A stretch of DNA of 64,000 nucleotides from Pseudoflavonifractor sp. An44. Lineage in GTDB: Bacteria; Bacillota; Clostridia; Oscillospirales; Oscillospiraceae. Location: contig NZ_NFIH01000003.1 in assembly GCF_002161675.1 (NCBI RefSeq), positions 1 to 64,000 on the forward strand, in the 5' to 3' direction. This document shows, piece by piece, positions 1 to 64,000 of the stretch. Each line of letters opens with the position of its first letter. Positions within the stretch are counted from its first letter, which is position 1. A program made the translations under genes and the position numbers. A model generated the notes under the pieces. The model saw nothing but the letters and a program-made list of their open reading frames with translations, searched no databases and was not told the origin of the DNA.

Positions 1-161
1 GCCATGGTCTGGGGGGCCATGACAGGCTGGGCCTCGGGGGTGGGCTGGGAGACCGGCTCCGGCTGGGCAGCGGTCTGGGGCGCGGCGGAGCCCATGACCC
101 GGGCCCACACCCGCTCAAAGACCTCCTGGCTCTGGGAACGGGAATTCATGATCTCATCCAT
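1..161 (-). CDS. Hypothetical protein, N-terminal part only (cut by window edge)
   Basis: The start codon is the ATG reading leftward from position 161, preceded at about 7 nt by an AGGAGGTG ribosome binding site. Fifty-three codons are visible before the window ends. The protein begins MDEIMNSRSQSQEVFERVWA, a helical-looking stretch, and from about residue 25 becomes rich in Pro, Gln and Ala. There is no signal peptide. I do not recognise the family from this fragment and assign no function. It is divergent from the suf pair, with the sufC promoter lying between the two starts. Confidence 0.6.
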   Translation of the reverse strand, partial: MDEIMNSRSQSQEVFERVWARVMGSAAPQTAAQPEPVSQPTPEAQPVMAPQTM

Positions 162-216
162 GGGAAAACACCTCCTAAATACCCCATTCTATGCCCCAAT
201 CCAGGGATTGCCACGG

Positions 217-245
217 TTGACAGATGGGTATAATCATGATATACT
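217..245 (+). promoter_or_regulatory. Sigma-A type promoter for sufCB
   Basis: A perfect -35 box TTGACA (217-222) and a -10 box TATACT (240-245) are separated by 17 bp. Transcription would start near 252, about 70 nt before sufC. Confidence 0.75.
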
Positions 246-275
246 AGCAAAACATATAAGAAAACTATGAATTAT

Positions 276-303
276 AAGCCGTCCCTCCCACGGGGGACGG
301 CTT
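276..303 (+). promoter_or_regulatory. Leader hairpin upstream of sufC
   Basis: AAGCCGTCCC and GGGACGGCTT arms form a 10-bp stem in the 5' leader of sufC, about 20 nt before the start codon. There is no following T-run, so it is not an ordinary terminator. It may protect or regulate the mRNA; that role is inference. Confidence 0.45.
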
Positions 304-322
304 CAAACGGGAGATTTGCACT

Positions 323-1060
323 ATGTTGGAACTGAAACATCTGACCTTCTCTGTGGAGGGAGAGGGCAGTCAGAAGGAGATTTTGAAGGACGTGTCCCTG
401 AACGTCCAGGACGGCACCTTCCTGGTGGTCACCGGCCCCAACGGCGGCGGCAAGACCACCCTGGCCAAGACCATCATGGGTCTCAACCAGCCCACTTCCG
501 GCCAGATCATCTGGAACGGGGAGGACATCACCCACCTGAACATCACCGAGCGGGCCCGCCGGGGCATCAGCTACGGCTTCCAGCAGCCCCCTCGCTTCAA
601 GGGCCTGCGGGTGTGGGACCTGCTGAGCCTGGCCTCGGGCAACGCCCAGCTCACCCACGCCGAGGGCTGCCAGCTGCTGACCCAGGTGGGGCTGTGCGCC
701 GCCGACTATATCGACCGGGAGGTGGACAACTCCCTGTCCGGCGGCGAGGTCAAGCGCATTGAGATCGCCACCATTCTGGCCCGGAAGTCTCCCCTGATGA
801 TCTTTGACGAGCCGGAGGCGGGCATTGACCTGTGGAGCTTTGCCAAGCTCACCGAGACCTTCCGCTATATCCACGAGAAGCGGCAGGCCACCATCATCAT
901 CATCTCCCACCAGGAGCGCATCATCAACCTGGCCGATGAGATCGTCATGATCGCTGGCGGCGAGGTGGTGGAGCGGGGGGCCAAAGAGGAGATGTTCCCC
1001 AAGATTCTGGAAAACACCCAATCCGGGTGCGCCTTTGTGAAGGGAGGAGCCCAGGCATGA
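323..1060 (+). CDS. sufC: SufC-type Fe-S cluster assembly ATPase
   Basis: A 245-residue soluble ABC ATPase of the SufC family, which drives conformational change in the SufB/SufD scaffold during Fe-S cluster assembly in the cytosol. Walker A (GPNGGGKTT) is at about residues 38-46, the ABC signature LSGGE near 138, and Walker B followed by DEPEAGIDLW near 158-170; the DEPE-A-G-D form is typical of SufC rather than of transporters. The length matches the family. The ATG at 323 follows CGGGAG. The stop overlaps the next start as ATGA, so the two are translationally coupled. No sufS, sufU or sufD is seen in the window. Confidence 0.93.
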   Translation: MLELKHLTFSVEGEGSQKEILKDVSLNVQDGTFLVVTGPNGGGKTTLAKTIMGLNQPTSGQIIWNGEDITHLNITERARRGISYGFQQPPRFKGLRVWDLLSLASGNAQLTHAEGCQLLTQVGLCAADYIDREVDNSLSGGEVKRIEIATILARKSPLMIFDEPEAGIDLWSFAKLTETFRYIHEKRQATIIIISHQERIINLADEIVMIAGGEVVERGAKEEMFPKILENTQSGCAFVKGGAQA

Positions 1061-1974
1061 ATTCCATCGACACCCATCTGCTCCGGGAGATCGCAGACCT
1101 GGAGCGTGTGCCCCAGGGGGCGTATAACATCCGCAAGAACGGCCAGTTGGAGGGGCGCAGCAACTCCGCCAACATTGTCATTGAGAGCAAGGAGGACAAG
1201 CCGGGCATCGACATCCACATCGCCCCCGGCACCGTCAACGAGTCGGTGCACATCCCCGTTATCGTCACCCAGACCGGTCTCACCGACCTGGTGTACAACG
1301 ACTTCCACATCGGCGAGAACAGCGATGTGAGCATTGTGGCTGGCTGCGGCATCCACAACTCCGGCTGTGAGACCGCCCAGCACGACGGCGTCCACACCTT
1401 CTACGTGGGCAAGAATGCCAAGGTGCGCTATGTGGAGAAGCACTACGGCGAGGGCGAGGGCACCGGAAAGCGCATTCTCAACCCCCACACCATCATCTAT
1501 CTGGAGGAGGGCGCCTCCATCCAGCTGGAGACGGTGCAGATTCGGGGCGTGGACTCCACTCGCCGTTACACCAAGGTGGAGATGGAGGCCAATGCCGAGG
1601 CAGTGGTCACCGAGCGTCTGCTCACCCACGGCGACCAGTTTGCCGAGAGCAAAATGGAGGTCATCATGAAGGGGGAGGGGGCCCGCACCCAGGTGATCTC
1701 CCGGTCTGTGGCCCAGGACAACTCGGTACAGGTGTTCTATCCCCAGGTGCAGGGGGATGCCCCCTGCTTCGGCCACGTCCAGTGCGACTCCATCATCATG
1801 GACCACGCCAAGGTCAGCTCCATCCCTGCCATTGTGGCGGGCCACACCGACGCCCAGCTCATCCACGAGGCGGCCATCGGCAAGATTGCCGGAGATCAGC
1901 TGTTGAAGCTCATGACGCTGGGTCTCACCGAGGAGGAGGCCGAGCAGAAGATTCTGGACGGATTCCTGCGGTAA
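1057..1974 (+). CDS. sufB: SufB/SufD family Fe-S scaffold protein
   Basis: A 305-residue protein of the SufB/SufD beta-helix family, the partner of the SufC ATPase. The C-terminal block around SSIPAIVAGHTDAQLIHEAA is the conserved family core, followed by the usual helical tail ending LDGFLR. It is shorter than the classic approximately 470-residue SufB, so it resembles the reduced SufB of two-gene suf systems in anaerobes. An in-frame GTG at 1027 is possible, but the ATG at 1057 has a GGGAGGAG site at proper spacing and overlaps the sufC stop by four bases. A strong terminator follows. Confidence 0.9.
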   Translation: MNSIDTHLLREIADLERVPQGAYNIRKNGQLEGRSNSANIVIESKEDKPGIDIHIAPGTVNESVHIPVIVTQTGLTDLVYNDFHIGENSDVSIVAGCGIHNSGCETAQHDGVHTFYVGKNAKVRYVEKHYGEGEGTGKRILNPHTIIYLEEGASIQLETVQIRGVDSTRRYTKVEMEANAEAVVTERLLTHGDQFAESKMEVIMKGEGARTQVISRSVAQDNSVQVFYPQVQGDAPCFGHVQCDSIIMDHAKVSSIPAIVAGHTDAQLIHEAAIGKIAGDQLLKLMTLGLTEEEAEQKILDGFLR

Positions 1975-1994
1975 TACAATTACACATAAATAAG

Positions 1995-2043
1995 AAAAAC
2001 ACCGTTGTGAAGGAGAAGTTTCCTTTACAACGGTGTTTTTTTG
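1995..2043 (+). terminator. Intrinsic terminator after sufCB
   Basis: A long stem with ACACCGTTGT and ACAACGGTGT at its core is followed by an uninterrupted T-run of about seven bases. Confidence 0.85.
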
Positions 2044-2063
2044 TGCTTGATGGGAATTGCGAA

Positions 2064-2118
2064 AAGCCTCCCTTGTGTAAAGGGAGGTGGCCCGGCGTAA
2101 GCCGGGTCGGAGGGATTG
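2064..2118 (+). repeat. Short REP-like element with two hairpins
   Basis: Two adjacent small hairpins (CCTCCCTT/AAGGGAGG and GCCCGGC/GCCGGGT) are followed by CGGAGGGATTG. The layout is like the short intergenic repeats common in gut Clostridia, from memory of such genomes. It abuts the broken end of the ABC gene that follows. Confidence 0.55.
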
Positions 2119-2130
2119 ATCGGTCAACCC

Positions 2131-2724
2131 CTCATCAACCGCTTTTATGACATTGCCGACGGCAAGATTCGCTACGACGGCATCAACATCAACAAGATCA
2201 AGAAGGCGGACCTGCGCCGCTCCCTGGGCATTGTGCTTCAGGACACCCACCTGTTTACCGGCACCGTCATGGACAACATCCGTTACGGCAACATGGAGGC
2301 CAGCGACGAGGAGTGCATGGCCGCCGCCCGGCTGGCCAACGCCGACGGCTTCATCCGCCGTCTGCCCGACGGGTATGACACCATGCTCACCGGAGACGGG
2401 GCCAACCTGAGCCAGGGTCAGCGGCAGCTGCTGGCCATCGCCCGGGCCGCCGTGGCCGATCCGCCCGTGCTCATTCTGGACGAGGCCACCTCTTCCATCG
2501 ATACCCGTACCGAGCGGCTGGTGCAAGACGGCATGGACGCTCTGATGACCGGGCGCACCACCTTTGTCATCGCCCACCGGCTGTCCACCGTGCGCAACGC
2601 CGACTGCATCATGGTTATGGAGCAGGGCCGCATCATCGAGCGGGGCACCCATGACGAGCTCATCGAGAAGAAGGGCAAGTATTATCAGCTGTATACCGGA
2701 AATCTGGCAGAAGAGTCTGCCTGA
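2131..2724 (+). pseudogene. ABC exporter, C-terminal nucleotide-binding fragment
   Basis: About 198 codons match the distal part of an MsbA/multidrug-type ABC exporter. The reading begins at LINRFYDIADG, which normally lies just after Walker A. The Q-loop (LQDTHLFTGT), signature (LSQGQRQLLAIARA), Walker B (LILDEATSSID) and H-loop (IAHRLSTV) are intact. The whole membrane domain and the P-loop are missing, so the product could not bind ATP normally. The reading frame can be opened from a TTG at 2116, but that lies in the preceding repeat and has no ribosome binding site. I read this as a 5'-deleted gene whose left junction is the REP-like element at 2064-2118. Confidence 0.85.
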
Positions 2725-2779
2725 TTCTCAGGGCTTCGCTGTGACAGAGGGATTGTCCTTCTCCGATTTTCTTGGCAGA

Positions 2780-3323
2780 AACCAGTGTCCCCGCCGGGGA
2801 CGCTCCGCTGGGCCCGATTTCTCGCCGATGAGAAATCGGGGAAAGAATCGCCAAAGGCGGGGCCTTCCCCCGCCTTGTGGAATCCACCCCGCGGTACTGG
2901 GAGCCCCTGCGTCCTCCTTGTTTCGGCCCTTGGCATGATAGGGTCACATAGATGGCGTGGAAATTCCACAGAAAGCACCGACTTCTCTGACAAATACTAC
3001 TTCTACTGCCAGGGCCTCACCCTGGTGCACCGCTGTTCCCAGCTGTCGGTGGCCTGGCTCCCGGCGGCGGGAACGCCGCTTGGCCAGGGTAGGCCCGGAC
3101 CTGGAAACTGCCCAGCCATAGGGCCAGCTGCAAAGGTGGCTGGGTGTAGTGGCAGTGACAGGGGCCACAGCAAGGGTGACGGGCCGAACACCAGCTTGAC
3201 GCAGTTCCAACCTCGTACCCCAGGGAGGTCCTTAGGGGGGAACGCCCTAAGCGGGTTTTGGTTTCTTTTGCCCGCTCAAAAGAAACCCCCAGCGGGAAGC
3301 GTCCCCACCAGGCTGGAAGCCGG
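2780..3323. repeat. Repeat family A, long copy 1 (structured, ~540 bp)
   Basis: This fills most of the 700-bp gap between the ABC fragment and the terminator at 3381. It aligns over nearly its whole length with 39301-39843, and its two ends align with 53655-53794. The ends (GGGGACGCTCCGCTGGG near 2797-2813 and CCCAGCGGGAAGCGTCCCC near 3288-3306) pair with each other. Inside lie a perfect hairpin CCCGATTTCTC/GAGAAATCGGG, the hairpin GGTTTCTTTT/AAAAGAAACC, and several G+C-rich stems. Open frames inside do not keep a common frame between copies, so it looks non-coding. It is either a structured RNA gene or a MITE-like mobile element. Confidence 0.75.
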
Positions 3324-3380
3324 TACAAGACAAAAAAGAAAGAACAAGTTCGTCAAGGCGGGACATATAAGAAATGCAAA

Positions 3381-3416
3381 AACGTGGGAGCACCCAGGGT
3401 ACTCCCACGTTTTTTG
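3381..3416 (-). terminator. Bidirectional terminator after rqcP
   Basis: AACGTGGGAG and CTCCCACGTT arms form a stem, with T-runs on both strands. It ends the minus-strand operon that closes with rqcP. Confidence 0.8.
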
Positions 3417-3420
3417 CCTT

Positions 3421-3660
3421 TTATAGTTGTTGATACATGGCGCTGGCATCCGCCTTGCCCACAATGTCGGCGGTGGACAGCACTTCCACCCGGATGGCCT
3501 TCTCGCCGAATTTCATCTCCAGAATGTCCCCCACCTTCACCTCGTAGGAGGCCTTTACCACCCGGCCCCCCACGGTGATGCGGCCGTTGTCACAGGCCTC
3601 ATTGGCCACGGTGCGCCGCTTGATGAGCCGGGACACCTTCAACCACTTGTCAAGTCTCAT
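3421..3660 (-). CDS. rqcP: S4-domain RNA-binding protein RqcP (YabO)
   Basis: A 79-residue protein made almost entirely of one S4 RNA-binding domain (MRLDKWLKVSRLIKRRT at the N terminus, then ACDNGRITVGGRVVKASYEV). In Bacillus subtilis the equivalent YabO/RqcP works with RqcH in ribosome quality control, stabilising P-site tRNA on the stalled 50S subunit during poly-Ala tailing. The length and the start at 3660, preceded by an AGGAGG-like site, fit the family. It is the last gene of a minus operon (flippase, MazG, HU, RqcP), the same neighbourhood as yabM-yabN-yabO in Bacillus, which supports the call over Hsp15/HslR. Confidence 0.87.
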   Translation of the reverse strand: MRLDKWLKVSRLIKRRTVANEACDNGRITVGGRVVKASYEVKVGDILEMKFGEKAIRVEVLSTADIVGKADASAMYQQL

Positions 3661-3682
3661 AGAAATCCTCCTATGTTTCTCC

Positions 3683-3958
3683 TTATGCTCCGATGCTGTC
3701 CTTCAGCGCCTTGCCGGGCTTGAACACAGGGGTCTTGGATGCGGGGATGTTGATCTGCTCCTTGGTGTGGGGGTTGCGGCCAATGCGGGCGGCACGGCTC
3801 TTCACCTCAAAGGAGCCAAACCCCACCAGCTGCACCTTCTCCTCCTGGGCCAGGGCCTGGGTAATGGCCTCCAGGGCGGCGTTGAGGGCGGCCTCGGTGT
3901 CCTTCTTGGACAGCCCAGCCTTTTCAGCGGCGGCGTTGATGAGATCAGCTTTGTTCAT
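3683..3958 (-). CDS. hup: HU family DNA-binding protein
   Basis: A 91-residue histone-like protein of usual length. The N terminus (MNKADLINAAAEKAGLSKKD) forms the dimerisation helices, and the beta-arm region has GRNPHTKEQINIPAS followed by KTPVFKPGKALKD, the standard HU signature including the arm-tip proline that intercalates DNA. It should compact the nucleoid and bend DNA. It lies between mazG and rqcP with gaps of about 20-30 bp, consistent with one transcript. A good AGGAGG site precedes the ATG. Confidence 0.95.
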   Translation of the reverse strand: MNKADLINAAAEKAGLSKKDTEAALNAALEAITQALAQEEKVQLVGFGSFEVKSRAARIGRNPHTKEQINIPASKTPVFKPGKALKDSIGA

Positions 3959-3988
3959 GGTCGTTTGTTCCTCCTAATGGTCTACAAT

Positions 3989-4780
3989 TCAAGGCTGGTG
4001 CTTGATGGCGTTCCAGATGTCGTCCAGCTCGGTGAGGCTCATGTTCTCCATCTGCTTGCCCTGGGCGGTGACCGCCTCCTCCACCCGGCGGAACCGGGCG
4101 GCAAATTTGTCACAGGCGGCCTGGAGGGCGTCCTCCGGGTCCACCTTCAAAAAGCGGGCCACATTCACCGCGGCAAAGAGCAGGTCCCCCAGCTCCTCGG
4201 CGGGGTCTCCGTGGCCGGCGATGGCCTCTTTCACCTCGTCCAGTTCCTCGGAGAGCTTGTCCACCGCGCCGTCCACGCTGTCCCAGTCAAAGCCCACCTT
4301 GGCGGCCTTCTTCTGCACCTTCTCCGCCCGCCACAGAGCGGGCAGGGAGCGGGCCACGGCGTCTACGGCGTCGGCCTGGGTGGCCTGGCCCTTCTCCTTC
4401 TTCTTCAGCTCCTCCCAGTTGGCCAAAATCTCCCCGGTGGAGGAGACGGTCACATCCCCAAACACGTGGGGGTGGCGGAAGATGAGCTTCTGGCACACGC
4501 CGTTGGCCACGTCGTCCAGGTTGAAGCGGCCCTCCTCCTCCTCAATGGAGGTGTGGAACACCACCTGGAGCAGCACGTCACCCAGCTCCTCCTGGAGGTG
4601 CTCGGTGGACTGCTGGTCAATGGCCTCGGCCACCTCGTAGGCCTCCTCCAGGAAGTTGCGTCGGATGGACTCATGGGTCTGCTGGGCGTCCCACTGGCAG
4701 CCGCCGGGAGCCCGCAGCACTTTTACAATGTCAACGAGATCTTGGACGTTGTACTTGTCCTTGAGAGAAAAATCTACCAT
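3989..4780 (-). CDS. mazG: MazG nucleoside triphosphate pyrophosphohydrolase
   Basis: A 263-residue protein with two MazG domains. The first has EEAYEVAEAI and EELGDVLLQVVFH at about residues 45-76; the second has EELDEVKEAI and AEELGDLLFAAVN at about 178-208. These acidic residues bind Mg2+ for hydrolysis of (d)NTPs to monophosphates, a house-cleaning activity. Bacillus YabN carries an extra N-terminal methylase-like domain that is absent here, so the length matches the E. coli type. It sits between the flippase and hup in the conserved yab-like order. Confidence 0.92.
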   Translation of the reverse strand: MVDFSLKDKYNVQDLVDIVKVLRAPGGCQWDAQQTHESIRRNFLEEAYEVAEAIDQQSTEHLQEELGDVLLQVVFHTSIEEEEGRFNLDDVANGVCQKLIFRHPHVFGDVTVSSTGEILANWEELKKKEKGQATQADAVDAVARSLPALWRAEKVQKKAAKVGFDWDSVDGAVDKLSEELDEVKEAIAGHGDPAEELGDLLFAAVNVARFLKVDPEDALQAACDKFAARFRRVEEAVTAQGKQMENMSLTELDDIWNAIKHQP

Positions 4781-4835
4781 ACTATCACCTACAATGCAAG
4801 GATTATTTCAAAATGGAACCTTTTTGCCGGGGAAG

Positions 4836-6491
4836 TTATTCGGCGGGAGTGATGCGCAGCAGGCGGCCAATCTTGTCGCCCTTGGGCATAAACTTCAAGT
4901 CCTGGGGAGAGATGGCCCGGAGCAGCACCACCAGAGCCAGGTACACCAGGCCGCCCACACCCACGGAGAAGAGGGTGCAAATGGCGTTGCCCGAGTTGCT
5001 CAGGGTTTTGGCGGCGGTCTGGAAGGCGGACATGCCACCCAGGACGGAGGAGGACAGGCCATAGCAGGCCCACACCGCCAGACCCATGACGACCGCAGAT
5101 ACCAGAGGCTTGGCAAAGGCCCGGAAGAGGCTCAGGGAGCGGGGGAGGGTGCGCTTGATGATGATGAGGTCCAGCACGGCGATGATGGCAAAGCACACCA
5201 GGGTGCTCACCGGAGCGCCGTGGATGTTGATGTTCTTGTTGCCCACCAGAATGTAGTTGATGGGCAGCTTGAACAGGCACCCGATGACGGTGGTGACCAT
5301 GGGAATGGTCACCAGGCGGTGGGCCTGCATGATGGCGTTGCACACCAGCATGAAGCAGACAAAGATGACGGCGATGCCCAGCACGGACAGCATCCAACCG
5401 CCCAGTTCCACGTCGGTGGTGGGGTAGAGCAGCCGCATGATGGGCTCACTGAGCACGCACAGACCCACGCCAGCGGGAATGGCCAGCAGGGCGGTGGTGC
5501 GCAGGGCGGTTTCGCTGATCTGGGCCCCCAGCTTCCGGTTCTTCACCGCCTGAGCCGCCGACACCGCGGGGATGATGGAGGCGGTGAGGGGCACCATGAA
5601 GGAGGAGGGCAGGTTGTACAGGGTGGCCGCCTGGTCAAACACGCCCTTGAGGGAGCGGGCCTCCAGCTCGGTAAAACCGGCTCCGTCCTGGAGCCGCCCA
5701 TAGATCATACTGGTGTCAATGAGGTTCACCAGACCAATCACCGAGGAGCCCAAGGTGATGGGAATGGCCAGCTGGAGCAGGGTGCGGAAAATTTTCTTGG
5801 AGGACTCCGGTTTGTCCTGCCCCACCGGGGTGCTCCCATGGTGGGAGCGGAAGCAGAAGGCGGTGTACAGCATGCCCAGGGCGCAGCCCACGGACACGCC
5901 GAAGATGGCGCCAGCGGCGGCCACGGACTCGTTATCCGAGGACTTGAGCAGAAAATAGGCCAAAGTCAGGCCAATAACCAGCTTGCTCAGGGCCTCGATG
6001 ATCTGGGACACCGCCGTGGGAGTCATGATGGAGTGGCCCTGGAAGTAGCCCCGCATGGCAGACAGGGGGCACAGGAAGAAGATGGCGGGGGCCAGAGCCC
6101 GGATGGAGTACCAGCTCCGGGAGTTGTTCATCAGGTTTGCCAGCTGCTGGGGGAAGAAGAACATGAGGCAGAAGCTGATGGTGCCCAGGGCCAGGAAGGT
6201 GAGGAAGGCCACCCGGAAGGTCTTTTGCACCTGGTTGTGACGGCCCAGAGCGTGGGCCTCCGAGATCATCTTGGACAGGGCCACCGGCAGACCGCCGGTG
6301 GACACGGTGATGAGCAGGGAGTAGATGTAGTAGGCGGTGTTGAAGTCGGAGAACCCCGCCTCCCCCAGGATGTTGCCCAGGGGAATCTTGTACAGCGCTC
6401 CAATGAGCTTGACAATGACAATACCGGCGGCCAGAATGGCGGCGCCGCCAAAGAAGGTATTATTTTTGTTTTTGGAAGTGGGATTTGACAT
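4836..6491 (-). CDS. Polysaccharide/lipid flippase of the SpoVB-MurJ (MVF) family
   Basis: A 551-residue integral membrane protein with about 14 hydrophobic segments. The first follows a short polar N terminus (MSNPTSKNKNNTF). The pattern fits the MVF/MATE-like superfamily used for lipid II or polyprenyl-linked sugar export; Bacillus relatives are YabM, SpoVB and YtgP. The position immediately upstream of mazG, hup and rqcP matches yabM. Whether the physiological substrate is lipid II (MurJ role), cortex precursor (SpoVB role) or another polymer cannot be told from sequence, so no symbol is given. Confidence 0.88.
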   Translation of the reverse strand: MSNPTSKNKNNTFFGGAAILAAGIVIVKLIGALYKIPLGNILGEAGFSDFNTAYYIYSLLITVSTGGLPVALSKMISEAHALGRHNQVQKTFRVAFLTFLALGTISFCLMFFFPQQLANLMNNSRSWYSIRALAPAIFFLCPLSAMRGYFQGHSIMTPTAVSQIIEALSKLVIGLTLAYFLLKSSDNESVAAAGAIFGVSVGCALGMLYTAFCFRSHHGSTPVGQDKPESSKKIFRTLLQLAIPITLGSSVIGLVNLIDTSMIYGRLQDGAGFTELEARSLKGVFDQAATLYNLPSSFMVPLTASIIPAVSAAQAVKNRKLGAQISETALRTTALLAIPAGVGLCVLSEPIMRLLYPTTDVELGGWMLSVLGIAVIFVCFMLVCNAIMQAHRLVTIPMVTTVIGCLFKLPINYILVGNKNINIHGAPVSTLVCFAIIAVLDLIIIKRTLPRSLSLFRAFAKPLVSAVVMGLAVWACYGLSSSVLGGMSAFQTAAKTLSNSGNAICTLFSVGVGGLVYLALVVLLRAISPQDLKFMPKGDKIGRLLRITPAE

Positions 6492-6521
6492 GATCTCAAC
6501 CTTTCACCAAGAAGTCCAGGG

Positions 6522-7823
6522 TCAGTGGAAGAGGAGAGGGAGGGCATAGTCCCGGACCTCGGCCTGAATCCGCTCCACATCCAGCGTGTGGAAGGTACCG
6601 TTTTCATATATGATGTTGCCCCGGGCCATATTCATCACCACATTGGAGCCGTGGGCGGCAAACACCAGGTTTTCCACCACGTCATGGCAGGGGGTGAGGT
6701 TGGGGACGGTGAAGTCCAGCAGGATGAGGTCCGCCACCTTGCCCACGGCAATCTGGCCCGTGGGACGGCCCAGCGCTCGGGCACCTGCCACCGTGGCCAT
6801 CTCCAGAGCCTGCCGGGGTGTGACCACCCCGGGGGTGCAGCGCACCCCGCTGGGCAGCAGCGCCGCCAGCTTTAGATCGGCAAACAGGTCGGCGCTGTTG
6901 TGGGAGGACATGCCGTCGGTGCCCAGGGCCACATTCACCCCGGCCTGGAGCATGTCGGGGATGGGGGCGATGCCCGAACCCAGCTTCAAGTTGGAGTAGG
7001 GATTGTGGACGCAGGACACCCCTTTTTCCGCCATAATGGCCCAGTCCTCCGGGGTGGTGTACACACAGTGGGCGGCAATGCCGCCGTTGTCCCACACCCC
7101 GTACTGGTTCAGCGTCTGGATGGGGGTGAGGCCGTGGCGGTCCAGGCTGGCCTGGTGCTCGCTCTTGGTCTCCGACACATGCACGTGCATCCGCTGGTTG
7201 TGGTCGTGGGCGAACTGGGCCATCCACTGCCACAGGGGGGCGGAGGAGGTGTACTCTCCGTGGATGGAGGCGTCTATAAGAATTTGCCCGTCTCCCGCCC
7301 CGTGGAACTCCTCGGTGAGGGCCCGCTGAGCCACGCAGTCCCCGCAGGTGTCGGGGTGAAAGTCGGCCGGGTCGCCAAAATACACTCCGCCACAGGACAG
7401 GTTGGCGCTGATGCCGGACTTCAAAATCTCATGGGCGATGGTGGAGGTGAACATGTACATATCCGCCACGCAGGTGACGCCGGAGGCGATCATCTCCGCC
7501 AGGCCCAGCCCCGCCCCGGCCTGCACCGCCCGGGAATCCAGCTTGCCCTCGGCGGGGAAGATGTAGTCGTGGAGCCAGGTCTGCAAGTCGCAGCCTCCGC
7601 CATACCCCCGCATGAGGGTCATGGGCAGGTGGGTGTGGGCGTTAATGAGGCCGGGCATCATCACCTTGCCCGAGCAGTCCACCACCCGGTCAACGTCGCC
7701 CTGGGGGCGGTCCGTGCCCACATAGGTGATGGAGGTGCCCTCCACCTGGACATAGCCATTTTTCAGAATGGTCCCCGCCTCGTCCATGAGGACGGCGGTG
7801 ACGTTGGTAAATAGTACGGACAT
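6522..7823 (-). CDS. mtaD: Amidohydrolase, 5-methylthioadenosine/S-adenosylhomocysteine deaminase type
   Basis: A 433-residue metal-dependent amidohydrolase of the MtaD/TrzN family. It should deaminate MTA, SAH or adenosine to the inosine analogue. Metal ligands are visible as HTHLPM near residue 64, HVHVSETKSEH mid-protein, the AHCVY histidine, and GTDGMSSHNS, which carries the catalytic Asp. The start at 7823 has a GGAGGAACC site; an upstream start at 7871 would run into the neighbouring gene and lacks a site. The gene follows a purine nucleoside phosphorylase by 10 bp, so deamination followed by phosphorolysis is a sensible purine or MTA salvage pair. Confidence 0.87.
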   Translation of the reverse strand: MSVLFTNVTAVLMDEAGTILKNGYVQVEGTSITYVGTDRPQGDVDRVVDCSGKVMMPGLINAHTHLPMTLMRGYGGGCDLQTWLHDYIFPAEGKLDSRAVQAGAGLGLAEMIASGVTCVADMYMFTSTIAHEILKSGISANLSCGGVYFGDPADFHPDTCGDCVAQRALTEEFHGAGDGQILIDASIHGEYTSSAPLWQWMAQFAHDHNQRMHVHVSETKSEHQASLDRHGLTPIQTLNQYGVWDNGGIAAHCVYTTPEDWAIMAEKGVSCVHNPYSNLKLGSGIAPIPDMLQAGVNVALGTDGMSSHNSADLFADLKLAALLPSGVRCTPGVVTPRQALEMATVAGARALGRPTGQIAVGKVADLILLDFTVPNLTPCHDVVENLVFAAHGSNVVMNMARGNIIYENGTFHTLDVERIQAEVRDYALPLLFH

Positions 7824-7833
7824 AGGTTCCTCC

Positions 7834-8658
7834 TTATAACTGGGCCAGACAGCCCAGGACCAGGGGCACAAACCGGTGCCGGGCGGCTTTGCCCGCCTCC
7901 AGCACTTCCTCTTCGCTCAAGGGCTTGGGCAGCATCCCGGCGGCCAGGTTGGACAGCAGCGAGAAGCCCAGCACCTCCATGCCGCAGTGGGCGGCTACGA
8001 TGACCTCGGGGGCGGTGGACATGCCCACCGCATCCCCGCCCAGGGCCCGGATGGCCCGGATTTCGGCGGGGGTCTCATACTGGGGCCCGAAGCTGTAATA
8101 GTATACCCCTTCCCGCAGGGGACTACCCAGCTCCTGGGCCACCTGGCGGGCCACCTCCTGGAGCCGGGGGGTGTACAGATGGGAGGCGTCGGGGAAGCGC
8201 ACCCCAAATTCCGGGAGGTTCTCCCCCCGCAGCGGGGACTCCCCGCCCAGCTTGATCTGGTCGGTGAGGAGCATGATGTCCCCGGCGTTCCAGTCCGGGC
8301 GGACGCACCCGGCGGCGTTGGTCACCAGCAGGGTGTCGCACCCCAACAGCCGCAGCACCCGCACGCCATAGGCCACATCCTCATAGGAGTACCCCTCGTA
8401 GTGGTGCACCCGGCCCTGCATCACCGCCACGGGCTTGCCTGCCAAGGTGCCAAAGACCAGCTGCCCCACATGTCCGGGGGCAGTGGAGCGGGGAAAGTGG
8501 GGAATGGAGGCGTAGGGCACCGCCACAGCGTTCTCCACCTCCTGGGCCAGATCCCCCAGCCCCGAGCCTAGAATCAGGGCCACTTTGGGGACAAATTCCC
8601 CCAGCTGAGCCCTCAGATAGGCGGCGCTTTCCTGATAATGGGAATACGGATGGGACAT
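7834..8658 (-). CDS. punA: Purine nucleoside phosphorylase (trimeric type)
   Basis: A 274-residue protein of the trimeric PNP family, cleaving inosine and guanosine with phosphate to the free base and ribose-1-phosphate. Seen motifs are ILGSGLGDL near the N terminus (phosphate loop), GRVHHYEGYS, VTNAAGCVRPDWNAGDIM, FGPQYETPAEIRA, and GGDAVGMSTAPEVIVAAHCG, which form the base and phosphate pocket. The start at 8658 has a GGAGGG site; the frame is open further upstream but has no site. It is the first gene of a minus-strand run with mtaD and probably the flippase operon. Confidence 0.92.
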   Translation of the reverse strand: MSHPYSHYQESAAYLRAQLGEFVPKVALILGSGLGDLAQEVENAVAVPYASIPHFPRSTAPGHVGQLVFGTLAGKPVAVMQGRVHHYEGYSYEDVAYGVRVLRLLGCDTLLVTNAAGCVRPDWNAGDIMLLTDQIKLGGESPLRGENLPEFGVRFPDASHLYTPRLQEVARQVAQELGSPLREGVYYYSFGPQYETPAEIRAIRALGGDAVGMSTAPEVIVAAHCGMEVLGFSLLSNLAAGMLPKPLSEEEVLEAGKAARHRFVPLVLGCLAQL

Positions 8659-8707
8659 AGGCTTCCCTCCTGACAAAATCTTGGGAAATATGAGAGCATT
8701 ACAAGAT

Positions 8708-8736
8708 AGTTTACACCATTCAACCAGGAAAATCAA
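8708..8736 (-). promoter_or_regulatory. Promoter for punA-mtaD
   Basis: On the minus strand TTGATT and TAAACT are separated by 17 bp, about 50 nt before punA. Confidence 0.5.
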
Positions 8737-8753
8737 TCCTGACCCCGTCCGCA

Positions 8754-8782
8754 TTGGCAGGGGAGGGGAAATGTGGTATCAT
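8754..8782 (+). promoter_or_regulatory. Promoter for the DUF3842 gene
   Basis: TTGGCA (8754-8759) and TATCAT (8777-8782) are separated by 17 bp, about 33 nt before the start codon. Confidence 0.6.
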
Positions 8783-8815
8783 ATATAAAAACAGATCCAA
8801 TGAGGAGGAGACGAC

Positions 8816-9241
8816 ATGCGGGACACAAGACCCCTGGTGGTGGTGGTGGACGGCCACGGCGGCGGCATGGGCAAGGCCCTGGTGGCTCGGCTGAGAGAGC
8901 GGCTGCCCCAGGTACACGTGCGGGCGGTGGGCACCAACTCCGCCGCCACCGAGGCCATGCTCAAGGGGGGAGCCGAGGACGGGGCCACCGGAGAGAATGC
9001 GGTGATTTTCAATGTGGGAAAGGCGGACTTCGTGGTGGGGTCCGTGGCCATCCTCATGGCTAACGGCCTCATGGGGGAGATCTCCCCCCGTATGGCCCAG
9101 GCGGTGGGGGACAGCTCTGCCATCAAGGTGCTCATCCCCGCCAACCGCTGCGGCATCCGCATCGCCATGGGGGGCGAGCAGCCCCTGCGCCGCTATTTGG
9201 ACGACTGTGTGGACCTGATTGCCGCCGAGCTGCAAACCTGA
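8816..9241 (+). CDS. DUF3842 family protein
   Basis: A 141-residue cytoplasmic protein of the DUF3842 type, a small family common in Clostridia with no established function. It begins with a hydrophobic strand and a Gly-rich loop, VVVVDGHGGGMGK, at about residues 8-20, which resembles a nucleotide-binding turn, and contains FNVGKADFVVGSVAILMANG in the middle. There is no signal peptide or membrane segment. The start follows GAGGAGACGAC. It is monocistronic, with its own promoter, and is followed by a family B repeat. The function is unknown. Confidence 0.8.
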   Translation: MRDTRPLVVVVDGHGGGMGKALVARLRERLPQVHVRAVGTNSAATEAMLKGGAEDGATGENAVIFNVGKADFVVGSVAILMANGLMGEISPRMAQAVGDSSAIKVLIPANRCGIRIAMGGEQPLRRYLDDCVDLIAAELQT

Positions 9242-9248
9242 ACAAAAA

Positions 9249-9452
9249 GCCCTCGGCAGAGTTTCCCCGCCCGCAGGCGGGGAAATAAATTGAAATCTGT
9301 TTTTTTCGGGGACATGCGCATCGAAAAAAACACATCTCAGCCCGCCAGTGTGTAATCGGGTCGCCCTTTGACCCGATTATGCATGCAGCGGGCTGCATCC
9401 CCTCGAAAAAATGCTGGCATTTTTGAGAAGCGTGTCGAACTTTTCGACACGC
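9249..9452. repeat. Repeat family B, copy 1 (structured, ~178-bp core plus 3' hairpin)
   Basis: The core is 9249-9427. It starts GCCCTCGGCAGAG and has hairpin 1 (CCCCGCC/GGCGGGG), the linker AAATAAATTGAAAT, hairpin 2 (TTTTTTCG/CGAAAAAA around GGGGACATGCGCAT), a long stem CAGCCCGC/GCGGGCTG enclosing hairpin 3 (ATCGGGTC/GACCCGAT), and a final AAAAATGC/GCATTTTT hairpin. A further hairpin GCGTGTCGAA/TTCGACACGC follows at about 9429-9452. Other copies are at 18023, 22741 (inverted) and 62193. The 372-bp gap before the next gene holds this element and a promoter. Confidence 0.8.
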
Positions 9453-9468
9453 TAGAGGCCTGCCTTGG

Positions 9469-9497
9469 TTGACAAGGGAGGCCTCATCTTATAAAAT
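9469..9497 (+). promoter_or_regulatory. Promoter for the dockerin/cohesin pair
   Basis: A perfect TTGACA (9469-9474) and TAAAAT (9492-9497) are separated by 17 bp, about 115 nt before the first gene. Confidence 0.75.
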
Positions 9498-9613
9498 ATT
9501 TGTCGAGTGTTTAGTAACGGGTGCATTGCACCCCGAAATATGGCATTATATGGAAGAATTGGGCGGTCTTTGTCAAAAAGCAGCCCGGAGTGGAAGAGAA
9601 TAAGGAGAGACGA

Positions 9614-11653
9614 ATGTTACAAAGTGGAAGAAGAATGGAGAAGAAAACACGGACGCTGGCAGGGCTGGCGGCGGTGTTTTTTGCCTGCATGGTGGTTCTG
9701 TCCGCCTTTGTGGCGGTGTACGCCGGAGGCGTGCGCTACGGCGTGGTCACTGGCACCGAGGTGGGCCTGAGCGTGCGTGCGGGAGCGGGAACCTCGTACA
9801 CCCGGCTGGGACTTATTTACGACGGCACCACCGTCACCATCACCGGGGAGAAAAAGGCCTCAGACGGCGCCACCTGGTATGCCATTGACTACAACGGCGG
9901 CACCGGATACGTCATCAGCACCTACATCAAGCTCATGGACAGCGGTGTGGATGACAAGGAGTTTGAGGCCTACCTCAAACAGCAGGGCTTCCCCGAGTCC
10001 TACTGGAGCGGGTTGAAGGTGCTCCACGCCATGTACCCCGAGTGGGTGTTCAAGGCCGACCACAACGGCTTTGACTGGAACTACGCCGTGGACCAGGAGT
10101 CCAAAATCGGCAACAGTTTGGTGCAGTCCTCCTCCAAGTCCAGCTGGAAGTCCACCGACCCCAAGGCCTACAACTGGGACACCGGGGTGTGGACGGTGTT
10201 TGACTCCGGCGGCTGGGTGGCTGCCTCCCGGGAGATTGTGGCCTACTACATGGACCCCCGGAACTTCCTGACCCAGAACAGCATCTTCCAGTTCCTCCTC
10301 CAGAGCTATGACGCCCAGGTGCAGAGCGTGGCGGGAGTGGAGCGGCTGGTGGACGGCACCTTCCTGGCCAATACCGTCACCGACACCGACGGCAAGCGAA
10401 TTTATTACCCCCAGGTGATCTATGATGCGGGCAAGAAGGTGGGGGTCAACCCCTATGTGCTGGCCGCCATGATCATCCAGGAGCAGGGCACCAAGGGGCT
10501 CAGCGACAGCATTTCCGGCAAGGCCCCCGGCTTTGAGGGATATTTTAACTTCTACAACATCGGCGCGGTGGCCGGAGGCGGCAACACTGCGGTGAAAAAC
10601 GGCCTCATTTACGCCAAGGGCGGTTCCAGCGGCACAGGCACCAGCTATGGACGGCCCTGGAACAGCCGGGTGCGGGCCATCAGCGGCGGAGCCCAGTTCT
10701 ACGCCAACGGCTACGTCACCGCCGGACAGGACACCATGTACTTAAAGCGGTTCAACGCCCAGGGGGACAACCCCTTTACCCATCGGTATATGACCAGTGT
10801 GTGGGGCGCGGCCTCCGAGGGTCTGAGTCTGGCCGGGGGATACAGCGAGGAGCTGCGCCAGTCCCCCCTGGTGTTCTCCATCCCTGTGTATGACAATATG
10901 CCCAGCAGCCCCTGTGCCCAGCCCACCGGGGACGGCTCCCCGGACAACCGCCTGAGCACCTTGAAGGTGGGCAACTACGCCCTCACCCCGGGCTTTGACA
11001 ACGACACCACCTCTTACAGTGTGGTGGTGCCCAACTCCGTCTCCTCTGTCACCATCACCGCCACCCCCAAGGCGTCCACCGCCAAGGTCAGCGGCGCCGG
11101 GACGGTGCAGCTGAAGGTGGGGGCCAATACCGTGAAGGTGACGGTCACCGCCCAAAACGGCAGCCAGCGGGTCTTTACCCTCACCATTGCCCGGGAGGGC
11201 GGCTCCGATTCCGGCGGCTCGCCCACCTTCTCCGTCAAGCCCAAGTACAAGGTCAGCGGGTCCAACCAGGTCTCCGGCATCACCTTGGGCACCAAGGTCT
11301 CCGACTTTGTCAAGAACCTGAACATCGTGGGGGGCTATGCCCAGGTGAAGACCGCCAGCGGCTCCACCAAGCAGAACTCCGCTGTGGTGGCCACCGGGGA
11401 CACTGTGACCATCTACCGCAACGACGGCACCCAGTACGCCAAGTGGACGGTGCTCCTGTACGGCGATGTGAACGGGGACGGGAAGATCGACAACTCGGAC
11501 CGTGTGAAGATTCGCAATCACGTTTTGGCGACCAGTAAACTCTCCGGGGTATATGCGGTGGCCGCAGATGTGAACAAAGATGGACAAGTGAACAATTCGG
11601 ACCGCGTCAAGGTTCGCAACCATGTATTAGGTACCTCTCTCATCAACCAATAG
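9614..11653 (+). CDS. Secreted glucosaminidase-like cell-wall hydrolase with SH3 and C-terminal dockerin
   Basis: A 679-residue exported protein. A signal peptide/TM lies at about residues 12-38. A bacterial SH3 (type 3) domain spans about 42-110, with GLSVRAGAGTSYTRLG. The central region to about 430 resembles N-acetylglucosaminidases acting on peptidoglycan, with a candidate catalytic Glu in AAMIIQEQGTKGL. A cadherin-like beta-sandwich lies at about 446-535. From about 617 there is a two-repeat dockerin, each repeat with the EF-hand-like calcium loop (DVNGDGKIDNSD and DVNKDGQVNNSD) followed by RVK-RNHVL. ATG 9614 is chosen for its AAGGAGAG site; 9635 is possible. Eleven bases separate it from the cohesin gene, so docking between the two products is inferred. 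Confidence 0.82.
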   Translation: MLQSGRRMEKKTRTLAGLAAVFFACMVVLSAFVAVYAGGVRYGVVTGTEVGLSVRAGAGTSYTRLGLIYDGTTVTITGEKKASDGATWYAIDYNGGTGYVISTYIKLMDSGVDDKEFEAYLKQQGFPESYWSGLKVLHAMYPEWVFKADHNGFDWNYAVDQESKIGNSLVQSSSKSSWKSTDPKAYNWDTGVWTVFDSGGWVAASREIVAYYMDPRNFLTQNSIFQFLLQSYDAQVQSVAGVERLVDGTFLANTVTDTDGKRIYYPQVIYDAGKKVGVNPYVLAAMIIQEQGTKGLSDSISGKAPGFEGYFNFYNIGAVAGGGNTAVKNGLIYAKGGSSGTGTSYGRPWNSRVRAISGGAQFYANGYVTAGQDTMYLKRFNAQGDNPFTHRYMTSVWGAASEGLSLAGGYSEELRQSPLVFSIPVYDNMPSSPCAQPTGDGSPDNRLSTLKVGNYALTPGFDNDTTSYSVVVPNSVSSVTITATPKASTAKVSGAGTVQLKVGANTVKVTVTAQNGSQRVFTLTIAREGGSDSGGSPTFSVKPKYKVSGSNQVSGITLGTKVSDFVKNLNIVGGYAQVKTASGSTKQNSAVVATGDTVTIYRNDGTQYAKWTVLLYGDVNGDGKIDNSDRVKIRNHVLATSKLSGVYAVAADVNKDGQVNNSDRVKVRNHVLGTSLINQ

Positions 11654-11663
11654 GAGTAGATCA

Positions 11664-13448
11664 ATGAAAAAATTCTTTCTCAATAAGTGTGCGATGCTGG
11701 TCATGGCGTTAGCCATGATTCTGGGTTTGGGTCTGACTACCCCCCGGAGTCAGGCGGCTGGAAGCTGTGTTGTCACCTTTTCGGATCCTACGGTCACTGT
11801 GGGGCAAACGTTTACCGTCAATGTGAGGGTGACTGGAGCTGTGGCCATTGCCACGGTGAAGGTGAACTATGACTCCAGCTATCTGCAATATGTTTCCGGT
11901 GATTTAGGCTACGGATATCCTAGCGGCAATGTGATTGTCATGGATAAAGAGAATGCTGGAACGGGTAACGTCAGCTTCTCGATGACCTTCAAGGCGCTGA
12001 AAGCGGGTAAGACTACCATCAACAACTATGAAAACTCCATTGTGGACAGCAATGGCGATTTCCTGGATGTGACCCCCGGCTGGTCTACGGTCACCATCAA
12101 CGCCCCCTACACCGCCTCGGGGAACAACAACCTCAGTTCCCTGTCCATCAGCCCCGGCACCCTGTCCCCCGGCTTCTCCGCCGGCACCACCAGCTACAGC
12201 GCCTCGGTGTCCAACTCCACCACCAGCGTGGCAGTGTCCGCCAAGGCCGCTGATGGAAAGGCCAAGGTGGCGGTGTGGGGCAACACCGGCTTGGATGTGG
12301 GCAACAACACCGTCACCGTCCAGGTCACTGCTGAGAATGGCAGCAAAAAGACCTATACCATCACCGTCAACCGGGCCTCCGGCGGCGGTGGCGGGAATAC
12401 CGGTGGAAATACCGGAGGAAACACAGGTGGCAATACAGGCGGGAACACCGGGGGCAACACGGGTGGCAATTCCCAGGCTCCCGAGGTCACCCAGACCCCT
12501 GAGCCCACCGCCACTCCGGTGCCCGATATCATGGTGACCTTGCCCGACGACACCCAGCTGGCGGTGTCCAAGGAGCTGCCCGAGGACGTGACCCTGCCCA
12601 AGGGCTTTGAGTCCTCCCAGCTGGAGGTGGACGGCCAGACCCTTCCCACCGCCGTGCACAAGGAGGGTGGATTGGTGGCCGTGTACCTGGCTGGCGACGA
12701 GGGCCATCCCGCAGGCTTCTACTTCTACAACGAGAAGACCCGGGAGGTCCAGGCCATGACCCCGGTGGCCATGTCCACCGGAAAGCTGACCCTGGTGGAC
12801 CTGCCCCAGGAGCTGGTGGTGCCCCAGGGCTATACCTCCACCCTCATGGAGCTGGGCGGCCAGCAGCACACCCTGCTGGTGCCCGATGACACCGAGGAGC
12901 CCAACCACTACATCGTCTACGCCATGGACGAGGAGGGCAAGCTGGGGCTGTACCTGTACGACGTGGAGCAGGAGAGCTTCCAGCGCTACCAGTTCACCCA
13001 GCTGGGGGACGCCCCTCTGGTCCTGGCTGAGGTGGCAGAGGAGCCCCAGAGCGAGGGCTTTGTGTTCACCCTCTTTGGCCGGGAGATCCGCACCGGCTGG
13101 AGCAACCGCGCCGTGTCCTACCTGATGGTGGGGGTCACTGCCTTGGCCGTGGTGCTGCTGGTGGCCGTGATCGTGCTGGTGGTGTGCCTGGTGAAGGCCC
13201 GCAAGGCCCTGCATCTGGCCTGGATGCGGGAGGAGGAACAGCGGCAGTGGAAGATCATCGCTGGCCCCCATGCCGGCATCAACGTGGACGATATCGTGGC
13301 GGAGTACACCAGCCGCAGCAAGCCCATGTTGGAGGACCGGGGCAGCCGGACCCTGCCTTCCCAGACCCAGCAGCCCCCCCGAGAGACCATCGACGTGTCC
13401 TGGCAGGAGGCCGAGCAGCCCGCTGAGGACCAGGAAGATGACAACTAA
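11664..13448 (+). CDS. Membrane-anchored cohesin-domain protein
   Basis: A 594-residue protein with a signal peptide (about 1-31), a cohesin-like domain (about 33-145, with VTVGQTFTVNVRVTGA and VKVNYDSSYLQYVSGD), a cadherin-like beta-sandwich (about 150-238) similar to that of the upstream enzyme, a Gly-Asn-Thr linker (about 241-269), a Pro/Thr stretch, an extracellular domain I do not recognise (about 285-470), one TM helix (about 484-512) and a charged cytoplasmic tail of about 80 residues. The single cohesin next to a dockerin enzyme suggests a one-to-one surface anchor. The first 450 bases are lower in GC than the rest. The start has an AGGAGTAG site. Confidence 0.82.
   Translation: MKKFFLNKCAMLVMALAMILGLGLTTPRSQAAGSCVVTFSDPTVTVGQTFTVNVRVTGAVAIATVKVNYDSSYLQYVSGDLGYGYPSGNVIVMDKENAGTGNVSFSMTFKALKAGKTTINNYENSIVDSNGDFLDVTPGWSTVTINAPYTASGNNNLSSLSISPGTLSPGFSAGTTSYSASVSNSTTSVAVSAKAADGKAKVAVWGNTGLDVGNNTVTVQVTAENGSKKTYTITVNRASGGGGGNTGGNTGGNTGGNTGGNTGGNTGGNSQAPEVTQTPEPTATPVPDIMVTLPDDTQLAVSKELPEDVTLPKGFESSQLEVDGQTLPTAVHKEGGLVAVYLAGDEGHPAGFYFYNEKTREVQAMTPVAMSTGKLTLVDLPQELVVPQGYTSTLMELGGQQHTLLVPDDTEEPNHYIVYAMDEEGKLGLYLYDVEQESFQRYQFTQLGDAPLVLAEVAEEPQSEGFVFTLFGREIRTGWSNRAVSYLMVGVTALAVVLLVAVIVLVVCLVKARKALHLAWMREEEQRQWKIIAGPHAGINVDDIVAEYTSRSKPMLEDRGSRTLPSQTQQPPRETIDVSWQEAEQPAEDQEDDN
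12388..12471 (+). repeat. In-frame tandem repeat encoding a GGNT linker
   Basis: A 12-bp unit encoding Gly-Gly-Asn-Thr is repeated about six to seven times with third-base variation. It makes a flexible linker in the cohesin protein and could vary in copy number between strains. Confidence 0.8.
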
Positions 13449-13460
13449 ATAGAATGCTAT

Positions 13461-13496
13461 AAAACTCCCCACGGCCCACCGTGGGGAGTTTTTTCG
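13461..13496 (+). terminator. Intrinsic terminator after the cohesin gene
   Basis: AAAACTCCCCACGG and CCGTGGGGAGTTTT arms are followed by more T residues. Confidence 0.88.
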
Positions 13497-13560
13497 AGGA
13501 AGGGCTGGAGGTTTGACTAAATTACCAAAAAATCGCATGTACTTTTGTATGGAATTGGAA

Positions 13561-13589
13561 TGGACAAGGGGGAGGAAAAGGGCTATACT
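13561..13589 (+). promoter_or_regulatory. Promoter of the beta-glucoside operon
   Basis: TGGACA (13561-13566) and TATACT (13584-13589) are separated by 17 bp, ending about 20 nt before the RAT sequence. Confidence 0.65.
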
Positions 13590-13610
13590 GTCCCTAGCAA
13601 CTGAATATTC

Positions 13611-13688
13611 GGATTGTAACTGGTAAGGCAGGCAAGACCACGTAAAACTCGATTGCAACGGGTTTTATTTGTGGTGCCTGTTTTTTTC
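13611..13688 (+). promoter_or_regulatory. RAT antiterminator overlapping a terminator (LicT target)
   Basis: The sequence GGATTGTAACTGGTAAGG, continuing to CAGGCAAGACC (13611-13639), is a close match to the ribonucleic antiterminator bound by LicT/BglG proteins. Its distal part overlaps the left arm of a terminator (AGGCA...ACCAC with GTGGTGCCT, then seven or more Ts to 13688). When LicT binds, the terminator cannot form. Because it lies before licT itself, the operon is probably autoregulated. Confidence 0.9.
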
Positions 13689-13712
13689 TTTGCCTGAAAG
13701 GGGGGATGAACC

Positions 13713-14570
13713 GTGGGAACCTATGTGGTACGTCGCATACTCAACAACAACGCCTTTGTGTCGGTGGATGCCAATGGCCAGGAAATTGTGGTCATGGGAA
13801 AGGGAATTGTATTCCAAAAGAGCGGAGGAGATCGGATTCCTTGCAGCAGAGCGGAGCAGGTGTTCCAGCTGTCTCAGGAAAACACCAGCCGCTTTCAGGA
13901 GCTGATTGCCCGCATCCCCATGAACTACATGGTCCTCAGCGAGAAAATCATCTCTATGGCTGAGAAAAACATGAACAAGACATTGGATGAGAGCATTCAC
14001 ATCACCATTACCGACCATATCTACTCCGCTGTACAGCGCTACCAGCGGGGGCTGGTGCTGCGCAACTCCATGCGCTGGGAGATCCAGCGCTACTATCCCC
14101 AAGAGTATGCTGTGGGGCTGGAGGCGGCCCGGATGGTGCGCCAGGCCCTGGAAGTGCCCTTTGCCGAGGATGAGGCGGCCTTTATGGCGCTGCACTTTGT
14201 CAACGCAGGTACGGGCATGGAGATTGGGCAGATGTATGAGGTGACAGAGCTGATTTCCGGCATCTGTACCATTGTACACGGGGAGTTTGGGGCGGAGTTT
14301 GACACCCAGGCCCTGGCATACCATCGCTTTATCACCCATGTCAGGTTCTTTGCCCAGCGTCTGCTGCTGGGCACCTATTACCAGGAGGATGACGGAGATC
14401 TGCTGGATATGATCTGCGTCAAGTACCCCCAGGCCTATGCCTGTACCCAAAAGATTGCAGCCTACATTTTGCAGCTGCGGGGGCAGAACCTGGGCCGTGA
14501 GGAGGAACTGTACCTCACGGTGCACATCGCCAGAGTAGCAAAACATGGACTTTTGCAAGATAAGAACTGA
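13713..14570 (+). CDS. licT: BglG/LicT family transcriptional antiterminator
   Basis: A 285-residue RNA-binding antiterminator. The N-terminal CAT domain (about 1-55, with RRILNNNAFVSVD and VVMGKGIVFQKSGGD) binds the RAT hairpin located just upstream. Two PTS regulation domains follow; candidate phosphorylated histidines are in DESIHITITDH and MALHFVN (PRD1) and in LAYHRFITHVRF and LTVHIARV (PRD2). The EIIB of the adjacent PTS would inactivate it by phosphorylation without substrate, and HPr would activate it. The start is a GTG at 13713 with AGGGGGGA upstream; the ATG at 13706 is in another frame. Confidence 0.93.
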   Translation: MGTYVVRRILNNNAFVSVDANGQEIVVMGKGIVFQKSGGDRIPCSRAEQVFQLSQENTSRFQELIARIPMNYMVLSEKIISMAEKNMNKTLDESIHITITDHIYSAVQRYQRGLVLRNSMRWEIQRYYPQEYAVGLEAARMVRQALEVPFAEDEAAFMALHFVNAGTGMEIGQMYEVTELISGICTIVHGEFGAEFDTQALAYHRFITHVRFFAQRLLLGTYYQEDDGDLLDMICVKYPQAYACTQKIAAYILQLRGQNLGREEELYLTVHIARVAKHGLLQDKN

Positions 14571-14608
14571 CTTTTCTGGAATATTCAGTTGAAAAGAGGG
14601 ATTAAACC

Positions 14609-17931
<3,323 letters not shown>

Positions 17932-17934
17932 CAG

Positions 17935-17976
17935 AAAATCCCCGGTTGGATGCTCCTGCATCCAACCGGGGATTTT
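17935..17976 (+). terminator. Intrinsic terminator of the bgl operon
   Basis: AAAATCCCCGGTTGGATGC and GCATCCAACCGGGGATTTT form a 19-bp stem with a short loop. Confidence 0.9.
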
Positions 17977-18022
17977 AGATTATCCAAAAGGCAAAAGTTC
18001 GTGGGGGGCTTAGGGTAAATAG

Positions 18023-18200
18023 GCCCTCGGCAGAGTTTTCCCATCCGCAGATGGGAAAATAAATTGAAATCCGTTTTTCCCGGGGACATGCGCATCGGGA
18101 AAAACACATCTCAGCCCGCCAGTGTGGAATTGGGTCGCCCTTTGACCCAATTATGCATGCAGCGGGCTGCATCCCCTCAAAAAAATGCTTGCATTTTTTT
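18023..18200. repeat. Repeat family B, copy 2
   Basis: The same order of elements as copy 1, with changed but still complementary arms: hairpin 1 is CCCATC/GATGGG, hairpin 2 is GTTTTTCCC/GGGAAAAAC, hairpin 3 is ATTGGGTC/GACCCAAT, and the final hairpin is AAAAAAATGC/GCATTTTTTT. The loops CGCA, GGGGACATGCGCAT and GCCCTTT are unchanged. It fills the gap between the converging bgl operon and the U32 gene, and its final hairpin could also end both transcripts. Confidence 0.8.
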
Positions 18201-18208
18201 GATTACTT

Positions 18209-19420
18209 TTAGGAGTTGGGGCGGCAGGCCCGCACCACCGACAGGGGGGGCACCGGGCGAGGGAGCTTCATGTGAAATACCATCTGCGGGTGCCGGGGCT
18301 GGGCCAGGGTGAAGCCCTCCCCGTCGGTCATGAGGGGCGCGGTGAGGGGGAAGGCGGGCACATCGGGGCCCACCACTTCGATCTGGTCCCCGGCGGTGAA
18401 CTTGTTGCGCAGGGAGAGGGTGGCGTTGCCGTCCTGGTCGCAGTCGGTGACGATGGCCAGCACCTGCCAGTCCCGGATGTACCGGGCGGAGTCGGTGTAC
18501 TGCCCCGGCTGGCCGTAGTAGAAGCCGGTGGAGTAGTGGCGGTGGCTGACCTTGTCCACCTCCGCTCGCCAGATGGGCTCCAGGGGCTTGCCCTCCACCG
18601 CAGCGTCAATGGCGTGGCGGTAGGCGGCGGTGGTCATGGCGGCGTAGTAGGCGCTCTTGGCCCGGCCCTCGATTTTCAGAGAGTCCAGACCCGCCTGAAG
18701 CAGCTCGGGCACGTGGTCGATCATGCACATGTCCCGGCTGTTCATGATGAAGGTCTCGCCGTTTTCCTCGAAGACGGGGAAGTACTCCCCAGGCCGCTTC
18801 TCCTCCATGAGGGCGTACTGGTAGCGGCAGGGCTGGGCGCAGGCGCCCCGGGCGGCATCCCGCCCGGTCATATAGTTGGACAGCAGGCAGCGGCCGGAGT
18901 AGCTCACGCACATGGCGCCGTGGACAAAGGCCTCCACTTCCAAATCACGGGGGGCCTTGGCGCAGATCTCCGCCACCTCGTCCAGGGACAGCTCCCGGGC
19001 CAGGATGACCCGCTTGGCGCCCAGGTCGTGCCACACCCGGGCCATCTCATAGTTGGTGATGCCCGTCTGGGTGGACATGTGCACCTCCACATGGGGGGCG
19101 TAGCGGTGGGCCAGGCTCAGCACGTCCACGCCTGCACTGATGACGGCGTCCACGCCGATGGACTCCAGAAATTCCAGGTACTCGGGCAGACGGGCGATCT
19201 CATCGTTGCGGGCCAGGGTGTTGCAGGTCACATGGACCCGCACCCCCTTGTCGTGGGCCAGCTGCACGGCCTGGGTCATCTCGTCCCGGTCGAAGTTGCC
19301 GGCAAAGGCCCGCATGCCGAAGGCGTTGCCCGCCAGATACACGGCGTCAGCCCCGTAGGCCAGGGACATGGTCAGACGTTCCATGTCCCCGGCGGGGGAT
19401 AATAACTCTACGTTTTTCAT
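18209..19420 (-). CDS. Peptidase U32 family protein (tRNA hydroxylation TrhP type)
   Basis: A 403-residue U32 family protein. The N terminus MKNVELLSPAGDMERL and the central signature from AFVHGAMCVSYSGRC through GACAQPCRYQY carry the four conserved cysteines of the family. Members of this type (E. coli TrhP/YegQ, Bacillus YrrN/YrrO) act in forming 5-hydroxyuridine at the tRNA wobble position; a true peptidase activity is doubtful for most. The C-terminal beta-barrel region typical of the shorter TrhP type is present. It overlaps the end of mltG by four bases, so the two are probably cotranscribed. Confidence 0.85.
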   Translation of the reverse strand: MKNVELLSPAGDMERLTMSLAYGADAVYLAGNAFGMRAFAGNFDRDEMTQAVQLAHDKGVRVHVTCNTLARNDEIARLPEYLEFLESIGVDAVISAGVDVLSLAHRYAPHVEVHMSTQTGITNYEMARVWHDLGAKRVILARELSLDEVAEICAKAPRDLEVEAFVHGAMCVSYSGRCLLSNYMTGRDAARGACAQPCRYQYALMEEKRPGEYFPVFEENGETFIMNSRDMCMIDHVPELLQAGLDSLKIEGRAKSAYYAAMTTAAYRHAIDAAVEGKPLEPIWRAEVDKVSHRHYSTGFYYGQPGQYTDSARYIRDWQVLAIVTDCDQDGNATLSLRNKFTAGDQIEVVGPDVPAFPLTAPLMTDGEGFTLAQPRHPQMVFHMKLPRPVPPLSVVRACRPNS

Positions 19421-20532
19421 TCTTCCACTCCGTACTTCTCCACCAGGGCCTGGTGCTGGGCGTAGGTCTTGGTGAACTCGTGCTTCTTGGTCTCGGGGTT
19501 GAGCACATAGTAGTAGTAGCTGGTGTTCTCCGGGTTGAGAGCCGCATACAGGGCGGTCATACCGGGGTTGGAGATGGGTCCGGCGGGCAGGCCCTTGTAC
19601 AGATAGGTGTTGTAGGGGGAGTCAATGGCCTTGTCTGCCTCAGTGGGCACCTTGCCGCCGTTGAGATACACCAGGGTGGCGTCGATTTGCAGGTAGCCCT
19701 GGGTCTCGGCATTGGTGTTCTCCAGACGGTTGTAGATCACCGAGGAGATCTTGGCGTAGTCCTCGCCGTCGGTCTCCTTTTCAATCATGGAGGCGATGGT
19801 GACAATGTCGTGGAGGGAGTACTTGCTCTCCTCGTTGAACTGGTCCATATAGTCCTCCATCTTGGACTCGAAGTTCACCAGCATCTTGTTGATGACGTAC
19901 TTGGGGTCCTCACCCAGATAGAAGGTGTAGGTGTCGGGGAAGAGGTAGCCCTCCAGACGGTGGTAGTCGCCCAGGGGCAGGTCCTTGAGCCAGCTGAAGT
20001 TGTAGTCCCAGTTGGCGGACATATCCTGGAGCTGCTCCACCGTAGTGACCCCCTTCTCCTCCAGCAGCTGGAAGATCTGGTCGATGGTGTAGCCCTCCTG
20101 GATGGTGATGTCAATGGTCTGACGGGTGGACGAGGACGAACTCATGTTGGTCACCAGGGCCCGGTAGTCCATATCGGTGTTCAGCTCGTAGGTGCCCGGG
20201 GTGATCTTGTCGCTGGCGTTGGAGAACAGGCCATAGAGGTGGAAGAGGAACTTGTACTCAATGAGGCCGTTGTCCTTGAGGGAATCCACCACATCGCTGA
20301 ACTTCTCGTCGTTTTCCACCTTGACGATGGCGGAGGTGTACTCCTTGTTCAGGGCCAGCAGGTCGTTGGCCCAGATCCAGCCCACGGTGGCCAGCACGGC
20401 GGACAGACCCACCACGAACAGCACATACAGCAGGGCGCTGGCCGCCTTGGTGCGGTGGGTTTTCTTCTGGTTGCGGGAGACCCGTGGCCGTCGCTGGGGC
20501 TCCTGGGGGGCGTGGGAACGTTGTTCTGACAT
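19417..20532 (-). CDS. mltG: Endolytic murein transglycosylase MltG
   Basis: A 371-residue YceG-like protein. A Lys/Arg-rich cytosolic N terminus of about 30 residues is followed by one TM helix (about 33-55) and the extracellular LysM-like and catalytic parts. The catalytic Glu lies in TIASMIEKETDGEDY, and NRLENTNAETQGYLQIDATLVY and DSPYNTYLYKGLPAGPISNPG are typical family blocks. It cuts nascent glycan strands at the membrane and sets chain length. ATG 20532 with a GAGGAG site is preferred; a GTG four codons upstream is possible. In many Firmicutes mltG lies next to U32 genes, as here. Confidence 0.93.
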   Translation of the reverse strand: MSEQRSHAPQEPQRRPRVSRNQKKTHRTKAASALLYVLFVVGLSAVLATVGWIWANDLLALNKEYTSAIVKVENDEKFSDVVDSLKDNGLIEYKFLFHLYGLFSNASDKITPGTYELNTDMDYRALVTNMSSSSSTRQTIDITIQEGYTIDQIFQLLEEKGVTTVEQLQDMSANWDYNFSWLKDLPLGDYHRLEGYLFPDTYTFYLGEDPKYVINKMLVNFESKMEDYMDQFNEESKYSLHDIVTIASMIEKETDGEDYAKISSVIYNRLENTNAETQGYLQIDATLVYLNGGKVPTEADKAIDSPYNTYLYKGLPAGPISNPGMTALYAALNPENTSYYYYVLNPETKKHEFTKTYAQHQALVEKYGVEE

Positions 20533-20636
20533 GTCTTGTTTCACTCCTCATCAGGATAGGTTATCTGAAAAATTTCTTCTAAGGTTGGGGAACCAATCTC
20601 GCCGTGACCACATAGTATAACGCAGAAACGGGGACG

Positions 20637-20698
20637 GGCGCCGACTCCGGCGCCGCAGACCATGTGGTGTGCGGCGTCCGAGCCGGTACCTGTACCGG
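20637..20698. promoter_or_regulatory. Cluster of overlapping hairpins upstream of the Cys-rich gene
   Basis: There are three perfect stems in 62 bp: GGCGCCG/CGGCGCC (20637-20654), GCCGCA/TGCGGC (20652-20675) and CCGGTAC/GTACCGG (20683-20698). The first and second share three bases, so they compete. This lies in the 190-bp divergent gap between mltG and the small gene at 20723. It may be a regulatory leader; the role is unknown. Confidence 0.45.
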
Positions 20699-20722
20699 AA
20701 ATCTTATGTGAGGTGACTTGTT

Positions 20723-20890
20723 ATGTGTTGTGGTAACAATGGTTTCGGTGGCGGCTGCTGGTGGATCATCATCCTGGTACTCATTCTCTGCTGCTGCTGC
20801 GGTGGCGGTAACATGGGCGGCAACGGCTGTGGCTGCGGCAATGGCTGTGGCAACAACTGCGGCTGCGGCTGCAACGACGGCTGCTGCTAA
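20723..20890 (+). CDS. Cysteine/glycine-rich 55-residue membrane microprotein
   Basis: A small gene with a GAGGTGACTT site 4-10 nt before the ATG. The product has 15 cysteines and 20 glycines in 55 residues. It has a short aromatic-hydrophobic segment (WWIIILVLIL, residues 13-22) flanked by CCG and CCCCGGG, then repeated Gly-Cys-Gly and Asn-Gly-Cys units and a C-terminal GCC. Similar proteins in Clostridia have been labelled chorion-like or high-cysteine proteins only because of composition. One helix may sit in the membrane with the Cys-rich tail chelating metal or forming a cross-linked spore or surface layer; these are guesses. The codons are intact and a hairpin follows. Confidence 0.72.
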   Translation: MCCGNNGFGGGCWWIIILVLILCCCCGGGNMGGNGCGCGNGCGNNCGCGCNDGCC

Positions 20891-20908
20891 AAAGCGCACG
20901 TATCCGTT

Positions 20909-20938
20909 GGGCGGAGAGGGGACCCCTCTCCGCCCTTG
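20909..20938 (+). terminator. GC-rich hairpin between converging genes
   Basis: GGGCGGAGAGGGG and CCCCTCTCCGCCC form a perfect 13-bp stem with almost no T-run. It is probably a terminator or mRNA end for the Cys-rich gene and the converging folate gene. Confidence 0.6.
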
Positions 20939-20945
20939 GCGTTTG

Positions 20946-21473
20946 TCAGGCGTCGGTGAGTACCAGCTGCACCGGCACGTCGTACTCGGCGTGGGGCAGC
21001 TGCTCCTGGAATCGGTCGGCGGGACACACGGACACGGTGAACCCGGTATAGCCCTTCAGCCACCGGTCGTAGTAGCCGCCGCCCTGGCCCAGGCGGTATC
21101 CCGCCCGGTCACACATCATGTTGGGCACCAGCACCACGTCCACGTCCTCCTGGGGGACGATGGGGCACACCCCGTCCGGCTCCGGAATGCCGTAGTGGTT
21201 GGGGATGAGCTGGTCCTGGCTGGTGATGATACGGGCTTCCATTTTCCGCTGGGGCAGACACACCGGAAGGGCCACCCGCTTGCCCATGGCCAGAAGCTGG
21301 TCAATGAGGGCGGTGGTGTCCGGCTCCCGACCCACGCCGTAGAAGACCATCACGGTGTGGGCCGCTTCCACCTGGGGCAGAGCCAGAAACTGCTCCAACA
21401 GGTGGGGGACATTGGCACGGGGAAGGGCTGCGGCCTGCCGGCGCAGCCGCTCCTTGAGCTCCTGGGGGGTCAT
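20946..21473 (-). CDS. 5-formyltetrahydrofolate cyclo-ligase
   Basis: A 175-residue cytosolic enzyme converting 5-formyl-THF and ATP to 5,10-methenyl-THF, returning the storage form to the one-carbon pool. It has the basic N-terminal helix (ELKERLRRQAAAL), the PVCLPQRKMEARII strand region, and the family signature DRAGYRLGQGGGYYDRWL near residues 125-142, which binds ATP and folate. The length is normal. It overlaps the upstream DJ-1 gene by four bases (ATGA) and probably forms a transcript with tmk and DJ-1. Confidence 0.93.
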   Translation of the reverse strand: MTPQELKERLRRQAAALPRANVPHLLEQFLALPQVEAAHTVMVFYGVGREPDTTALIDQLLAMGKRVALPVCLPQRKMEARIITSQDQLIPNHYGIPEPDGVCPIVPQEDVDVVLVPNMMCDRAGYRLGQGGGYYDRWLKGYTGFTVSVCPADRFQEQLPHAEYDVPVQLVLTDA

Positions 21474-22027
21474 GCCATGTAGTGAATGGCGTTCTGGACC
21501 TGGCGGGCCACGTCAGCCCCAGAAAGAGCGGTGAGCAGAGCCAGACCGAAGTCGAAGCTGGACCCGGCGGCCCGTCCGGTGATGAGGTGTCCCTCCACCA
21601 CGAAAGGCTCCGTCATACAGGGCTCCACGCCCGCCTTCACCAGCTCCCCCTCCATGCCGGGGTAGCACACGGCCTTTCCTCCGGCGGGGATGAGCCCGGC
21701 CCGGGCCAGCAGGGTGGGGGCGGCGCAGATGGCGGTGAGCCACACCTGGGAATCGGCAGCGGCCTGGCGGATGAGGGCCATGGCGGCCTCGCTGTGCTCC
21801 AGGGCGTCCACACCACCCAGACCGCCGGGGAGCATCACCATGTCGCCGGGAGCCAGGGTCACCTCGGCCAGGGCCACGTCGGTGGTGACGGTGACACCCT
21901 GGGCGCTTTGGACGGTGGGGCCAGTGACACCCACCAGGGACACGGGCACATTGCCCCGGCGCAGCACGTCGGCGGGGGCCAAGGCCTCAGCGGTTTCAAA
22001 ACCAGTGGCTAACAGAATGTAAACCAT
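21470..22027 (-). CDS. DJ-1/PfpI family protein
   Basis: A 185-residue protein of the DJ-1/YajL branch of the class I amidotransferase-like fold. The nucleophile elbow TAICAAPTLLARAGL places the reactive Cys at residue 101, and the conserved Glu lies in ETAEA near residues 11-15. DJ-1 relatives have been linked to glyoxal detoxification, protein or nucleotide deglycation and redox sensing; which applies here is not decided by sequence. It is 13 bp downstream of tmk and overlaps the folate gene, so it is part of a three-gene operon. Confidence 0.9.
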   Translation of the reverse strand: MVYILLATGFETAEALAPADVLRRGNVPVSLVGVTGPTVQSAQGVTVTTDVALAEVTLAPGDMVMLPGGLGGVDALEHSEAAMALIRQAAADSQVWLTAICAAPTLLARAGLIPAGGKAVCYPGMEGELVKAGVEPCMTEPFVVEGHLITGRAAGSSFDFGLALLTALSGADVARQVQNAIHYMA

Positions 22028-22040
22028 GATATCGTCCTCC

Positions 22041-22703
22041 TTATTCCAAAATCAGTTGCATAATTTCCTCATGAATGGCCTCTACGCCGCGCAGCTGGCC
22101 CTGGTCGTTGACACAGGAGATGCGCTTCCAGCCGTAGAGCTGGGCGGCCTGAGCGGCGGCCTGGGCGCAGGCAGTGAGGTAGTTGTTGTCCTCCTCGTGG
22201 ATGTCCGCCTGGGTGTGGGTCGCCGCCTCCCGGCGGCGGAGGTTGGCCACCGCCAGATGGGTGGGCATATCCAGCCAGATCACCTGGTCGGGGCTGGGCA
22301 GGCCCATGCGCTGGTACTCCAAATCAAAGAGCCAGTGGAAAAACGCCTCCCGCTGGTCCTCCGGCAGCTTGGAGGCCTGATGCACGGCGTTGGAGGTGGT
22401 GTAACGGTCCATCACCATCAGTCCTCCAGCTTCATAATAGGCCCCCCACTCCTGCTTGTACCCGGCGTACCGGTCCACAGCAAAGAAGGTGGAGGCGGCA
22501 TAGGCGTTGACATCGTCGGGATGGGAGCCGAAGGCGCCCCCCAGATACATCCGCACCAGGGCCGAGGATTCCTCCCGGTAGCGGGGATAGACGGTGGTAC
22601 GGAATTCCCGCCCCGCCTCATTCAGTGCCTGACAGCACAGTTGAAATTGGGTGGACTTTCCCGAGCCGTCCGTTCCCTCAAACACGATCAGTTTTCCAGC
22701 CAT
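22041..22703 (-). CDS. tmk: Thymidylate kinase
   Basis: A 220-residue P-loop kinase phosphorylating dTMP to dTDP. The P-loop FEGTDGSGKST lies at about residues 8-18, the DRY-type motif is VMDRYTTSNAVHQ, and the lid-region arginines are in NLRRREA. The stretch after the P-loop is somewhat unusual for a housekeeping Tmk (TVYPRYREESSALVRMYLGG, typical of a clostridial sub-branch), so a deoxynucleoside-kinase-like variant is possible. The start at 22703 is fixed by AAGGAGGT seven bases upstream. It is first in an operon with DJ-1 and 5-FCL. Confidence 0.87.
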   Translation of the reverse strand: MAGKLIVFEGTDGSGKSTQFQLCCQALNEAGREFRTTVYPRYREESSALVRMYLGGAFGSHPDDVNAYAASTFFAVDRYAGYKQEWGAYYEAGGLMVMDRYTTSNAVHQASKLPEDQREAFFHWLFDLEYQRMGLPSPDQVIWLDMPTHLAVANLRRREAATHTQADIHEEDNNYLTACAQAAAQAAQLYGWKRISCVNDQGQLRGVEAIHEEIMQLILE

Positions 22704-22740
22704 GGGGCTGACCTCCTTGGGCATACCTATCTATATCTCG

Positions 22741-22917
22741 AACATGCCAGCATTTTCTCGAGGGGGATGCAGCCCGCTGCATGCACAATTGGGTCAAAGG
22801 GCGACCCAATTCCACACTGGCGGGCTGAGCAGTGTATTTTCCCATGCGCATGTCCTGGGAAAATACGTGATTTCAATTTATTTTCCCATCTGCGGATGGG
22901 AAAACTCTGCCGAGGGC
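22741..22917. repeat. Repeat family B, copy 3 (inverted relative to copies 1, 2 and 4)
   Basis: Read on the minus strand it has hairpin 1 CCCATC/GATGGG, hairpin 2 GTATTTTCCCA/TGGGAAAATAC, hairpin 3 AATTGGGTC/GACCCAATT and the outer stem CAGCCCGC/GCGGGCTG. The final hairpin is AAAATGC/GCAT with a shortened right arm. It lies between tmk and the ABC operon promoter. Confidence 0.8.
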
Positions 22918-23060
22918 TGCTGGGTGATGCGAGATGATGGGGCTTCTTTACCATGAAGTTTTTTGGCAATCTACCATTGAACAGTATATCATACTCCCAT
23001 GGGAAAGTCCATGCCCGGCCAAGTTGTTTCCCTTTCGTTCACAAATGTGTAAATCCCCCC

Positions 23061-23089
23061 TTGACATCAATGCATTAAAGCATTATACT
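23061..23089 (+). promoter_or_regulatory. Promoter with an internal palindrome, ABC operon
   Basis: A perfect TTGACA (23061-23066) and TATACT (23084-23089) have a 17-bp spacer. The spacer holds the palindrome AATGC-ATTAAA-GCATT (23069-23084), reaching the first base of the -10, a plausible repressor operator. The transcript start would be near 23096. Confidence 0.75.
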
Positions 23090-23180
23090 GTTTGCAACGA
23101 GCCGGGAGGCTCTTTGTTCAGACTCAGACACTTTGATGGCTAAAAGCGTTGAAGTGCCCATTTGGATAGGAGGAAGGAAC

Positions 23181-24173
23181 ATGAAACACAGTTGGAGAGC
23201 AGGCGCAGCGCTGTTGGCGCTGACCATGGCAGCGGGACTGGCAGGCTGCGGCGGCCAGACTTCCCAGAAGACCCAGTCCGGCGGGGAGAAGGACAGCTAT
23301 ACCATCGGTATTGTGCAGCTGACCCCCCACGAGGCGCTGGACCAGGCCACCAAAGGGTTCCAGGACGCGTTAAAGGAGGCGTTTGGGGATAAGGTGACCT
23401 TTGATCTGGAGTACGCCGCCAACGACCCCGCCACCTGTGCCACCATCGCCAACACCTTTGTCTCCAGCGGGGTGGACCTCATCATGGCCAACGCCTCCTC
23501 TGCCTTGCAGGCGGCGGCCTCTGCCACCGGGGATATCCCGGTGCTGGGCACCTCAGTGACCGAGTACGGCGTGGCGTTGAAAATTGACGACTTCTCCGGC
23601 ACCGTGGGCACCAACGTCTCCGGTACCTCCGACCTGGCCCCCCTGGACCAGCAGGCGGCCATGATTCAGGAGTGGTGTCCCGAGGCCAAGACGGTGGGCC
23701 TGCTTTACTGCTCCGGGGAGCCCAACAGCCAGTACCAGGTGGACACCGTCCAGGAGCATCTGGAGGAGCTGGGCTACACCTGCACCCAGTACGCCTTCTC
23801 CGACTCCAACGACATGGCGGCGGTGACTCAGACGGCGGCGGACAACAGCGACGTCATCTACGTGCCCACCGACAATACCGTGGCCTCCAACGCCTCCATC
23901 GTGGATAACATCTGCCGCCCCGCCAAGATCCCCGTCTTCGCCGGAGAGCAGGGCATTTGCAAGGGCTGCGGCGTGGCCACTCTGTCCATCAGCTACTATG
24001 ACCTGGGCGTCACCACCGGCGAGATGGCGGTGAAGGTGCTCCGTGGGGAGGCGGACATCTCCCAGATGCCCATTGAGTACGCCCCCCAGTTCACCAAGAT
24101 GTACAACCAGGACATCTGCGACGACCTGAAGCTGACGCCCCCGGAGGGCTACACTGCCATTGAAGCAGAATAA
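23181..24173 (+). CDS. ABC transporter substrate-binding lipoprotein (TrpX type, PF04392-like)
   Basis: A 330-residue lipoprotein with a lipobox at LAGC, Cys 23. The mature part is a two-lobe binding protein with YTIGIVQLTPHEALDQATKGF at its start, TVGTNVSGTSDLAP in the middle and GVTTGEMAVKVLRGEADISQMPIEY near the end, typical of the family that includes TrpX and other amino-acid or uncharacterised ligands. The start at 23181 has AGGAGGAA upstream; an earlier in-frame ATG at 23133 would bury the signal peptide. It heads a three-gene operon with permease and ATPase. Tryptophan is a possible ligand, but no T-box is seen upstream, so the ligand is left open. Confidence 0.87.
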   Translation: MKHSWRAGAALLALTMAAGLAGCGGQTSQKTQSGGEKDSYTIGIVQLTPHEALDQATKGFQDALKEAFGDKVTFDLEYAANDPATCATIANTFVSSGVDLIMANASSALQAAASATGDIPVLGTSVTEYGVALKIDDFSGTVGTNVSGTSDLAPLDQQAAMIQEWCPEAKTVGLLYCSGEPNSQYQVDTVQEHLEELGYTCTQYAFSDSNDMAAVTQTAADNSDVIYVPTDNTVASNASIVDNICRPAKIPVFAGEQGICKGCGVATLSISYYDLGVTTGEMAVKVLRGEADISQMPIEYAPQFTKMYNQDICDDLKLTPPEGYTAIEAE

Positions 24174-24187
24174 GAGAATACATCAGC

Positions 24188-24217
24188 AAGAGAGCGGGGG
24201 AACCCCCTCGCTCTCTT
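24188..24217 (+). terminator. Intra-operon hairpin
   Basis: AAGAGAGCGGGGG and CCCCCTCGCTCTCTT form a strong stem followed by TGTGTCTTG rather than a pure T-run. It lies between the binding-protein and permease genes and probably lets the binding protein be made in excess by stabilising the upstream mRNA or by partial termination. Confidence 0.6.
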
Positions 24218-24244
24218 GTGTCTTGATTGCAAGGAGGAACAACC

Positions 24245-25198
24245 ATGCTGGATTTTCTCAACGCCCTGCCAGGGGCGGTCTCCCAGGGCCTGATCTGGGG
24301 CATTATGGCCATTGGCGTCTACCTCACCTATAAGATTCTGGATATTGCCGACCTCACCGTGGACGGCTCCTTCTGCACCGGAGGTGCGGTGTTCGTAGTG
24401 CTCTTCTCCCAGGGAATCAACCTGTGGGTGGCGCTGCTGGCGGCCACGGCGTCGGGCATGGCTGCGGGGCTGGTCACCGGACTGCTCCACACTGTGTGCG
24501 GCATTCCCGCCATTCTGGCCGGAATTTTGACCCAGCTGGGGCTGTGGTCGGTGAACCTGGCCATCATGTCCATGAAGGCCAATGTGGCCTTGAATATCAT
24601 CAACCCCGACGTGCTCAACAAGCTGCTGGTGTCCCTGCGCTTTGTTCAGGACGTGGGGAAGGGCACCCGCCCCTTCTATCAGCACCCCATCTTTGTGGTG
24701 GGTGTGGTCACGGTGGTCATCATCGCGATTTTGTACTGGTTCTTCGGCACGGAGCTGGGCTGCTCCATCCGTGCCACCGGCGCCAACCAGGCCATGGCCC
24801 GGGCCCAGGGCATCAACACCCGGCTCAACCAGGTGCTGGGCCTGATGATCTCCAACGGCTTGGTGGCCCTGTCCGGGGCCCTGCTGAGCCAGTACCAGGG
24901 CTTTGCCGACGCCAACATGGGCCGGGGCGCCATCGTCATCGGTCTGGCCGCCGTCATCATCGGTGAGGTGCTCTTCTCCAAGCTCTTCCGCAACTTCGGT
25001 TTGAAGCTGCTGGCGGTGTCCATCGGCGCCATCATCTACTACATGGTCATCCAACTGGTGCTGTCTCTGAACCTTATGGACTCCAACTACCTCAAGCTGC
25101 TGTCTGCGGTGGTGGTGGCCGTGTTCCTGTCGGTGCCCTACTGGAAGGGCAAGTACTTTGCCAAGCCTGTGAAGCGGGGAGGTGTGAACCGTGCTTAA
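24245..25198 (+). CDS. ABC transporter permease (TrpY type)
   Basis: A 317-residue membrane protein with about eight to nine hydrophobic segments of the branched-chain/ribose-type permease fold. Conserved family blocks are LTYKILDIADLTVDGSF near residues 28-44 and CSIRATGANQAMARAQGINT near 175-195, which contacts the ATPase. It pairs with the binding lipoprotein upstream and the ATPase downstream. The ATG at 24245 follows AAGGAGGAACA. The next gene starts eight bases before its stop. Confidence 0.9.
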   Translation: MLDFLNALPGAVSQGLIWGIMAIGVYLTYKILDIADLTVDGSFCTGGAVFVVLFSQGINLWVALLAATASGMAAGLVTGLLHTVCGIPAILAGILTQLGLWSVNLAIMSMKANVALNIINPDVLNKLLVSLRFVQDVGKGTRPFYQHPIFVVGVVTVVIIAILYWFFGTELGCSIRATGANQAMARAQGINTRLNQVLGLMISNGLVALSGALLSQYQGFADANMGRGAIVIGLAAVIIGEVLFSKLFRNFGLKLLAVSIGAIIYYMVIQLVLSLNLMDSNYLKLLSAVVVAVFLSVPYWKGKYFAKPVKRGGVNRA

Positions 25199-25985
25199 GA
25201 TTGAGAGTATCTACAAGACCTTCAACGCCGGGACGGTGAACGAGAAGACCGCCCTCAACGGCGTGTCCCTCCACCTGAAGGAAGGGGACTTTGTCACCGT
25301 CATCGGCGGCAACGGAGCGGGCAAATCCACCCTCCTCAACGCCGTGGCCGGGGTGTGGCCGGCGGACGAGGGCACCATCACCATCGGCGGGGTGGACGTG
25401 ACCCGTCTGCCCGAGCACAAGCGGGCCCGCTACATTGGCCGGGTGTTCCAGGACCCCATGATGGGCACCGCCGCCACCATGCAAATTGAGGAGAATCTGG
25501 CTCTGGCCGCCCGCCGGGGCAAGCGCCGTTTTCTGGGCGCTGGCATCACCAAGGCGGAGCGGGAGGAGTACCGGGAGATGCTCAAGCTGCTGGACCTGGG
25601 ACTGGAGGACCGCATGACCTCCAAGGTGGGGCTGCTCTCCGGCGGCCAGCGCCAGGCCCTGACCCTTTTGATGGCCAGCCTGGTGAAGCCCAAGTTGCTG
25701 CTCTTGGACGAGCACACCGCCGCTCTGGACCCCAAGACGGCGGCCAAGGTGCTCGCTGCCACCGAGACCATCGTGCAGCGGGACCACCTCACCACCCTGA
25801 TGATTACCCACAACATGCGAGACGCCATTGCCCACGGCAACCGACTCATCATGATGTACGAGGGCCGGGTGGCTCTGGATATCTCCGGGGAGGAGAAGAA
25901 AAAACTCACCGTGGAGGACCTGCTGGCCAAGTTTGGCCAGGCCACCGGGTCCGACGAGGCGGACGACAAGCTGCTGCTGGGATAA
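25191..25985 (+). CDS. ABC transporter ATP-binding protein (TrpZ type)
   Basis: A 264-residue ABC ATPase. Walker A is GGNGAGKST near residues 42-50, the signature is LSGGQRQALTLLMASL, and Walker B runs into LLLLDEHTAALDPKTA; the DEHTAALDP form is characteristic of this uptake family. The H-loop is MITHNMRDAI. The start is a GTG at 25191, overlapping the permease end, with GGGGAGG upstream. It energises uptake of the ligand of the operon's lipoprotein. A strong terminator follows. Confidence 0.92.
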   Translation: MLKIESIYKTFNAGTVNEKTALNGVSLHLKEGDFVTVIGGNGAGKSTLLNAVAGVWPADEGTITIGGVDVTRLPEHKRARYIGRVFQDPMMGTAATMQIEENLALAARRGKRRFLGAGITKAEREEYREMLKLLDLGLEDRMTSKVGLLSGGQRQALTLLMASLVKPKLLLLDEHTAALDPKTAAKVLAATETIVQRDHLTTLMITHNMRDAIAHGNRLIMMYEGRVALDISGEEKKKLTVEDLLAKFGQATGSDEADDKLLLG

Positions 25986-26026
25986 CAAAAAGGCCGCCTG
26001 TGGCATGTCCACAGGCGGCCTTTTGT
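25986..26026 (+). terminator. Intrinsic terminator of the ABC operon
   Basis: AAAAAGGCCGCCTGTGG and CCACAGGCGGCCTTTT form a 16-bp stem with a small loop and T-run. Confidence 0.92.
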
Positions 26027-26048
26027 AATGAAAAATAGTCGTAACCAT

Positions 26049-26260
26049 TGATGGACTTCTTGGGCATCTGGCGTAGGGGAGGGGCTTGCCCCTCCCGAAT
26101 CCCCCAGGGCAAGGCCAGGGTAGACACGGGCCGGGCAAGCCACGGCCCCTACCACCGTCTGCCGGGAATCCGACGTTATATAAATCCGTGCCGCTCTGGC
26201 GGCACACCACACCTATTCACTATTACCTATTACTTCTTACTTTCCAAAAATCCCGGGCAG
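26049..26260. repeat. Intergenic mosaic of small repeats
   Basis: There is no gene in this stretch. It holds a hairpin GGGAGGGGC/GCCCCTCCC with flank GGCGTAGGG (a related copy is near 53605), a GGGCCG...CGGCCC segment, and from about 26186 an ATCCGTGCCGC...GCGGCACACC hairpin followed by TATTCACTATTACCTATTAC. The last unit is present in inverted orientation at 29306-29372. Confidence 0.5.
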
Positions 26261-26305
26261 GCAGTAGAAGTTAGTGAATAGGGAAGAGGGAAAAAGGAAT
26301 AAGTA

Positions 26306-26337
26306 AAAATCCCGAACGCATTCGCATTCGGGATTTT
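26306..26337 (-). terminator. Terminator of the tRNA-Thr/tRNA-Tyr transcript
   Basis: On the minus strand ATCCCGAATGC and GCGTTCGGGAT arms are followed by TTTTTAC. The hairpin is related to those at 29759 and 29817. Confidence 0.8.
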
Positions 26338-26422
26338 TGGTGGAGGAGGATGGATTCGAACCATCGAAGTCGAAGACAACAGATTTACAGTCTGCCCCCT
26401 TTGGCCACTTGGGTACTCCTCC
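26338..26422 (-). tRNA. tRNA-Tyr (anticodon GTA)
   Basis: An 85-nt class II tRNA with the 7-bp acceptor stem GGAGGAG/CTCCTCC, anticodon loop ACTGTAAAT, a long variable arm, the T-loop GGTTCGAATCC and an encoded CCA end. Confidence 0.95.
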
Positions 26423-26441
26423 ATATGAAATTGTAGAAACG

Positions 26442-26517
26442 TGGAGCTGGTGGACGGATTCGAACCCCCGACCTGCTGATTACAAATCAGCTGCTCTACC
26501 AGCTGAGCTACACCAGC
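26442..26517 (-). tRNA. tRNA-Thr (anticodon TGT)
   Basis: A 76-nt tRNA with acceptor GCTGGTG/CACCAGC, D-arm GCTCAGCTGGTAGAGC, anticodon loop TTTGTAA giving TGT, T-arm GGGGGTTCGAATCC and encoded CCA. It is transcribed before tRNA-Tyr from the same promoter. Confidence 0.95.
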
Positions 26518-26549
26518 GTGTGTGGCACATCACGTTTGCAGCGAAGATT

Positions 26550-26578
26550 ATTATAGCAGGGGTCCCCCCTATTGTCAA
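26550..26578 (-). promoter_or_regulatory. Consensus promoter of the tRNA operon
   Basis: On the minus strand a perfect TTGACA and a perfect TATAAT are separated by 17 bp, as expected for a stable RNA promoter. Confidence 0.88.
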
Positions 26579-26649
26579 CATGTTTTCTCAAAAAAATGAA
26601 AGTTTTTTTCAGCAGCCCCGGAACCCCCGGTCCCGGGGCTGTCATCGCC

Positions 26650-27273
26650 TTATTTCTCGCAGGCTCCAATGAGCTCCTTGGCGTAGGGCAGGGTGAGAAT
26701 CACGTCACACAGGGTGTGCCACTCGTCCAGCTTGTGATTGCGCCGGGCATAGTAGATGTTGGCCAGCACCTCATAGTTGAGGGTGACGGTGCGCATCTGA
26801 TTGTAGCTGGAGGGGAGCAGCTGGATGAGGTCATACCAGTGGGTCTTGTCCTTGGTCTCCAGATAGCGGTTGCGCACCTGCTCTAAGTAGGCGATGGTGC
26901 CGTCGAAGTGGGCCAGGGTTTCAGGGGTCATGTGGTCACAGCTGAAGTCGCTGCGCTCAAAGGCCTTGGCGTGGATTTTGTGCATGGTAGAGGTGGAGTT
27001 GGCCACGGTGCCCACCTTGTAGGTGTCAAACTCCTTCCACCAGTACATGGGGGCGGTGATGTCCATGGACACCATGATCTGACGGATGAACTTCCGGTGG
27101 TCGGTGCCAGCCGAGCATAGGCGTTGGGCCAGGCCAAGGTCGTTTTCACCCAGAATGTAGTTGCCCTGCTCGTCGTAGTGGCTGTCGCTGCGGGCCCAGC
27201 TGTTCAGGGGATTGCGGGCGCCCCGCATGGCGTTTTCCAGATTCATCACACTGATATGGTCAACGGTAAGCAT
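26650..27273 (-). CDS. Uncharacterised protein with distant ThyX-like features
   Basis: A 207-residue cytosolic protein. The order of elements recalls flavin-dependent thymidylate synthase: an early RxLCSAGTDHRKFIRQI block, then an Asn-Ser-Thr stretch (VGTVANSTSTMHK) where ThyX has its RHR motif and NE-S-RY, and a C-terminal LPSSYNQMRTVTLNYEVLAN and ARRNHKLDEWHTL where ThyX has LP...N.R.L.HF. The canonical ThyX motif itself is not present, so catalysis is doubtful. The start at 27273 has an AGGAGG site; an upstream start at 27330 lacks one. I rate the relation as suggestive only; a hypothetical protein of clostridial or phage origin is the safe label. Confidence 0.6.
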   Translation of the reverse strand: MLTVDHISVMNLENAMRGARNPLNSWARSDSHYDEQGNYILGENDLGLAQRLCSAGTDHRKFIRQIMVSMDITAPMYWWKEFDTYKVGTVANSTSTMHKIHAKAFERSDFSCDHMTPETLAHFDGTIAYLEQVRNRYLETKDKTHWYDLIQLLPSSYNQMRTVTLNYEVLANIYYARRNHKLDEWHTLCDVILTLPYAKELIGACEK

Positions 27274-27380
27274 GAAAGAAATACCTCCTGTTAGGTATGA
27301 ATTTTCTCCAGTATACCAGAACTGGGGCAAAACTGCAAGAAAGATTCCCGCTCACCCGAGGGTGGGCGGGAAAAAGGAAC

Positions 27381-27957
27381 TTAGACGGTCTGGGATTCCT
27401 GGGCGATGTCGGACAGAGCGTCCATGGCGCTCCAGTAGAAGGCGGATTCGCCCATCAGCTGGGTGACGCCGCCCCGGTCCATGGCTGTGCGGAAGGCGGG
27501 GCTGGCTCCGGTAAAGAAGACCCGGGTGCCGTGGGCCTGCTGGGCCTGGATGAACCGGGAGAAGGTCTGGATGCCTGTGGCGTCCACGGTGGACACGCCC
27601 CGCACCGAGAGAATCACCGAGGTGGTGTCGGAAGGCAGCTGGGCCAGGGACCGCTCCAGATACCCGGCAGAGCCGAAGAAGATGGCCCCGGAGATGTACA
27701 CCACCCGCACCGAGGAGTGGCGGGGGTGATAGGACAGGTTGATGCGCTGGAGCCGCTGGGGGTCCACCTCGCTGATGGTCACCTCCACATGCTGCACGCA
27801 CTTGACGGTGAAGATCACGCAGCACAGGGCCATACCCGCCACAATGGCGATGGACAGGTCAAAGAGCACGGTGCAGGCCAAGGTGACAAAGAAGGCCAGG
27901 GTGGCGCCCTTGAGTTTGTGGGAGAAGAGGTAGCGGATGGAAAAGAATTGCAAGATG
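27381..27957 (-). pseudogene. SulP-family anion transporter, C-terminal fragment
   Basis: About 190 codons of the end of a SulP transporter remain: the last membrane segments (GATLAFFVTLACTVLFDLSI, then VAGMALCCVIFTV) and a complete STAS domain (about VRVVYISGAIFFGSAGYLE through FFTGASPAFRTAMDRGG). The first eleven or so membrane segments, the start codon and any promoter are missing. The break falls beside the palindrome at 27961-28000, which is the terminator of the next gene. It is therefore a deletion remnant with no way to be expressed as a transporter. Confidence 0.82.
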
Positions 27958-27960
27958 GAA

Positions 27961-28000
27961 ACATAACACCACTGCAAGGGACCTTGCAGTGGTGTTATGT
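27961..28000 (-). terminator. Near-perfect palindrome (19-bp arms)
   Basis: ACATAACACCACTGCAAGG and CCTTGCAGTGGTGTTATGT are exact inverse complements around a two-base centre. It lies 14 bp after the stop of the SH3-protein gene and is probably its terminator, although no strong T-run follows. It marks the boundary of the SulP remnant. Confidence 0.6.
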
Positions 28001-28014
28001 ACAAAAAGCTGAAT

Positions 28015-28959
28015 TTAGTTGGCGTTGATGTAGTCGCCCATGATGTAGCCGATCTTGGTGCTGGAATAGCGGATCTCATACCAGTTGTCCCCGGCGTAGG
28101 AGACCACGGTGATGGAGTCGCCGTTTTTCAGGCTGGCCAGCACGTCATAGCTGGTGCCGGGGCCGGAGCGCACCCGCAGGCCGTTGGCGGCGTTCATGAT
28201 GGTGCCCGTGGAGCCGTTGGGGATGTCACCGGACTCAGGAGTGGGTTCGGGCGTGGGCTCGGCCGTGGGGGCGGGGGTGACGGGGGCCGTGGACTGGCAG
28301 TACACGGTGCAGGTCACGGTCTGGCCGCCTGCGGTGGCGGTGATCACGGCCCGACGCTGGGTGCCGGAAGCATTGACGTTGGTGACCACGCCGTCCTCGT
28401 CTACGGTGGCGCAGGTCTCATCGGAAGAGGTCCAGGAGACGGTGCCCTCCCAATCGGCGGGGTCAAAGGTGACGGTAAGGGTGTGGGTCTGCTGGGGCTG
28501 GAGGGTGAAGTCGGTGGTGTCCAGGGTCATGCCAGCCAGGCCCTCAGGGGACAGGGTGGCGGTGGGGGACACGGATACCGACGCGGAGGGGTTGGCATCG
28601 GGGTTGGTCACATCCCGCAGATGGGGGTAGACCACGGTGAATACCATCACCAGAGCGGCGGCGATGATGACCAGAGAGCACAGGAAGGTGATCAGTCGGG
28701 GCCAGTTGATGGGCGGGGGCGGAGTGGGAGCCTGACCGCCGGCTCCGGGCAGACGCTTGCCGCCCTTTCCGGCGGGCTGGGCGTCGGGGCGATCAAACAC
28801 ATCCTGTCCGTCAAATTCATAGCCGCTCTCATCGGCCATGGCGGGCTGGGTGGTGGGGGTTTGAGCGCCGCCGCAGAAGGGACAGAACTTATATGTGGCA
28901 CTGTAATCCTCGCCGCAGGATGCACAGTGCACCACGTTGGAATCTTTTTTACGAACCAT
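28015..28959 (-). CDS. Zinc-ribbon membrane protein with Ig-like and SH3 extracellular domains
   Basis: A 314-residue protein with, in order, an N-terminal zinc ribbon (CASCGEDY...CPFCGG, about residues 12-30), a charged and Pro-rich cytosolic linker, one TM helix (about 90-112), a bacterial Ig-like (BIG2) domain with LTVTFDPADWEGTVSWTSSD, a Pro/Thr/Glu linker (PTPEPTPES), and a C-terminal SH3b domain with GLRVRSGPGTSYDVLASL. The type II topology puts the SH3 domain outside, where it could bind peptidoglycan, and the zinc ribbon inside. ATG 28959 is chosen for its GGAGGTATG site; the frame is open upstream into the tRNA-Leu gene, which cannot be coding. The role is unknown. Confidence 0.85.
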   Translation of the reverse strand: MVRKKDSNVVHCASCGEDYSATYKFCPFCGGAQTPTTQPAMADESGYEFDGQDVFDRPDAQPAGKGGKRLPGAGGQAPTPPPPINWPRLITFLCSLVIIAAALVMVFTVVYPHLRDVTNPDANPSASVSVSPTATLSPEGLAGMTLDTTDFTLQPQQTHTLTVTFDPADWEGTVSWTSSDETCATVDEDGVVTNVNASGTQRRAVITATAGGQTVTCTVYCQSTAPVTPAPTAEPTPEPTPESGDIPNGSTGTIMNAANGLRVRSGPGTSYDVLASLKNGDSITVVSYAGDNWYEIRYSSTKIGYIMGDYINAN

Positions 28960-29086
28960 GGTGTCATACCTCCGTTGACCATAGATACACATATAGTACA
29001 CGTTTTGCACCATTTCGTCAATCCCTGAAACCGTAGATTCCAGTCTGGCAGCGGAGAGGGAAGAGGGAAAATAACAAAATTTTCTC

Positions 29087-29115
29087 TTGCGAAATGGGAA
29101 ATAATATAGTATAAT
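29087..29115 (+). promoter_or_regulatory. Promoter of tRNA-Leu
   Basis: TTGCGA (29087-29092) and a perfect TATAAT (29110-29115) are separated by 17 bp, 14 bp before the tRNA. Confidence 0.8.
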
Positions 29116-29129
29116 ACCACTCGCACCAT

Positions 29130-29216
29130 GCCGGTGTGATGGAATTGGTAGACGTAGTGGACTCAAAATCCACCGGTGGCGACACCGTGCCGGTTCGAGT
29201 CCGGCCACCGGCACCA
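29130..29216 (+). tRNA. tRNA-Leu (anticodon CAA)
   Basis: An 87-nt class II tRNA with acceptor GCCGGTG/CACCGGC, anticodon stem GTGGA/TCCAC around CTCAAAA (anticodon CAA), variable arm TGGCGACACCGTG, T-loop GGTTCGAGTCC and encoded CCA. Confidence 0.95.
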
Positions 29217-29255
29217 AAAATCGACAAGCACCGTCAGGGGCTTGTCGATTTTTAC
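29217..29255 (+). terminator. Terminator after tRNA-Leu
   Basis: AAAAATCGACAAGC and GCTTGTCGATTTTT arms lie directly after the tRNA CCA end. Confidence 0.9.
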
Positions 29256-29305
29256 TTATTCGCTATTCACTTTTCACTCTTCACTAAACTGGATGGGTCG
29301 ATTTT

Positions 29306-29372
29306 TGGAAGTGAATAAGTAATAGTGAATAGTGAAGAAGTAAGGTGTGCCGCCAGGCGGCACGGATTTTAT
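29306..29372. repeat. Inverted partner of the 26186-26260 repeat
   Basis: Read on the minus strand it has ATCCGTGCCGC...GCGGCACACC, then a TTCACTATTCACTATTAC run and TTCCAAAAATC, the same order as at 26186-26255. The two copies face each other about 3.1 kb apart. Confidence 0.6.
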
Positions 29373-29388
29373 TTTTGGGGAGAAGATT

Positions 29389-29733
29389 ATGCCCAGTCCC
29401 CTTCAAGATAAATCCAAGGCATTTGCGTTGGAAATCATCAAAGTGTGCAATGAGATGAAACACTCCAAACGGGAAAGCGTCCTGACCAATCAACTCATTC
29501 GCTCGGGAACCAGCATCGGTGCCAACATCCGGGAAGCCATGTATGCCCATGGAAAGGCTGATTTTATTGCAAAATTGCAAATCGCACTGAAAGAATGTTC
29601 GGAAAGCGAATACTGGCTGGAGCTGCTCATCGAAAGTGGCTACTATGATGATCCTACCATTTTGAAACAATGTACCGAGGTCAAGCGATTGCTCATTGCT
29701 TCCATCAACACAGCGAAAAAGAATCAGGTATAA
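29389..29733 (+). CDS. Four-helix bundle protein (23S rRNA IVP family)
   Basis: A 114-residue protein of the S23/IVP four-helix bundle family, first known from 23S rRNA intervening sequences but often found alone in genomes, where its role is unknown. Typical blocks are FALEIIKVCNEMK, LTNQLIRSGTSIGANIREA and ALKECSESEYWLELL. The ATG at 29389 has a GGGGAGAAG site. It lies in the accessory region between tRNA-Leu and the scrambled ABC fragments and is less GC-rich than the housekeeping genes, suggesting transfer. Two hairpin terminators follow. Confidence 0.9.
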   Translation: MPSPLQDKSKAFALEIIKVCNEMKHSKRESVLTNQLIRSGTSIGANIREAMYAHGKADFIAKLQIALKECSESEYWLELLIESGYYDDPTILKQCTEVKRLLIASINTAKKNQV

Positions 29734-29758
29734 GGGTATCTATATTGTTGTGATATTT

Positions 29759-29794
29759 AAAAAATCCCGAATGCAAGCGCATTCGGGATTTTTG
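29759..29794 (+). terminator. Terminator after the four-helix bundle gene
   Basis: AAAAAATCCCGAATGC and GCATTCGGGATTTTT arms. Confidence 0.85.
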
Positions 29795-29816
29795 TTTTAT
29801 GATTCTTGGTTTGGTT

Positions 29817-29848
29817 GCCCCGAATGCAGCGGCATTCGGGGCTTTTTC
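29817..29848 (+). terminator. Second tandem terminator
   Basis: GCCCCGAATGC and GCATTCGGGGC arms, then CTTTTTCTT. The loop side shares GAATGC/GCATTC with the preceding terminator, so one is probably a duplicate. Confidence 0.75.
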
Positions 29849-30265
29849 TTACTCGTTTACAGGGAATTGAGCAATCACCTGGTGCTTGGCCTCCATGAGG
29901 GTGTCCATGCCCTGCTGGGTCTGGGTGCAAAATTCATGCCAGCGTGCTTCCTTGTACAGAATCGTGTCTCCCTGGCCTTCCTCCACCTCTGCGTTCCAAT
30001 CGGTACAGCAGAGAATGGGGGTAAGGGTGAGATCGTCCCGGAGCTGGTAGACAGGCTGTTCGTAGATGGGCTGGAACTCATCCGCTGGGCCCTGGAGAAA
30101 CACCAAGTATTCCCAGTTGTTTTGGGGCAGGTTGACATAGCCGGTCTGTAGATGGCCCGATGTGGGGGACTCCGGAAGTTTCCACTGGGAGCTGGTGAGC
30201 CAAATGAGATCACCATTCTGTAGTCCTTCCCCGGCATACACATCCACCACATAAAAGCGCTGTGG
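29849..30265 (-). pseudogene. C-terminal fragment of an unrecognised protein
   Basis: About 138 codons from RFYVVDVYAGEGLQNGDLI to the stop at 29849. The sequence (SSQWKLPESPTSGHLQTGYV, then LVFLQGPADEFQPIYEQPVY) looks like a real, globular, possibly surface-exposed domain, but it has no start codon of its own. It is joined in a different frame to the beginning of an ABC ATPase gene. I do not recognise the family. It is the tail of a gene whose front was lost when the junction near 30260 formed. Confidence 0.65.
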
Positions 30266-30389
30266 TCTTGCCGCTGCCGTTGCGGCCCACAAAGCCGTAG
30301 ATGGTGCCCCCCTCCAGGGTGAGGTCCACGTCCTGAAGAATGGGGGCCCCGTGAATGGTCTTATATACATGTTCTGCGGTGAGTTTCAT
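30263..30389 (-). pseudogene. ABC ATPase, N-terminal fragment cut just after the P-loop
   Basis: A start at 30389 gives MKLTAEHVYKTIHGAPILQD and, after about 35 residues, Walker A FVGRNGSGKTT. The ABC homology stops at once after Walker A, and the sequence continues into an unrelated gene tail in another frame. The original gene would have been an ABC-2 type drug or lantibiotic exporter ATPase of about 200-300 residues. The fragment cannot function. Its start codon lies about 10 bp from the relaxase remnant, so deletions occurred on both sides. Confidence 0.75.
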
Positions 30390-30398
30390 AGGACTTTC

Positions 30399-30931
30399 TG
30401 CAAAACTTAATCCGTGAACACGATATGCCGCCGAAGCCTGTCCTTGAAATAGATATGGCAGAATTCCGTACCATACAAAAGCTGATGATAAAGGCGCAGG
30501 ATAAGGCGAAAGAAATCCGGCACTTGCAGGATACGGTACTTCCGAAACTGAAACAGCAACTTGCCGACACAAAAGGGATTTTCAAGGGTAAGGAGCGCAA
30601 GGCGCTCACAGAGCAGATAAAGCGGACAGAAAAGGAAATCGCTGAAAAACTGGATAAACTGCCCGATGTTCTGAAAGAGGACGGTTATCCCGATGTGCAG
30701 GCGTTCATGGCAACCTACCGCAAGGCGGAGGCTGTTGTGGAGCAGTACAATCGTGACCTTGCCGCATGGGAGCGGCAAGTCAGGGAAAAACGAAAACCGC
30801 CCAAAAAAGAGCAGGCAAAGCCGCCTGAACGGGAGAGCGTACTGGAACGCCTGCGCCAGCTTCAGGCGGAGGGCAAGCAAAGAAACCAGCTGAGACAGAG
30901 AAAGAAATCCTTTGACAGAGACAGCCGATAA
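30399..30931 (+). pseudogene. Mobilisation relaxase (MobA/MobL type), C-terminal fragment
   Basis: About 177 codons from NLIREHDMPPKPVLEIDMAE to the stop. The sequence is charged and coiled-coil-like (KLMIKAQDKAKEIRHLQDTV, then KALTEQIKRTEKEIAEKLDK) with a basic tail, as in the C-terminal region of clostridial MobQ/MobL relaxases on conjugative transposons. The catalytic Tyr and His-rich metal motif, which lie at the N terminus, are absent. The frame runs upstream of the first ATG (30425) to the junction near 30399, showing that it was once longer. Confidence 0.72.
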
Positions 30932-31009
30932 AGGAAACACCGTCAGCGTGTGACTGCTGGCGGTATCGTACATATAAACACTTTTGAAAGGAATGTGGGA
31001 CTAAGTTTT

Positions 31010-31741
31010 TTATTCATACGATTTATCATTTTCTATATTGCTTTCAACTTGTTTCAATGCGTCTATGATGTTTTTTCTAATTGTTTCTTCATTTATGTTT
31101 TCATCTCCAAAACGAAATGTCATTACCGCTGCATGACCTTGTATATGATATAGACAAGTTAATTGTCCCCAACATGGGATGCTGTAGTAGTTAATTTTAC
31201 CAGTAGAGAAACTTCCAGCCTCTTTAGGGTACATAATTTGCGGAGTATCAACGCTGTTTAGAATTTTTTGTACCATTTCAAAAATTCTATCTATTGAATC
31301 AGAGTTATCCTCGTTTTCATTGCCTTCAATCCCTATGGTTTCCTCTGAATAATCAACACTAAACCCATATTCTTCAGCAATATCACTTACCTCTTTTAGA
31401 TAATCCTGGCTTTCCAACAGAACTTTTAAATAGTCATTTCTACATCCAAAATGATATGTATTATCATAGACCAGACCATGTACTGTAAATTCTATTCCAT
31501 TTTCGTCTTGAAATTTTCCTGAATCATTTTCTTTATTATACGATTCCACAATCACAAAATCATGTTCTGGATATTCTTCCTCGAGACACATTAAAATGCG
31601 TTCATCTGTATCTTTCCCGCTTAAAGGATTATCAGAATTATCAACATCCTGCACTAATTTACCTATTTCAGAACAGCCAGAAAAAGCCATACATAATAAT
31701 AGGATTATCAAAATCATTCCTATTTTTTTCAGCTCTACCAT
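31010..31741 (-). CDS. Putative lipoprotein, tandem paralogue 1
   Basis: A 243-residue protein with a lipoprotein signal (lipobox FSGC near residue 23), then SEIGKLVQDVDNSDNPLSGK. It is strongly similar to the next gene over the first 60 residues and again around VYDNTYHFGCRNDYLKVLLE and FSTGKINYYSIPCWGQL. It is acidic and AT-rich relative to the chromosome. There is no known domain that I recognise. The start at 31741 has a GAGGGG site. It lies 55 bp downstream of its paralogue inside a decayed mobile element, so it is probably element cargo exposed on the outer membrane face. Confidence 0.75.
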   Translation of the reverse strand: MVELKKIGMILIILLLCMAFSGCSEIGKLVQDVDNSDNPLSGKDTDERILMCLEEEYPEHDFVIVESYNKENDSGKFQDENGIEFTVHGLVYDNTYHFGCRNDYLKVLLESQDYLKEVSDIAEEYGFSVDYSEETIGIEGNENEDNSDSIDRIFEMVQKILNSVDTPQIMYPKEAGSFSTGKINYYSIPCWGQLTCLYHIQGHAAVMTFRFGDENINEETIRKNIIDALKQVESNIENDKSYE

Positions 31742-31796
31742 CCCCTCAAAAATTTATTTATCACTTTTTCAGAGTTTAAGAATTCCCATATATAAT

Positions 31797-32483
31797 TTAT
31801 TCTTGAATCCTTTTATAACATGTGTCCAGTCGTTGCTCAATCTCTTGCTGAGTCAAATTCACATCATCAAAAGAAAAAATCTCATTAGAAGCATTGTTGT
31901 CTGCTTCACATCGGCACAAAAGCATTCCCCAGTTTGGGCGGGTATAATAATTTACTTCACCAGTTGAAAATCCTTGTTCTTCCGGCAATTTTACCTTTGG
32001 AACATTTACAGAATTTAATATTTCTGAAAGGGCGGCAGCGTATTCTGATATTGTGTTTTCCTCATCAGTTTCTAATCCTACTGTTTCGTTTTCGTCATCA
32101 TATCTTAAACGAAGATGATATTTTTCTGCAATTTCAGCAATGCGCTCGATATATCCTTGTTCTTCAAGCAACGTTTTCAAATAATCATCGCAGCAACCAA
32201 AATGATAAGTATTATTATAGATGATATTTGATACACTAAATTTCACTCCGTTTTCATCGGAATATACCCCGCAGTCTTCGCCTTCATCAAAAGGTGTAAC
32301 GATATTAAAAGTGTGCTCAGGGTAAGCTTGCTGGAGACACATTATAATACGTTCATCTGTATTTTTTCCGCTTAAAGGATTATCAGGATTATTAACATCC
32401 CGCACTAATTTACCTATTTCAGAACAGCCGGAAAAAGCCGTACATAATAATAGGATCATCAAAATCGTTCCCATTTTTTTCAA
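31797..32483 (-). CDS. Putative lipoprotein, tandem paralogue 2
   Basis: A 228-residue lipoprotein with the same layout as its neighbour: lipobox FSGC, SEIGKLVRDVNNPDNPLSGK, the block IIYNNTYHFGCCDDYLKTLL, a coiled acidic middle and the block FSTGEVNYYTRPNWGMLLC. The start is taken as TTG at 32483 after GAGGGGGGATA; the ATG at 32474 is an alternative. The two genes arose by tandem duplication and then diverged, mostly in the C-terminal third. The function is unknown; a membrane-attached binding or exclusion protein of the element is conceivable. Confidence 0.72.
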   Translation of the reverse strand: MKKMGTILMILLLCTAFSGCSEIGKLVRDVNNPDNPLSGKNTDERIIMCLQQAYPEHTFNIVTPFDEGEDCGVYSDENGVKFSVSNIIYNNTYHFGCCDDYLKTLLEEQGYIERIAEIAEKYHLRLRYDDENETVGLETDEENTISEYAAALSEILNSVNVPKVKLPEEQGFSTGEVNYYTRPNWGMLLCRCEADNNASNEIFSFDDVNLTQQEIEQRLDTCYKRIQE

Positions 32484-32680
32484 AACATATCCCCCCTCAA
32501 ATCATGGAGCTTCGGTGTAGTTTGCTTATTGTTATTATACAATAAAGCCTGACCATATTCAATCTTAGTGATCGCAGACATTTATCTGAACATCAGAAAG
32601 TATCGGATTTTTTAATCTAAGTCAAAATAGACGCAATAGATAATATAAGCGGCAGGGCTTTTCTCCCCACCGCTCTCTAC

Positions 32681-33058
32681 TTATGCAAAGATGATTTCCT
32701 TTTCTACAATCTCCTTTGCACACGCTCGTATGTTATTTACTTTCTGTGTCCATTCTAAAGCGTTTTCCGCCTTTAGCTGCTCTGTGATACCCTGCGCCCG
32801 TTTCATCTGCTCTGTGAGCCTTTCGATGCGCTCCTGTGCTTGCTTATCTATATCGGCAAGGTAAGTGTTCAGTCTGCCGCTTGTAAGTAGCGTTGTGTAT
32901 GTATTTCTGCGATGTTCTTTCAGATACCGCAAATGCCGCTGCCCCCACAAACCGATAGGCTGTTCTTTTTCGGCTGGTAAGATAAGACAAGGAATATAAT
33001 AATCTCCTTGCAGTTCATACCACAGACCATTTTTATCATCGTAAATATACTTGTCCAT
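32681..33058 (-). CDS. tnpV: TnpV-family transposon-encoded protein
   Basis: A 125-residue protein beginning MDKYIYDDKNGLWYELQGDY, with PIGLWGQRHLRYLKEHRRNT in the middle and a helical C terminus (ERIERLTEQMKRAQG). This is the pattern of TnpV proteins carried on clostridial mobilisable transposons such as the Tn4451 family, whose role is not established. The start at 33058 has a GGAGGATTT site; an upstream in-frame start at 33091 is less likely. It supports a mobile origin for the surrounding AT-rich DNA. Confidence 0.85.
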   Translation of the reverse strand: MDKYIYDDKNGLWYELQGDYYIPCLILPAEKEQPIGLWGQRHLRYLKEHRRNTYTTLLTSGRLNTYLADIDKQAQERIERLTEQMKRAQGITEQLKAENALEWTQKVNNIRACAKEIVEKEIIFA

Positions 33059-33349
33059 TGAAAAATCCTCCGTTATAATATATTCGCACATACATCACAG
33101 TTCTCCGATTGCCACACTCTGTTATATCTTGTTATGAGATTTTCTTGCCCTTGTATTTGCCCTTATGAGCAATAAGGAAAAGAGTAAACTTGTGTGTAAC
33201 CGTATAAAGAGATAGGGCGAACACATTGCGATAAATCCTTTGTTTTCAAGGCTTTTGGAGGATTTTATTAAAGCACTGTAACCTCTGTTGAAAGGTCATA
33301 ATTTACTGATATTCAAATATAAATTTGACTATTTGAGGAGGCGATAGGA
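33059..33349. other. AT-rich intergenic stretch at the right edge of the element
   Basis: About 290 bp without a convincing gene or clear hairpin. A possible promoter (TTGAAA, 16 bp, TATTCA) precedes the kinase gene, and GAGGAGGCGATAGGA is that gene's ribosome binding site. The right end of the mobile remnant should lie here, but I cannot place it. Confidence 0.4.
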
Positions 33350-34427
33350 ATGATTGAACTGTTTGGAGAGTGGAACTTCGCCACCTCTCCGGTGGTGGCC
33401 TTGCTGGAATTGGTGATCATATATCTGTTCTTTTCTCGGCTGGCAAAGCCGCGGATACCCGAATGGGAGCTGCTGTTGCTGGGCCTTACGGTCTTGGTGG
33501 TACAACCCATGCTGGTGGCGGAACTGTCCCATATGGGGCTGTCTGTATGGAAAGCTTCCGGTGCCGGTGTATCTGTGTCCTGCCGCTGTGCTGGTGGGGG
33601 TGGTATGGCTGGCCAAAGGCATAGCCCAGGAGCCGGTGACCATGTCCGGGCGCACGATGATGCTGGTGGTCAGCATGGCCCTGTGCGTGGCCACAGTAGT
33701 GGTGGTGTTGGTGTACCAGCTGGGGTGGGAGCGGAAACGGATTGCCTTGGCCCAGCGGCAAAAGGAAGAGCAGCTCCGGATGGAGCAGTCCTATTATGAG
33801 ATTTTGGAGCGGCAGAACCAGCAGCTGAGAAGCTACGCCCACGACGCCAAAAATCACCTGGAGGCCATCCGAAACCTGAACCAGGACCCCAAGGTGGAGC
33901 AGTACATCGCCCAGATGGAGCAGCAGCTCCAGGCATACACCCGCCGCTGCCACAGCGGCAACCGGGCCCTGGACGTGATGGTGGACAAGTACGTCACCGC
34001 TTGTGAGCTGAAGAACATCGCCTTCACCTATGATGTGCAGCTGTGCAACCTGGGTGGCGTGGAGGATTTCGACCTGGTGGCCATTCTGGGCAACCTCCTG
34101 GACAATGCCCTCACCGCCGCCCAGGACTCCCAGGGAAAGTGGATGGAGCTGGCCACCGCCCGGCGCAACGGCTATCAGGTGGTGGTGGTGGAAAACAGCT
34201 GTGATCGGCCCCCCATTGTGGGAGAAGAAGGGCTGCGCTCCACCAAGGCAGGGGGAGAGGACCACGGGTTTGGCCTGAAAAGTGTGGCCAAGGCCCTGAA
34301 AAAGTATGAAGGGGACTTCCAGTGGGACTATGACCAGGAGAAGCGGCGGTTTACCATGACGGTGATGATTGGGCAGAGGGTATCGGTCCGAGAATCACGG
34401 AGGATGGCACAGGACGCAAAGTGTTGA
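33350..34427 (+). pseudogene. GHKL (AgrC-type) sensor histidine kinase interrupted by a frameshift
   Basis: The first 67 codons encode two or three membrane segments (SPVVALLELVIIYLFFSRLA; WELLLLGLTVLVVQP). The frame then changes at about 33550, where an AAA in GGAAAGCTTCC appears to carry one extra A; removing it restores VWKLPVPVYL and an open frame of about 290 residues. The second part has further membrane segments, a dimerisation helix with the H-box YAHDAKNHLEA, the N-box LGNLLDNALTAA and the G-box EDHGFGLKSV. The kinase core is otherwise intact. It is a real frameshift or a base error. No response-regulator gene is adjacent. Confidence 0.82.
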
Positions 34428-34460
34428 CAACCGCCGAAAAAAGGACTAAACTGGCATGTT

Positions 34461-34546
34461 GACAGGGGAGCTCCAGGGAAGGAGCTGAGAGGCAGGTATA
34501 TCCTGCGACCCTTAACCTGATCTGGGTAATGCCAGCGTAGGGAGCA
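34461..34546 (+). promoter_or_regulatory. TPP riboswitch (THI element)
   Basis: The conserved THI box parts are present: CTGAGAGGCAGG near 34485, and GACCCTTAACCTGATCTGGG followed by TAATGCCAGCGTAGGGA (34507-34543), closed by GGGGAGC at the left. It binds thiamin pyrophosphate and, through the terminator at 34560-34595, turns off the downstream thiamin-precursor transport genes. Confidence 0.96.
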
Positions 34547-34559
34547 TCCGTGTTTTGTC

Positions 34560-34595
34560 ATGCCCCGCCGGTATTGCCGGCGGGGCATTTTTTAT
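34560..34595 (+). terminator. Terminator controlled by the TPP riboswitch
   Basis: ATGCCCCGCCGG and CCGGCGGGGCAT arms and a run of six Ts, 14 bp after the aptamer and 18 bp before the first gene. Confidence 0.92.
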
Positions 34596-34613
34596 GGATA
34601 TGGAGGAAGTGCT

Positions 34614-34916
34614 ATGAAAGCAAGTGTTGCCATTCAGAGTCTGCCCCAGGCGGACAACGACCAGGAACTGGTGCGCATGGTGGACGAGGTCATCGACTAC
34701 ATCCGCTCCACGGGCCTGAACTACTATGTGGGCCCCTTTGAGACCACCATCGAGGGGGATAACTACGACCAGCTGATGGATATTGTCAAGGAGTGCCAGC
34801 ACGTGGCCGTCCGGGCGGGTGCCCCCAAGGTGTCCGCCTACATCAAGGTGGTCTACGAGCCGGAAGGGGAGATTCTCACCATTGATCAGAAAGTTACCAA
34901 ACACCACCAGGGCTAA
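34614..34916 (+). CDS. Thiamin-binding MTH1187/YkoF-type protein
   Basis: A 100-residue protein of the MTH1187/YkoF family (DUF77), whose members bind thiamin or its hydroxymethylpyrimidine moiety. It has the family pattern SVAIQSLPQADND at the start, VIDYIRSTGLNYYVGPFETT in the middle and VSAYIKVVYEP near the end, a single ferredoxin-like unit that should dimerise. The ATG at 34614 follows GGAGGAAGTGCT; frames opening further upstream lie in the terminator. It is the first gene after the TPP riboswitch, and the permease start lies inside its 3' end, so it belongs to the transport operon. Confidence 0.9.
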   Translation: MKASVAIQSLPQADNDQELVRMVDEVIDYIRSTGLNYYVGPFETTIEGDNYDQLMDIVKECQHVAVRAGAPKVSAYIKVVYEPEGEILTIDQKVTKHHQG

Positions 34917-35673
34917 ACTGCCCGGGATTGCCGGGGTGGCGGTGCTGCTGGTGGTGTGGCAGCTGGTGTGTGTGTCCGGGCTGGTGCCCAGCTACATGCT
35001 GCCCTCCCCGGTGCAGGTGGTCACCGCCTTTGTCACCGACGCCCCCTCCCTGTGGGAAAACCTGCTCATCACCTTGCAGGAGGCCGCCCTGGGCCTGTGC
35101 ATCGGGGTGGCGGTGGGCTTTGTGTTCGCCGTGGCCATGGATGCCTTTGAACTGCTGTACAAGATTTTCTACCCCATTCTGGTCATCACCCAGACCATCC
35201 CCACCGTGGCCATTGCGCCCCTGTTGGTGCTGTGGTTTGGCTACGAGATGACTCCTAAGGTCATTTTGGTGGTGCTGGTCACCTTCTTCCCGGTGACGGT
35301 GGGGCTGCTGGACGGCTTCCGGGGGGTAGACCCCGACGCCGTGGGACTGCTGCGCTCCATGGGAGCGGGGCGGTGGCAGATTTTTCGCTACTTAAAATGC
35401 CCTTGGGCTCTGCCCCAGTTCTTTTCCGGGCTGCGCATCGCCGCCGCCTACTCCATCGTGGGCGCCGTCATCAGCGAGTGGCTGGGCGGCTTCGGCGGCC
35501 TGGGAGTGTACATGACCCGGGTGAAAAAGGCCTTTGCCTTTGACAAGATGTTTGCTGTGATCTTTTTAATTTCCGCCCTGTCCCTGGCCCTCATGGCCCT
35601 GGTGGGGTGGCTGGAGCGGCGGTGTATGCCCTACCGCTCCGTGGATGAGGAGAAGAGGAGGAACAAAGGATGA
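34882..35673 (+). CDS. thiX: ABC permease for thiamin pyrimidine precursor
   Basis: A 263-residue permease of the SsuC/TauC-like family with six membrane segments and the EAA-type loop (GLLRSMGAGRWQIFRYLKCP). I take the TTG at 34882 as the start because GAAGGGGA lies 11 bp upstream; this places it 35 bp inside the preceding gene in another frame. Frames opening earlier (34783) would give a non-family N terminus. Being under a TPP riboswitch and beside an NMT1-like binding protein, it probably imports formylamino-pyrimidine or hydroxymethylpyrimidine. The next gene overlaps its stop by four bases. Confidence 0.87.
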   Translation: MIRKLPNTTRAKLPGIAGVAVLLVVWQLVCVSGLVPSYMLPSPVQVVTAFVTDAPSLWENLLITLQEAALGLCIGVAVGFVFAVAMDAFELLYKIFYPILVITQTIPTVAIAPLLVLWFGYEMTPKVILVVLVTFFPVTVGLLDGFRGVDPDAVGLLRSMGAGRWQIFRYLKCPWALPQFFSGLRIAAAYSIVGAVISEWLGGFGGLGVYMTRVKKAFAFDKMFAVIFLISALSLALMALVGWLERRCMPYRSVDEEKRRNKG

Positions 35674-36698
35674 AGAAATGGACGTATCGCCTGCTGGCCG
35701 GGGCGCTGACCCTGGGTCTGGCGGCGTCTCTCACTGCCTGCGGGCAGAAGACCGAGAACAACACCCAGGACGGAGAGAAGGACCTGGAGAAGATCACCTT
35801 CGTGCTGGACTGGACCCCCAACACCAACCACACCGGCATCTATGTGGCCATGGCCAACGGCTACTTTGAGGATGCCGGCCTGGAGGTGGAGGTGGTGCAG
35901 CCCCCCGAGGACGGCGCGGAAGTGCTGGTGGCCTCGGGCAAGGCCCAGTTCGGCGTGTCCTTCCAGGACTACATCGCCCCCGGCCTCATTGGGGACGACC
36001 CCCTGCCCATCACCGCTGTGGCTGCCATCATCCAGCACAACACCTCCGGCATCATCTCCCGGGCTGGAGAGGGCATGGACACCCCCAAGGGCCTGGAGGG
36101 CCACAAGTACGCCACCTGGGATCTGCCCGTGGAGAAGGCTACCATCCAGCAGGTGATGGAGGCCGACGGCGGCGACTTCTCCAAGGTGGAGCTCATCCCC
36201 TCCACCGTCACCGACGAGGTGTCTGCTCTGGAGAGCAAGTCTGTGGACGCCATCTGGATTTACTACGGCTGGGCTGGCATCGCCTGTGAGGTGGCGGGTC
36301 TGGACACCGACTACTTCGAGTTTGCCGACATCGACCCGGTGTTTGACTTCTACACCCCCGTGATCATCGGCAACAACACCTATCTCAGCGAGCACGAAGA
36401 GGAGTCTAAGGCATTTATGGCCGCTGTGACCCAGGGCTATGAGTACGCCATGGAGCACCCCGAGGAGGCCGCCCAGATTCTCATGGAGGCCGCCCCCGAG
36501 CTCAAGAGCAATGAGGAGCTGGTGGTGGCCAGCCAGAAGTACCTGGCCAAGGAGTACCAGGCGGACGCGGAGCGCTGGGGCGAGATGGACCCGGACCGCT
36601 GGAGCGGCTTCTTCACCTGGCTCAACGACAACCAGCTGCTGGAGGGCACCGTGGACCCCAACGCCGGATTCTCCAACGACTACCTGCCCCAGAAGTGA
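35670..36698 (+). CDS. thiY: Pyrimidine-precursor binding lipoprotein (ThiY/NMT1-like)
   Basis: A 342-residue lipoprotein; the lipobox is LTAC (Cys near residue 25). The mature protein has ITFVLDWTPNTNHTGIYVA and ALESKSVDAIWIYYGWAGIA, marks of the NMT1/THI5-like group that binds thiamin pyrimidine precursors. It should hand its ligand to the ThiX permease. The gene overlaps thiX by ATGA and the ATPase gene starts within its last codon, showing tight coupling. AGGAGGAACAA precedes the start. Confidence 0.9.
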   Translation: MKKWTYRLLAGALTLGLAASLTACGQKTENNTQDGEKDLEKITFVLDWTPNTNHTGIYVAMANGYFEDAGLEVEVVQPPEDGAEVLVASGKAQFGVSFQDYIAPGLIGDDPLPITAVAAIIQHNTSGIISRAGEGMDTPKGLEGHKYATWDLPVEKATIQQVMEADGGDFSKVELIPSTVTDEVSALESKSVDAIWIYYGWAGIACEVAGLDTDYFEFADIDPVFDFYTPVIIGNNTYLSEHEEESKAFMAAVTQGYEYAMEHPEEAAQILMEAAPELKSNEELVVASQKYLAKEYQADAERWGEMDPDRWSGFFTWLNDNQLLEGTVDPNAGFSNDYLPQK

Positions 36699-37441
36699 CC
36701 GTGGACAAGCTGGAAGTACGCAACGTCAGCCTGGCCTTTGGAGACAACCAGGTCCTCCGTGATGTGTCCATCCACCTCAAGGAGGGGGAGCTGGTGTGCC
36801 TGCTGGGGGTGAGCGGCGGCGGAAAGACCACCCTCTTCAACGTCATTTCCGGCCTGCTCCGCCCCGATGAAGGGCAGGTGTTTCTGGACGGGGAGGACGT
36901 GACGGGCCAGCCCGGCCGCATCAGCTACATGCTGCAAAAGGACCTGTTGCTGCCCTACCGCACCATTGAGGACAATGTGGCGCTGCCGTTGATGCTGCGG
37001 GGGATGAAGAAAAAGGAGGCCAGGGCCCAGGCCGCCGCCCTGTTTGCCCAGTTCGGGCTGGAGGGCACCGAGAAGAAGTGGCCGGGGCAGCTGTCCGGCG
37101 GCATGCGCCAGCGGGCAGCGCTGCTGCGCACCTACCTGTTCTCCCAGAACGTGGCGCTGCTGGACGAGCCCTTTTCCGCCCTGGACACCCTCACCAAGTC
37201 CTCGGTGCATGAGTGGTATTTGAAGGTGATGGAGGACATTCGCCTGTCCACCCTCTTCATCACCCACGACATTGACGAGGCCATCCTCCTCTCCGACCGC
37301 ATCTATCTTCTCATGGACGGGCGCATTGGGGAGGAGATTGTGGTGCAAGAGCCCCGGCCCCGCCACGTGGAGTTCAACCTCACCCCGGAATTTTTGGCGT
37401 ACAAGCGGCGCATCATCGCCGCCCTCCACGCCCAGGGGTGA
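36695..37441 (+). CDS. thiZ: ABC ATPase of the thiamin-precursor transporter
   Basis: A 248-residue ABC ATPase. Walker A is GVSGGGKTT near residues 40-48, the signature is LSGGMRQRAALLRTYL, and Walker B is VALLDEPFSALDTLT, typical of SsuB/TauB/ThiZ importers. The H-loop is FITHDIDEAILLSDRI. The start is GTG 36695 or GTG 36701; both lie at the end of thiY, and the GAAGTG-type context does not decide. It is the last gene of the TPP-controlled operon. The inverted repeat at 37466-37533 follows. Confidence 0.9.
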   Translation: MTVDKLEVRNVSLAFGDNQVLRDVSIHLKEGELVCLLGVSGGGKTTLFNVISGLLRPDEGQVFLDGEDVTGQPGRISYMLQKDLLLPYRTIEDNVALPLMLRGMKKKEARAQAAALFAQFGLEGTEKKWPGQLSGGMRQRAALLRTYLFSQNVALLDEPFSALDTLTKSSVHEWYLKVMEDIRLSTLFITHDIDEAILLSDRIYLLMDGRIGEEIVVQEPRPRHVEFNLTPEFLAYKRRIIAALHAQG

Positions 37442-37465
37442 GAGAGTTACATTTTATACCAGAAA

Positions 37466-37534
37466 TTTACCCCCGTACCCCCGGGAAATTGGCGAGGCCG
37501 TGCCTTGACTTGTCCCGGGGTACGGGGGTAAAAT
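37466..37534 (+). promoter_or_regulatory. pyrG promoter embedded in a long inverted repeat
   Basis: Arms TTTACCCCCGTACCCCCGGGA and TCCCGGGGTACGGGGGTAAA pair over about 20 bp around a 26-base loop. The right arm lies within a promoter: TTGACT at 37505-37510 and TAAAAT at 37529-37534, spaced by 18 bp. The repeat may end the thi operon, block the pyrG promoter as a folded form, or bind a repressor; the sequence does not decide. Confidence 0.55.
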
Positions 37535-37615
37535 ATTGCGTATTATTTTTTGACAGGGCCGGGCAATGGGGTCCGGCGCAAGGGCGCATCTTCCTGTCCA
37601 AAGGAGGAAGCACAT

Positions 37616-39223
37616 ATGGCCATGAACACGAAATTTATCTTTGTCACCGGGGGTGTGGTGTCCGGTCTGGGCAAGGGCATCACCGCCGCTTCACTGGGCC
37701 GCCTGCTGAAACAGCGGGGGCTACGGGTGAAGGTGCAGAAGCTGGACCCCTACCTCAACGTGGACCCGGGCACCATGAGCCCCTACCAGCACGGGGAGGT
37801 GTTCGTCACCGACGACGGGGCGGAGACCGACCTGGATTTGGGCCACTACGAGCGGTTTATTGACGAAAACCTCACCTTTAACTCCTCGGTGTCCTCGGGT
37901 AAGGTGTACTGGAACGTGCTCAACCGGGAGCGGCGCGGGGACTACCTGGGGGGCACGGTACAGATCATCCCCCACATCACCAACGAGATCAAGGCCAACA
38001 TCTACTCTCTGGAGGGGCCCGACACCGATGTGGCCATTGTGGAGATCGGCGGCACCGTGGGCGACATTGAGTCCCAGCCCTTCCTGGAGGCCATCCGGCA
38101 GGTGGCCGCCGAGCGGGGGCGTCAGGACGTGATGTTCATTCACGTCTCCCTCATTGTCTCCATTCCCGGCTCTGGGGAGCTCAAGAGCAAGCCCACCCAG
38201 CACTCGGCCAAGGAGCTTCTCAGCCTGGGGATTCAGCCGGATGTCATCATGTGCCGCAGCGATGCCCCCATTCCCCAGGATATTTTGGACAAGATTGCCC
38301 TGTTCTGTAACATTCCGGTGGAAAACGCCATCCCCAACCTCACCGCCGACATTCTCTATGAGGTGCCCCTGATGCTGGAGCGGGAGGGGCTGGCCAACGT
38401 GGTGGTGCGTCGTCTGGGGCTCATCTGTCACGCCCCCGACCTCACCGAGTGGGCTACCATGGTGTACCGGGCCAAGAACGTGAAAGACACCGTGGAGATC
38501 GCTTTGGTGGGCAAGTACGTCTCCCTCCACGACGCCTACCTGTCCGTGGTGGAGGCCCTCACCCACGGCGGCATTGAAAACGACGTGAAGGTGCACATCC
38601 GCTGGGTGGACTCCGAGACGGTCACCCAGGACAACGTGGCCCAGGTGCTGGAGGGCGTGCAGGGTATTCTGGTGCCCGGCGGCTTTGGCAACCGGGGCAT
38701 TGAGGGCAAAATTTCCGCCATCCGTTACGCCCGGGAGAACAACATCCCCTTCCTGGGCATCTGCCTGGGCATGCAGCTGGCTGTGGTGGAGTTTGCCCGC
38801 CATGTGTGCGGCATGACCGACGCCCACTCCTCCGAACTCAATCCCGCCACCACCCATCCCGTCATTGACCTGATGCCCGACCAGGTGGGGGTCACCGACA
38901 TGGGCGGCACCATGCGTCTGGGCAGCTACCCCTGCCACCTGGTGGAGGGCACTCGGGCCGCTGACATCTACGGGGTCCAGGACATCCACGAGCGCCACCG
39001 CCACCGCTACGAGGTAAACAACACCTTCCGGGAGGAGCTAACCAAGGCGGGGCTGGTGCTCTCCGGCCTGTCCCCGGACGGACGGCTGGTGGAGATGGTG
39101 GAGCTGCCCCAGCACCCCTGGTTTGTGGCAGGTCAGTTCCACCCCGAGCTGAAGAGCCGACCCAACCGGGCCCATCCCCTGTTCCGGGGCTTTGTGGGGG
39201 CAGCCAAGGCGTACCAGAAGTAA
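37616..39223 (+). CDS. pyrG: CTP synthase
   Basis: A 535-residue CTP synthase that aminates UTP to CTP with glutamine and ATP. The N-terminal synthetase domain starts [20 protein letters not shown] with its P-loop-like [10 protein letters not shown] and contains [20 protein letters not shown]. The C-terminal glutaminase domain has the nucleophile elbow [15 protein letters not shown] and the catalytic His/Glu in [10 protein letters not shown]. The length is normal. The ATG at 37616 has AAAGGAGGAAG upstream; an earlier in-frame start at 37550 has no site. It is monocistronic with its own promoter and terminator. Confidence 0.97.
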
Positions 39224-39232
39224 AAAGATACA

Positions 39233-39272
39233 CAAAAGCGGATGCAGCTGTGGAAGTTGCATCCGCTTTTTC
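39233..39272 (+). terminator. Intrinsic terminator of pyrG
   Basis: AAAAGCGGATGCA and TGCATCCGCTTTTT arms. Confidence 0.9.
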
Positions 39273-39300
39273 GACGTATTTCTCAGGTGTGGGACCTGCG

Positions 39301-39843
39301 CCCCTGGCAGGGGACGCGCTCCGCTGGGCCCGATTTCTCAGCGATGAGAAATCGGGGAAAGAATCGCCAAAGGCGGGGCCTTCCCCCGCCTTGTGGAATC
39401 CACCCCGCCGGTACTGGTTGGAGTGTGCGCCGTTCTATTTTCAGCCCTTGGCCCGGTGAGGTCACATGGATGGCTTGGCGTTCTATGGGGGGTATCTACT
39501 TCTCTGCTGGAGCGTCCATCTACCGCCAGGGCTTTACCTTGGTGAACCGCTGTTCCCAGCTACCGGATGCCTGGTTCCCAGCGGCGGGAACGCCGCTTCT
39601 CCAAGGTAGGCCCGGGCATGGAAACCACCTAGCTATAGGGCCAGCTGCCCAAGATAGCCTGGTGTGGTGGCACAAACAGGGGCCGCAGCAAGGGTGACGG
39701 GCCGAATAGAGACTTGACGCAGGCCCAGCCTCGTACCCCAAGGGAGGTCCTTAGGGGGGAACGCCCTAAGCGGGTTTTGGTTTCTTTTGCCCGCTCAAAA
39801 GAAACCCCCAGCGGGAAGCGTCCCCACCAGGCTGGCAAGCCGG
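39301..39843. repeat. Repeat family A, long copy 2
   Basis: This fills the pyrG-ilvE gap and is nearly colinear with 2780-3323. The 5' hairpin CCCGATTTCTC/GAGAAATCGGG is kept, and its loop changes from GCCGAT to AGCGAT. Internal stems differ by paired changes; for example CAGCCAT...GTGGCTG in copy 1 corresponds to GCTAT...ATAGC here. The block GGGGCCRCAGCAAGGGTGACGG and the block around TCCTTAGGGGGGAACGCCCT are invariant, as expected for loops or binding sites. Confidence 0.75.
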
Positions 39844-39899
39844 AAGCAGAAATACGGTAGAAGGACAGGCCTTCTTCATTACAATTATAAATTTCAGAG

Positions 39900-39936
39900 A
39901 AAAAGGACGCTGCACATGGAATGCAGCGTCCTTCTT
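39900..39936 (-). terminator. Terminator of ilvE
   Basis: On the minus strand AAGGACGCTGCA and TGCAGCGTCCTT arms are followed by TTTCT, directly after the ilvE stop. Confidence 0.88.
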
Positions 39937-39940
39937 CAAC

Positions 39941-41008
39941 TTATTCCACGGGAACCACCCAGCCGTGGGTGTCGGGAATGGTGCCCCACTGGATGCCGGT
40001 GAGGGTGTCGTACAGCTTCTGGGTCAGCGCTCCGATTTGACCGCCGCTGACCTCCACCTTCTGGTCCTCCCAGGCCAGCAGGCCGATGGGGGAGACCACG
40101 GCGGCGGTGCCGGTGCCCCAGGCCTCTTCCAGGGTGCCCGCCTTGGCGGCGTCAAACAGCTCCTGGGCGGTGACCAGCCGCTCCTCCACGGGGATGCCCC
40201 AATCACGCAGCAGCTCCAGGCAGCTCTTGCGGGTGATGCCGGGGAGCACGGAGCCGGTGAGCTGGGGAGTGATGACGGTGCCGTTTACCTTGAACAGCAC
40301 GTTCATGGCCCCCACTTCCTCAATATACTTGCGGTGCACGCCGTCCAGCCACAGCACCTGAGAGTAGCCCTGGGCCTCTGCCCGTTCTCCAGCCCGGATG
40401 GAGGCGGCGTAGTTGCCGCCGCACTTGGTGTAGCCAGTGCCGCCCCGCACTGCCCGCACGTCCTCGCTCTCCACGTAGATTTTCACCGGGTTGATGCCCT
40501 CGGGGTAGTAGGCGCCCACGGGGCAGCAGATGATGGCAAACAGGTAGCTGTGGGAGGCGTGGACACCCAGGGAGCAGTCGGTGGCGATGATGAAGGGGCG
40601 GATATACAGGGAGGTGCCCAGTTTGTTGGGCACCCAGGCCTCATCCACCTTCACCAGGGCCTTCACCGCCTGCACAAAGTCCTCCTCGGGAATCTCGGGG
40701 ATGCACAGGCGCTGGCAAGAGGAGTTCAAACGCCGGGCGTTCTCCACCGGGCGGAACAGCTGCACGTTGCCCTCGGGGGTGCGGTAGGCCTTCAAGCCCT
40801 CAAAAATTTCCTGGGCGTAGTGGAACACCATGCAGGAGGGCTCCATGGACAGGGGGCCGTAGGGCACCACCCGGGCATCGTGCCAGCCCTGGCCGGCGTC
40901 GTAGTTCATCAAAAACATGTGGTCGGTAAAGGTCTTACCGAATTGCAGGGTGTCGGGGTCGGGCAGGGGCTTGCGCTGCTCCGCCAGCTTGACTTGAATA
41001 TCCAGCAT
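39941..41008 (-). CDS. ilvE: Branched-chain amino acid aminotransferase
   Basis: A 355-residue PLP-dependent class IV aminotransferase of the longer bacterial/eukaryotic BCAT type, interconverting Leu, Ile and Val with their 2-oxo acids. The PLP lysine lies in GTGYTKCGGNYAASIRAG; other conserved parts are FHYAQEIFEGLKAYR, LYIRPFIIATDCSLGV, EVGAMNVLFKV and GSVLPGITRKS. The ATG at 41008 follows AAAGGAGACGAGTTCC; the open frame starting further up at 41068 has no site. It stands alone with its own promoter and terminator. Confidence 0.95.
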   Translation of the reverse strand: MLDIQVKLAEQRKPLPDPDTLQFGKTFTDHMFLMNYDAGQGWHDARVVPYGPLSMEPSCMVFHYAQEIFEGLKAYRTPEGNVQLFRPVENARRLNSSCQRLCIPEIPEEDFVQAVKALVKVDEAWVPNKLGTSLYIRPFIIATDCSLGVHASHSYLFAIICCPVGAYYPEGINPVKIYVESEDVRAVRGGTGYTKCGGNYAASIRAGERAEAQGYSQVLWLDGVHRKYIEEVGAMNVLFKVNGTVITPQLTGSVLPGITRKSCLELLRDWGIPVEERLVTAQELFDAAKAGTLEEAWGTGTAAVVSPIGLLAWEDQKVEVSGGQIGALTQKLYDTLTGIQWGTIPDTHGWVVPVE

Positions 41009-41060
41009 GGAACTCGTCTCCTTTACACAGTAAAGCGGTAAATGCTCGGGGTGAGAAGAT

Positions 41061-41090
41061 TGCGTCAACCGAGAACCTCGGCTGACGCAG
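41061..41090 (-). promoter_or_regulatory. Leader hairpin of ilvE
   Basis: TGCGTCA-CCGAG and CTCGG-TGACGCA arms make a perfect 12-bp stem apart from one bulge on each side. It lies between the promoter and start of ilvE without a T-run, so it is a candidate leader regulatory structure. Confidence 0.45.
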
Positions 41091-41128
41091 ATACCTCCAG
41101 GCAGATACCTGAATGATTGGTAAAAACT

Positions 41129-41157
41129 ATTATAGCAACTGGGACGGGGATGTGCAA
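41129..41157 (-). promoter_or_regulatory. Promoter of ilvE
   Basis: On the minus strand TTGCAC and a perfect TATAAT are separated by 17 bp. Confidence 0.8.
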
Positions 41158-41217
41158 TGGCATTTTATCCAATCTGTCCACATTTCTTGCGGCCCTTCCA
41201 TTTTGATTTCCAATCCC

Positions 41218-41246
41218 TTGTTTTTACGGGTGGGATTTGATATAAT
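41218..41246 (+). promoter_or_regulatory. Promoter of the gdpP operon
   Basis: TTGTTT (41218-41223) and a perfect TATAAT with TTGA before it (41241-41246) are separated by 17 bp, about 115 nt before gdpP. Confidence 0.75.
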
Positions 41247-41359
41247 GATTCATCTATATGGAGTTTTATAATTTCCCGGGGGAAGGGGGCGAAAAACCGC
41301 CCAAACACCCCGGAGGACCCCTGTGAGACGGGGATTTTGGGACAAAAGGAGTGAATGAG

Positions 41360-43381
41360 ATGAATCGGACATTGTCCCGGCTGCTGGGCCCTCGATTTGG
41401 CCTGTACTTTTTGGTTATGATTGTCTTTGCCGCCATCACCGCCCTGCTGGGCAATGTGCAGATGGCCTTGGGAGAGGCTGCGGTGGTGCTGGTGCTGTAC
41501 CTGCTCTATCTCCGGGCCTCTCTGCTGCGCCGCCGGGAGGCCACCCGGTACCTGGACCAGCTGCTGGGCAGCGTGGACGAGGCCACCCGGGACAGCACCC
41601 TCAACTGCCCCCTGCCGGTGATGATGTTCCGCCCCGACACCGAGGAGATCGTGTGGTCCAACGACCGATTCCTCCACCTGTCCGGGGACCGGAACCGCCT
41701 GTTTGACACCAAACTCACCGACATTGCCCCCCAGTTTGACAGCCGCTGGCTGCTGGAGGGCAAGCACGAGTGCCCCCACGAGGTGGCCATGGGCCGCCGC
41801 CGCTACCAGGTGTTCGGCAACGTGGGCCGCACCCAGGAGGAGGGCCAGGAGAGCCTGCTGGCCACCACCTACTGGCTGGACGTCACCGAGGCCAGCAATT
41901 TGAAAGAGATCTACCAGGCCACCCGTCCGGTGGTGGCCATCCTGCTGCTGGACAACTACGAGGACACCATCAAGGGGCTGCCGGAAAATGTGGCCTCCAA
42001 CATGATCGCAGACATCAACCAGCGCATCTCCCAGTGGATGGGGGATGTGGGGGGCATCTTCTGCCGCCTGGACCGGGACCGCTTCCTCTACATCTTTGAG
42101 GAGCAGTATTTGCAAGGGTACAAGGAGGAGAAGTTCTCCATTCTGGACTCCATCCGCCAGGTGCAGACCCCCAACGGCATCTCGGTGACCCTGTCGTTGG
42201 GGCTGGGCGTGGACGGGGAGACCCCGGCGGACCTGTACCGCTTTGCCTCTCTGTCCGTGGAGATGGCCCTGTCCCGGGGTGGCGATCAGGCGGTGGTGAA
42301 AAACCGCTTCAACTTCGAGTTCTTCGGTGGCCGGGCCAAGGAGACGGAGAAGCGCACCAAGGTCAAGAGCCGGGTCATGGCCTCCGCCCTGGGCGAGCTG
42401 GTGGCGGACGCCTCCTGTGTGTTCGTCATGGGCCACGCCGCCGCCGACATGGACGCCGTGGGTGCTGCTGTGGGCGTGTGCGCCATTGCCCGCAAGAAGG
42501 GCGTGCCCCACTACATCGTCCGGGAGAGCGGACCCACCCCCGCCGACCAGCTGTACCGCAAGCTGGAGGGGATGGAAGAGTACAAGGACCTGTTTTTGGA
42601 CAGCCAGGAGACCCTTTTGAAGGCAGACTCCCGGTCCCTGCTGGTGGTGGTGGACACCAACCGCCCCGAGCAGGTGGCCAGCCGAGAGGTGCTCCAGTCC
42701 TGCAACAAGGTGGCGGTCATCGACCACCACCGCCGGGCCGCCACCTACATCGAGGGCGGCGCCCTCTACTTCCACGAGCCCTACGCCTCTTCCACCTGTG
42801 AGCTGGTCAGCGAGCTGCTGGGCTACCTCATGGAGCCCGGGGAGCTGCTGCGGGGCGAGGCAGAGGCCATGATGGCGGGCCTGATGCTGGACACCAAGAA
42901 CTTCACCATGCGCACCGGAGGCCGCACCTTTGAGGCCGCCGCCTTCCTGCGCCGGGCCGGAGGGGACACCGGCGAGGTGAAGAAGATGTTCCAGACCGGC
43001 CTGGCCGATACCGTGGCCAAGTACGGCATCATTCAAAATGCCAAGATGTACCGGCAGGATATTGCCATTGCGCCGGTAGACCATACCGTCAATCGGGTCA
43101 CAGCCGCCCAGGCGGCCGATGAGCTGTTGAATATTGCAGGCATCAACACCTCCTTCGTCCTCTATCCCGACGGAGACCGGGTGGTGGTGTCGGCCAGAAG
43201 CATCAACGACACCAATGTCCAGGTGATTTTGGAGGCCCTGGGCGGCGGCGGAAACGCCGGAGCCGCCGGAGCCCAGATCACCGGGCAGACGTTGAAGCAG
43301 GTGACGGAATCCCTCATGGCCACTCTGGAGCGGTACTTCAAGACCGACGACCCGGAGGAGATGGGGGAAGAGGAGGAGTAA
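41360..43381 (+). CDS. gdpP: GdpP/YybT-type cyclic-di-AMP phosphodiesterase
   Basis: A 673-residue membrane protein with two N-terminal TM helices (about 10-52), a degenerate PAS domain (about 65-165), a degenerate GGDEF domain (about 180-310, with GGIFCRLDRDRFLYIFEEQY in place of a catalytic GGDEF), and DHH/DHHA1 domains. The DHH catalytic motifs are VMGHAAADMDAVGAA near 355 and VIDHHRR near 452-458. It breaks c-di-AMP to pApA at the inner membrane face and so influences osmotic and wall homeostasis. ATG 41360 with AAAGGAG fits better than GTG 41351. It heads the gdpP-rplI-dnaB order conserved in Firmicutes. Confidence 0.95.
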   Translation: MNRTLSRLLGPRFGLYFLVMIVFAAITALLGNVQMALGEAAVVLVLYLLYLRASLLRRREATRYLDQLLGSVDEATRDSTLNCPLPVMMFRPDTEEIVWSNDRFLHLSGDRNRLFDTKLTDIAPQFDSRWLLEGKHECPHEVAMGRRRYQVFGNVGRTQEEGQESLLATTYWLDVTEASNLKEIYQATRPVVAILLLDNYEDTIKGLPENVASNMIADINQRISQWMGDVGGIFCRLDRDRFLYIFEEQYLQGYKEEKFSILDSIRQVQTPNGISVTLSLGLGVDGETPADLYRFASLSVEMALSRGGDQAVVKNRFNFEFFGGRAKETEKRTKVKSRVMASALGELVADASCVFVMGHAAADMDAVGAAVGVCAIARKKGVPHYIVRESGPTPADQLYRKLEGMEEYKDLFLDSQETLLKADSRSLLVVVDTNRPEQVASREVLQSCNKVAVIDHHRRAATYIEGGALYFHEPYASSTCELVSELLGYLMEPGELLRGEAEAMMAGLMLDTKNFTMRTGGRTFEAAAFLRRAGGDTGEVKKMFQTGLADTVAKYGIIQNAKMYRQDIAIAPVDHTVNRVTAAQAADELLNIAGINTSFVLYPDGDRVVVSARSINDTNVQVILEALGGGGNAGAAGAQITGQTLKQVTESLMATLERYFKTDDPEEMGEEEE

Positions 43382-43424
43382 ACACTTCCCTCCAAGCAAA
43401 CCATATTTTTAGGAGGAACACATC

Positions 43425-43874
43425 ATGAAAGTGATTTTACAGCAGGACGTGAAGGGCCACGGCAAGAAGGGCCAGATGGTGGACGTGTCCGACGGGTACG
43501 CCCGCAACTTCCTTCTGCCCCGCAAGCTGGCCGTGGAGGCCAGCGCCGAGAACATCAACACCATGAAGATGCAGGATAAGGCCCGCCGCGCCCGTGAGGC
43601 CGAGGAGCGTCAGGCCGCCATGGACCTGGTGAGCCGTTTGAAGGAGTGCCCGGTGAAGATCGTGGCCAAGGCTGGCCAGGGTGGCCGCCTGTTCGGCTCG
43701 GTGACCACCAAGGAGATCTCCGAGGGCCTCAAGCAGCAGTACAACATCGACATCAACAAGTCCAAGCTGGTGCTGGCTGACCCCATCAAGGCCTTTGGCG
43801 GCTACGAGGTCAAGTGCAAGCTGGGCTATGAGATCACCGGCACCGTCCGTGTGATGGTCACCGAGGAGGCGTAA
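43425..43874 (+). CDS. rplI: 50S ribosomal protein L9
   Basis: A 149-residue L9. The N-terminal RNA-binding domain MKVILQQDVKGHGKKGQMVD, with YARNFLLPRKLAVEAS, is followed by the long connecting helix and the C-terminal domain with GRLFGSVTTKEISEGLKQQY. The length is normal. TTTAGGAGGAACACATC precedes the ATG. It lies between gdpP and dnaB as in Bacillus. Confidence 0.97.
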   Translation: MKVILQQDVKGHGKKGQMVDVSDGYARNFLLPRKLAVEASAENINTMKMQDKARRAREAEERQAAMDLVSRLKECPVKIVAKAGQGGRLFGSVTTKEISEGLKQQYNIDINKSKLVLADPIKAFGGYEVKCKLGYEITGTVRVMVTEEA

Positions 43875-43904
43875 GATTACGCCCACAGTATACAACTGGG
43901 AGGG

Positions 43905-45269
43905 ATGACAGTGGACGAATTCAATGGCCTGCGCCTGCCCCACTCGGTGGAGGCGGAACAGGCAGTGCTGGGCTCCATGCTCATCGACGACCGGTGTATT
44001 CCCGACGTGGTGGCCCGCCTGACCCCCGACGACTTCTATCTGCGGCAAAACCGGGAGCTGTATCAGGTGCTGTTCACCATGTTCAACCGCTTCGAGACCA
44101 TCGACCCGGTGACGGTGCTGGACCGCATGAAACAGGCGGGGGTGTACGACGAGAACACCTCGGTGGCCTACCTGCGCCAGCTCATGGAGATCACCCCCAC
44201 GGCGGCCAACGTCATGGAGTACGTCAGCATTGTGGCCGACAAGGCCCTGCTGAGAAGAGTGGGGGAGACCGCCGGGGAGCTGGAGGAGATGGTGCGCAGC
44301 GAGAGCGGCACCGCCCAGCAGATTCTGGAGGCCGCCGAACAGCGCATTTACGCCATCCGCCAGGGCCGCTCCGCCCAGGGCATGACCCACATCGCCACGG
44401 TGATGAGCCAGGTGTGGGAGACCATCAAGGAGCGGCAGGAGAACGGGGCGGAGTTCCCCGGCATCTCCACCGGCCTCATTGACCTGGACCGGAGAATTTC
44501 CGGTCTGAACAACTCCGACCTTTTGATTCTCGCCGCCCGACCCGGTATGGGTAAGACATCTCTGGCTCTGAACATCGGCCTGGAGGCGGGCAAGCACTCG
44601 GGCAAGAGCGTGGCCATCTTCTCCTTGGAAATGAGCCGGGAGCAGCTGGGTTTGCGCCTTATTTCCACCGAGTGCCTCATTGACAACAAAAAACTGCTCA
44701 CCGGCCGCATTGTGGGGGAGGAGGAGTGGTCCCGGCTGGCCATGGCGGTGGCCACCCTCAGCCAGGCCAAGATCTACATGGACGACGACTCCTCCCTGTC
44801 CGTGGCGGACATGAACGCCAAGTGCCGCCGCATCAAGGATTTGGGGCTGGTGATCGTGGACTACCTCCAGCTGATGACCTCCGCCGGAGGGCCCACCCGG
44901 GCCAGCGACAACCGCCAGCAGATCGTCTCCGACATCTCCCGTTCCATGAAGCTCATGGCCAAGGAGCTCAACGTCCCCGTCATCTGCCTGTCCCAGCTCT
45001 CCCGTGCCAACGAGAGCCGGGCGGCGGGCCAGCGGCGGCCCATGCTCTCCGACCTGCGGGAATCCGGCTCCATCGAGCAGGACGCCGACATCGTCATGTT
45101 CATCTACCGGGAGAGCTACTACGAGGACGACACCGAGAACCCCAACGTGGCCGAGTGCATTGTGGCCAAAAACCGCCACGGCGAGACGGGCACCGTCATG
45201 CTGGAGTGGCGGCCCGAGTTCACCACCTTCCGCAATCTGGCCTACAACTACGACGAAGAGGACTACTGA
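43905..45269 (+). CDS. dnaB: Replicative DNA helicase
   Basis: A 454-residue hexameric DnaB-type helicase (DnaC in Bacillus naming) that unwinds DNA at the fork. The N-terminal primase-interacting domain (LPHSVEAEQAVLGSMLID onward, to about 150) is followed by a linker and a RecA-like core with Walker A AARPGMGKTS, EMSREQLGLRL, Walker B LVIVDYLQLM and the C-terminal KNRHGETGTV. The GGGAGGG site precedes the ATG at 43905. Its stop overlaps the tilS start by one base. Confidence 0.97.
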   Translation: MTVDEFNGLRLPHSVEAEQAVLGSMLIDDRCIPDVVARLTPDDFYLRQNRELYQVLFTMFNRFETIDPVTVLDRMKQAGVYDENTSVAYLRQLMEITPTAANVMEYVSIVADKALLRRVGETAGELEEMVRSESGTAQQILEAAEQRIYAIRQGRSAQGMTHIATVMSQVWETIKERQENGAEFPGISTGLIDLDRRISGLNNSDLLILAARPGMGKTSLALNIGLEAGKHSGKSVAIFSLEMSREQLGLRLISTECLIDNKKLLTGRIVGEEEWSRLAMAVATLSQAKIYMDDDSSLSVADMNAKCRRIKDLGLVIVDYLQLMTSAGGPTRASDNRQQIVSDISRSMKLMAKELNVPVICLSQLSRANESRAAGQRRPMLSDLRESGSIEQDADIVMFIYRESYYEDDTENPNVAECIVAKNRHGETGTVMLEWRPEFTTFRNLAYNYDEEDY

Positions 45270-46582
45270 TGGCAGAGCTGTTTTCCTACCACCTGATTGC
45301 CCCCGGGGACCGGGTGCTGTGCGCGGTGTCCGGGGGAGCGGACTCCATGTATCTGCTCTGCCGCCTCTTGGACGGGGCCAGCCGGGGCGGCTACCAGGTG
45401 GGGGCCGCCCACTTCCACCACGGCATCCGGGAGGCCTCCGACGGGGAGGAGGACTTTGTCCGTGCCTGGTGTGAACGCCACCAGGTCCCCCTCCATGTGG
45501 GACACGGAGACGTGCCCGCCGCTGCCGCCCAGCGGGGGCAGGGGGTGGAGGAGACCGCCCGGGCGTTGCGCTATGCCTTTCTCTACGACACCGCCCGGCG
45601 GGAGGGGTACACCCTCATTGCCACCGGACACCACGCCGGAGACCAGGCGGAGACGGTGCTCATGCACCTCATCCGAGGCTCTGGACTCCAGGGCCTGCGG
45701 GGCATTCAGCCCCGGCAGGGGATGCTCATCCGCCCCATGCTGGAGGTGACCCGGGATCAGGTGGAGGACTACCTCCGCCGCCGCCACGTCCCCCACGTGG
45801 AGGACGAGAGCAACGCCGACCCCGCCTACACCCGCAACCGGATGCGCCACCAGGTGCTGCCCCTGCTGGGGGAACTCAACCCCCAGGCGGTACACCACAT
45901 CGCCCAGGCGGCGGCCAAGCTGCGGGAGGACGCCCAGCTGTTGGACACCCTGGCCCAAGCTGTGCCCGGGGTGACGGAAGGGCCGGAGGGGGTGGCGGTG
46001 GACATTTCCCAGCTTCTCTCTCAGCCCAGACCGCTGGTGATGCGGCGGCTGGCCCAGGCCCTCACCGGGCTGCACATCCACCCCTCCCAGGTGTACCTGG
46101 ATGGGCTGTATGGACTCATGGCCCAGGCCCAGAGCGGGGCCCGGCTGGATTTGCCCGGCTATGTGGCCCGGAAAAGCTGGAATCAGATGAAAATCACCCC
46201 CGTGGGGGAGGCCCCCCCCCTCTGCTCGGTGCCCCTCTGGGACGGAGATACCCTGTGGGGGGAATGGCGGGTGGAGTGCCGCACGGCGGTATGTCCCCAA
46301 GAGAACAGGGAGGGGCTGTGGCTCGTCCCCGGGGACTATGTGCTCCGCCCCAGAGAGGTGGGGGACACCCTGCAATTGCCCAAGCGACCCACCAAGACGG
46401 TGAAAAAACTTATGATCGAGAAGAAAATCCCCTCCCACCTCCGCCCCCGCCTTCCGGTGGTGGCCCAGGGGGAGCGGGTGGCAGCGGTGGCGCTGCTGGG
46501 GGTGGACCAGGCCTTTTTGGCCCAGCCCGGACAGCCCGCCCGATCTATCAATGTGACAAAGGAGAACGAAGACCATGCATGA
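45269..46582 (+). CDS. tilS: tRNA(Ile)-lysidine synthase
   Basis: A 437-residue TilS, which puts lysidine at C34 of the tRNA-Ile that reads AUA. The PP-loop is CAVSGGADSMYLL (about residues 18-30); the AAHFHHGIR and TGHHAGDQAETVLMHLIRGS motifs are conserved. The C-terminal TilS domains include LRPREVGDTLQLP and VKKLMIEKKIPSHLR. The start at 45269 overlaps the dnaB stop. Longer open frames from 44726 lie across dnaB and are not the gene. The next gene, hpt, overlaps its end by 8 bp, the classic tilS-hpt-ftsH order. Confidence 0.95.
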   Translation: MAELFSYHLIAPGDRVLCAVSGGADSMYLLCRLLDGASRGGYQVGAAHFHHGIREASDGEEDFVRAWCERHQVPLHVGHGDVPAAAAQRGQGVEETARALRYAFLYDTARREGYTLIATGHHAGDQAETVLMHLIRGSGLQGLRGIQPRQGMLIRPMLEVTRDQVEDYLRRRHVPHVEDESNADPAYTRNRMRHQVLPLLGELNPQAVHHIAQAAAKLREDAQLLDTLAQAVPGVTEGPEGVAVDISQLLSQPRPLVMRRLAQALTGLHIHPSQVYLDGLYGLMAQAQSGARLDLPGYVARKSWNQMKITPVGEAPPLCSVPLWDGDTLWGEWRVECRTAVCPQENREGLWLVPGDYVLRPREVGDTLQLPKRPTKTVKKLMIEKKIPSHLRPRLPVVAQGERVAAVALLGVDQAFLAQPGQPARSINVTKENEDHA

Positions 46583-47117
46583 ACACGTGGAATCCATTCT
46601 GTATAGTGAAGAGCAGCTCCGTCAGCGCGTGAAGGAGCTGGGCGCCCAGATCACCGCCGACTACGCCGGGAAGGAGCCGGTGCTGGCCTCGGTGCTGCGA
46701 GGCTCCTATATCTTCATGGCGGACCTGACCCGGGCCATTGACCTGCCGGTGACGGTGGACTTTATGGCGGTGTCCTCCTACGGAGCGGGCACCAAGAGCT
46801 CCGGCCAGGTGGAAATTAAGAAGGACCTGTCCGACTCCATCGAGGGCCGGGACCTCATCATCGTGGAGGACATTCTGGACTCCGGCAACACCCTCTTTTA
46901 CCTCATGGAGATTCTCAAGGCCCGCAAGCCCGCCTCCATCCGCATCTGTACCCTGATGGATAAGCCCGACCGCCGCACCCAGCCCATCGTGGCCGACTAT
47001 GTGGGCTTTACCATCCCCGACGCCTTTGTGGTGGGCTATGGCCTGGACTACGACGAAAAGTACCGCAATCTGCCCTATGTGGGCATTTTGAAGCCCTCCG
47101 TCTACGGCGGCGAGTGA
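46575..47117 (+). CDS. hpt: Hypoxanthine phosphoribosyltransferase
   Basis: A 180-residue purine salvage enzyme converting hypoxanthine or guanine and PRPP to IMP or GMP. The PRPP motif is [14 protein letters not shown] near residues 94-107; [16 protein letters not shown] and the C-terminal [20 protein letters not shown] are family markers. The length is normal. It overlaps tilS by 8 bp and precedes ftsH, the arrangement kept across Firmicutes, where Hpt also helps control ftsH expression in some species. Confidence 0.96.
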
Positions 47118-47151
47118 GCCCCTTCGGGGAGAAAAGGAGCTGTATTCAATT

Positions 47152-49029
47152 TTGAATCGTGGAAAACATGTGCGCAGCGCCGTGGTGTATGTGGTGCTCA
47201 TTCTGCTGCTGGTGTGGAGCTTTACCGCCTTCCGCTCCGCCCAACAGGAGAACTTCATCTCATACAGCCAGGTGCGAAGCTATTTCTTAAACGAACAGGT
47301 CACTGCCTTCCAGGTGGAGGACAACCAGACCCTGGTGCTCCAGATGGAGGACGGAAAGGTGTGGTACCACCGCCTGGCGGATGTGGAGCTGTTCTACAAC
47401 GACCTGGGGGACGTCATCGACCAGCAGCAGGCCGACGGCACCTTAAAGGAGTTTGACATCCAGCCCGCCTATGAGATGCCCCTGTGGCTGCAAATCACCA
47501 TTCCCATTGTGGGTACCGTGGTGGTGGTCATGGTGATCTGGGGCGTGATGGCCATGCGCCAGCAAAACGCCCAGGGCGGACAGGGGGGCATGAGCCGCTT
47601 CGGCAAGGCCCGCACCGTCCAGGGGGATGGTACCGTGAAGGTCACCTTTGCCGACGTGGCGGGGGCCGACGAGGAGAAGGCCGAGCTGCAAGAGCTGGTG
47701 GACTTTTTGCGCAACCCCCAAAAATACATCGATTTGGGCGCCCGCATCCCCAAGGGCGTGCTGCTGGTGGGCCCTCCGGGCACCGGTAAGACCCTGCTGG
47801 CCAAGGCCGTGGCAGGGGAGGCGGGGGTGAAGTTCCTGTCCATCTCCGGCTCCGACTTTGTGGAGCTGTACGTGGGCGTGGGCGCCTCCCGTGTCCGTGA
47901 CCTGTTCGACCAGGCCAAGAAAGAGGCCCCCGCCATTGTCTTCATTGACGAGATCGACGCCGTGGGCCGCCAGCGTGGCGCTGGCCTGGGCGGTGGCCAC
48001 GACGAGCGAGAGCAGACCCTCAACCAGCTGCTGGTGGAGATGGACGGCTTTGCCGCCAACGAGGGGGTCATCGTGCTGGCCGCCACCAACCGCCAGGACA
48101 TTCTGGACCCCGCCCTGCTGCGCCCCGGCCGCTTTGACCGCCAGGTGTATGTGGGCCGCCCTGACATGAAGGGCCGGGAGGAGATTCTGAAGGTCCATGC
48201 CCGGCGCAAGCCCCTGGCCGAGGACGTGGACCTCAAAGAGGTGTCCCGGGAGACCACCGGCTTCACCGGGGCCGACCTGGAGAACCTGATGAACGAGGCC
48301 GCCCTGCTGGCCGCCCGGAAAAACCAGCCCTTTATCACCCTCAAGGACATTCAGGAGTCGGTGATTAAGGTGATCGCTGGCCCCGAGAAGAAGAGCCGGG
48401 CCCAGCTGGAGGAGGACCGCCGCATCACCGCCTACCATGAGGCGGGCCACGCCGTGGTCAGCCACGCCCTGGCCACCCAGGACCCGGTGCACCAGATCAC
48501 CATCGTCCCCCGAGGCCAGGCCGCTGGTATGACCATCAACCGGCCCCAGGAGGACAAGGGCCATGTGAGCCGCCAGGAGCTGTGCGAGACCCTGTGCACC
48601 CTGCTGGGCGGCCGGGCCGCCGAGGCCCACGCCCTGGGCTTTGTGTGCACCGGGGCCATCAGCGACTTGCAGCGGGCCTCCGCCATCGCCCGGGACATGG
48701 TGACCAAGTACGGCATGAGCGAGAAGCTGGGACTGGTCACCTTCTCCTCCGAGCACGACGAGGTGTTCCTGGGCCGCTCCATGGCCCAGGCCAAGCCCTA
48801 CTCGGAAGAGACCGCTGCCCTCATTGACAGCGAGGTCAAGCACCTGCTGGACCAGGCCTATGAGGCCTGTCAGGCGATTTTGAAGCGGGACAGCGACAAG
48901 CTGGAGCTGGTGGCCCGCTATCTGCTGGCCTTTGAGACCATGGACGCCGACACCTTCCAGATGGTGTACGACGACCCCCAGGCTCTGGCCCAACAAATCC
49001 CCACAGAGGAAGTGGAAAATAATGGATGA
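47152..49029 (+). CDS. ftsH: ATP-dependent zinc metalloprotease FtsH
   Basis: A 625-residue membrane AAA protease. TM1 (about 9-24) and TM2 (about 117-138) enclose a small extracellular domain. The AAA module has Walker A GPPGTGKT (about 207-214), Walker [12 protein letters not shown] and the SRH with [13 protein letters not shown]. The zinc site is HEAGH at about 429-433, with the third ligand Asp in the AISDLQRA region. It removes damaged and short-lived membrane proteins. The start is a TTG at 47152 with AAAGGAG about 12 bp upstream; no better in-frame ATG exists before TM1. lepB overlaps its stop by eight bases. Confidence 0.95.
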
Positions 49030-49705
49030 ACTATGGCAGGACAGCCAGCCCACCACCCCGTCTGAGCCGGAGGGCACCGACGGCCTGGGAAATCTGAATC
49101 TCGGTGATCTGTCGGACCTCACCGACCTGACCGAGACCACCACCCCGCCGCCTACCCCCACCCGCACCAAGAAGGACACCTCCCTGGGCTACGAGCTGTA
49201 CTTGAATGTCCGCACCCTGGTGTTTGTGCTGGCCGCCCTCATTTTGATCTTCACCTTCGTGGTGCGCATCATCGTGGTCAGCGGCAGCTCCATGGAGAAC
49301 ACCCTGCAAAACGGGGACTCCATGCTGGTGTGGTGCCTGGGCTATGAGCCCAAGCAGGGGGACATTGTGGTGCTCACCCAGCGCTCCTACCAGGAGGACT
49401 CTCTGGTCAAGCGGGTCATCGCCACCGAGGGCCAGCGGGTGGACATTGACTATGACACCGGGACCGTCTATGTGGACGGCACCCCATTGGAAGAGGATTA
49501 TATCAAGGAGGCCATGAAGGTGCCCAATTACGGCGAGGGCGTCAACCATGTGACGGTGCCGGAAGGGTGTATCTTCGTCATGGGCGACAACCGCAACGAC
49601 TCCGCCGACAGCCGTTACCCCAGCATCGGCATCATCGACACCCGCAGCGTCATTGGGCGGGCGGTGATGGTGCTCTTCCCCTTCCAGGATTTCACCCTGT
49701 TGTAA
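49022..49705 (+). CDS. lepB: Signal peptidase I
   Basis: A 227-residue type I signal peptidase. A long acidic and Thr/Pro-rich cytosolic N terminus of about 55 residues, longer than usual in Firmicutes, precedes one TM helix (about 62-82). The catalytic Ser is in [10 protein letters not shown] (about 88-91) and the catalytic Lys in [12 protein letters not shown] (about 129-131); box E has [12 protein letters not shown]. It removes signal peptides of exported proteins. ATG 49022 overlaps the ftsH end. A site GAGGAAG lies inside ftsH. Confidence 0.94.
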
Positions 49706-49723
49706 CGGAAGGAGGAGAATTCC

Positions 49724-50770
49724 ATGCGTGGAAAGAAACCCTATCAGATTTTGTGGCTGATATGCACTCTGGCTCTGGCCGGGCTTGCCACCGGAGTGCG
49801 GCTGTGGCAGGAGTCCACCGTCTTTGAGGGGGACTTCGGTCTGCCCGTCCGGGGCGCCACCGCCAGCGTGGCCATGGTGTGTGTGCTGGTGATGGCGGCG
49901 GCGGTGCTGTGCATTCTGGCCGCCCGTCAGCCGATCGTTCGGCCCCCGCGCGCTCAGGTCCGGGGCCGGAGATGGGCCATGAGCTTTTTTGCCACCGGAG
50001 ACCTGGTCTTTCTGGCCCTGATGTGGTTCAGTGCCTTCAGCGCTCTGGCCGCTGTACCCATGCTCTTTGGACAGGGCCGGGCCCTGTGGAAGGCCTATCA
50101 GGTGGCTTTGGCCATGAAGACCTGGCAGGGGGGCGACAACGGTGTGCTGAGTATGGTCACCGCCGTGCTGGCCCTGCTGGCCTTCTTCGGACTGCTGCAA
50201 ATTGGCCGGGACGGCTACCATCCCGGGCGGAGAAGCCGGGGCGGCTTCTGGGCGGCCCTGCCCGCCTGTGCCGGGTGCGGCTGGCTGCTGAACACCTACC
50301 GCAACTGTGCCGCTGACCCGGTGCTGTGGGACTATGTGCCCCTGCTGCTGGCGGTGATCGCCGGAATGCTGATGTACACCGACTGGGCGGGCATGTCCTG
50401 TGCCGCCGCCCGGCCCCGCCGCACCCTGTGGCTGGCGGGCATGACGGTGGTGTGCTCCTGGGTGGCCCTGGCCTCCAGTCCGGACACTGGCACCGCCATG
50501 CTGCTCATCTCCCAGTCTGCCGCCGCCCTGGCGGCCCTGTGGCGGCTGCCCATCAACCTGCAAAATCCGCCCAAGGTGGGCTGGGAGGGAAATCTGGACA
50601 CCTGCTCCATTCAGGATTCAGAGCCCCAGGTTGAGCCCCAGGAGCCGCAGCCGCCTTTGACCCAGCCGGAGCCCCAGCCCCGGGTGGAGGAGGACTGGAC
50701 CTGGAGCCGGGAAGAATCCCAAGCCATGAATTGTACCGGAGAGAACAAGGAGGAGGATACCCATGTCTGA
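49724..50770 (+). CDS. Uncharacterised seven-TM membrane protein
   Basis: A 348-residue protein with about seven hydrophobic segments in its first 270 residues (for example ILWLICTLALAGLATGV, AMVCVLVMAAAVLCILA, LLLAVIAGMLMYTDWA), then a cytosolic tail rich in Pro, Gln and Glu (VEPQEPQPPLTQPEPQPRVE). I do not recognise a family, and no catalytic motif stands out. It starts with a GGAAGGAGGAGAA site 18 bp after lepB and overlaps metG by eight bases, so it is cotranscribed with essential genes. Its place suggests a lineage-specific envelope protein. Confidence 0.85.
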   Translation: MRGKKPYQILWLICTLALAGLATGVRLWQESTVFEGDFGLPVRGATASVAMVCVLVMAAAVLCILAARQPIVRPPRAQVRGRRWAMSFFATGDLVFLALMWFSAFSALAAVPMLFGQGRALWKAYQVALAMKTWQGGDNGVLSMVTAVLALLAFFGLLQIGRDGYHPGRRSRGGFWAALPACAGCGWLLNTYRNCAADPVLWDYVPLLLAVIAGMLMYTDWAGMSCAAARPRRTLWLAGMTVVCSWVALASSPDTGTAMLLISQSAAALAALWRLPINLQNPPKVGWEGNLDTCSIQDSEPQVEPQEPQPPLTQPEPQPRVEEDWTWSREESQAMNCTGENKEEDTHV

Positions 50771-52742
50771 CAATCGTTTTTATATCACAACCCCCATTTA
50801 CTACCCCAGCGATAAGCTGCACATCGGCCACACCTACTGCACCGTGGCCACCGACGCCATCGCCCGCTATCAGCGTCTGCGGGGCCGTGAGGTGATGTTC
50901 CTCACCGGCACCGACGAGCACGGCCAGAAGATCGAGGACAAGGCCGCCGAGGCCGGCGTGTCCCCCAAGGAGTTCGTGGACAAGATCGTGTGCGGCGACC
51001 GGGGCGTGCTGGATTTGTGGAAGCTGATGAACATCTCCAACGACCGCTTCATCCGCACCACCGACGACTACCATGTCTCCGCCATCCAGAAAATCTTCAA
51101 GAAGATGTACGAGAATGGGGACATCTACAAGGGCAAGTATGTGGGCAAGTACTGCAAGCCCTGCGAGTCCTTCTGGACCGAGTCCCAGCTGGTGGACGGC
51201 AAGTGTCCCGACTGTGGCCGGGAGGTGCAGGACGCTGAGGAGGAGGCCTACTTCTTCCGCCTGTCCAAGTACGCCGACCGCATCCAGGACCTGCTGGAGA
51301 ACACCGACTTCCTGGAGCCCCGCAGCCGGGTCAACGAGATGGTGAACAACTTCATCAAGCCCGGCCTGGAGGACCTGTGCGTGTCCCGTACCTCCTTCAC
51401 CTGGGGTGTGCCCGTGGACTTTGACCCCGGCCACGTGGTGTATGTGTGGGTGGACGCCCTGTCCAACTACATCACCGCTCTGGGCTATGACAACGACAAG
51501 TACGACGACTTCGATAAGTTCTGGCCCGCCGACGTGCACATCGTGGGCAAGGAGATCGTCCGCTTCCACTCCATCATCTGGCCCGCCATGCTCATGAGCC
51601 TGGGACTGCCTTTGCCCCGCAAGGTGTTCGGCCACGGCTGGCTGCTGCTGGACGGCGGCAAGATGTCCAAGTCCAAGGGCAACGTGGTGGACCCTTATAT
51701 CCTGGCTGAGATGTTCGGGGTGGACGCTCTGCGCTTCTTCCTCATGCGCACCTTCCCCTTTGGCTCCGACGGCAACTTCTCCAACGAACTGCTCATCCAG
51801 ACCATCAACACCGATCTGGCCAACGACCTGGGCAACCTGGTCAGCCGCACCACCGCCATGGTGGGCAAGTACTTCGGCGGCCAGCTGCCCGCCGGGTGCA
51901 AGACCTGGGCCGAGCCCCAGGAGGTGGACACTCAGCTCATCGGCATGGCCTCCGCCCTGCGGGACGCCTACCAGAAGGACATGGACACCTACGCCCCCCA
52001 CAAGGCTCTGGAAGAGGTGTTCAAGGTCATCCAGCGGGCCAACAAGTATATCGATGAGAACGCCCCCTGGGCCCTGGCCAAGGACATGGAGCAAAGCGGC
52101 GCCCGCCTGGCCCACGTGCTGTACAACCTGCTGGAGACCACCCGTATCTGCGGCGTGCTCCTCACCCCCTTCATGCCCGAGAGCATGGACAAGCTGTTTG
52201 CCCAGATCGGCGCCTGCGAGGGCTGCCGCACTTGGGACAGCGCCGGTGTATGGGGCAGCTTGAGCGACCATGCCACCGTGTCCAAGGGTGAGAACCTGTT
52301 CCCCCGTGTGGACGCCGAGAAGGCCCTGGAGGAGCTGGAGCGGGTGGCCGAGGAGGCCAAGAAGGCCGCTCTCCCCGCTTTGGAGGTGGAGCCTCTCAGT
52401 GAGGAGCAGGTGGACTTTGACACCTTCTGCAAGAACGACCTCCGTGCTGTGAAGGTTGTAAACTGCGAGAACGTGAAGAAGAGCAACAAGCTTCTCAAGT
52501 TCACTCTGGACGACGGCACCGGAACGCCCCGACAGATTCTCTCCGGCATCGCTCAGTACTACAAGCCCGAGGAGCTCATTGGTAAGACCCTGGTGGCCAT
52601 TGTCAACCTGCCCCCCCGCAAGATGATGGGCCAGGAGAGCCAGGGTATGCTCATCTCCGCCGTGCACACCGAGCGTGGCGAGGAGAAGCTGAACCTGCTG
52701 ATGGTCAGCGACGCCATCCCCGCCGGGGCCAAGCTGTGCTAA
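50763..52742 (+). CDS. metG: Methionyl-tRNA synthetase
   Basis: A 659-residue class I synthetase charging initiator and elongator tRNA-Met. HIGH is at residues 20-23 (KLHIGHTY), the zinc knuckle has CKPCESFW and CPDCGREV (about 128-160), KMSKS is at 300-304, followed by the anticodon-binding helices. The C-terminal tRNA-binding domain (about 555-659, with DLRAVKVVNCENV and GIAQYYKPEELIGKTLVAIV) is present, as in dimeric enzymes. The ATG at 50763 overlaps the preceding gene. tatD follows, the metG-tatD order common in Firmicutes. Confidence 0.97.
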   Translation: MSDNRFYITTPIYYPSDKLHIGHTYCTVATDAIARYQRLRGREVMFLTGTDEHGQKIEDKAAEAGVSPKEFVDKIVCGDRGVLDLWKLMNISNDRFIRTTDDYHVSAIQKIFKKMYENGDIYKGKYVGKYCKPCESFWTESQLVDGKCPDCGREVQDAEEEAYFFRLSKYADRIQDLLENTDFLEPRSRVNEMVNNFIKPGLEDLCVSRTSFTWGVPVDFDPGHVVYVWVDALSNYITALGYDNDKYDDFDKFWPADVHIVGKEIVRFHSIIWPAMLMSLGLPLPRKVFGHGWLLLDGGKMSKSKGNVVDPYILAEMFGVDALRFFLMRTFPFGSDGNFSNELLIQTINTDLANDLGNLVSRTTAMVGKYFGGQLPAGCKTWAEPQEVDTQLIGMASALRDAYQKDMDTYAPHKALEEVFKVIQRANKYIDENAPWALAKDMEQSGARLAHVLYNLLETTRICGVLLTPFMPESMDKLFAQIGACEGCRTWDSAGVWGSLSDHATVSKGENLFPRVDAEKALEELERVAEEAKKAALPALEVEPLSEEQVDFDTFCKNDLRAVKVVNCENVKKSNKLLKFTLDDGTGTPRQILSGIAQYYKPEELIGKTLVAIVNLPPRKMMGQESQGMLISAVHTERGEEKLNLLMVSDAIPAGAKLC

Positions 52743-52756
52743 CGAGGGTGTCTACC

Positions 52757-53533
52757 ATGCTCTTTGACACCCACGCCCACTACGATTCCAACCAGTTCAA
52801 GGACGACCGCATGGAAGTTCTCGCCGCCCTGCCCCAGGCCGGGGTGGGGCTGGTGGTGAACCCCGGCTGTGACCTGGCCACCTCCCGCACCGCCGTGGAG
52901 CTCTCTGAGACCTTCCCCTACGTGTACGCCGCCGTGGGTGTCCACCCTGGGGACTGCGCCGATTGGCAGGACAGCTGGCTTTCTGAATTGGAACAGCTGG
53001 CCCGGGAACATAAAAAAGTGCGGGCCATCGGCGAGATCGGCCTGGACTACTACTGGAAGGACAACCCGCCCCGGGAGCTTCAAAAGCATGTGTTCCACGC
53101 CCAGATGGACCTGGCGGAGAAGCTGAATCTTCCCATCATCGTCCACGACCGGGAGGCCCACGGGGACTGCCTGGAGGCGGTGCAGGCCCACCCCAACATC
53201 ACGGGCGTGTACCACTGCTACTCCGGCAGCCTGGAGGACGCCAAAACCCTGGTGAAAATGGGGTGGATGCTCTCCTTTACCGGAGTGGTCACCTACAAAA
53301 ACGCCCGCAAGGCGTTGGAGGTGCTGGAGTGGCTGCCTCTGGACCGGATCATGATTGAGACGGATTCTCCCTATCTCTCTCCTGAGCCCTTTAGGGGCCG
53401 CCGCAACGACTCCCGCCACGTCTACCGGGTGGCGGAGACCATCGCCCTGGTGAAAAACCTCACCGTGGCAGAGGTGGTGGAGGCCACCACCCAAAACGGA
53501 TGCCGCTTCTTCGGCATCCAGAAACCAGAATGA
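52757..53533 (+). CDS. tatD: TatD family metal-dependent hydrolase
   Basis: A 258-residue TIM-barrel hydrolase of the TatD/YabD family, with 3'-5' DNase or DNA-repair related activity in characterised members. Metal ligands are in MLFDTHAHYD, AIGEIGLDYYW, IIVHDREAHGD, GVYHCYSGS and MIETDSPYLSPEP. The ATG at 52757 has CGAGGGTG upstream; an earlier in-frame start at 52736 lies within metG and has no site. It is the last gene of the run from gdpP, and a terminator follows. Confidence 0.94.
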   Translation: MLFDTHAHYDSNQFKDDRMEVLAALPQAGVGLVVNPGCDLATSRTAVELSETFPYVYAAVGVHPGDCADWQDSWLSELEQLAREHKKVRAIGEIGLDYYWKDNPPRELQKHVFHAQMDLAEKLNLPIIVHDREAHGDCLEAVQAHPNITGVYHCYSGSLEDAKTLVKMGWMLSFTGVVTYKNARKALEVLEWLPLDRIMIETDSPYLSPEPFRGRRNDSRHVYRVAETIALVKNLTVAEVVEATTQNGCRFFGIQKPE

Positions 53534-53539
53534 TGAAAC

Positions 53540-53583
53540 ATCACCCAATCTCTGGAAGAAATCCCGGGGATTGGGTGTTTTTG
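53540..53583 (+). terminator. Terminator after tatD
   Basis: CACCCAATC and GATTGGGTG arms with a longer interrupted inner stem and TTTTT. Confidence 0.85.
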
Positions 53584-53654
53584 CAAATACTCACCCATAT
53601 AGGGGCGTAGGGGAGGGGCTTGCTCCTCCCCGTTTTCCTGGTTTTGCCCTGCCA

Positions 53655-53794
53655 CCCTGGCAGGGGAGACGCGCTCCGCTGGGCCCCATTTCTTAGCGAT
53701 AAGAAATGGGGGAACGCCCTAAGTGGCTTTTCGTCCATTTTGGCCAGTCAAAATGGACCCCAGCGGAGCGTCCCCCGCCAGGCTGGCAAGCCGG
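53655..53794. repeat. Repeat family A, short internally deleted copy 3
   Basis: 140 bp containing only the two ends of family A. The outer stem (CCTGG..GGGGAGACGC and GCGTCCCCCGCCAGG) is kept. Hairpin 1 is CCCCATTTCTT/AAGAAATGGGG, and the second is GTCCATTTTG/CAAAATGGAC, different in sequence from the long copies but perfectly paired. The approximately 400-bp middle between the GGGG after hairpin 1 and GAACGCCCTAAG is absent. The rest of the 650-bp tatD-thrS gap holds the tatD terminator, a small hairpin repeat near 53605, and the thrS promoter and T-box. Confidence 0.8.
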
Positions 53795-53856
53795 CACCTG
53801 AGACATTGGAGGAGGATGATCCCTCCCGGAGGGAGCCGATACGGTGCACCCTACCC

Positions 53857-53885
53857 TTGACAATTCCCCCCACAGGTGATATAGT
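53857..53885 (+). promoter_or_regulatory. Promoter of thrS
   Basis: A perfect TTGACA (53857-53862) and TATAGT (53880-53885) are separated by 17 bp, just before the T-box leader. Confidence 0.85.
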
Positions 53886-53894
53886 GTCCCCATC

Positions 53895-54150
53895 AAAATG
53901 GCGTGGACGGAGAAGAGCCGAAATCAGCAGCTGCCCAGAGAGGGATGTGTTTGGTGCAAGCATCCTGCAATTGCCTTCGGCGGTACCACTCCCGAGCTGC
54001 CCGGGACATGACCGGGACGGGACCCTCCCGTTACAGAGGACACAAGCGACGGCGCTTTGCGCCGTAAGCAGGGTGGAACCGTGGGACCATCAGTTTGAAC
54101 TGTATGCCTCACCCCTGAACCAATCTCAGGGGTGAGGCTTTTTGCATACC
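53895..54150 (+). promoter_or_regulatory. T-box riboswitch of thrS
   Basis: A T-box leader. The T-box sequence AGGGTGGAACCGTGGG lies at 54070-54085, after a long stem I region. A candidate specifier codon ACC (Thr) is at 53985-53987 in CGGTACCACTC. The terminator is GCCTCACCCCTGA/TCAGGGGTGAGGC with a T-run (54106-54144). Uncharged tRNA-Thr should pair with the specifier and T-box and permit readthrough into thrS. Confidence 0.93.
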
Positions 54151-54185
54151 TTCGCCCCGAACCAATCTGATAGGAGGGCAATACC

Positions 54186-55946
54186 ATGAGCGAAGAAAAG
54201 AATCTGTATACCTTTGAAAATCCTGAGTACCGCAAGACCTATTGGCACACCTGTTCCCATGTGCTGGCCCAGGCCATGAAGCGGCTGCACCCCGAGGTGA
54301 AGCTGGCCATCGGCCCCGCCATTGAGAACGGCTTCTACTACGACTTTGACACCCCCGAGCCCTTCTCCGAGACCCAGCTGGCTGAGCTGGAGGCGGAGAT
54401 GCGCAAGATCTGCAAGGAGAAGCTGAAGCTGGAGCGGTTTGAGCTGCCCCGGGCCGAGGCCGTGAAGTTCATGGAGGAGAAGGGCGAGCCCTACAAGGTG
54501 GAGCTCATCAACGACCTGCCCGAGGACGCCGTCATCTCCTTCTACCGTCAGGGCGAGTTTACCGACCTGTGCGCCGGTCCCCACCTGGACTCCACCGGCC
54601 GCATCAAGGGCAACGCCATCAAGCTTACCGCCTGCAATGCCGCCTACTGGCGTGGCGACTCCAACCGCCAGACCCTCCAGCGTATCTACGGCGTGGCCTT
54701 CCCCAAGAAGGACGAACTGGATGAGTACCTGGCCAAGATCGAGGAGGCCAAGAAGCGGGACCACCGGAAGCTGGGCCGTGAGCTGGGCCTGTTTATGCTC
54801 CGGGACGAGGGCCCCGGCTTCCCCTTCTTCCTGCCCCGTGGCATGGTGCTGCGCAACACCCTGATTGACTACTGGCGTCAGGTGCACAAGCGCTACGGCT
54901 ATGTGGAGATCTCCACCCCCATGATGCTCAACCGTCAGCTGTGGGAGCGGTCCGGCCACTGGGACCACTACAAGGACAACATGTACACCACCGTCATCGA
55001 CGGCACCGACTTTGCCATCAAGCCCATGAACTGCCCCGGCGGCATGCTGGTGTACTCCAGCCAGCCCCACTCCTACCGGGACCTGCCCCTGCGTGTGGGT
55101 GAGCTGGGCCTGGTGCACCGCCACGAGCTGTCCGGCGCCCTCCACGGCCTGTTCCGGGTGCGCTGCTTCACCCAGGACGACGCCCACATCTTTATGACCT
55201 GGGACCAGATGAAGGACGAGATCAAAAACGTGGTGCGCCTGTTCGATGAGGTGTACTCCGTGTTCGGCCTGAGCTATCAGATCGAGGTGTCCACCATGCC
55301 CGAGGACCACATGGGCGACGAGAAGGACTGGGACTTCGCCACCGAGACCCTGAAGGCCGCTGTGGAGGAGCTGGGCAAGGACTACGTCATCAACGAGGGC
55401 GACGGCGCCTTCTACGGCCCCAAGCTGGACTTCCATCTGGCCGACTCCCTGGGCCGTACCTGGCAGTGCGGCACCATCCAGCTGGACATGCAGCTGCCTG
55501 AGCGCTTCGAGCTGGAGTACGTGGGCGAGGACGGCGAGAAGCACCGCCCCGTCATGATCCACCGGGTGGTGCTGGGCTCCATCGAGCGGTTCATCGGCGT
55601 CATCACCGAGCACTTTGCCGGTGCTTTCCCCACCTGGCTGTCCCCGGTGCAGGTGAAGGTGCTGCCCGTCACCGACCGGGCCGCCGAGTACGCCGACCAG
55701 GTGGCTTCCAAGCTGGACAACATGGGCTTCCGGGTGGAAGTGGACCACCGCAACGAGAAGATCGGCAAGAAGATCCGGGAGGCCCAGCTGGAGAAGGTCC
55801 CCTATATGCTGGTGGTGGGCGACCGGGATATGGAGAACGGCACCGTCTCCCCCCGTCACCGCGCCGACGGCGACCTGGGTGCCATGTCCTTCGACGAGTT
55901 CGCCGCCCTGCTCACCGACGTGGTGAATACCAAGGCCAAGAAGTAA
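54186..55946 (+). CDS. thrS: Threonyl-tRNA synthetase lacking the TGS domain
   Basis: A 586-residue class II synthetase. It begins directly with the editing-domain region (HTCSHVLAQAMKRLHP, an HxxxH motif at about 20-24, and LCAGPHLDSTG with the second metal pair) rather than with the approximately 60-residue TGS domain found in E. coli ThrRS. The catalytic core has motif 2 (FRVRCFTQDDAHIF) and motif 3 (IHRVVLGSIERFIG), zinc ligands including Cys in KPMNCPGGM, and a C-terminal anticodon-binding domain. TAGGAGGGCAATACC precedes the ATG. Expression depends on the T-box upstream. Confidence 0.96.
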   Translation: MSEEKNLYTFENPEYRKTYWHTCSHVLAQAMKRLHPEVKLAIGPAIENGFYYDFDTPEPFSETQLAELEAEMRKICKEKLKLERFELPRAEAVKFMEEKGEPYKVELINDLPEDAVISFYRQGEFTDLCAGPHLDSTGRIKGNAIKLTACNAAYWRGDSNRQTLQRIYGVAFPKKDELDEYLAKIEEAKKRDHRKLGRELGLFMLRDEGPGFPFFLPRGMVLRNTLIDYWRQVHKRYGYVEISTPMMLNRQLWERSGHWDHYKDNMYTTVIDGTDFAIKPMNCPGGMLVYSSQPHSYRDLPLRVGELGLVHRHELSGALHGLFRVRCFTQDDAHIFMTWDQMKDEIKNVVRLFDEVYSVFGLSYQIEVSTMPEDHMGDEKDWDFATETLKAAVEELGKDYVINEGDGAFYGPKLDFHLADSLGRTWQCGTIQLDMQLPERFELEYVGEDGEKHRPVMIHRVVLGSIERFIGVITEHFAGAFPTWLSPVQVKVLPVTDRAAEYADQVASKLDNMGFRVEVDHRNEKIGKKIREAQLEKVPYMLVVGDRDMENGTVSPRHRADGDLGAMSFDEFAALLTDVVNTKAKK

Positions 55947-55949
55947 GAA

Positions 55950-56687
55950 ATGAATTTCAAACTGACGATACAGTACGACGGCACACGCTACGACGGCTGG
56001 CAGCGTCAGGGCAACACCGACAACACCCTCCAGGGCCGCCTGGAGGGTGTGTTGTCCCGTATGGTGGGGAAGCCTGTGGAAATCCAGGGGGCGGGCCGCA
56101 CCGATGCCGGGGTCCACGCCCGTGGCCAGGTGGCCAGCGTTCATCTGCCAGAGGGCTACACCCCCCAGGAGGTACAGAACTACCTCAACCGCTATCTTCC
56201 CGAGGATGTGGCGGTGGTGGACGTGGTGGAAGTGGGGGAGCGGTTCCATGCCCGCCTGTCTGCCACCGGCAAGGAGTACCGCTACCACATCCGCATGGGC
56301 AGCGTCCCCGACGTGTTCGCCCGGAAGTACCAGTACCGGGTGGAGGAGTCTTTGGACCTGGCCGCCATGGAGCGGGCCGCCGGGTACCTCACCGGGAAGC
56401 ACGACTTCCGCTCCTTTTGTGGAAATCGCCGCTTCAAAAAGTCCACGGTGCGGGAAGTGTTCCACATCGGGGTCGAGGTGTGTGGAAGTGATTTGACCCT
56501 GGTGTACCGGGGGGACGGCTTCCTGTACAACATGGTGCGGATTTTGACCGGTACCCTGCTGGAGGTGGGGCTGGGCCAGCGCACCCCCGAGAGTATGGTG
56601 GATATTTTGGAGGCCCGTGAGCGCACCGCAGCGGGGAAAACTGCCCCCGCCCAGGGCCTGGTGCTGCAAGAGGTGTACTACCCTTGA
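55950..56687 (+). CDS. truA: tRNA pseudouridine synthase A
   Basis: A 245-residue TruA, making pseudouridine at tRNA positions 38-40. The catalytic Asp is residue 52 in GAGRTDAGVHARGQV. Other family blocks are KLTIQYDGTRYDGWQ at the start, HDFRSFCGN and GDGFLYNMVRILTGTLLEVG. The start lies three bases after the thrS stop, so it is probably translated by reinitiation from the thrS message and shares the T-box. Confidence 0.95.
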   Translation: MNFKLTIQYDGTRYDGWQRQGNTDNTLQGRLEGVLSRMVGKPVEIQGAGRTDAGVHARGQVASVHLPEGYTPQEVQNYLNRYLPEDVAVVDVVEVGERFHARLSATGKEYRYHIRMGSVPDVFARKYQYRVEESLDLAAMERAAGYLTGKHDFRSFCGNRRFKKSTVREVFHIGVEVCGSDLTLVYRGDGFLYNMVRILTGTLLEVGLGQRTPESMVDILEARERTAAGKTAPAQGLVLQEVYYP

Positions 56688-56714
56688 GATTTTATAAATA
56701 TTTGTGAAAGTCCA

Positions 56715-56743
56715 TTTACACCGGGGGGAATTTTTGGTAAAAT
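56715..56743 (+). promoter_or_regulatory. Promoter of the VanY-like gene
   Basis: TTTACA (56715-56720) and TAAAAT (56738-56743) are separated by 17 bp. Confidence 0.7.
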
Positions 56744-56799
56744 GAGGGTAACTGTACATCCGGCCTCCATGGGAGGCGGAGAGAAAGCGAGGAACGGCC

Positions 56800-57834
56800 A
56801 TGAGAGACAAGCGTTTGGTGGCTCTGGCAGCTTGGGCGGCAGCCCTGGCTCTGTTGGCCGCAGGGTGTGGAGACACCGCCAACCAGGTAGGGACCCAGGC
56901 CCCCGCTACCCAAGGGGTGGAGCACACCCAGCCGGGGACAGCGGAGTCGGAACTGCCCCAGGTGAGTCCCTCGCTCTCCCCCAGCCCGGAGGTGACCCAG
57001 AAGCCCCAGGAGACGGCCACTCCCACCACGCCGCCCACCCCCAAGCCCACCCAGTCCGGGCAGGGGGGCAGCTCTCTAGGGGGAGGAGGCAGCCAGGGAG
57101 GCGGCTCCTCCACCGGGGGTTCGTCCACCTCCAAGCCCCAGACCCTCAGCCCCAGCGGCAAGGCGTACCGCTACTATGACACGGTGCAGCCCACCTACCT
57201 CAAGGGGGTGCTGCTGGTGAACAAGACCTATGCATTGCCCCGCAGCTATGGAGGGTATAACGCCACCGCCAGCGCCGCCCTCAGCCGCCTCCAGGCGGGG
57301 GCGAGAAACGCCGGGTTCTCCATGCCACTGCTCAGCGGTTATCGCTCCTTTGACTATCAGGACAAGCTGTACCGCAAGTATGCCGCCGCAGACGGGGTGG
57401 CGGCGGCCAACACCTATTCCGCCTGGCCGGGGCACTCGGAGCACCAGACGGGATTGGCCTTTGACATTGGTAGCATCAACAACAACTACGGCAACACCCC
57501 GGCGGGGAAGTGGCTGGCCGCCCACGCCCACGAGTACGGATTCATCATCCGCTACCCCAAGGGGAAGGAGGGGGTCACCGGGTACCAGTACGAGCCCTGG
57601 CACGTGCGCTACCTGGGGGTAGAGCTGGCCACGAAGGTGTATGAGAGTGGGCTGTGCCTGGAGGAGTATCTGACCCAGCCCACCCCGGAGACAACTCCGG
57701 CCCCCACTGCTACCCCGGAGCCGACACCCACCCCGGCACCCACGCCTGCGCCCACACCCACTCCCACCCCGGAGCCGGAGACCACCCCCACGCCGGAGGT
57801 GAGTCCTCAGCCCAGCGAGCCGGGAGTAGAGTGA
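56800..57834 (+). CDS. M15-family D-Ala-D-Ala carboxypeptidase, VanY-like lipoprotein
   Basis: A 344-residue lipoprotein with its lipobox at AAGC (Cys 23). A Thr/Pro/Gly-rich linker of about 90 residues leads to a peptidase M15B (VanY) domain. Zinc and catalytic residues are in HSEHQTGLAFDIG (His and Asp ligands), the Glu of YEPWH and the final His of that motif; GYRSFDYQDKLY is also typical. It trims the terminal D-Ala of peptidoglycan stems outside the cell. The C-terminal tail of about 45 residues is a Pro-Thr-Glu-Pro repeat, perhaps wall-spanning. No van resistance genes are nearby, so a housekeeping wall role is likely. Confidence 0.9.
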   Translation: MRDKRLVALAAWAAALALLAAGCGDTANQVGTQAPATQGVEHTQPGTAESELPQVSPSLSPSPEVTQKPQETATPTTPPTPKPTQSGQGGSSLGGGGSQGGGSSTGGSSTSKPQTLSPSGKAYRYYDTVQPTYLKGVLLVNKTYALPRSYGGYNATASAALSRLQAGARNAGFSMPLLSGYRSFDYQDKLYRKYAAADGVAAANTYSAWPGHSEHQTGLAFDIGSINNNYGNTPAGKWLAAHAHEYGFIIRYPKGKEGVTGYQYEPWHVRYLGVELATKVYESGLCLEEYLTQPTPETTPAPTATPEPTPTPAPTPAPTPTPTPEPETTPTPEVSPQPSEPGVE

Positions 57835-57864
57835 GGGAGATACAGTTCAAGAGAAAAGTAAAAG

Positions 57865-57910
57865 CAACCAGGCAGGAGAACGTTTTGGGTTCTCCTGCCT
57901 GGTTGTGGTT
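57865..57910 (+). terminator. Terminator after the VanY-like gene
   Basis: CAACCAGGCAGGAGAAC and GTTCTCCTGCCTGGTTG arms form a perfect 17-bp stem. Confidence 0.88.
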
Positions 57911-57985
57911 ATGCATGCGGTCACAGGTTTCGTAAGTCTAGACACTTCTGGGCTAGGAAGACCAGAAATTCTCGAAACAAGTAAA

Positions 57986-58612
57986 TTATTTGATTTCTGG
58001 AACCGTGATTTCGCTACATTCGATACCTAGAATTTCGTCGATCATCCGGTCTGGAGAGAGAAGTGCTTCCAGCGGCATTTCCTCCAGCTGGGATACGGAG
58101 TACACCCGCTGTACCTTAGTCCGGGCCGTTTCCAGCAGTGTCTGACGTTGCCGGGGGCGCAGCCGAGCCAAATCCAGATAGGGAGTCACGGTGTCTGGGC
58201 AGAGGGAAATGGACCGCTCCAAAAGGGCAGTCGCCTGGGCAGTCTCTCCGGTGGACCACATTTGGATTTGTTTGGCCAGCAGGTATGCCCCACAGGCTTG
58301 GAGCTTGGGGGAGGCCTGGGATAGCCCGTCCTGCAATACAGCAGAAAAGGACGCTCCAATGCCAGAGCCCTCCATCAGGCCCATGTAGGCCCCTAGGAGG
58401 ATGGCCCTGGCATCTTGGAATTGAAGCCAAGTCTGCCACAGAAGTTCTATGGCGGATTCATAGTCTGCAATGGGTGGGAAATCCAACAGCAACGCCAGAC
58501 GGAGCAGGGGCTCGGGACCGGGTTGGGCCTCAGCCTGTGCCAGCAGTTTTTGCTGTTCCAGATAGAGGTTATGGTCCCCTTGGGGAGTGATGAAACGAAT
58601 CAAAGGGAACAC
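57986..58612 (-). CDS. Unknown protein, last gene of the 58-62 kb cluster
   Basis: A 208-residue helical protein with repeat-like helices (LLAQAEAQPGPEPLLRLALL; AQATALLERSISLCPDTVTP) that recall TPR/Sel1-type solenoids without clear repeats. There is no signal peptide or membrane segment. The start is a GTG at 58612, but the ribosome binding site is weak, so translation may couple to the gene before it, whose stop is 12 bp upstream. I do not recognise a family. It is the distal gene of a six-gene minus-strand cluster. Confidence 0.72.
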   Translation of the reverse strand: MFPLIRFITPQGDHNLYLEQQKLLAQAEAQPGPEPLLRLALLLDFPPIADYESAIELLWQTWLQFQDARAILLGAYMGLMEGSGIGASFSAVLQDGLSQASPKLQACGAYLLAKQIQMWSTGETAQATALLERSISLCPDTVTPYLDLARLRPRQRQTLLETARTKVQRVYSVSQLEEMPLEALLSPDRMIDEILGIECSEITVPEIK

Positions 58613-58624
58613 CTCACAAATAGG

Positions 58625-59557
58625 TTAGGGCTGTTCTGTGATCTCATACCGGAACAATCTGGTCCAAGTCCCGACCAAAAATTCCGTATCAGACAAGAAG
58701 AGACAGTCGGAGAGCCAGGTGATTTTACTGGTGTGGTGCAACTCCTCCGTGGAAATATAAAACCGGGTGCTCACATCTTTGCGGTCCAGAATGGTGAGAT
58801 CATGGTGAAAGTCGTTGGGAATGGCCAGATAGCGGCTGGAGCCCACCACAGAGATACAGGGGGAACAGCGGAAATGTTTCGGTAAGTCAATCTCCGTGGT
58901 ATGACCATCCGGGGAAATGAGATACAGGACACTTCCCCCTAAGATGGGGTGTTTACCGAAGAAGGTCATGGCAAGATATCCCCCGTCTACAATTCCTGGC
59001 CGTGAGGTGTTCCGACAGTCAATTTTGCGGTCTACCAGCGAACAGCTGTGTATCGTACCCTGTGGGTCCATCACCACATAGGAGGGAAAGTCCCAGTTTT
59101 TTCCCCTATCATGGATCAGGAAGTGGAGCAGACCATCTGACACCCCGGCGAAATACAGGAATTTGTCTGGGCAGGTATAGATGGGGGTAAACTGTCCCGT
59201 GGAAAGGCAGTACCGACACACGCCCTCATCGTACCCCAAGACGACGCTGTCCGGCCCACAGCGGAAGATGGGCCGTTCCCTCCACAGGTGATCCGGCCAA
59301 TGGCCCAGCGAGTGGAGGGTGTTGTCCCGCCAGTGGAACAAGCCCCCGGTGGTATTGAGGATCAGCAGGGAGCCGTCGTGTAGATAGGCCATGGAGCTGG
59401 GGTCGCGCACATAAATGGTTTTCTCCAGAGCCAGGGCGGGAAGAGAGAAGATGCGAATACACCGATCCCCTGACACGGCTAGAAATTTGCCATCGGGGGA
59501 GGGCACCAGATCGTATGCCGGATACTTGTAGATATGTTTCAACTGTAATTGCTGCAT
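58625..59557 (-). CDS. Unknown beta-propeller-like (WD40/YVTN-type) protein
   Basis: A 310-residue protein made of repeated short beta-rich units, for example YDLVPSPDGKFLAVSGDRCI, SMAYLHDGSLLILNTTGG and LYLISPDGHTTEID, consistent with a seven-bladed cytosolic beta-propeller. There is no signal peptide. The start at 59557 is set by GGGAGGACGATGAT upstream. No catalytic motif is visible, so it may be a scaffold or sensor. It lies 19 bp after the preceding gene in the unknown cluster and is less GC-rich than housekeeping genes nearby. Confidence 0.75.
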   Translation of the reverse strand: MQQLQLKHIYKYPAYDLVPSPDGKFLAVSGDRCIRIFSLPALALEKTIYVRDPSSMAYLHDGSLLILNTTGGLFHWRDNTLHSLGHWPDHLWRERPIFRCGPDSVVLGYDEGVCRYCLSTGQFTPIYTCPDKFLYFAGVSDGLLHFLIHDRGKNWDFPSYVVMDPQGTIHSCSLVDRKIDCRNTSRPGIVDGGYLAMTFFGKHPILGGSVLYLISPDGHTTEIDLPKHFRCSPCISVVGSSRYLAIPNDFHHDLTILDRKDVSTRFYISTEELHHTSKITWLSDCLFLSDTEFLVGTWTRLFRYEITEQP

Positions 59558-59576
59558 ATCATCGTCCTCCCGAAAT

Positions 59577-60098
59577 TCAGGTGTGCATGGGATGAATGGC
59601 GGCGGCAATGGCGTGGAAGTCTGCGGCGTCTCGACAATACTGGACCTGGAGCAGGTCACCGTCCGGCTCTACCACAAATGCCAATCGCCGTTTGGGTAAG
59701 ACATATGCCTCCAAAGTTTCCTGGGGAAGGGTGGAGATATCCACCTCGTCTCCAGAGTCCAGCACGTCCACATGGATATAGCCTTCATTCAAAGCGCCAA
59801 AATAGGTGGCCAGAGTGACCATGTCCTCCTTGTGGCGGGTCCAGAGACGAAGAGTTGCCAGCTTTTTGGTGAAGAAGCGGCCTGTTTCTTCCCGGTCATA
59901 GTGGTAGTTTTGGGTGGGGATGTCTTTTAGAACATCATCCAAGGTTCCTTCTAGTCCGCTCATCCAAATGAGAAATTGCAGATGGTCAGAGTCGGACAGA
60001 GCGGCAAGAATGCGGTCCATCAGGGCCGCTTTTTCCTGCTGAGAGGCGCGGCCCAAAGGGATTTGAAGGCCGTCTTTGTCCCGTTGGAGTTGTAGCAA
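59577..60098 (-). CDS. Unknown 173-residue protein of the cluster
   Basis: A cytosolic mixed alpha/beta protein. The N-terminal half is helical and charged (ASQQEKAALMDRILAALSDS); the C-terminal half has FVVEPDGDLLQVQYCRDAAD. I chose the TTG at 60098 because GATAGGAGGTGCACC lies just before it; frames opening upstream (60245) lie inside the previous gene. The start is 11 bp after the stop of the 134-residue gene. No family is recognised. Confidence 0.7.
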   Translation of the reverse strand: MLQLQRDKDGLQIPLGRASQQEKAALMDRILAALSDSDHLQFLIWMSGLEGTLDDVLKDIPTQNYHYDREETGRFFTKKLATLRLWTRHKEDMVTLATYFGALNEGYIHVDVLDSGDEVDISTLPQETLEAYVLPKRRLAFVVEPDGDLLQVQYCRDAADFHAIAAAIHPMHT

Positions 60099-60109
60099 TG
60101 GTGCACCTC

Positions 60110-60514
60110 CTATCCGGTAACCTTGTCCAATTCGGGAATGGGAAAATGAAATCCATCCATACACACCTCTTGGGCGTGGAGCAGCAGCGCAGACTCCCAA
60201 ATTTCCACCGCAATGTTGTATTCCAGGGGATATTGCTGGAGCCATGGGTCTGTGGAGGTGGCGGTGGTGGTACGGACCAGGACCGAGGTCAATTCGTAGT
60301 AGTTGCAGGCCTGAAAATCAAAGGTGCTGTCGTCTTTCCTCTTTTCCACCCACAGACATGAGATACAGCCTATAAAGGTGAGTTTGTGGGTGGTGGTAGT
60401 GCCGTAGTCGGTGGATTCCAAATCAAATTCTACCTTTTTATTGGGTAAATCCACATGAAAGCGGCGAATCACGGAAGCATAGACATCCTGTAGAGCGGTG
60501 TTGAGATCAGTCAT
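60110..60514 (-). CDS. Unknown 134-residue protein, immunity-protein-like in size and composition
   Basis: A small acidic protein with a predicted alpha-beta fold: an N-terminal helix (TDLNTALQDVYASVIRRF), then beta strands (KVEFDLESTDYGTTTTHKLT, ISCLWVEKRKD) and a hydrophobic C-terminal part. Size, acidity and the strand-rich middle resemble immunity or SUKH/YxiG-like small proteins, but I cannot assign it to one. The start at 60514 has a GGAGGTCTGAC site. It lies 11 bp after the membrane protein gene in the cluster. Confidence 0.72.
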   Translation of the reverse strand: MTDLNTALQDVYASVIRRFHVDLPNKKVEFDLESTDYGTTTTHKLTFIGCISCLWVEKRKDDSTFDFQACNYYELTSVLVRTTTATSTDPWLQQYPLEYNIAVEIWESALLLHAQEVCMDGFHFPIPELDKVTG

Positions 60515-60525
60515 GTCAGACCTCC

Positions 60526-61176
60526 TTATGTGTTTGCGTGTTTCCCGCCAATTTTCCCCAAACGCTCCAGATCTTGGCGGAGCACCTTTCGGCTATCCAT
60601 GCCGATGTACCCGCACACCAGCACCAGGGCCAGAGCTACCACGGCGCAGATGGCTGCGGCCCCATAAATCTGATGCGTTACGGCAACATACAAGAGTGCA
60701 CCAAACAGGACCAGGGCCCACAGGAGCATCCCAAACACACGGCACATATGGATGAAAAATGCCTGATGGAGCACTTGGGGAACCGGCTCACAGGTGGACT
60801 TTTCCAGGGCCACCCCATCCCCCGTGATCTCCAGCTTGGGGGGATGCAGGGCTTTGTTCGACTTGGTGACTTGGACGGTGCAAGAGCCGTCTTTGGTGGG
60901 GCGGAGCACAGCCCCCAGGCGGTAGGGCATCACGTCATCCCATTTGGTGTCGCCGAAATGCAGGGCAGCCTGTAATGGTGCGGTGATCACAATGCCCAGG
61001 GCGGCCAAGACCTTCCATTTGCTGGTTAAGGGCGGGTCTTGGACCAGGGTGAGGGTCTCACCCTCCGCCACGTCTACTTCCACCGGAGTGTCCGGGGACA
61101 AATCCATCCGGTTTCCATGGTGCATAAAGTGCATCCCCAGTCCTTCGGGGAGAATTCCGTGTAAGCGTACATTCAT
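60526..61176 (-). CDS. Unknown membrane protein of the cluster
   Basis: A 216-residue protein with three hydrophobic segments: about 55-73 (VLAALGIVITAPLQAALHF), about 148-167 and about 172-192. A soluble segment of some 75 residues lies between the first and second. The C terminus is basic and cytosolic by the positive-inside rule. The start overlaps the stop of the 307-residue gene as ATGA, so the two are coupled. No family is recognised. It is the only membrane component of the six genes, so any surface or transport role of the cluster would go through it. Confidence 0.75.
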   Translation of the reverse strand: MNVRLHGILPEGLGMHFMHHGNRMDLSPDTPVEVDVAEGETLTLVQDPPLTSKWKVLAALGIVITAPLQAALHFGDTKWDDVMPYRLGAVLRPTKDGSCTVQVTKSNKALHPPKLEITGDGVALEKSTCEPVPQVLHQAFFIHMCRVFGMLLWALVLFGALLYVAVTHQIYGAAAICAVVALALVLVCGYIGMDSRKVLRQDLERLGKIGGKHANT

Positions 61177-62096
61177 AGATTATCTCCTCCTGTTTGTGTG
61201 CCTTTAAGGGTCCGGCGGTATTCCTCCAGCTGCGCCTGGGAGAAGGGACAGTCCGGGTTTCTGTCATAGACCGAGAGAATCCAGCGCAGTACCTCCCGGT
61301 TTCCCGGGTCAAGTTCCAGCGCACGGGTGAGGTGCCAGTGGATGAGGGCATCTGCCCCCAGGATCGTGGGCTCCATGAAGGTCAGGTAGTTGCAGATGGT
61401 CAGGTGTTTGTCCGGGCTCTCCTCCTGGGAGATGACGTACATGAGGAACGCGTACATGGTCAGGCTGTTGACCTTGGGAAAGTCGTGGGACAGGTGGTCA
61501 AAGGAGAACTCATAGGACACCATGGACAGGTCCCGGTATACGCTGTCAAAATGCAGGTGCATGATCTCCTTTTGCAGGGGCTTCCGGTAGATATCTGGAA
61601 TGTCCCGGGGGCCGGTGTTTCTCTGGATGGAGACGGCGTACACATAGCAGGGGGCCCAGTCCTTCTCGTCATCGTCGCAGTCCAGCAGCGGGAGAATCTG
61701 TGCCACATCCTCGGTGCGGGGGCACAGGCCGTGCTCGTTGAGAAACTCCTCCGCTTCGTTGGGCACTTCACCATACAGCAGAGACTCCTCCAGATTGTGG
61801 GCCACGTCCACCCCCAGAAACTCCAGCCCATAGCCGTAAGCCCGCTCCAAGGGGGTGGAGTCGTACACGATCACCTCACAGGGGAAATGGAATTGCCGCA
61901 GCAGGGAGCAAAGCTCCATCATTTTGGCCAGCCCCTGTTGGGAAGGGGGATTCTGCCACTGGTCCAGGGATTGCGCGTACTGGTCCAGCAGCTGGGAAAA
62001 CTCTTTCTTGGACTCGTTGGGGTAAAAATCGGCACCGTCCAGACACCGCCCAATGCCTCGATAACGGGTCTGAATGGGGACAACGTCATACAACAT
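61173..62096 (-). CDS. Unknown 307-residue protein, first gene of the cluster
   Basis: A cytosolic protein with a mainly helical N terminus (ESKKEFSQLLDQYAQSLDQW), a middle with a marked acidic patch (LLDCDDDEKDWAPC), and a TPR-like C terminus (HWHLTRALELDPGNREVLRW). The start at 62096 follows GAGGAAGGTGACACGGA. It is the first gene of a compact minus-strand cluster with gaps or overlaps of -4, 11, 11, 19 and 12 bp. No catalytic motif or family is recognised. Upstream lies about 95 bp of sequence and then a family B repeat. Confidence 0.75.
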   Translation of the reverse strand: MLYDVVPIQTRYRGIGRCLDGADFYPNESKKEFSQLLDQYAQSLDQWQNPPSQQGLAKMMELCSLLRQFHFPCEVIVYDSTPLERAYGYGLEFLGVDVAHNLEESLLYGEVPNEAEEFLNEHGLCPRTEDVAQILPLLDCDDDEKDWAPCYVYAVSIQRNTGPRDIPDIYRKPLQKEIMHLHFDSVYRDLSMVSYEFSFDHLSHDFPKVNSLTMYAFLMYVISQEESPDKHLTICNYLTFMEPTILGADALIHWHLTRALELDPGNREVLRWILSVYDRNPDCPFSQAQLEEYRRTLKGTQTGGDNL

Positions 62097-62192
62097 TCCG
62101 TGTCACCTTCCTCTATACATGTATTGAAAATGGGGTTTTGTGACGGCAACGTCAAAATAAAATGGATAACGACAAATCGCAGCGACAAAAAG

Positions 62193-62397
62193 CCCTCGGC
62201 AGAGTTTTCCTGCCTGCTGGCGGGAAAATAAATTAAAATCCGTTTTTTCCGGGGACATGTGCATCGGAAAAAACACTTCTCAGCCCGCCAGTGTGGAATC
62301 GGGTCGTCCTTTGACCCGATTATGCATGCAGCGGGCTGTAACTCTTCGAAAAAATGCTGGCATTTTTGAGAATCGTGTCGAACTGGTTCGACACGAT
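62193..62397. repeat. Repeat family B, copy 4 (core plus 3' hairpin)
   Basis: The core is 62193-62370, with hairpin 1 CCTGCC/GGCGGG, hairpin 2 GTTTTTTCC/GGAAAAAAC (loop GGGGACATGTGCAT), hairpin 3 ATCGGGTC/GACCCGAT and the final AAAAATGC/GCATTTTT. Like copy 1 it is followed by an extra hairpin, here TCGTGTCGAA/TTCGACACGA; the terminal pair is G-C in copy 1 and T-A here. Confidence 0.8.
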
Positions 62398-62435
62398 AAA
62401 CGCTCCTGGAATCCCAGCGATTCCAGGAGCGTTGC
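62398..62435 (-). terminator. Terminator after the SPFH gene
   Basis: AACGCTCCTGGAATC and GATTCCAGGAGCGTT form a perfect 15-bp stem downstream of the SPFH gene; the T-run is short. Confidence 0.7.
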
Positions 62436-62471
62436 TGTGGGTGTTGTCTTATGGGGAAGTCCTGGCCTTCC

Positions 62472-63461
62472 TCAGGGCTTGGGGGTAGGAGCCTTCTGGG
62501 TGGGAGCCGGGGCGGCGGGATTGGGGGTGACGGAGTCAAACACCGTCTTGGCAGAGGCGCACAGGCCAGCCAGTCCCTGAATCTCGCTGGGAATGATGAT
62601 CTTGGTGGCCCGGCCGTCGGCGGCCTTCTGGAAGGCCTCCAGAGCCTTGAGCTGGAGCACTTCGGAGTTGGGGGCGGCCTCGTTCAACAGCTTCAAAGCG
62701 TCGGCGGTGGCCTGCTGCACCTTCAAAATGGCCTCGCTCTCCGCCTCGGCGGCCAGGATACGGGCGGTCTTTTCGGCCTCGGCCTGCATGATCTTGGCCT
62801 GCTTGGCGGCGTCAGCCCGGAGAATGGCGGACTGCTTCTCGCCCTCAGCCACCAGAATCTGAGACTGCTTCTGGCCCTCGGCCTGGAGGATGGCTTCCCG
62901 GCGCTCGCGCTCGGCACGCATCTGTTTCTCCATGGACTCCTGAATGTCCCGGGGAGGCATGATGTTCTTCAGCTCCACGCGGTTGACCTTGATGCCCCAG
63001 GGGTCGGTGGCTTCGTCCAGAATGGAGCGCATCTGGGTGTTGATGTGGTCACGGCTGGTGAGGGACTGGTCCAGCTCCAGGTCGCCGATGATGTTACGCA
63101 GGGTGGTGGCGGTGAGGTTCTCAATGGCGCTCAGGGGCTGCTCCACGCCGTAGGTATACAGCTTGGGGTCGGTGATCTGGAAATACAGGACGGTGTCGAT
63201 CTGCATGGTGACGTTGTCCTTGGTGATGACGGGCTGGGGCGCAAAGTCCACAACCTGCTCTTTCAGGGAGACCATTTTGGCCACGCGCTCAATAAAGGGA
63301 ATCTTGAAGTGGAGACCCACGCTCCACACGGCACGGAACGCGCCCAAACGCTCCACAACCATGGCCTTGGACTGGGGGACTACCTTGACGTTGGCGGCAA
63401 TGACCAGCAGAATGATGATGATCACGGCCACCGGGATGGCAATAGCCAACAAATCGTTCAT
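62472..63461 (-). CDS. SPFH/Band 7 membrane scaffold protein (QmcA/stomatin type)
   Basis: A 329-residue protein with an N-terminal TM helix (about 4-24), a Band 7/SPFH domain (KVVPQSKAMVVERLGAF onward, with GLHFKIPFIERVAKMVSLKE and TLRNIIGDLELDQSLTSRD), a long Ala/Glu/Gln coiled coil (about 180-270), and a Pro-rich tail. SPFH proteins oligomerise into membrane cages and organise membrane microdomains. It overlaps the end of the NfeD-like gene upstream by four bases, the usual NfeD-stomatin pairing. It is the distal gene of the pair. Confidence 0.93.
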   Translation of the reverse strand: MNDLLAIAIPVAVIIIILLVIAANVKVVPQSKAMVVERLGAFRAVWSVGLHFKIPFIERVAKMVSLKEQVVDFAPQPVITKDNVTMQIDTVLYFQITDPKLYTYGVEQPLSAIENLTATTLRNIIGDLELDQSLTSRDHINTQMRSILDEATDPWGIKVNRVELKNIMPPRDIQESMEKQMRAERERREAILQAEGQKQSQILVAEGEKQSAILRADAAKQAKIMQAEAEKTARILAAEAESEAILKVQQATADALKLLNEAAPNSEVLQLKALEAFQKAADGRATKIIIPSEIQGLAGLCASAKTVFDSVTPNPAAPAPTQKAPTPKP

Positions 63462-63907
63462 TTAACTTCCTCCTTACTCTTTTCAACCATAACTTTGACA
63501 CCTTCTATGCGCAGCACCCGTACCATGGCCCCGGCGGGGATGGGGGTGTCGTGCTCACTGCGAGCGGTCCAGGTGACACCGCCGATGGTGACGGCGCCGG
63601 TGCCCTGGATGTTGTCAATGTCCTGGGTGACCCGGGCCTCTTGCCCAATGACCCGGTCAGCGTTGGTGGGCTCCACCCGGTTATTCAGATATTTTTTTGC
63701 CAGGGGGCGCAGGGCCACCAGACACACCAGGGAGAGCACAATGAAAATGCCCAGTTGCAGCCAGATGTTTCCTCCGGCCAGGGCACACACCAGCGCACCC
63801 AGAGAACCGATGGCAAACCACACGGAAGTCAGGCCCACGGTGGCGGCTTCGGCGACCGCGAAGATAATCAGCAGCGCCAGCCAGACAATTTGATAAACAG
63901 TGTCCAT
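63458..63907 (-). CDS. NfeD-like membrane protein
   Basis: A 149-residue short NfeD protein without a protease domain. There are three or four hydrophobic segments in the first 75 residues and a C-terminal OB-fold (DRVIGQEARVTQDIDNIQGT, then PAGAMVRVLRIEGVKVMVEK). It should work with the SPFH protein encoded next to it, perhaps in membrane domain assembly. The ATG at 63907 has AAAGGAGGTGACCAGT upstream. A TGCTATACT extended -10 element is about 15 bp before the ribosome binding site. Confidence 0.9.
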   Translation of the reverse strand: MDTVYQIVWLALLIIFAVAEAATVGLTSVWFAIGSLGALVCALAGGNIWLQLGIFIVLSLVCLVALRPLAKKYLNNRVEPTNADRVIGQEARVTQDIDNIQGTGAVTIGGVTWTARSEHDTPIPAGAMVRVLRIEGVKVMVEKSKEEVK

Positions 63908-64000
63908 ACTGGTCACCTCCTTTGGGGGTAGTATAGCACATGCCTTTCAGCGATACCACTACAATTTGTAACCATTAAGCAAAATATCAAAAAATTATTA

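Follow-up and report, generated by a model that had tools for sequence, protein, structure and literature searches.

Family B: a probable IS1182-type miniature element of terminator hairpins with a conserved RNA core

A short, hairpin-rich repeat, here called Family B, recurs four times in the window (the whole stretch of 64,000 nt analyzed here, from Pseudoflavonifractor sp. An44), and the locus at its first copy raises the question of what kind of entity it is. A sequence-only reading of this DNA had offered two answers: a multicopy small RNA family or a structured miniature inverted-repeat transposable element (MITE). The second answer is borne out by the element's ends, target duplication and empty sites, and a structured RNA is supported as well; an independently transcribed small RNA is not, no promoter-like signal being enriched upstream on the RNA strand. 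Taken as a whole, Family B is probably a MITE moved by IS1182-family transposases and carrying an RNA module under selection, whose likeliest role is as a cis-acting segment of mRNAs. This confidence belongs mostly to the mobile element with its selected RNA, and the cis role is put forward more tentatively.

Copies in the window and extent of the element

Repeat alignment confirmed copies at 9249, 18023, 22741 (inverted) and 62193. The three on the plus strand share 84–91% identity across 200 nt; the fourth (22736–22918, minus) forms an inverted repeat with them. Stem variants had also been read correctly: CCCCGCC/GGCGGGG, CCCATC/GATGGG and CCTGCC/GGCGGG in hairpin H1; TTTCG/CGAAA, TTCCC/GGGAA and TTTCC/GGAAA in H2; and ATCGGGTC/ATTGGGTC in H3.

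Copy 1 (9248–9427, plus) begins with a conserved RNA core (9248–9397; H1 at 9262–9285, H2 at 9299–9331, H3 at 9338–9395) that starts 6 nt past the stop codon of a DUF3842 gene (8816–9241). The core is followed by an AT-rich hairpin whose loop is closed by TGC/GCA (H4, 9402–9427) and by a right-end hairpin that includes the right inverted repeat TTCGACACGCT (H5, 9429–9453); the left end is missing. The span 9249–9427 first proposed for this copy does hold one, but the element is longer, extending through the 3′ hairpin and, elsewhere, through a 5′ part of ~65 nt. Copy 2 (17977–18202, plus) has a degenerate left end, AGATTATCCAAAA, a core at 18022–18171 and H4 at 18176–18202. Immediately 5′ of it lies its target, a terminator hairpin (17940–17971, plus) that belongs to the 6-phospho-beta-glucosidase gene upstream. 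The right end of this copy has been lost, and the copy stops ~7 nt short of where a convergent U32-peptidase gene (18209–19420, minus) has its stop codon. Copy 3 (22736–22972, minus) comprises a left end, AGATTGCCAAAAAAC (22958–22972), the core and H4 (22737–22762). It lies within the 5′ leader of a gene resembling that for thymidylate kinase (22041–22724, minus, in the list of ORFs), whose ribosome-binding-site-like AAGGAGG and ATG fall within 22699–22718. Copy 4 (62186–62372, plus; core from 62192, H4 at 62345–62372) retains the right-end hairpin with its inverted repeat (H5, 62373–62396, plus), which is adjoined by a terminator-like hairpin, AACGCTCCTGGAATCCCAGCGATTCCAGGAGCGTT (62399–62433, plus).

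H4 had been taken for a built-in terminator. No U tract follows H4, so it lacks the canonical form of a terminator. The true terminators lie beyond the element and are the host's duplicated hairpins.

Several other features share the window. A separate repeat family of ~500 nt has long copies at 2794–3316 and 39310–39835 and a partial one at 53665–53816; its hairpins include CCCGATTTCTC..GAGAAATCGGG and GGTTTCTTTTG..CAAAAGAAACC. Inverted repeats at 26196–26311 and 29247–29356 flank a stretch with tRNA genes (26341–26422 and 26445–26517, minus; 29130–29213, plus), and an Rfam search placed a TPP riboswitch at 34454–34560.

Across all aligned copies, the complete element is ~265 nt (263–272 nt end to end), with a conserved upstream part, AGACTGTCAAAAAACCTCATGTC-ATGCAAGAAGGACAGAT-ATCTTGCAT, and a right-end hairpin of the form AGCGTGTCGAAC...TTCGACACGCT. 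Its termini constitute an inverted repeat, AGnnTGTCRAA...TTCGACAnnCT, seen in cleaner form (CAGGCTGTCGAAAAA / TTTTTCGACAAGCT) in a more distant genus (L145, G197). No transposase gene is present, as complete copies of 263–272 nt are too short to encode ~480 aa.

The genome of the window (2.75 Mb, 51 contigs) yielded 42 matches, or ~40 copies, and the earlier extrapolation to hundreds per genome was therefore wrong. Within the order, model R1 detected the core in 25 of 148 genera (40 of 295 genomes), and copy numbers range from 1 to dozens among related genomes. In family f7 (G042, G066, G085 and G130; L143, L147, L148, L150, L177 and L178), the core retains its 5′ half but has a different 3′ half, and the ends differ too; no IS1182 ends were recognized in copies of families f7 and g7. 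Diverged copies also occur in two contigs from human feces labelled as bacteriophage (MT838656.1, 2262–2402; MT836333.1, 6608–6714).

Terminator hairpins and IS1182-type ends

Where both ends of the element survive, its flanks reveal the target. The same terminator hairpin was found on both sides in 9/17 two-ended loci of the first set examined, and in 17 of 31 two-ended copies overall; the remainder, about half, have unlike flanks. Similarity scores between left and right flanks reached at least 14 in 23/89 copies, vs. 0.11% of mismatched flank pairs. The flanking repeats are locus-specific palindromes of 22–35 nt that mostly start 0–1 nt from the element ends. Duplicated hairpins were also seen at contig ends of G018 once the halves were matched (L108/L118, L109/L114), and similar duplications occur in other genera, e.g., at L132, L137, L138, L145, L162, L164 and L175. 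At L007 (1770–1913), a second, diverged core lies directly 3′ of the duplicated terminator, so that one terminator is common to two elements.

Empty and filled sites in related genomes, a comparison that the sequence-only reading had proposed, tell the same story of a single terminator at empty sites. For example, two terminators surround the element at L057 (strain An85), and one is present at the corresponding An386a site (L108). Likewise, L021 vs. L058 and L092 vs. L220 each pair an empty site bearing one terminator with an older filled site from which one repeat has been lost. Copies without a right end often come within ~10 nt of the stop codon of the gene to their right, a placement that deletion of this end together with its terminator would produce.

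A candidate mobilizer was found in the window genome through a DDE_Tnp_1_6 search. This 1,520-bp IS (L185, 451–1970; ends AGACTGTCGAAAAAC / AGACTGTCGAAGAAC) encodes a 484-aa IS1182-family transposase (NF033551, 385.9 bits, cut-off 270; PF13751, PF05598) and sits between duplicated 33-nt hairpin copies of GGTGTGGGGCGGGAAGATTCCCGCCCCACACCG, the right-hand copy being the reverse complement. In G016, another complete IS repeats this arrangement, ends and duplicated hairpin alike, and other IS1182 ends likewise come after hairpins. The motif AGnnTGTCRAA is common to both ends of the element and of the IS in L185/L257 and L259, and the terminator palindrome is duplicated by the element and by the two complete IS copies alike. 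Matching ends, flanking hairpin duplications and one-terminator empty sites thus strongly support Family B as a non-autonomous IS1182-type element, i.e., a MITE, very likely moved in trans by an IS1182-family transposase, to judge from these sequence features.

The relationship to the IS is confined to its margins. Element and IS have the ends in common, and perhaps the right-end hairpin too, but no trace of the IS was seen in the element's interior: the model gave no match to the RNA core in ten IS1182 loci. Not every MITE is required to derive its interior from a parent IS. Nor do intact mobilizers track the element closely, since only 5 of 38 genomes in the genus sample have an IS1182 match over the cut-off (21/38 have some match). 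The element-rich G018, G024 and G020, all fragmented assemblies, yielded no IS1182 match that passes the family cut-off, and the mobilizer is therefore unseen in these genomes.

The proposed mechanism is as follows. IS1182-family DDE transposases would act on the ends in trans and insert the element at the base of a rho-independent terminator stem-loop, with duplication of the whole hairpin. Since the entire hairpin would be copied, a terminator would be left on each side of a new insertion, and the insertion should do little harm. The ~150-nt module between the ends would be selected as a plus-strand RNA, and would be kept once copies lose their ends and become fixed.

A covarying RNA core and its retention at fixed sites

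Three hairpins make up the core of ~150 nt: H1, H2 and H3, the last of them bipartite and with an internal loop that is conserved. H4 comes after them. In an alignment of 96 distinct sequences that was fitted to the structure, which favors the pairing result, paired cells amount to 98.2%, vs. 80.8% after shuffling (0/500 shuffles), and 23/25 pairs show two-sided changes. The covariation score for the 96 sequences was 0.490 vs. 0.163 for shuffles (0/500), and slid structures drop to 38–54% paired. In a MAFFT alignment of 46 sequences, which was not structure-fitted, two-sided changes were still present in 13/25 pairs. The covarying stems first noted in four copies thus persist in a genome-wide search and covariance test, where covariation is massive in the large alignment and far above shuffles and slid partners. 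Rfam gave no match at the gathering score, weaker matches being noise. In a check for pseudoknots, mutual information among 94 sequences gave no strong pair beyond the named stems and their immediate extensions; by eye, a putative pseudoknot might be drawn in the 5′ part.

The pairs also differ by strand. On the plus strand, G.U outnumbers A.C by 35 to 6 with one near-fixed G.U pair excluded (the p-value of 5e-6 is only indicative, because cells are not independent), and the middle of H3 holds three more near-fixed or common G.U pairs. This bias points to the plus strand as the RNA strand; an RNA from the reverse strand is disfavored by the same asymmetry. Together, covariation and the asymmetry between G.U and A.C support a conserved structured RNA.

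Sites shared between species show how the core fares after insertion. Core identity is 96–100% vs. 61–64% for the left flank in the L036 set, 95–100% vs. 70–79% in the L026 set, 97% vs. 78% for L092/L205 and 82–84% vs. 72–76% in the L033 set. At L035/L225, where the flank is coding, the core is not better conserved (85% vs. 87%). Five pairs have changed on both sides in the L033 set, and five at L035/L225 with none broken. Since the core is usually better conserved than its flank and compensatory changes accompany it, structure is kept after recognizable ends are lost. Gene conversion between copies could account for part of this conservation, but it poorly explains the L033 set because the H3 and H4 sequences there are peculiar to that site.

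Two of these sites have recognizable surroundings. A single copy is fixed in four species at L036, L198, L224 and L240, between genes that we take, from their translated ends read by eye, to resemble those for crotonase and 3-hydroxybutyryl-CoA dehydrogenase of the butyrate pathway. The copy at L035 and L225 lies directly 3′ of a gene with what by eye is presumably a dnaA-like end, and sequence with TTTTCCACA motifs occurs 3′ of this copy.

What the RNA may do, and comparison with known systems

Position and the missing promoter signal make a role in cis, within mRNAs, the most likely function, although we would give it slightly under an even chance; it is still more likely than the alternatives. 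Upstream of the core, sigma-70-like signals show no enrichment: their mean best score is 7.72 on the RNA strand and 8.25 on the opposite one. As a segment of 3′ UTRs, intercistronic regions or 5′ leaders, the core might influence stability, processing or attenuation, in a manner comparable with BOX elements. Orientation to genes is mixed: by codon-position scores, 8 copies in the window genome lie with the neighboring gene and 17 against it, a tandem orientation bias that is suggestive only. Many older copies are antisense to the gene beside them, at odds with a simple role in sense 3′ UTRs.

The same evidence bears on the rival idea of trans-acting small RNAs that have their own transcription and were spread by transposition. 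Strong covariation, the plus-strand G.U bias and conservation in 25 genera would all suit such molecules, and MITE-derived small RNAs are known in Coxiella (PMC10969869); yet the lack of promoter enrichment and of a canonical terminator, and copy numbers of 1 to dozens between related genomes, make this reading unlikely. It is somewhat less probable that the module serves the element itself, as a transcript or folded strand that takes part in transposition and might, for example, guide the transposase to target hairpins or regulate it. The core is indeed joined to ends of the IS1182 type in two families and in several genera, and element and IS both target hairpins, but the IS1182 elements searched move without a core, and end-less copies retain the structure.

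If selection acted on DNA hairpins, as cruciforms or single strands, every stem could form, and IS1272, of the IS1182 family, does target DNA secondary structures (PMC4923244, PMC5678879). G.T and A.C should then be equally frequent, each being the other as read from the complementary strand; the excess of G.U over A.C, with the further G.U pairs of H3, leaves this a poor prospect. Comparably improbable is an ancient folded RNA, widespread in this order of gut bacteria, that became cargo of IS1182-type ends, aids movement, for instance by locating or handling terminator hairpins, and was later reused by host genes. Least credible of all, and very improbable, are static tandem terminators or repeat recombination without transposition: recombination between copies would give the unlike flanks of about half of the two-ended copies, but the duplications abut the inverted repeats exactly, and empty sites hold one terminator. 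The preferred reading is thus still an IS1182-type MITE with unusual cargo, an RNA that appears to remain under selection after the element is fixed.

Family B unites two things usually found apart, a mobile element landing in terminators and a cargo RNA covarying across at least 25 genera, and offers a testable instance of transposition supplying gene ends with RNA parts. To our knowledge, the palindromic repeats SPRITE, ERIC, Correia and REP/BIME have no multi-hairpin core common to several genera. They resemble Family B in their palindromes and have effects on mRNA ends, attenuation and RNase cleavage, and duplication of terminator hairpins is not described for them in the available part of PMC3049150. 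BOX elements of Streptococcus pneumoniae are short, modular, co-transcribed repeats with predicted RNA structure and suspected mobility, over-represented between convergent genes (PMC3049150). Family B is likewise modular and structured and may be co-transcribed, the likeness in structure being one of description. It may work like BOX without being a member of that family: the range of BOX, RUP and SPRITE is largely confined to pneumococcus and its close relatives (PMC3049150), whereas Family B spans an order, and its mobilizer and target mechanism are identifiable. In Coxiella, small RNAs derive from QMITEs, for which the text consulted in PMC5896051 and PMC10969869 reports no order-wide covarying structure. 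Thousands of candidate RNAs have been listed from human microbiomes (PMC8040213). A literature search found no paper on an IS1182 MITE with an RNA core.

The closest relatives by mechanism are the insertion sequences of the IS1182 family, IS1272 among them. Resident IS1182 elements have the ends of Family B, which differs in its lack of a transposase gene and its added RNA core. Targets in both systems are stem-loops, often terminators, without a common sequence. IS1272 targets stem-loops and terminators and deletes or replaces them (PMC4923244, PMC5678879), in contrast to Family B, which duplicates them. Stem-loop duplication is one branch of the IS1272 model (PMC5678879), and Family B supplies natural examples of this alternative outcome.

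Follow-up and report, generated by a model that had tools for sequence, protein, structure and literature searches.

A dockerin-bearing SagB-like wall hydrolase beside a membrane cohesin in Pseudoflavonifractor sp. An44: a candidate membrane tether outside the cellulosome

What is a cohesin-dockerin clip doing between a cell wall hydrolase and the membrane protein encoded next to it? Such clips have, to our knowledge, been studied almost only as parts of cellulosomes. The locus that raises the question lies in a window of 64,000 nucleotides from Pseudoflavonifractor sp. An44, the window being the whole stretch of DNA that was analyzed. A sequence-only reading had proposed that the two proteins hold the cell's own autolysin at the membrane rather than degrade plant fiber. 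No paper on this hydrolase-cohesin pair was found in a literature search limited to open-license papers.

Layout of the locus and domains of the two proteins

The two open reading frames, whose boundaries agree with those read earlier, are both on the + strand, as are all features described below, and are separated by a 10-base gap. P1, a predicted secreted SagB-like glucosaminidase of 679 residues, occupies positions 9614 to 11653, and P2, a membrane-anchored cohesin protein of 594 residues, occupies positions 11664 to 13448. The GGAG ribosome-binding site of P2 (11653 to 11656) overlaps the stop codon of P1. A sigma-70-like promoter sequence, TTGACA-17-TAAAAT, lies 5' of P1 (9469 to 9497; assigned purely as an 11/12 match to the consensus) and a strong intrinsic terminator hairpin lies 3' of P2 (13461 to 13492; -25.4 kcal/mol, z = -5.3), and so we read P1 and P2 as one two-gene operon, probably co-transcribed.

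P1 starts with a signal peptide, and the hydrophobic segment at its N terminus might remain uncleaved, as an anchor. Beyond it are a bacterial SH3_3 domain (residues 51 to 106; 9764 to 9931; Pfam E = 1.2e-11), the catalytic domain (residues 113 to 432; 9950 to 10909), a cadherin-like domain (residues 446 to 535; 10949 to 11218; Pfam E = 7.4e-13), a pre-dockerin segment, X, found in most orthologs (residues 540 to 612; 11231 to 11449), and a type I dockerin (residues 613 to 679; 11450 to 11650). The catalytic domain had no match in Pfam. It matched SagB in NCBIfam (1.4e-10), and the best PDB match of the P1 ortholog profile was 6u0o_B, the SagB chain of the SagB-SpdC structure and the closest solved relative of this domain (7.3e-17). 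Residue E290 (codon 10481 to 10483) is invariant in all 89 homologs and aligns, in the ortholog-profile alignment, with the Glu of the LLETG motif of SagB. As judged from these alignments, P1 is a SagB-like (GH73-type) endo-beta-N-acetylglucosaminidase with predicted activity on peptidoglycan, in agreement with the peptidoglycan glucosaminidase with an SH3 domain that had been put forward as the likely cargo.

The C terminus of P1 matched Dockerin_1 (PF00404) over residues 616 to 672 (E = 3.7e-11), and the repeat alignment resolves two F-hand repeats. Both calcium loops, DVNGDGKIDNSD and DVNKDGQVNNSD, are intact and carry the D-x-N-x-D...D ligands, so that the two-repeat dockerin with intact loops described in the sequence-only reading is indeed what ends the protein. 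Each repeat has N-S at positions 10 and 11 and R-N at positions 17 and 18.

P2 consists, in order, of a signal peptide, a cohesin-like domain (residues 32 to 147; 11757 to 12104), a cadherin-like domain (residues 157 to 237; 12132 to 12374; Pfam E = 1.6e-14), a GGNT repeat linker (12381 to 12473), a two-lobed beta domain here called MID (residues about 288 to 451; 12525 to 13016), one transmembrane helix (13116 to 13196), and a charged cytoplasmic tail that extends to 13445. The single cohesin-like domain, the GGNT linker, and the helix attributed earlier to this product are thus all present, and the cadherin-like domains of P1 and P2, previously described as related, are ~45% identical. MID was predicted with a pLDDT of 91, and its model gave no fold match to the PDB in Foldseek at E<=0.001. 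A transmembrane-like segment is found in 68 of 70 complete partner proteins (P2 orthologs). Some of these have long charged cytoplasmic tails, a feature that, together with MID as an additional extracellular domain, would suit a receptor that signals the state of the wall, the tail reporting hydrolase occupancy or tension. However, the tails are between 4 and more than 600 residues long, with very short ones in many orthologs, and the Pfam search of P2 detected no kinase, sigma, or other signaling domain; we regard a sensor as quite unlikely. Pfam likewise gave no match of P2 to the SpdC-type CAAX-protease-like membrane protein.

The cohesin fold and probable selection on the dockerin contact

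The Pfam cohesin score of P2 is 20.6 bits, below the 24.1-bit cut-off, and the domain would therefore be missed if Pfam were used alone. Its predicted model has a pLDDT mostly above 90, and the top 40 Foldseek matches of this model to the PDB are all cohesins, the best being 2vn6_A (6.4e-11), with non-cellulosomal cohesins also among the matches. The cohesin sequence profile matched the PDB cohesins 3l8q (1.6e-11) and 1g1k (4.9e-7). The sequence-only reading had said that it would fall if this domain folded as an unrelated Ig domain or if no binding were predicted; the fold search rules out an unrelated Ig domain, and the structure prediction that the same reading had suggested, of the dockerin with the P2 cohesin, placed the dockerin, as follows.

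The AlphaFold2 input was one chain in which a short linker followed by the P2 signal peptide joins the dockerin to the cohesin, made by read-through of the P1 stop codon plus one four-letter-word frame shift, and the alignment had 69 rows. The fused chain was predicted with a pLDDT of 89.7 and a pTM of 0.72. Since the cohesin makes up 118 of the 221 residues, a model with a free dockerin could reach a pTM of ~0.58 at best, by our own estimate of that ceiling, and the observed value, being higher, indicates that the dockerin was placed with confidence on the cohesin; this placement is judged from the pTM of the cognate chain alone, by a method whose training data include type I complexes. AlphaFold thus positions the P1 dockerin on the P2 cohesin. 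The two would probably bind, in a calcium-dependent way.

The sequences of related pairs point to the same contact. In dual-mode binding, internal sequence symmetry has been described as a crucial feature (PMC8063739). Among 37 paired dockerins, F-hand positions 10, 11, 13, 14, 17, 18, and 21 were 0.62 to 0.97 identical when the two repeats within a protein were compared, and only 0.11 to 0.48 identical between proteins (0/2000 permutations); positions 2, 4, 7, 8, 16, and 19 of these dockerins showed no repeat-symmetry effect. The putative recognition residues are therefore repeat-symmetric, as in dual-mode binding. In 35 pairs, cohesin columns covaried with the dockerin contact residues after hydrolase identity was partialled out (0/2000; partial Mantel test, which removes phylogeny only in part), and covariation was in excess on the strands of the cohesin binding face, as we defined it from known cohesins (9/2000). 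Control dockerin positions in the same pairs had covariation near zero. Taken together, symmetry and covariation suggest selection on the dockerin contacts.

Occurrence of the pair, loci without the dockerin, and further candidate cargo

A search of the whole source genome, proposed earlier as a search for other dockerin proteins, found exactly one cohesin and one dockerin, that of P1. This count rules out a cellulosome and fiber degradation: the single cohesin leaves no multi-cohesin scaffoldin in the genome, and in place of several dockerin-bearing plant-polysaccharide enzymes the sole dockerin sits on the glucosaminidase.

The family search recovered orthologous pairs in related genomes. 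Across the named genomes that were scanned there were 80 loci, spread over Oscillospiraceae, Lachnospiraceae, Clostridiaceae, and Bacilli MAGs. Many clostridia that lack a cellulosome carry the pair, and its conservation rules out P1 and P2 as chance neighbors. The cohesin score under the Pfam cut-off might be expected of a cellulosome vestige, a leftover cohesin and dockerin without a partner function; intact calcium loops, symmetric contacts, and conservation of the pair across all four of these groups make that very improbable. Many of the relatives that carry such loci are gut or rumen organisms.

Dockerin and adjacent cohesin occur together in 44 of the 89 homologous hydrolase loci. Another 13 hydrolases have a dockerin and no adjacent cohesin, and nine of these form one clade, which includes Ruminococcus and in which the cohesin partner appears to be encoded elsewhere in the genome. 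Ruminococcus bicirculans has only one dockerin and only one cohesin homolog, a protein with signal peptide, cohesin, cadherin-like, and transmembrane parts; its two genes are unlinked and the ratio is still 1:1. Six further genomes of this clade were searched, and all have a cohesin protein with a transmembrane segment, some more than one.

A further arrangement is a cohesin-like neighbor beside a hydrolase without a dockerin (26 of the 89 hydrolases, about 30%). Dockerin-bearing hydrolases have zero to two SH3 domains (58/58), and those without a dockerin have at least three in 25 of 31 cases, usually as three to six SH3 wall-binding repeats; at one locus (L058), C-terminal repeats that by eye resemble choline/glucan-binding repeats take the place of the dockerin. 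The swap between dockerin and SH3 repeats represents only four to six independent events, and a sign test on these is underpowered and not significant. The exchange fits a retention role for the dockerin.

The dockerin-less loci bear on what else P2 does. Among 16 genomes in which the hydrolase of this group lacks a dockerin, 13 have no Pfam dockerin anywhere, and P2 cannot be a dockerin receptor in these. Because dockerin-less relatives keep the cohesin-like partner, a tether is not the sole function of P2, and since MID is conserved in pairs with and without a dockerin, P2 probably has a second role, older or parallel. One could go further and suppose that P2 contacts the hydrolase mainly through MID or the cadherin-like domains, with the dockerin an accessory that comes and goes, since a partner with MID stays beside the hydrolase even in dockerin-free genomes. 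Repeat symmetry and covariation argue instead for selection on the dockerin contacts, and in most bins of hydrolase identity the cohesins of dockerin-less pairs have diverged somewhat further, one dockerin-less clade having a shortened beta5-beta6 hairpin on the binding face; we hold a main contact through MID or the cadherin-like domains to be doubtful. The short hairpin is not a mark exclusive to dockerin-less pairs, being found also in a dockerin-bearing one (L080).

Dockerins on other enzymes extend the range of candidate cargo. At L096 the cohesin gene lies one gene further down from the hydrolase, and the gene between them encodes a Peptidase_S11 D,D-carboxypeptidase with a dockerin that has the same recognition residues as that of the hydrolase. 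Elsewhere, a dockerin-bearing protein with a VgrG3-like domain (G036/G188) and a dockerin-bearing polysaccharide deacetylase (G136) each adjoin a cadherin-like transmembrane protein, in which a cohesin was detected for G136 and not for G036/G188. These neighbors point to wall metabolism as the probable setting, not fiber.

The wall in question could also be that of other cells, the tethered glucosaminidase being displayed to act on other bacteria or foreign peptidoglycan. The gut or rumen habitat of many relatives would suit such bacteriolytic display, for which the lysozyme of the Ruminococcus champanellensis cellulosome is a precedent: dockerin-bearing wall hydrolases have been recorded in cellulosomes, with the idea of a "lyticome" (PMC6403190). 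Against it, a single-cohesin anchor in the membrane, not the wall, would put the enzyme under the cell's own wall. The second cargo at L096, a D,D-carboxypeptidase, is also normally an own-wall enzyme, and we judge bacteriolytic display to be unlikely.

A proposed tether and its relation to known systems

We consider it likely that P1 and P2 form a dedicated, non-cellulosomal tether that holds the cell's own peptidoglycan enzyme or enzymes at the membrane, functionally like SagB-SpdC. P2, set in the membrane by one helix, would present its cohesin on a flexible stalk and catch secreted P1 by the calcium-binding dockerin at the C terminus of the enzyme, which could probably dock in two alternative orientations. 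The SH3 domain of P1 could touch the wall while the dockerin is held, and glycan cutting would be confined to a zone close to the membrane, at which new strands emerge. We infer the localization, the self-directed substrate, and glycan-strand release. The earlier preference for an own-wall tether over fiber degradation is supported, by inference, by the recurrent 1:1 pairing of adjacent as well as unlinked genes, the symmetry and covariation, the exchange of dockerin for SH3 repeats, and the further peptidoglycan enzyme whose dockerin matches that of the hydrolase. On balance we lean, if only slightly, toward a broader, conserved clostridial wall-maintenance module, with housekeeping as a primary use of the clip outside cellulosomes and the clip interchangeable over evolution with SH3 repeats, in which a membrane-anchored cohesin receptor recruits one or more of the peptidoglycan enzymes that belong to the cell itself; its cargo would be the glucosaminidase, in one lineage also the D,D-carboxypeptidase, and possibly muramidase-like and deacetylase proteins. 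The clip known from plant-fiber machines probably has a second use as well, that of keeping wall enzymes at the membrane of the cell that makes them.

The cellulosomal type I pairs of Clostridium thermocellum (CipA/Xyn10B, 1ohz) and Clostridium cellulolyticum (2vn5/2vn6) share with P1 and P2 the two F-hand repeats, the repeat symmetry, and the cohesin fold. P1 and P2 differ from them in that each genome has a single cohesin and a single dockerin, and in having a membrane anchor and a peptidoglycan enzyme as cargo, with neither scaffoldin nor fiber enzymes. The non-cellulosomal cohesin modules of Clostridium perfringens (2jh2, 2vo8, 2w1n) have a fold similar to that of P2, but they sit on glycoside hydrolases and that of P2 on a membrane receptor. 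The wall hydrolase of R. champanellensis, like P1, has a dockerin; such cellulosomal hydrolases dock on a scaffoldin in a cellulolytic species, whereas P1 has a dedicated membrane cohesin, mostly encoded by the next gene, outside cellulosome producers.

Proteins with a single cohesin and a C-terminal transmembrane helix have been reported in H. luporum, C. cibarium, and Lachnoclostridium MSJ-17 as "nonSLH-anchoring scaffoldins", and for those of H. luporum and C. cibarium the authors called the partners unclear (PMC11557425). P2 is alike in its one cohesin and its helix, and for P2 adjacency and covariation identify the partner gene. Single-cohesin membrane proteins thereby gain a candidate partner, a class of cargo, and a function that can be tested, namely to keep a glucosaminidase under spatial control at the membrane. 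The loci also supply many naturally occurring cohesin-dockerin pairs whose recognition residues differ.

In the SagB-SpdC peptidoglycan release complex, the hydrolase is held at the membrane by its partner SpdC (PMC10581084). The Staphylococcus aureus system differs in that SagB associates with the membrane by itself and its partner SpdC is an integral membrane protein of the CAAX-protease-like type, whereas P2 is a single-pass cohesin protein; the noncovalent clip would do the job of membrane-anchored SagB plus SpdC. The pair suggests how clostridia may localize SagB-like enzymes without an SpdC-like partner.

The two-lobed domain and a neighboring gene

The two-lobed beta domain of the cohesin membrane protein P2, here called MID (12525-13016), is common to dockerin-bearing and dockerin-less partner proteins. 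Its predicted model has a pLDDT of 91, and no relative of it was found among solved structures. About 23 loci, some having the dockerin and others lacking it, carry a clpC-like gene downstream of the one for the cohesin protein (e.g., L086:9256-11709 and L117:8667-11129, both loci in other genomes).

Other dockerin-bearing proteins

At locus L096, a D,D-carboxypeptidase (6937-8319; Peptidase_S11, 2.8e-41) carries a dockerin matching that of the adjoining glucosaminidase, and the membrane cohesin gene lies downstream. A dockerin-bearing polysaccharide deacetylase (L068:4227-7318) is transcribed divergently from a protein with a cohesin, two cadherin-like domains, and a TM segment. VgrG3-like-domain proteins with C-terminal dockerins (L061:3439-7623 and L062:2916-7082) are separated by 15 bases from a TM protein with two cadherin domains, whose N-terminal domain was not picked up as a cohesin by the HMMs. 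A dockerin protein of roughly 1650 to 1700 aa recurs in family genomes (G030, G068, G029, G185, and others) in which Pfam detected no cohesin.

A second two-gene class

Four loci (L171, L172, L173, and L175) represent another two-gene class, in which a small dockerin protein of about 200 to 290 aa adjoins a cohesin protein with repeats resembling SLH.
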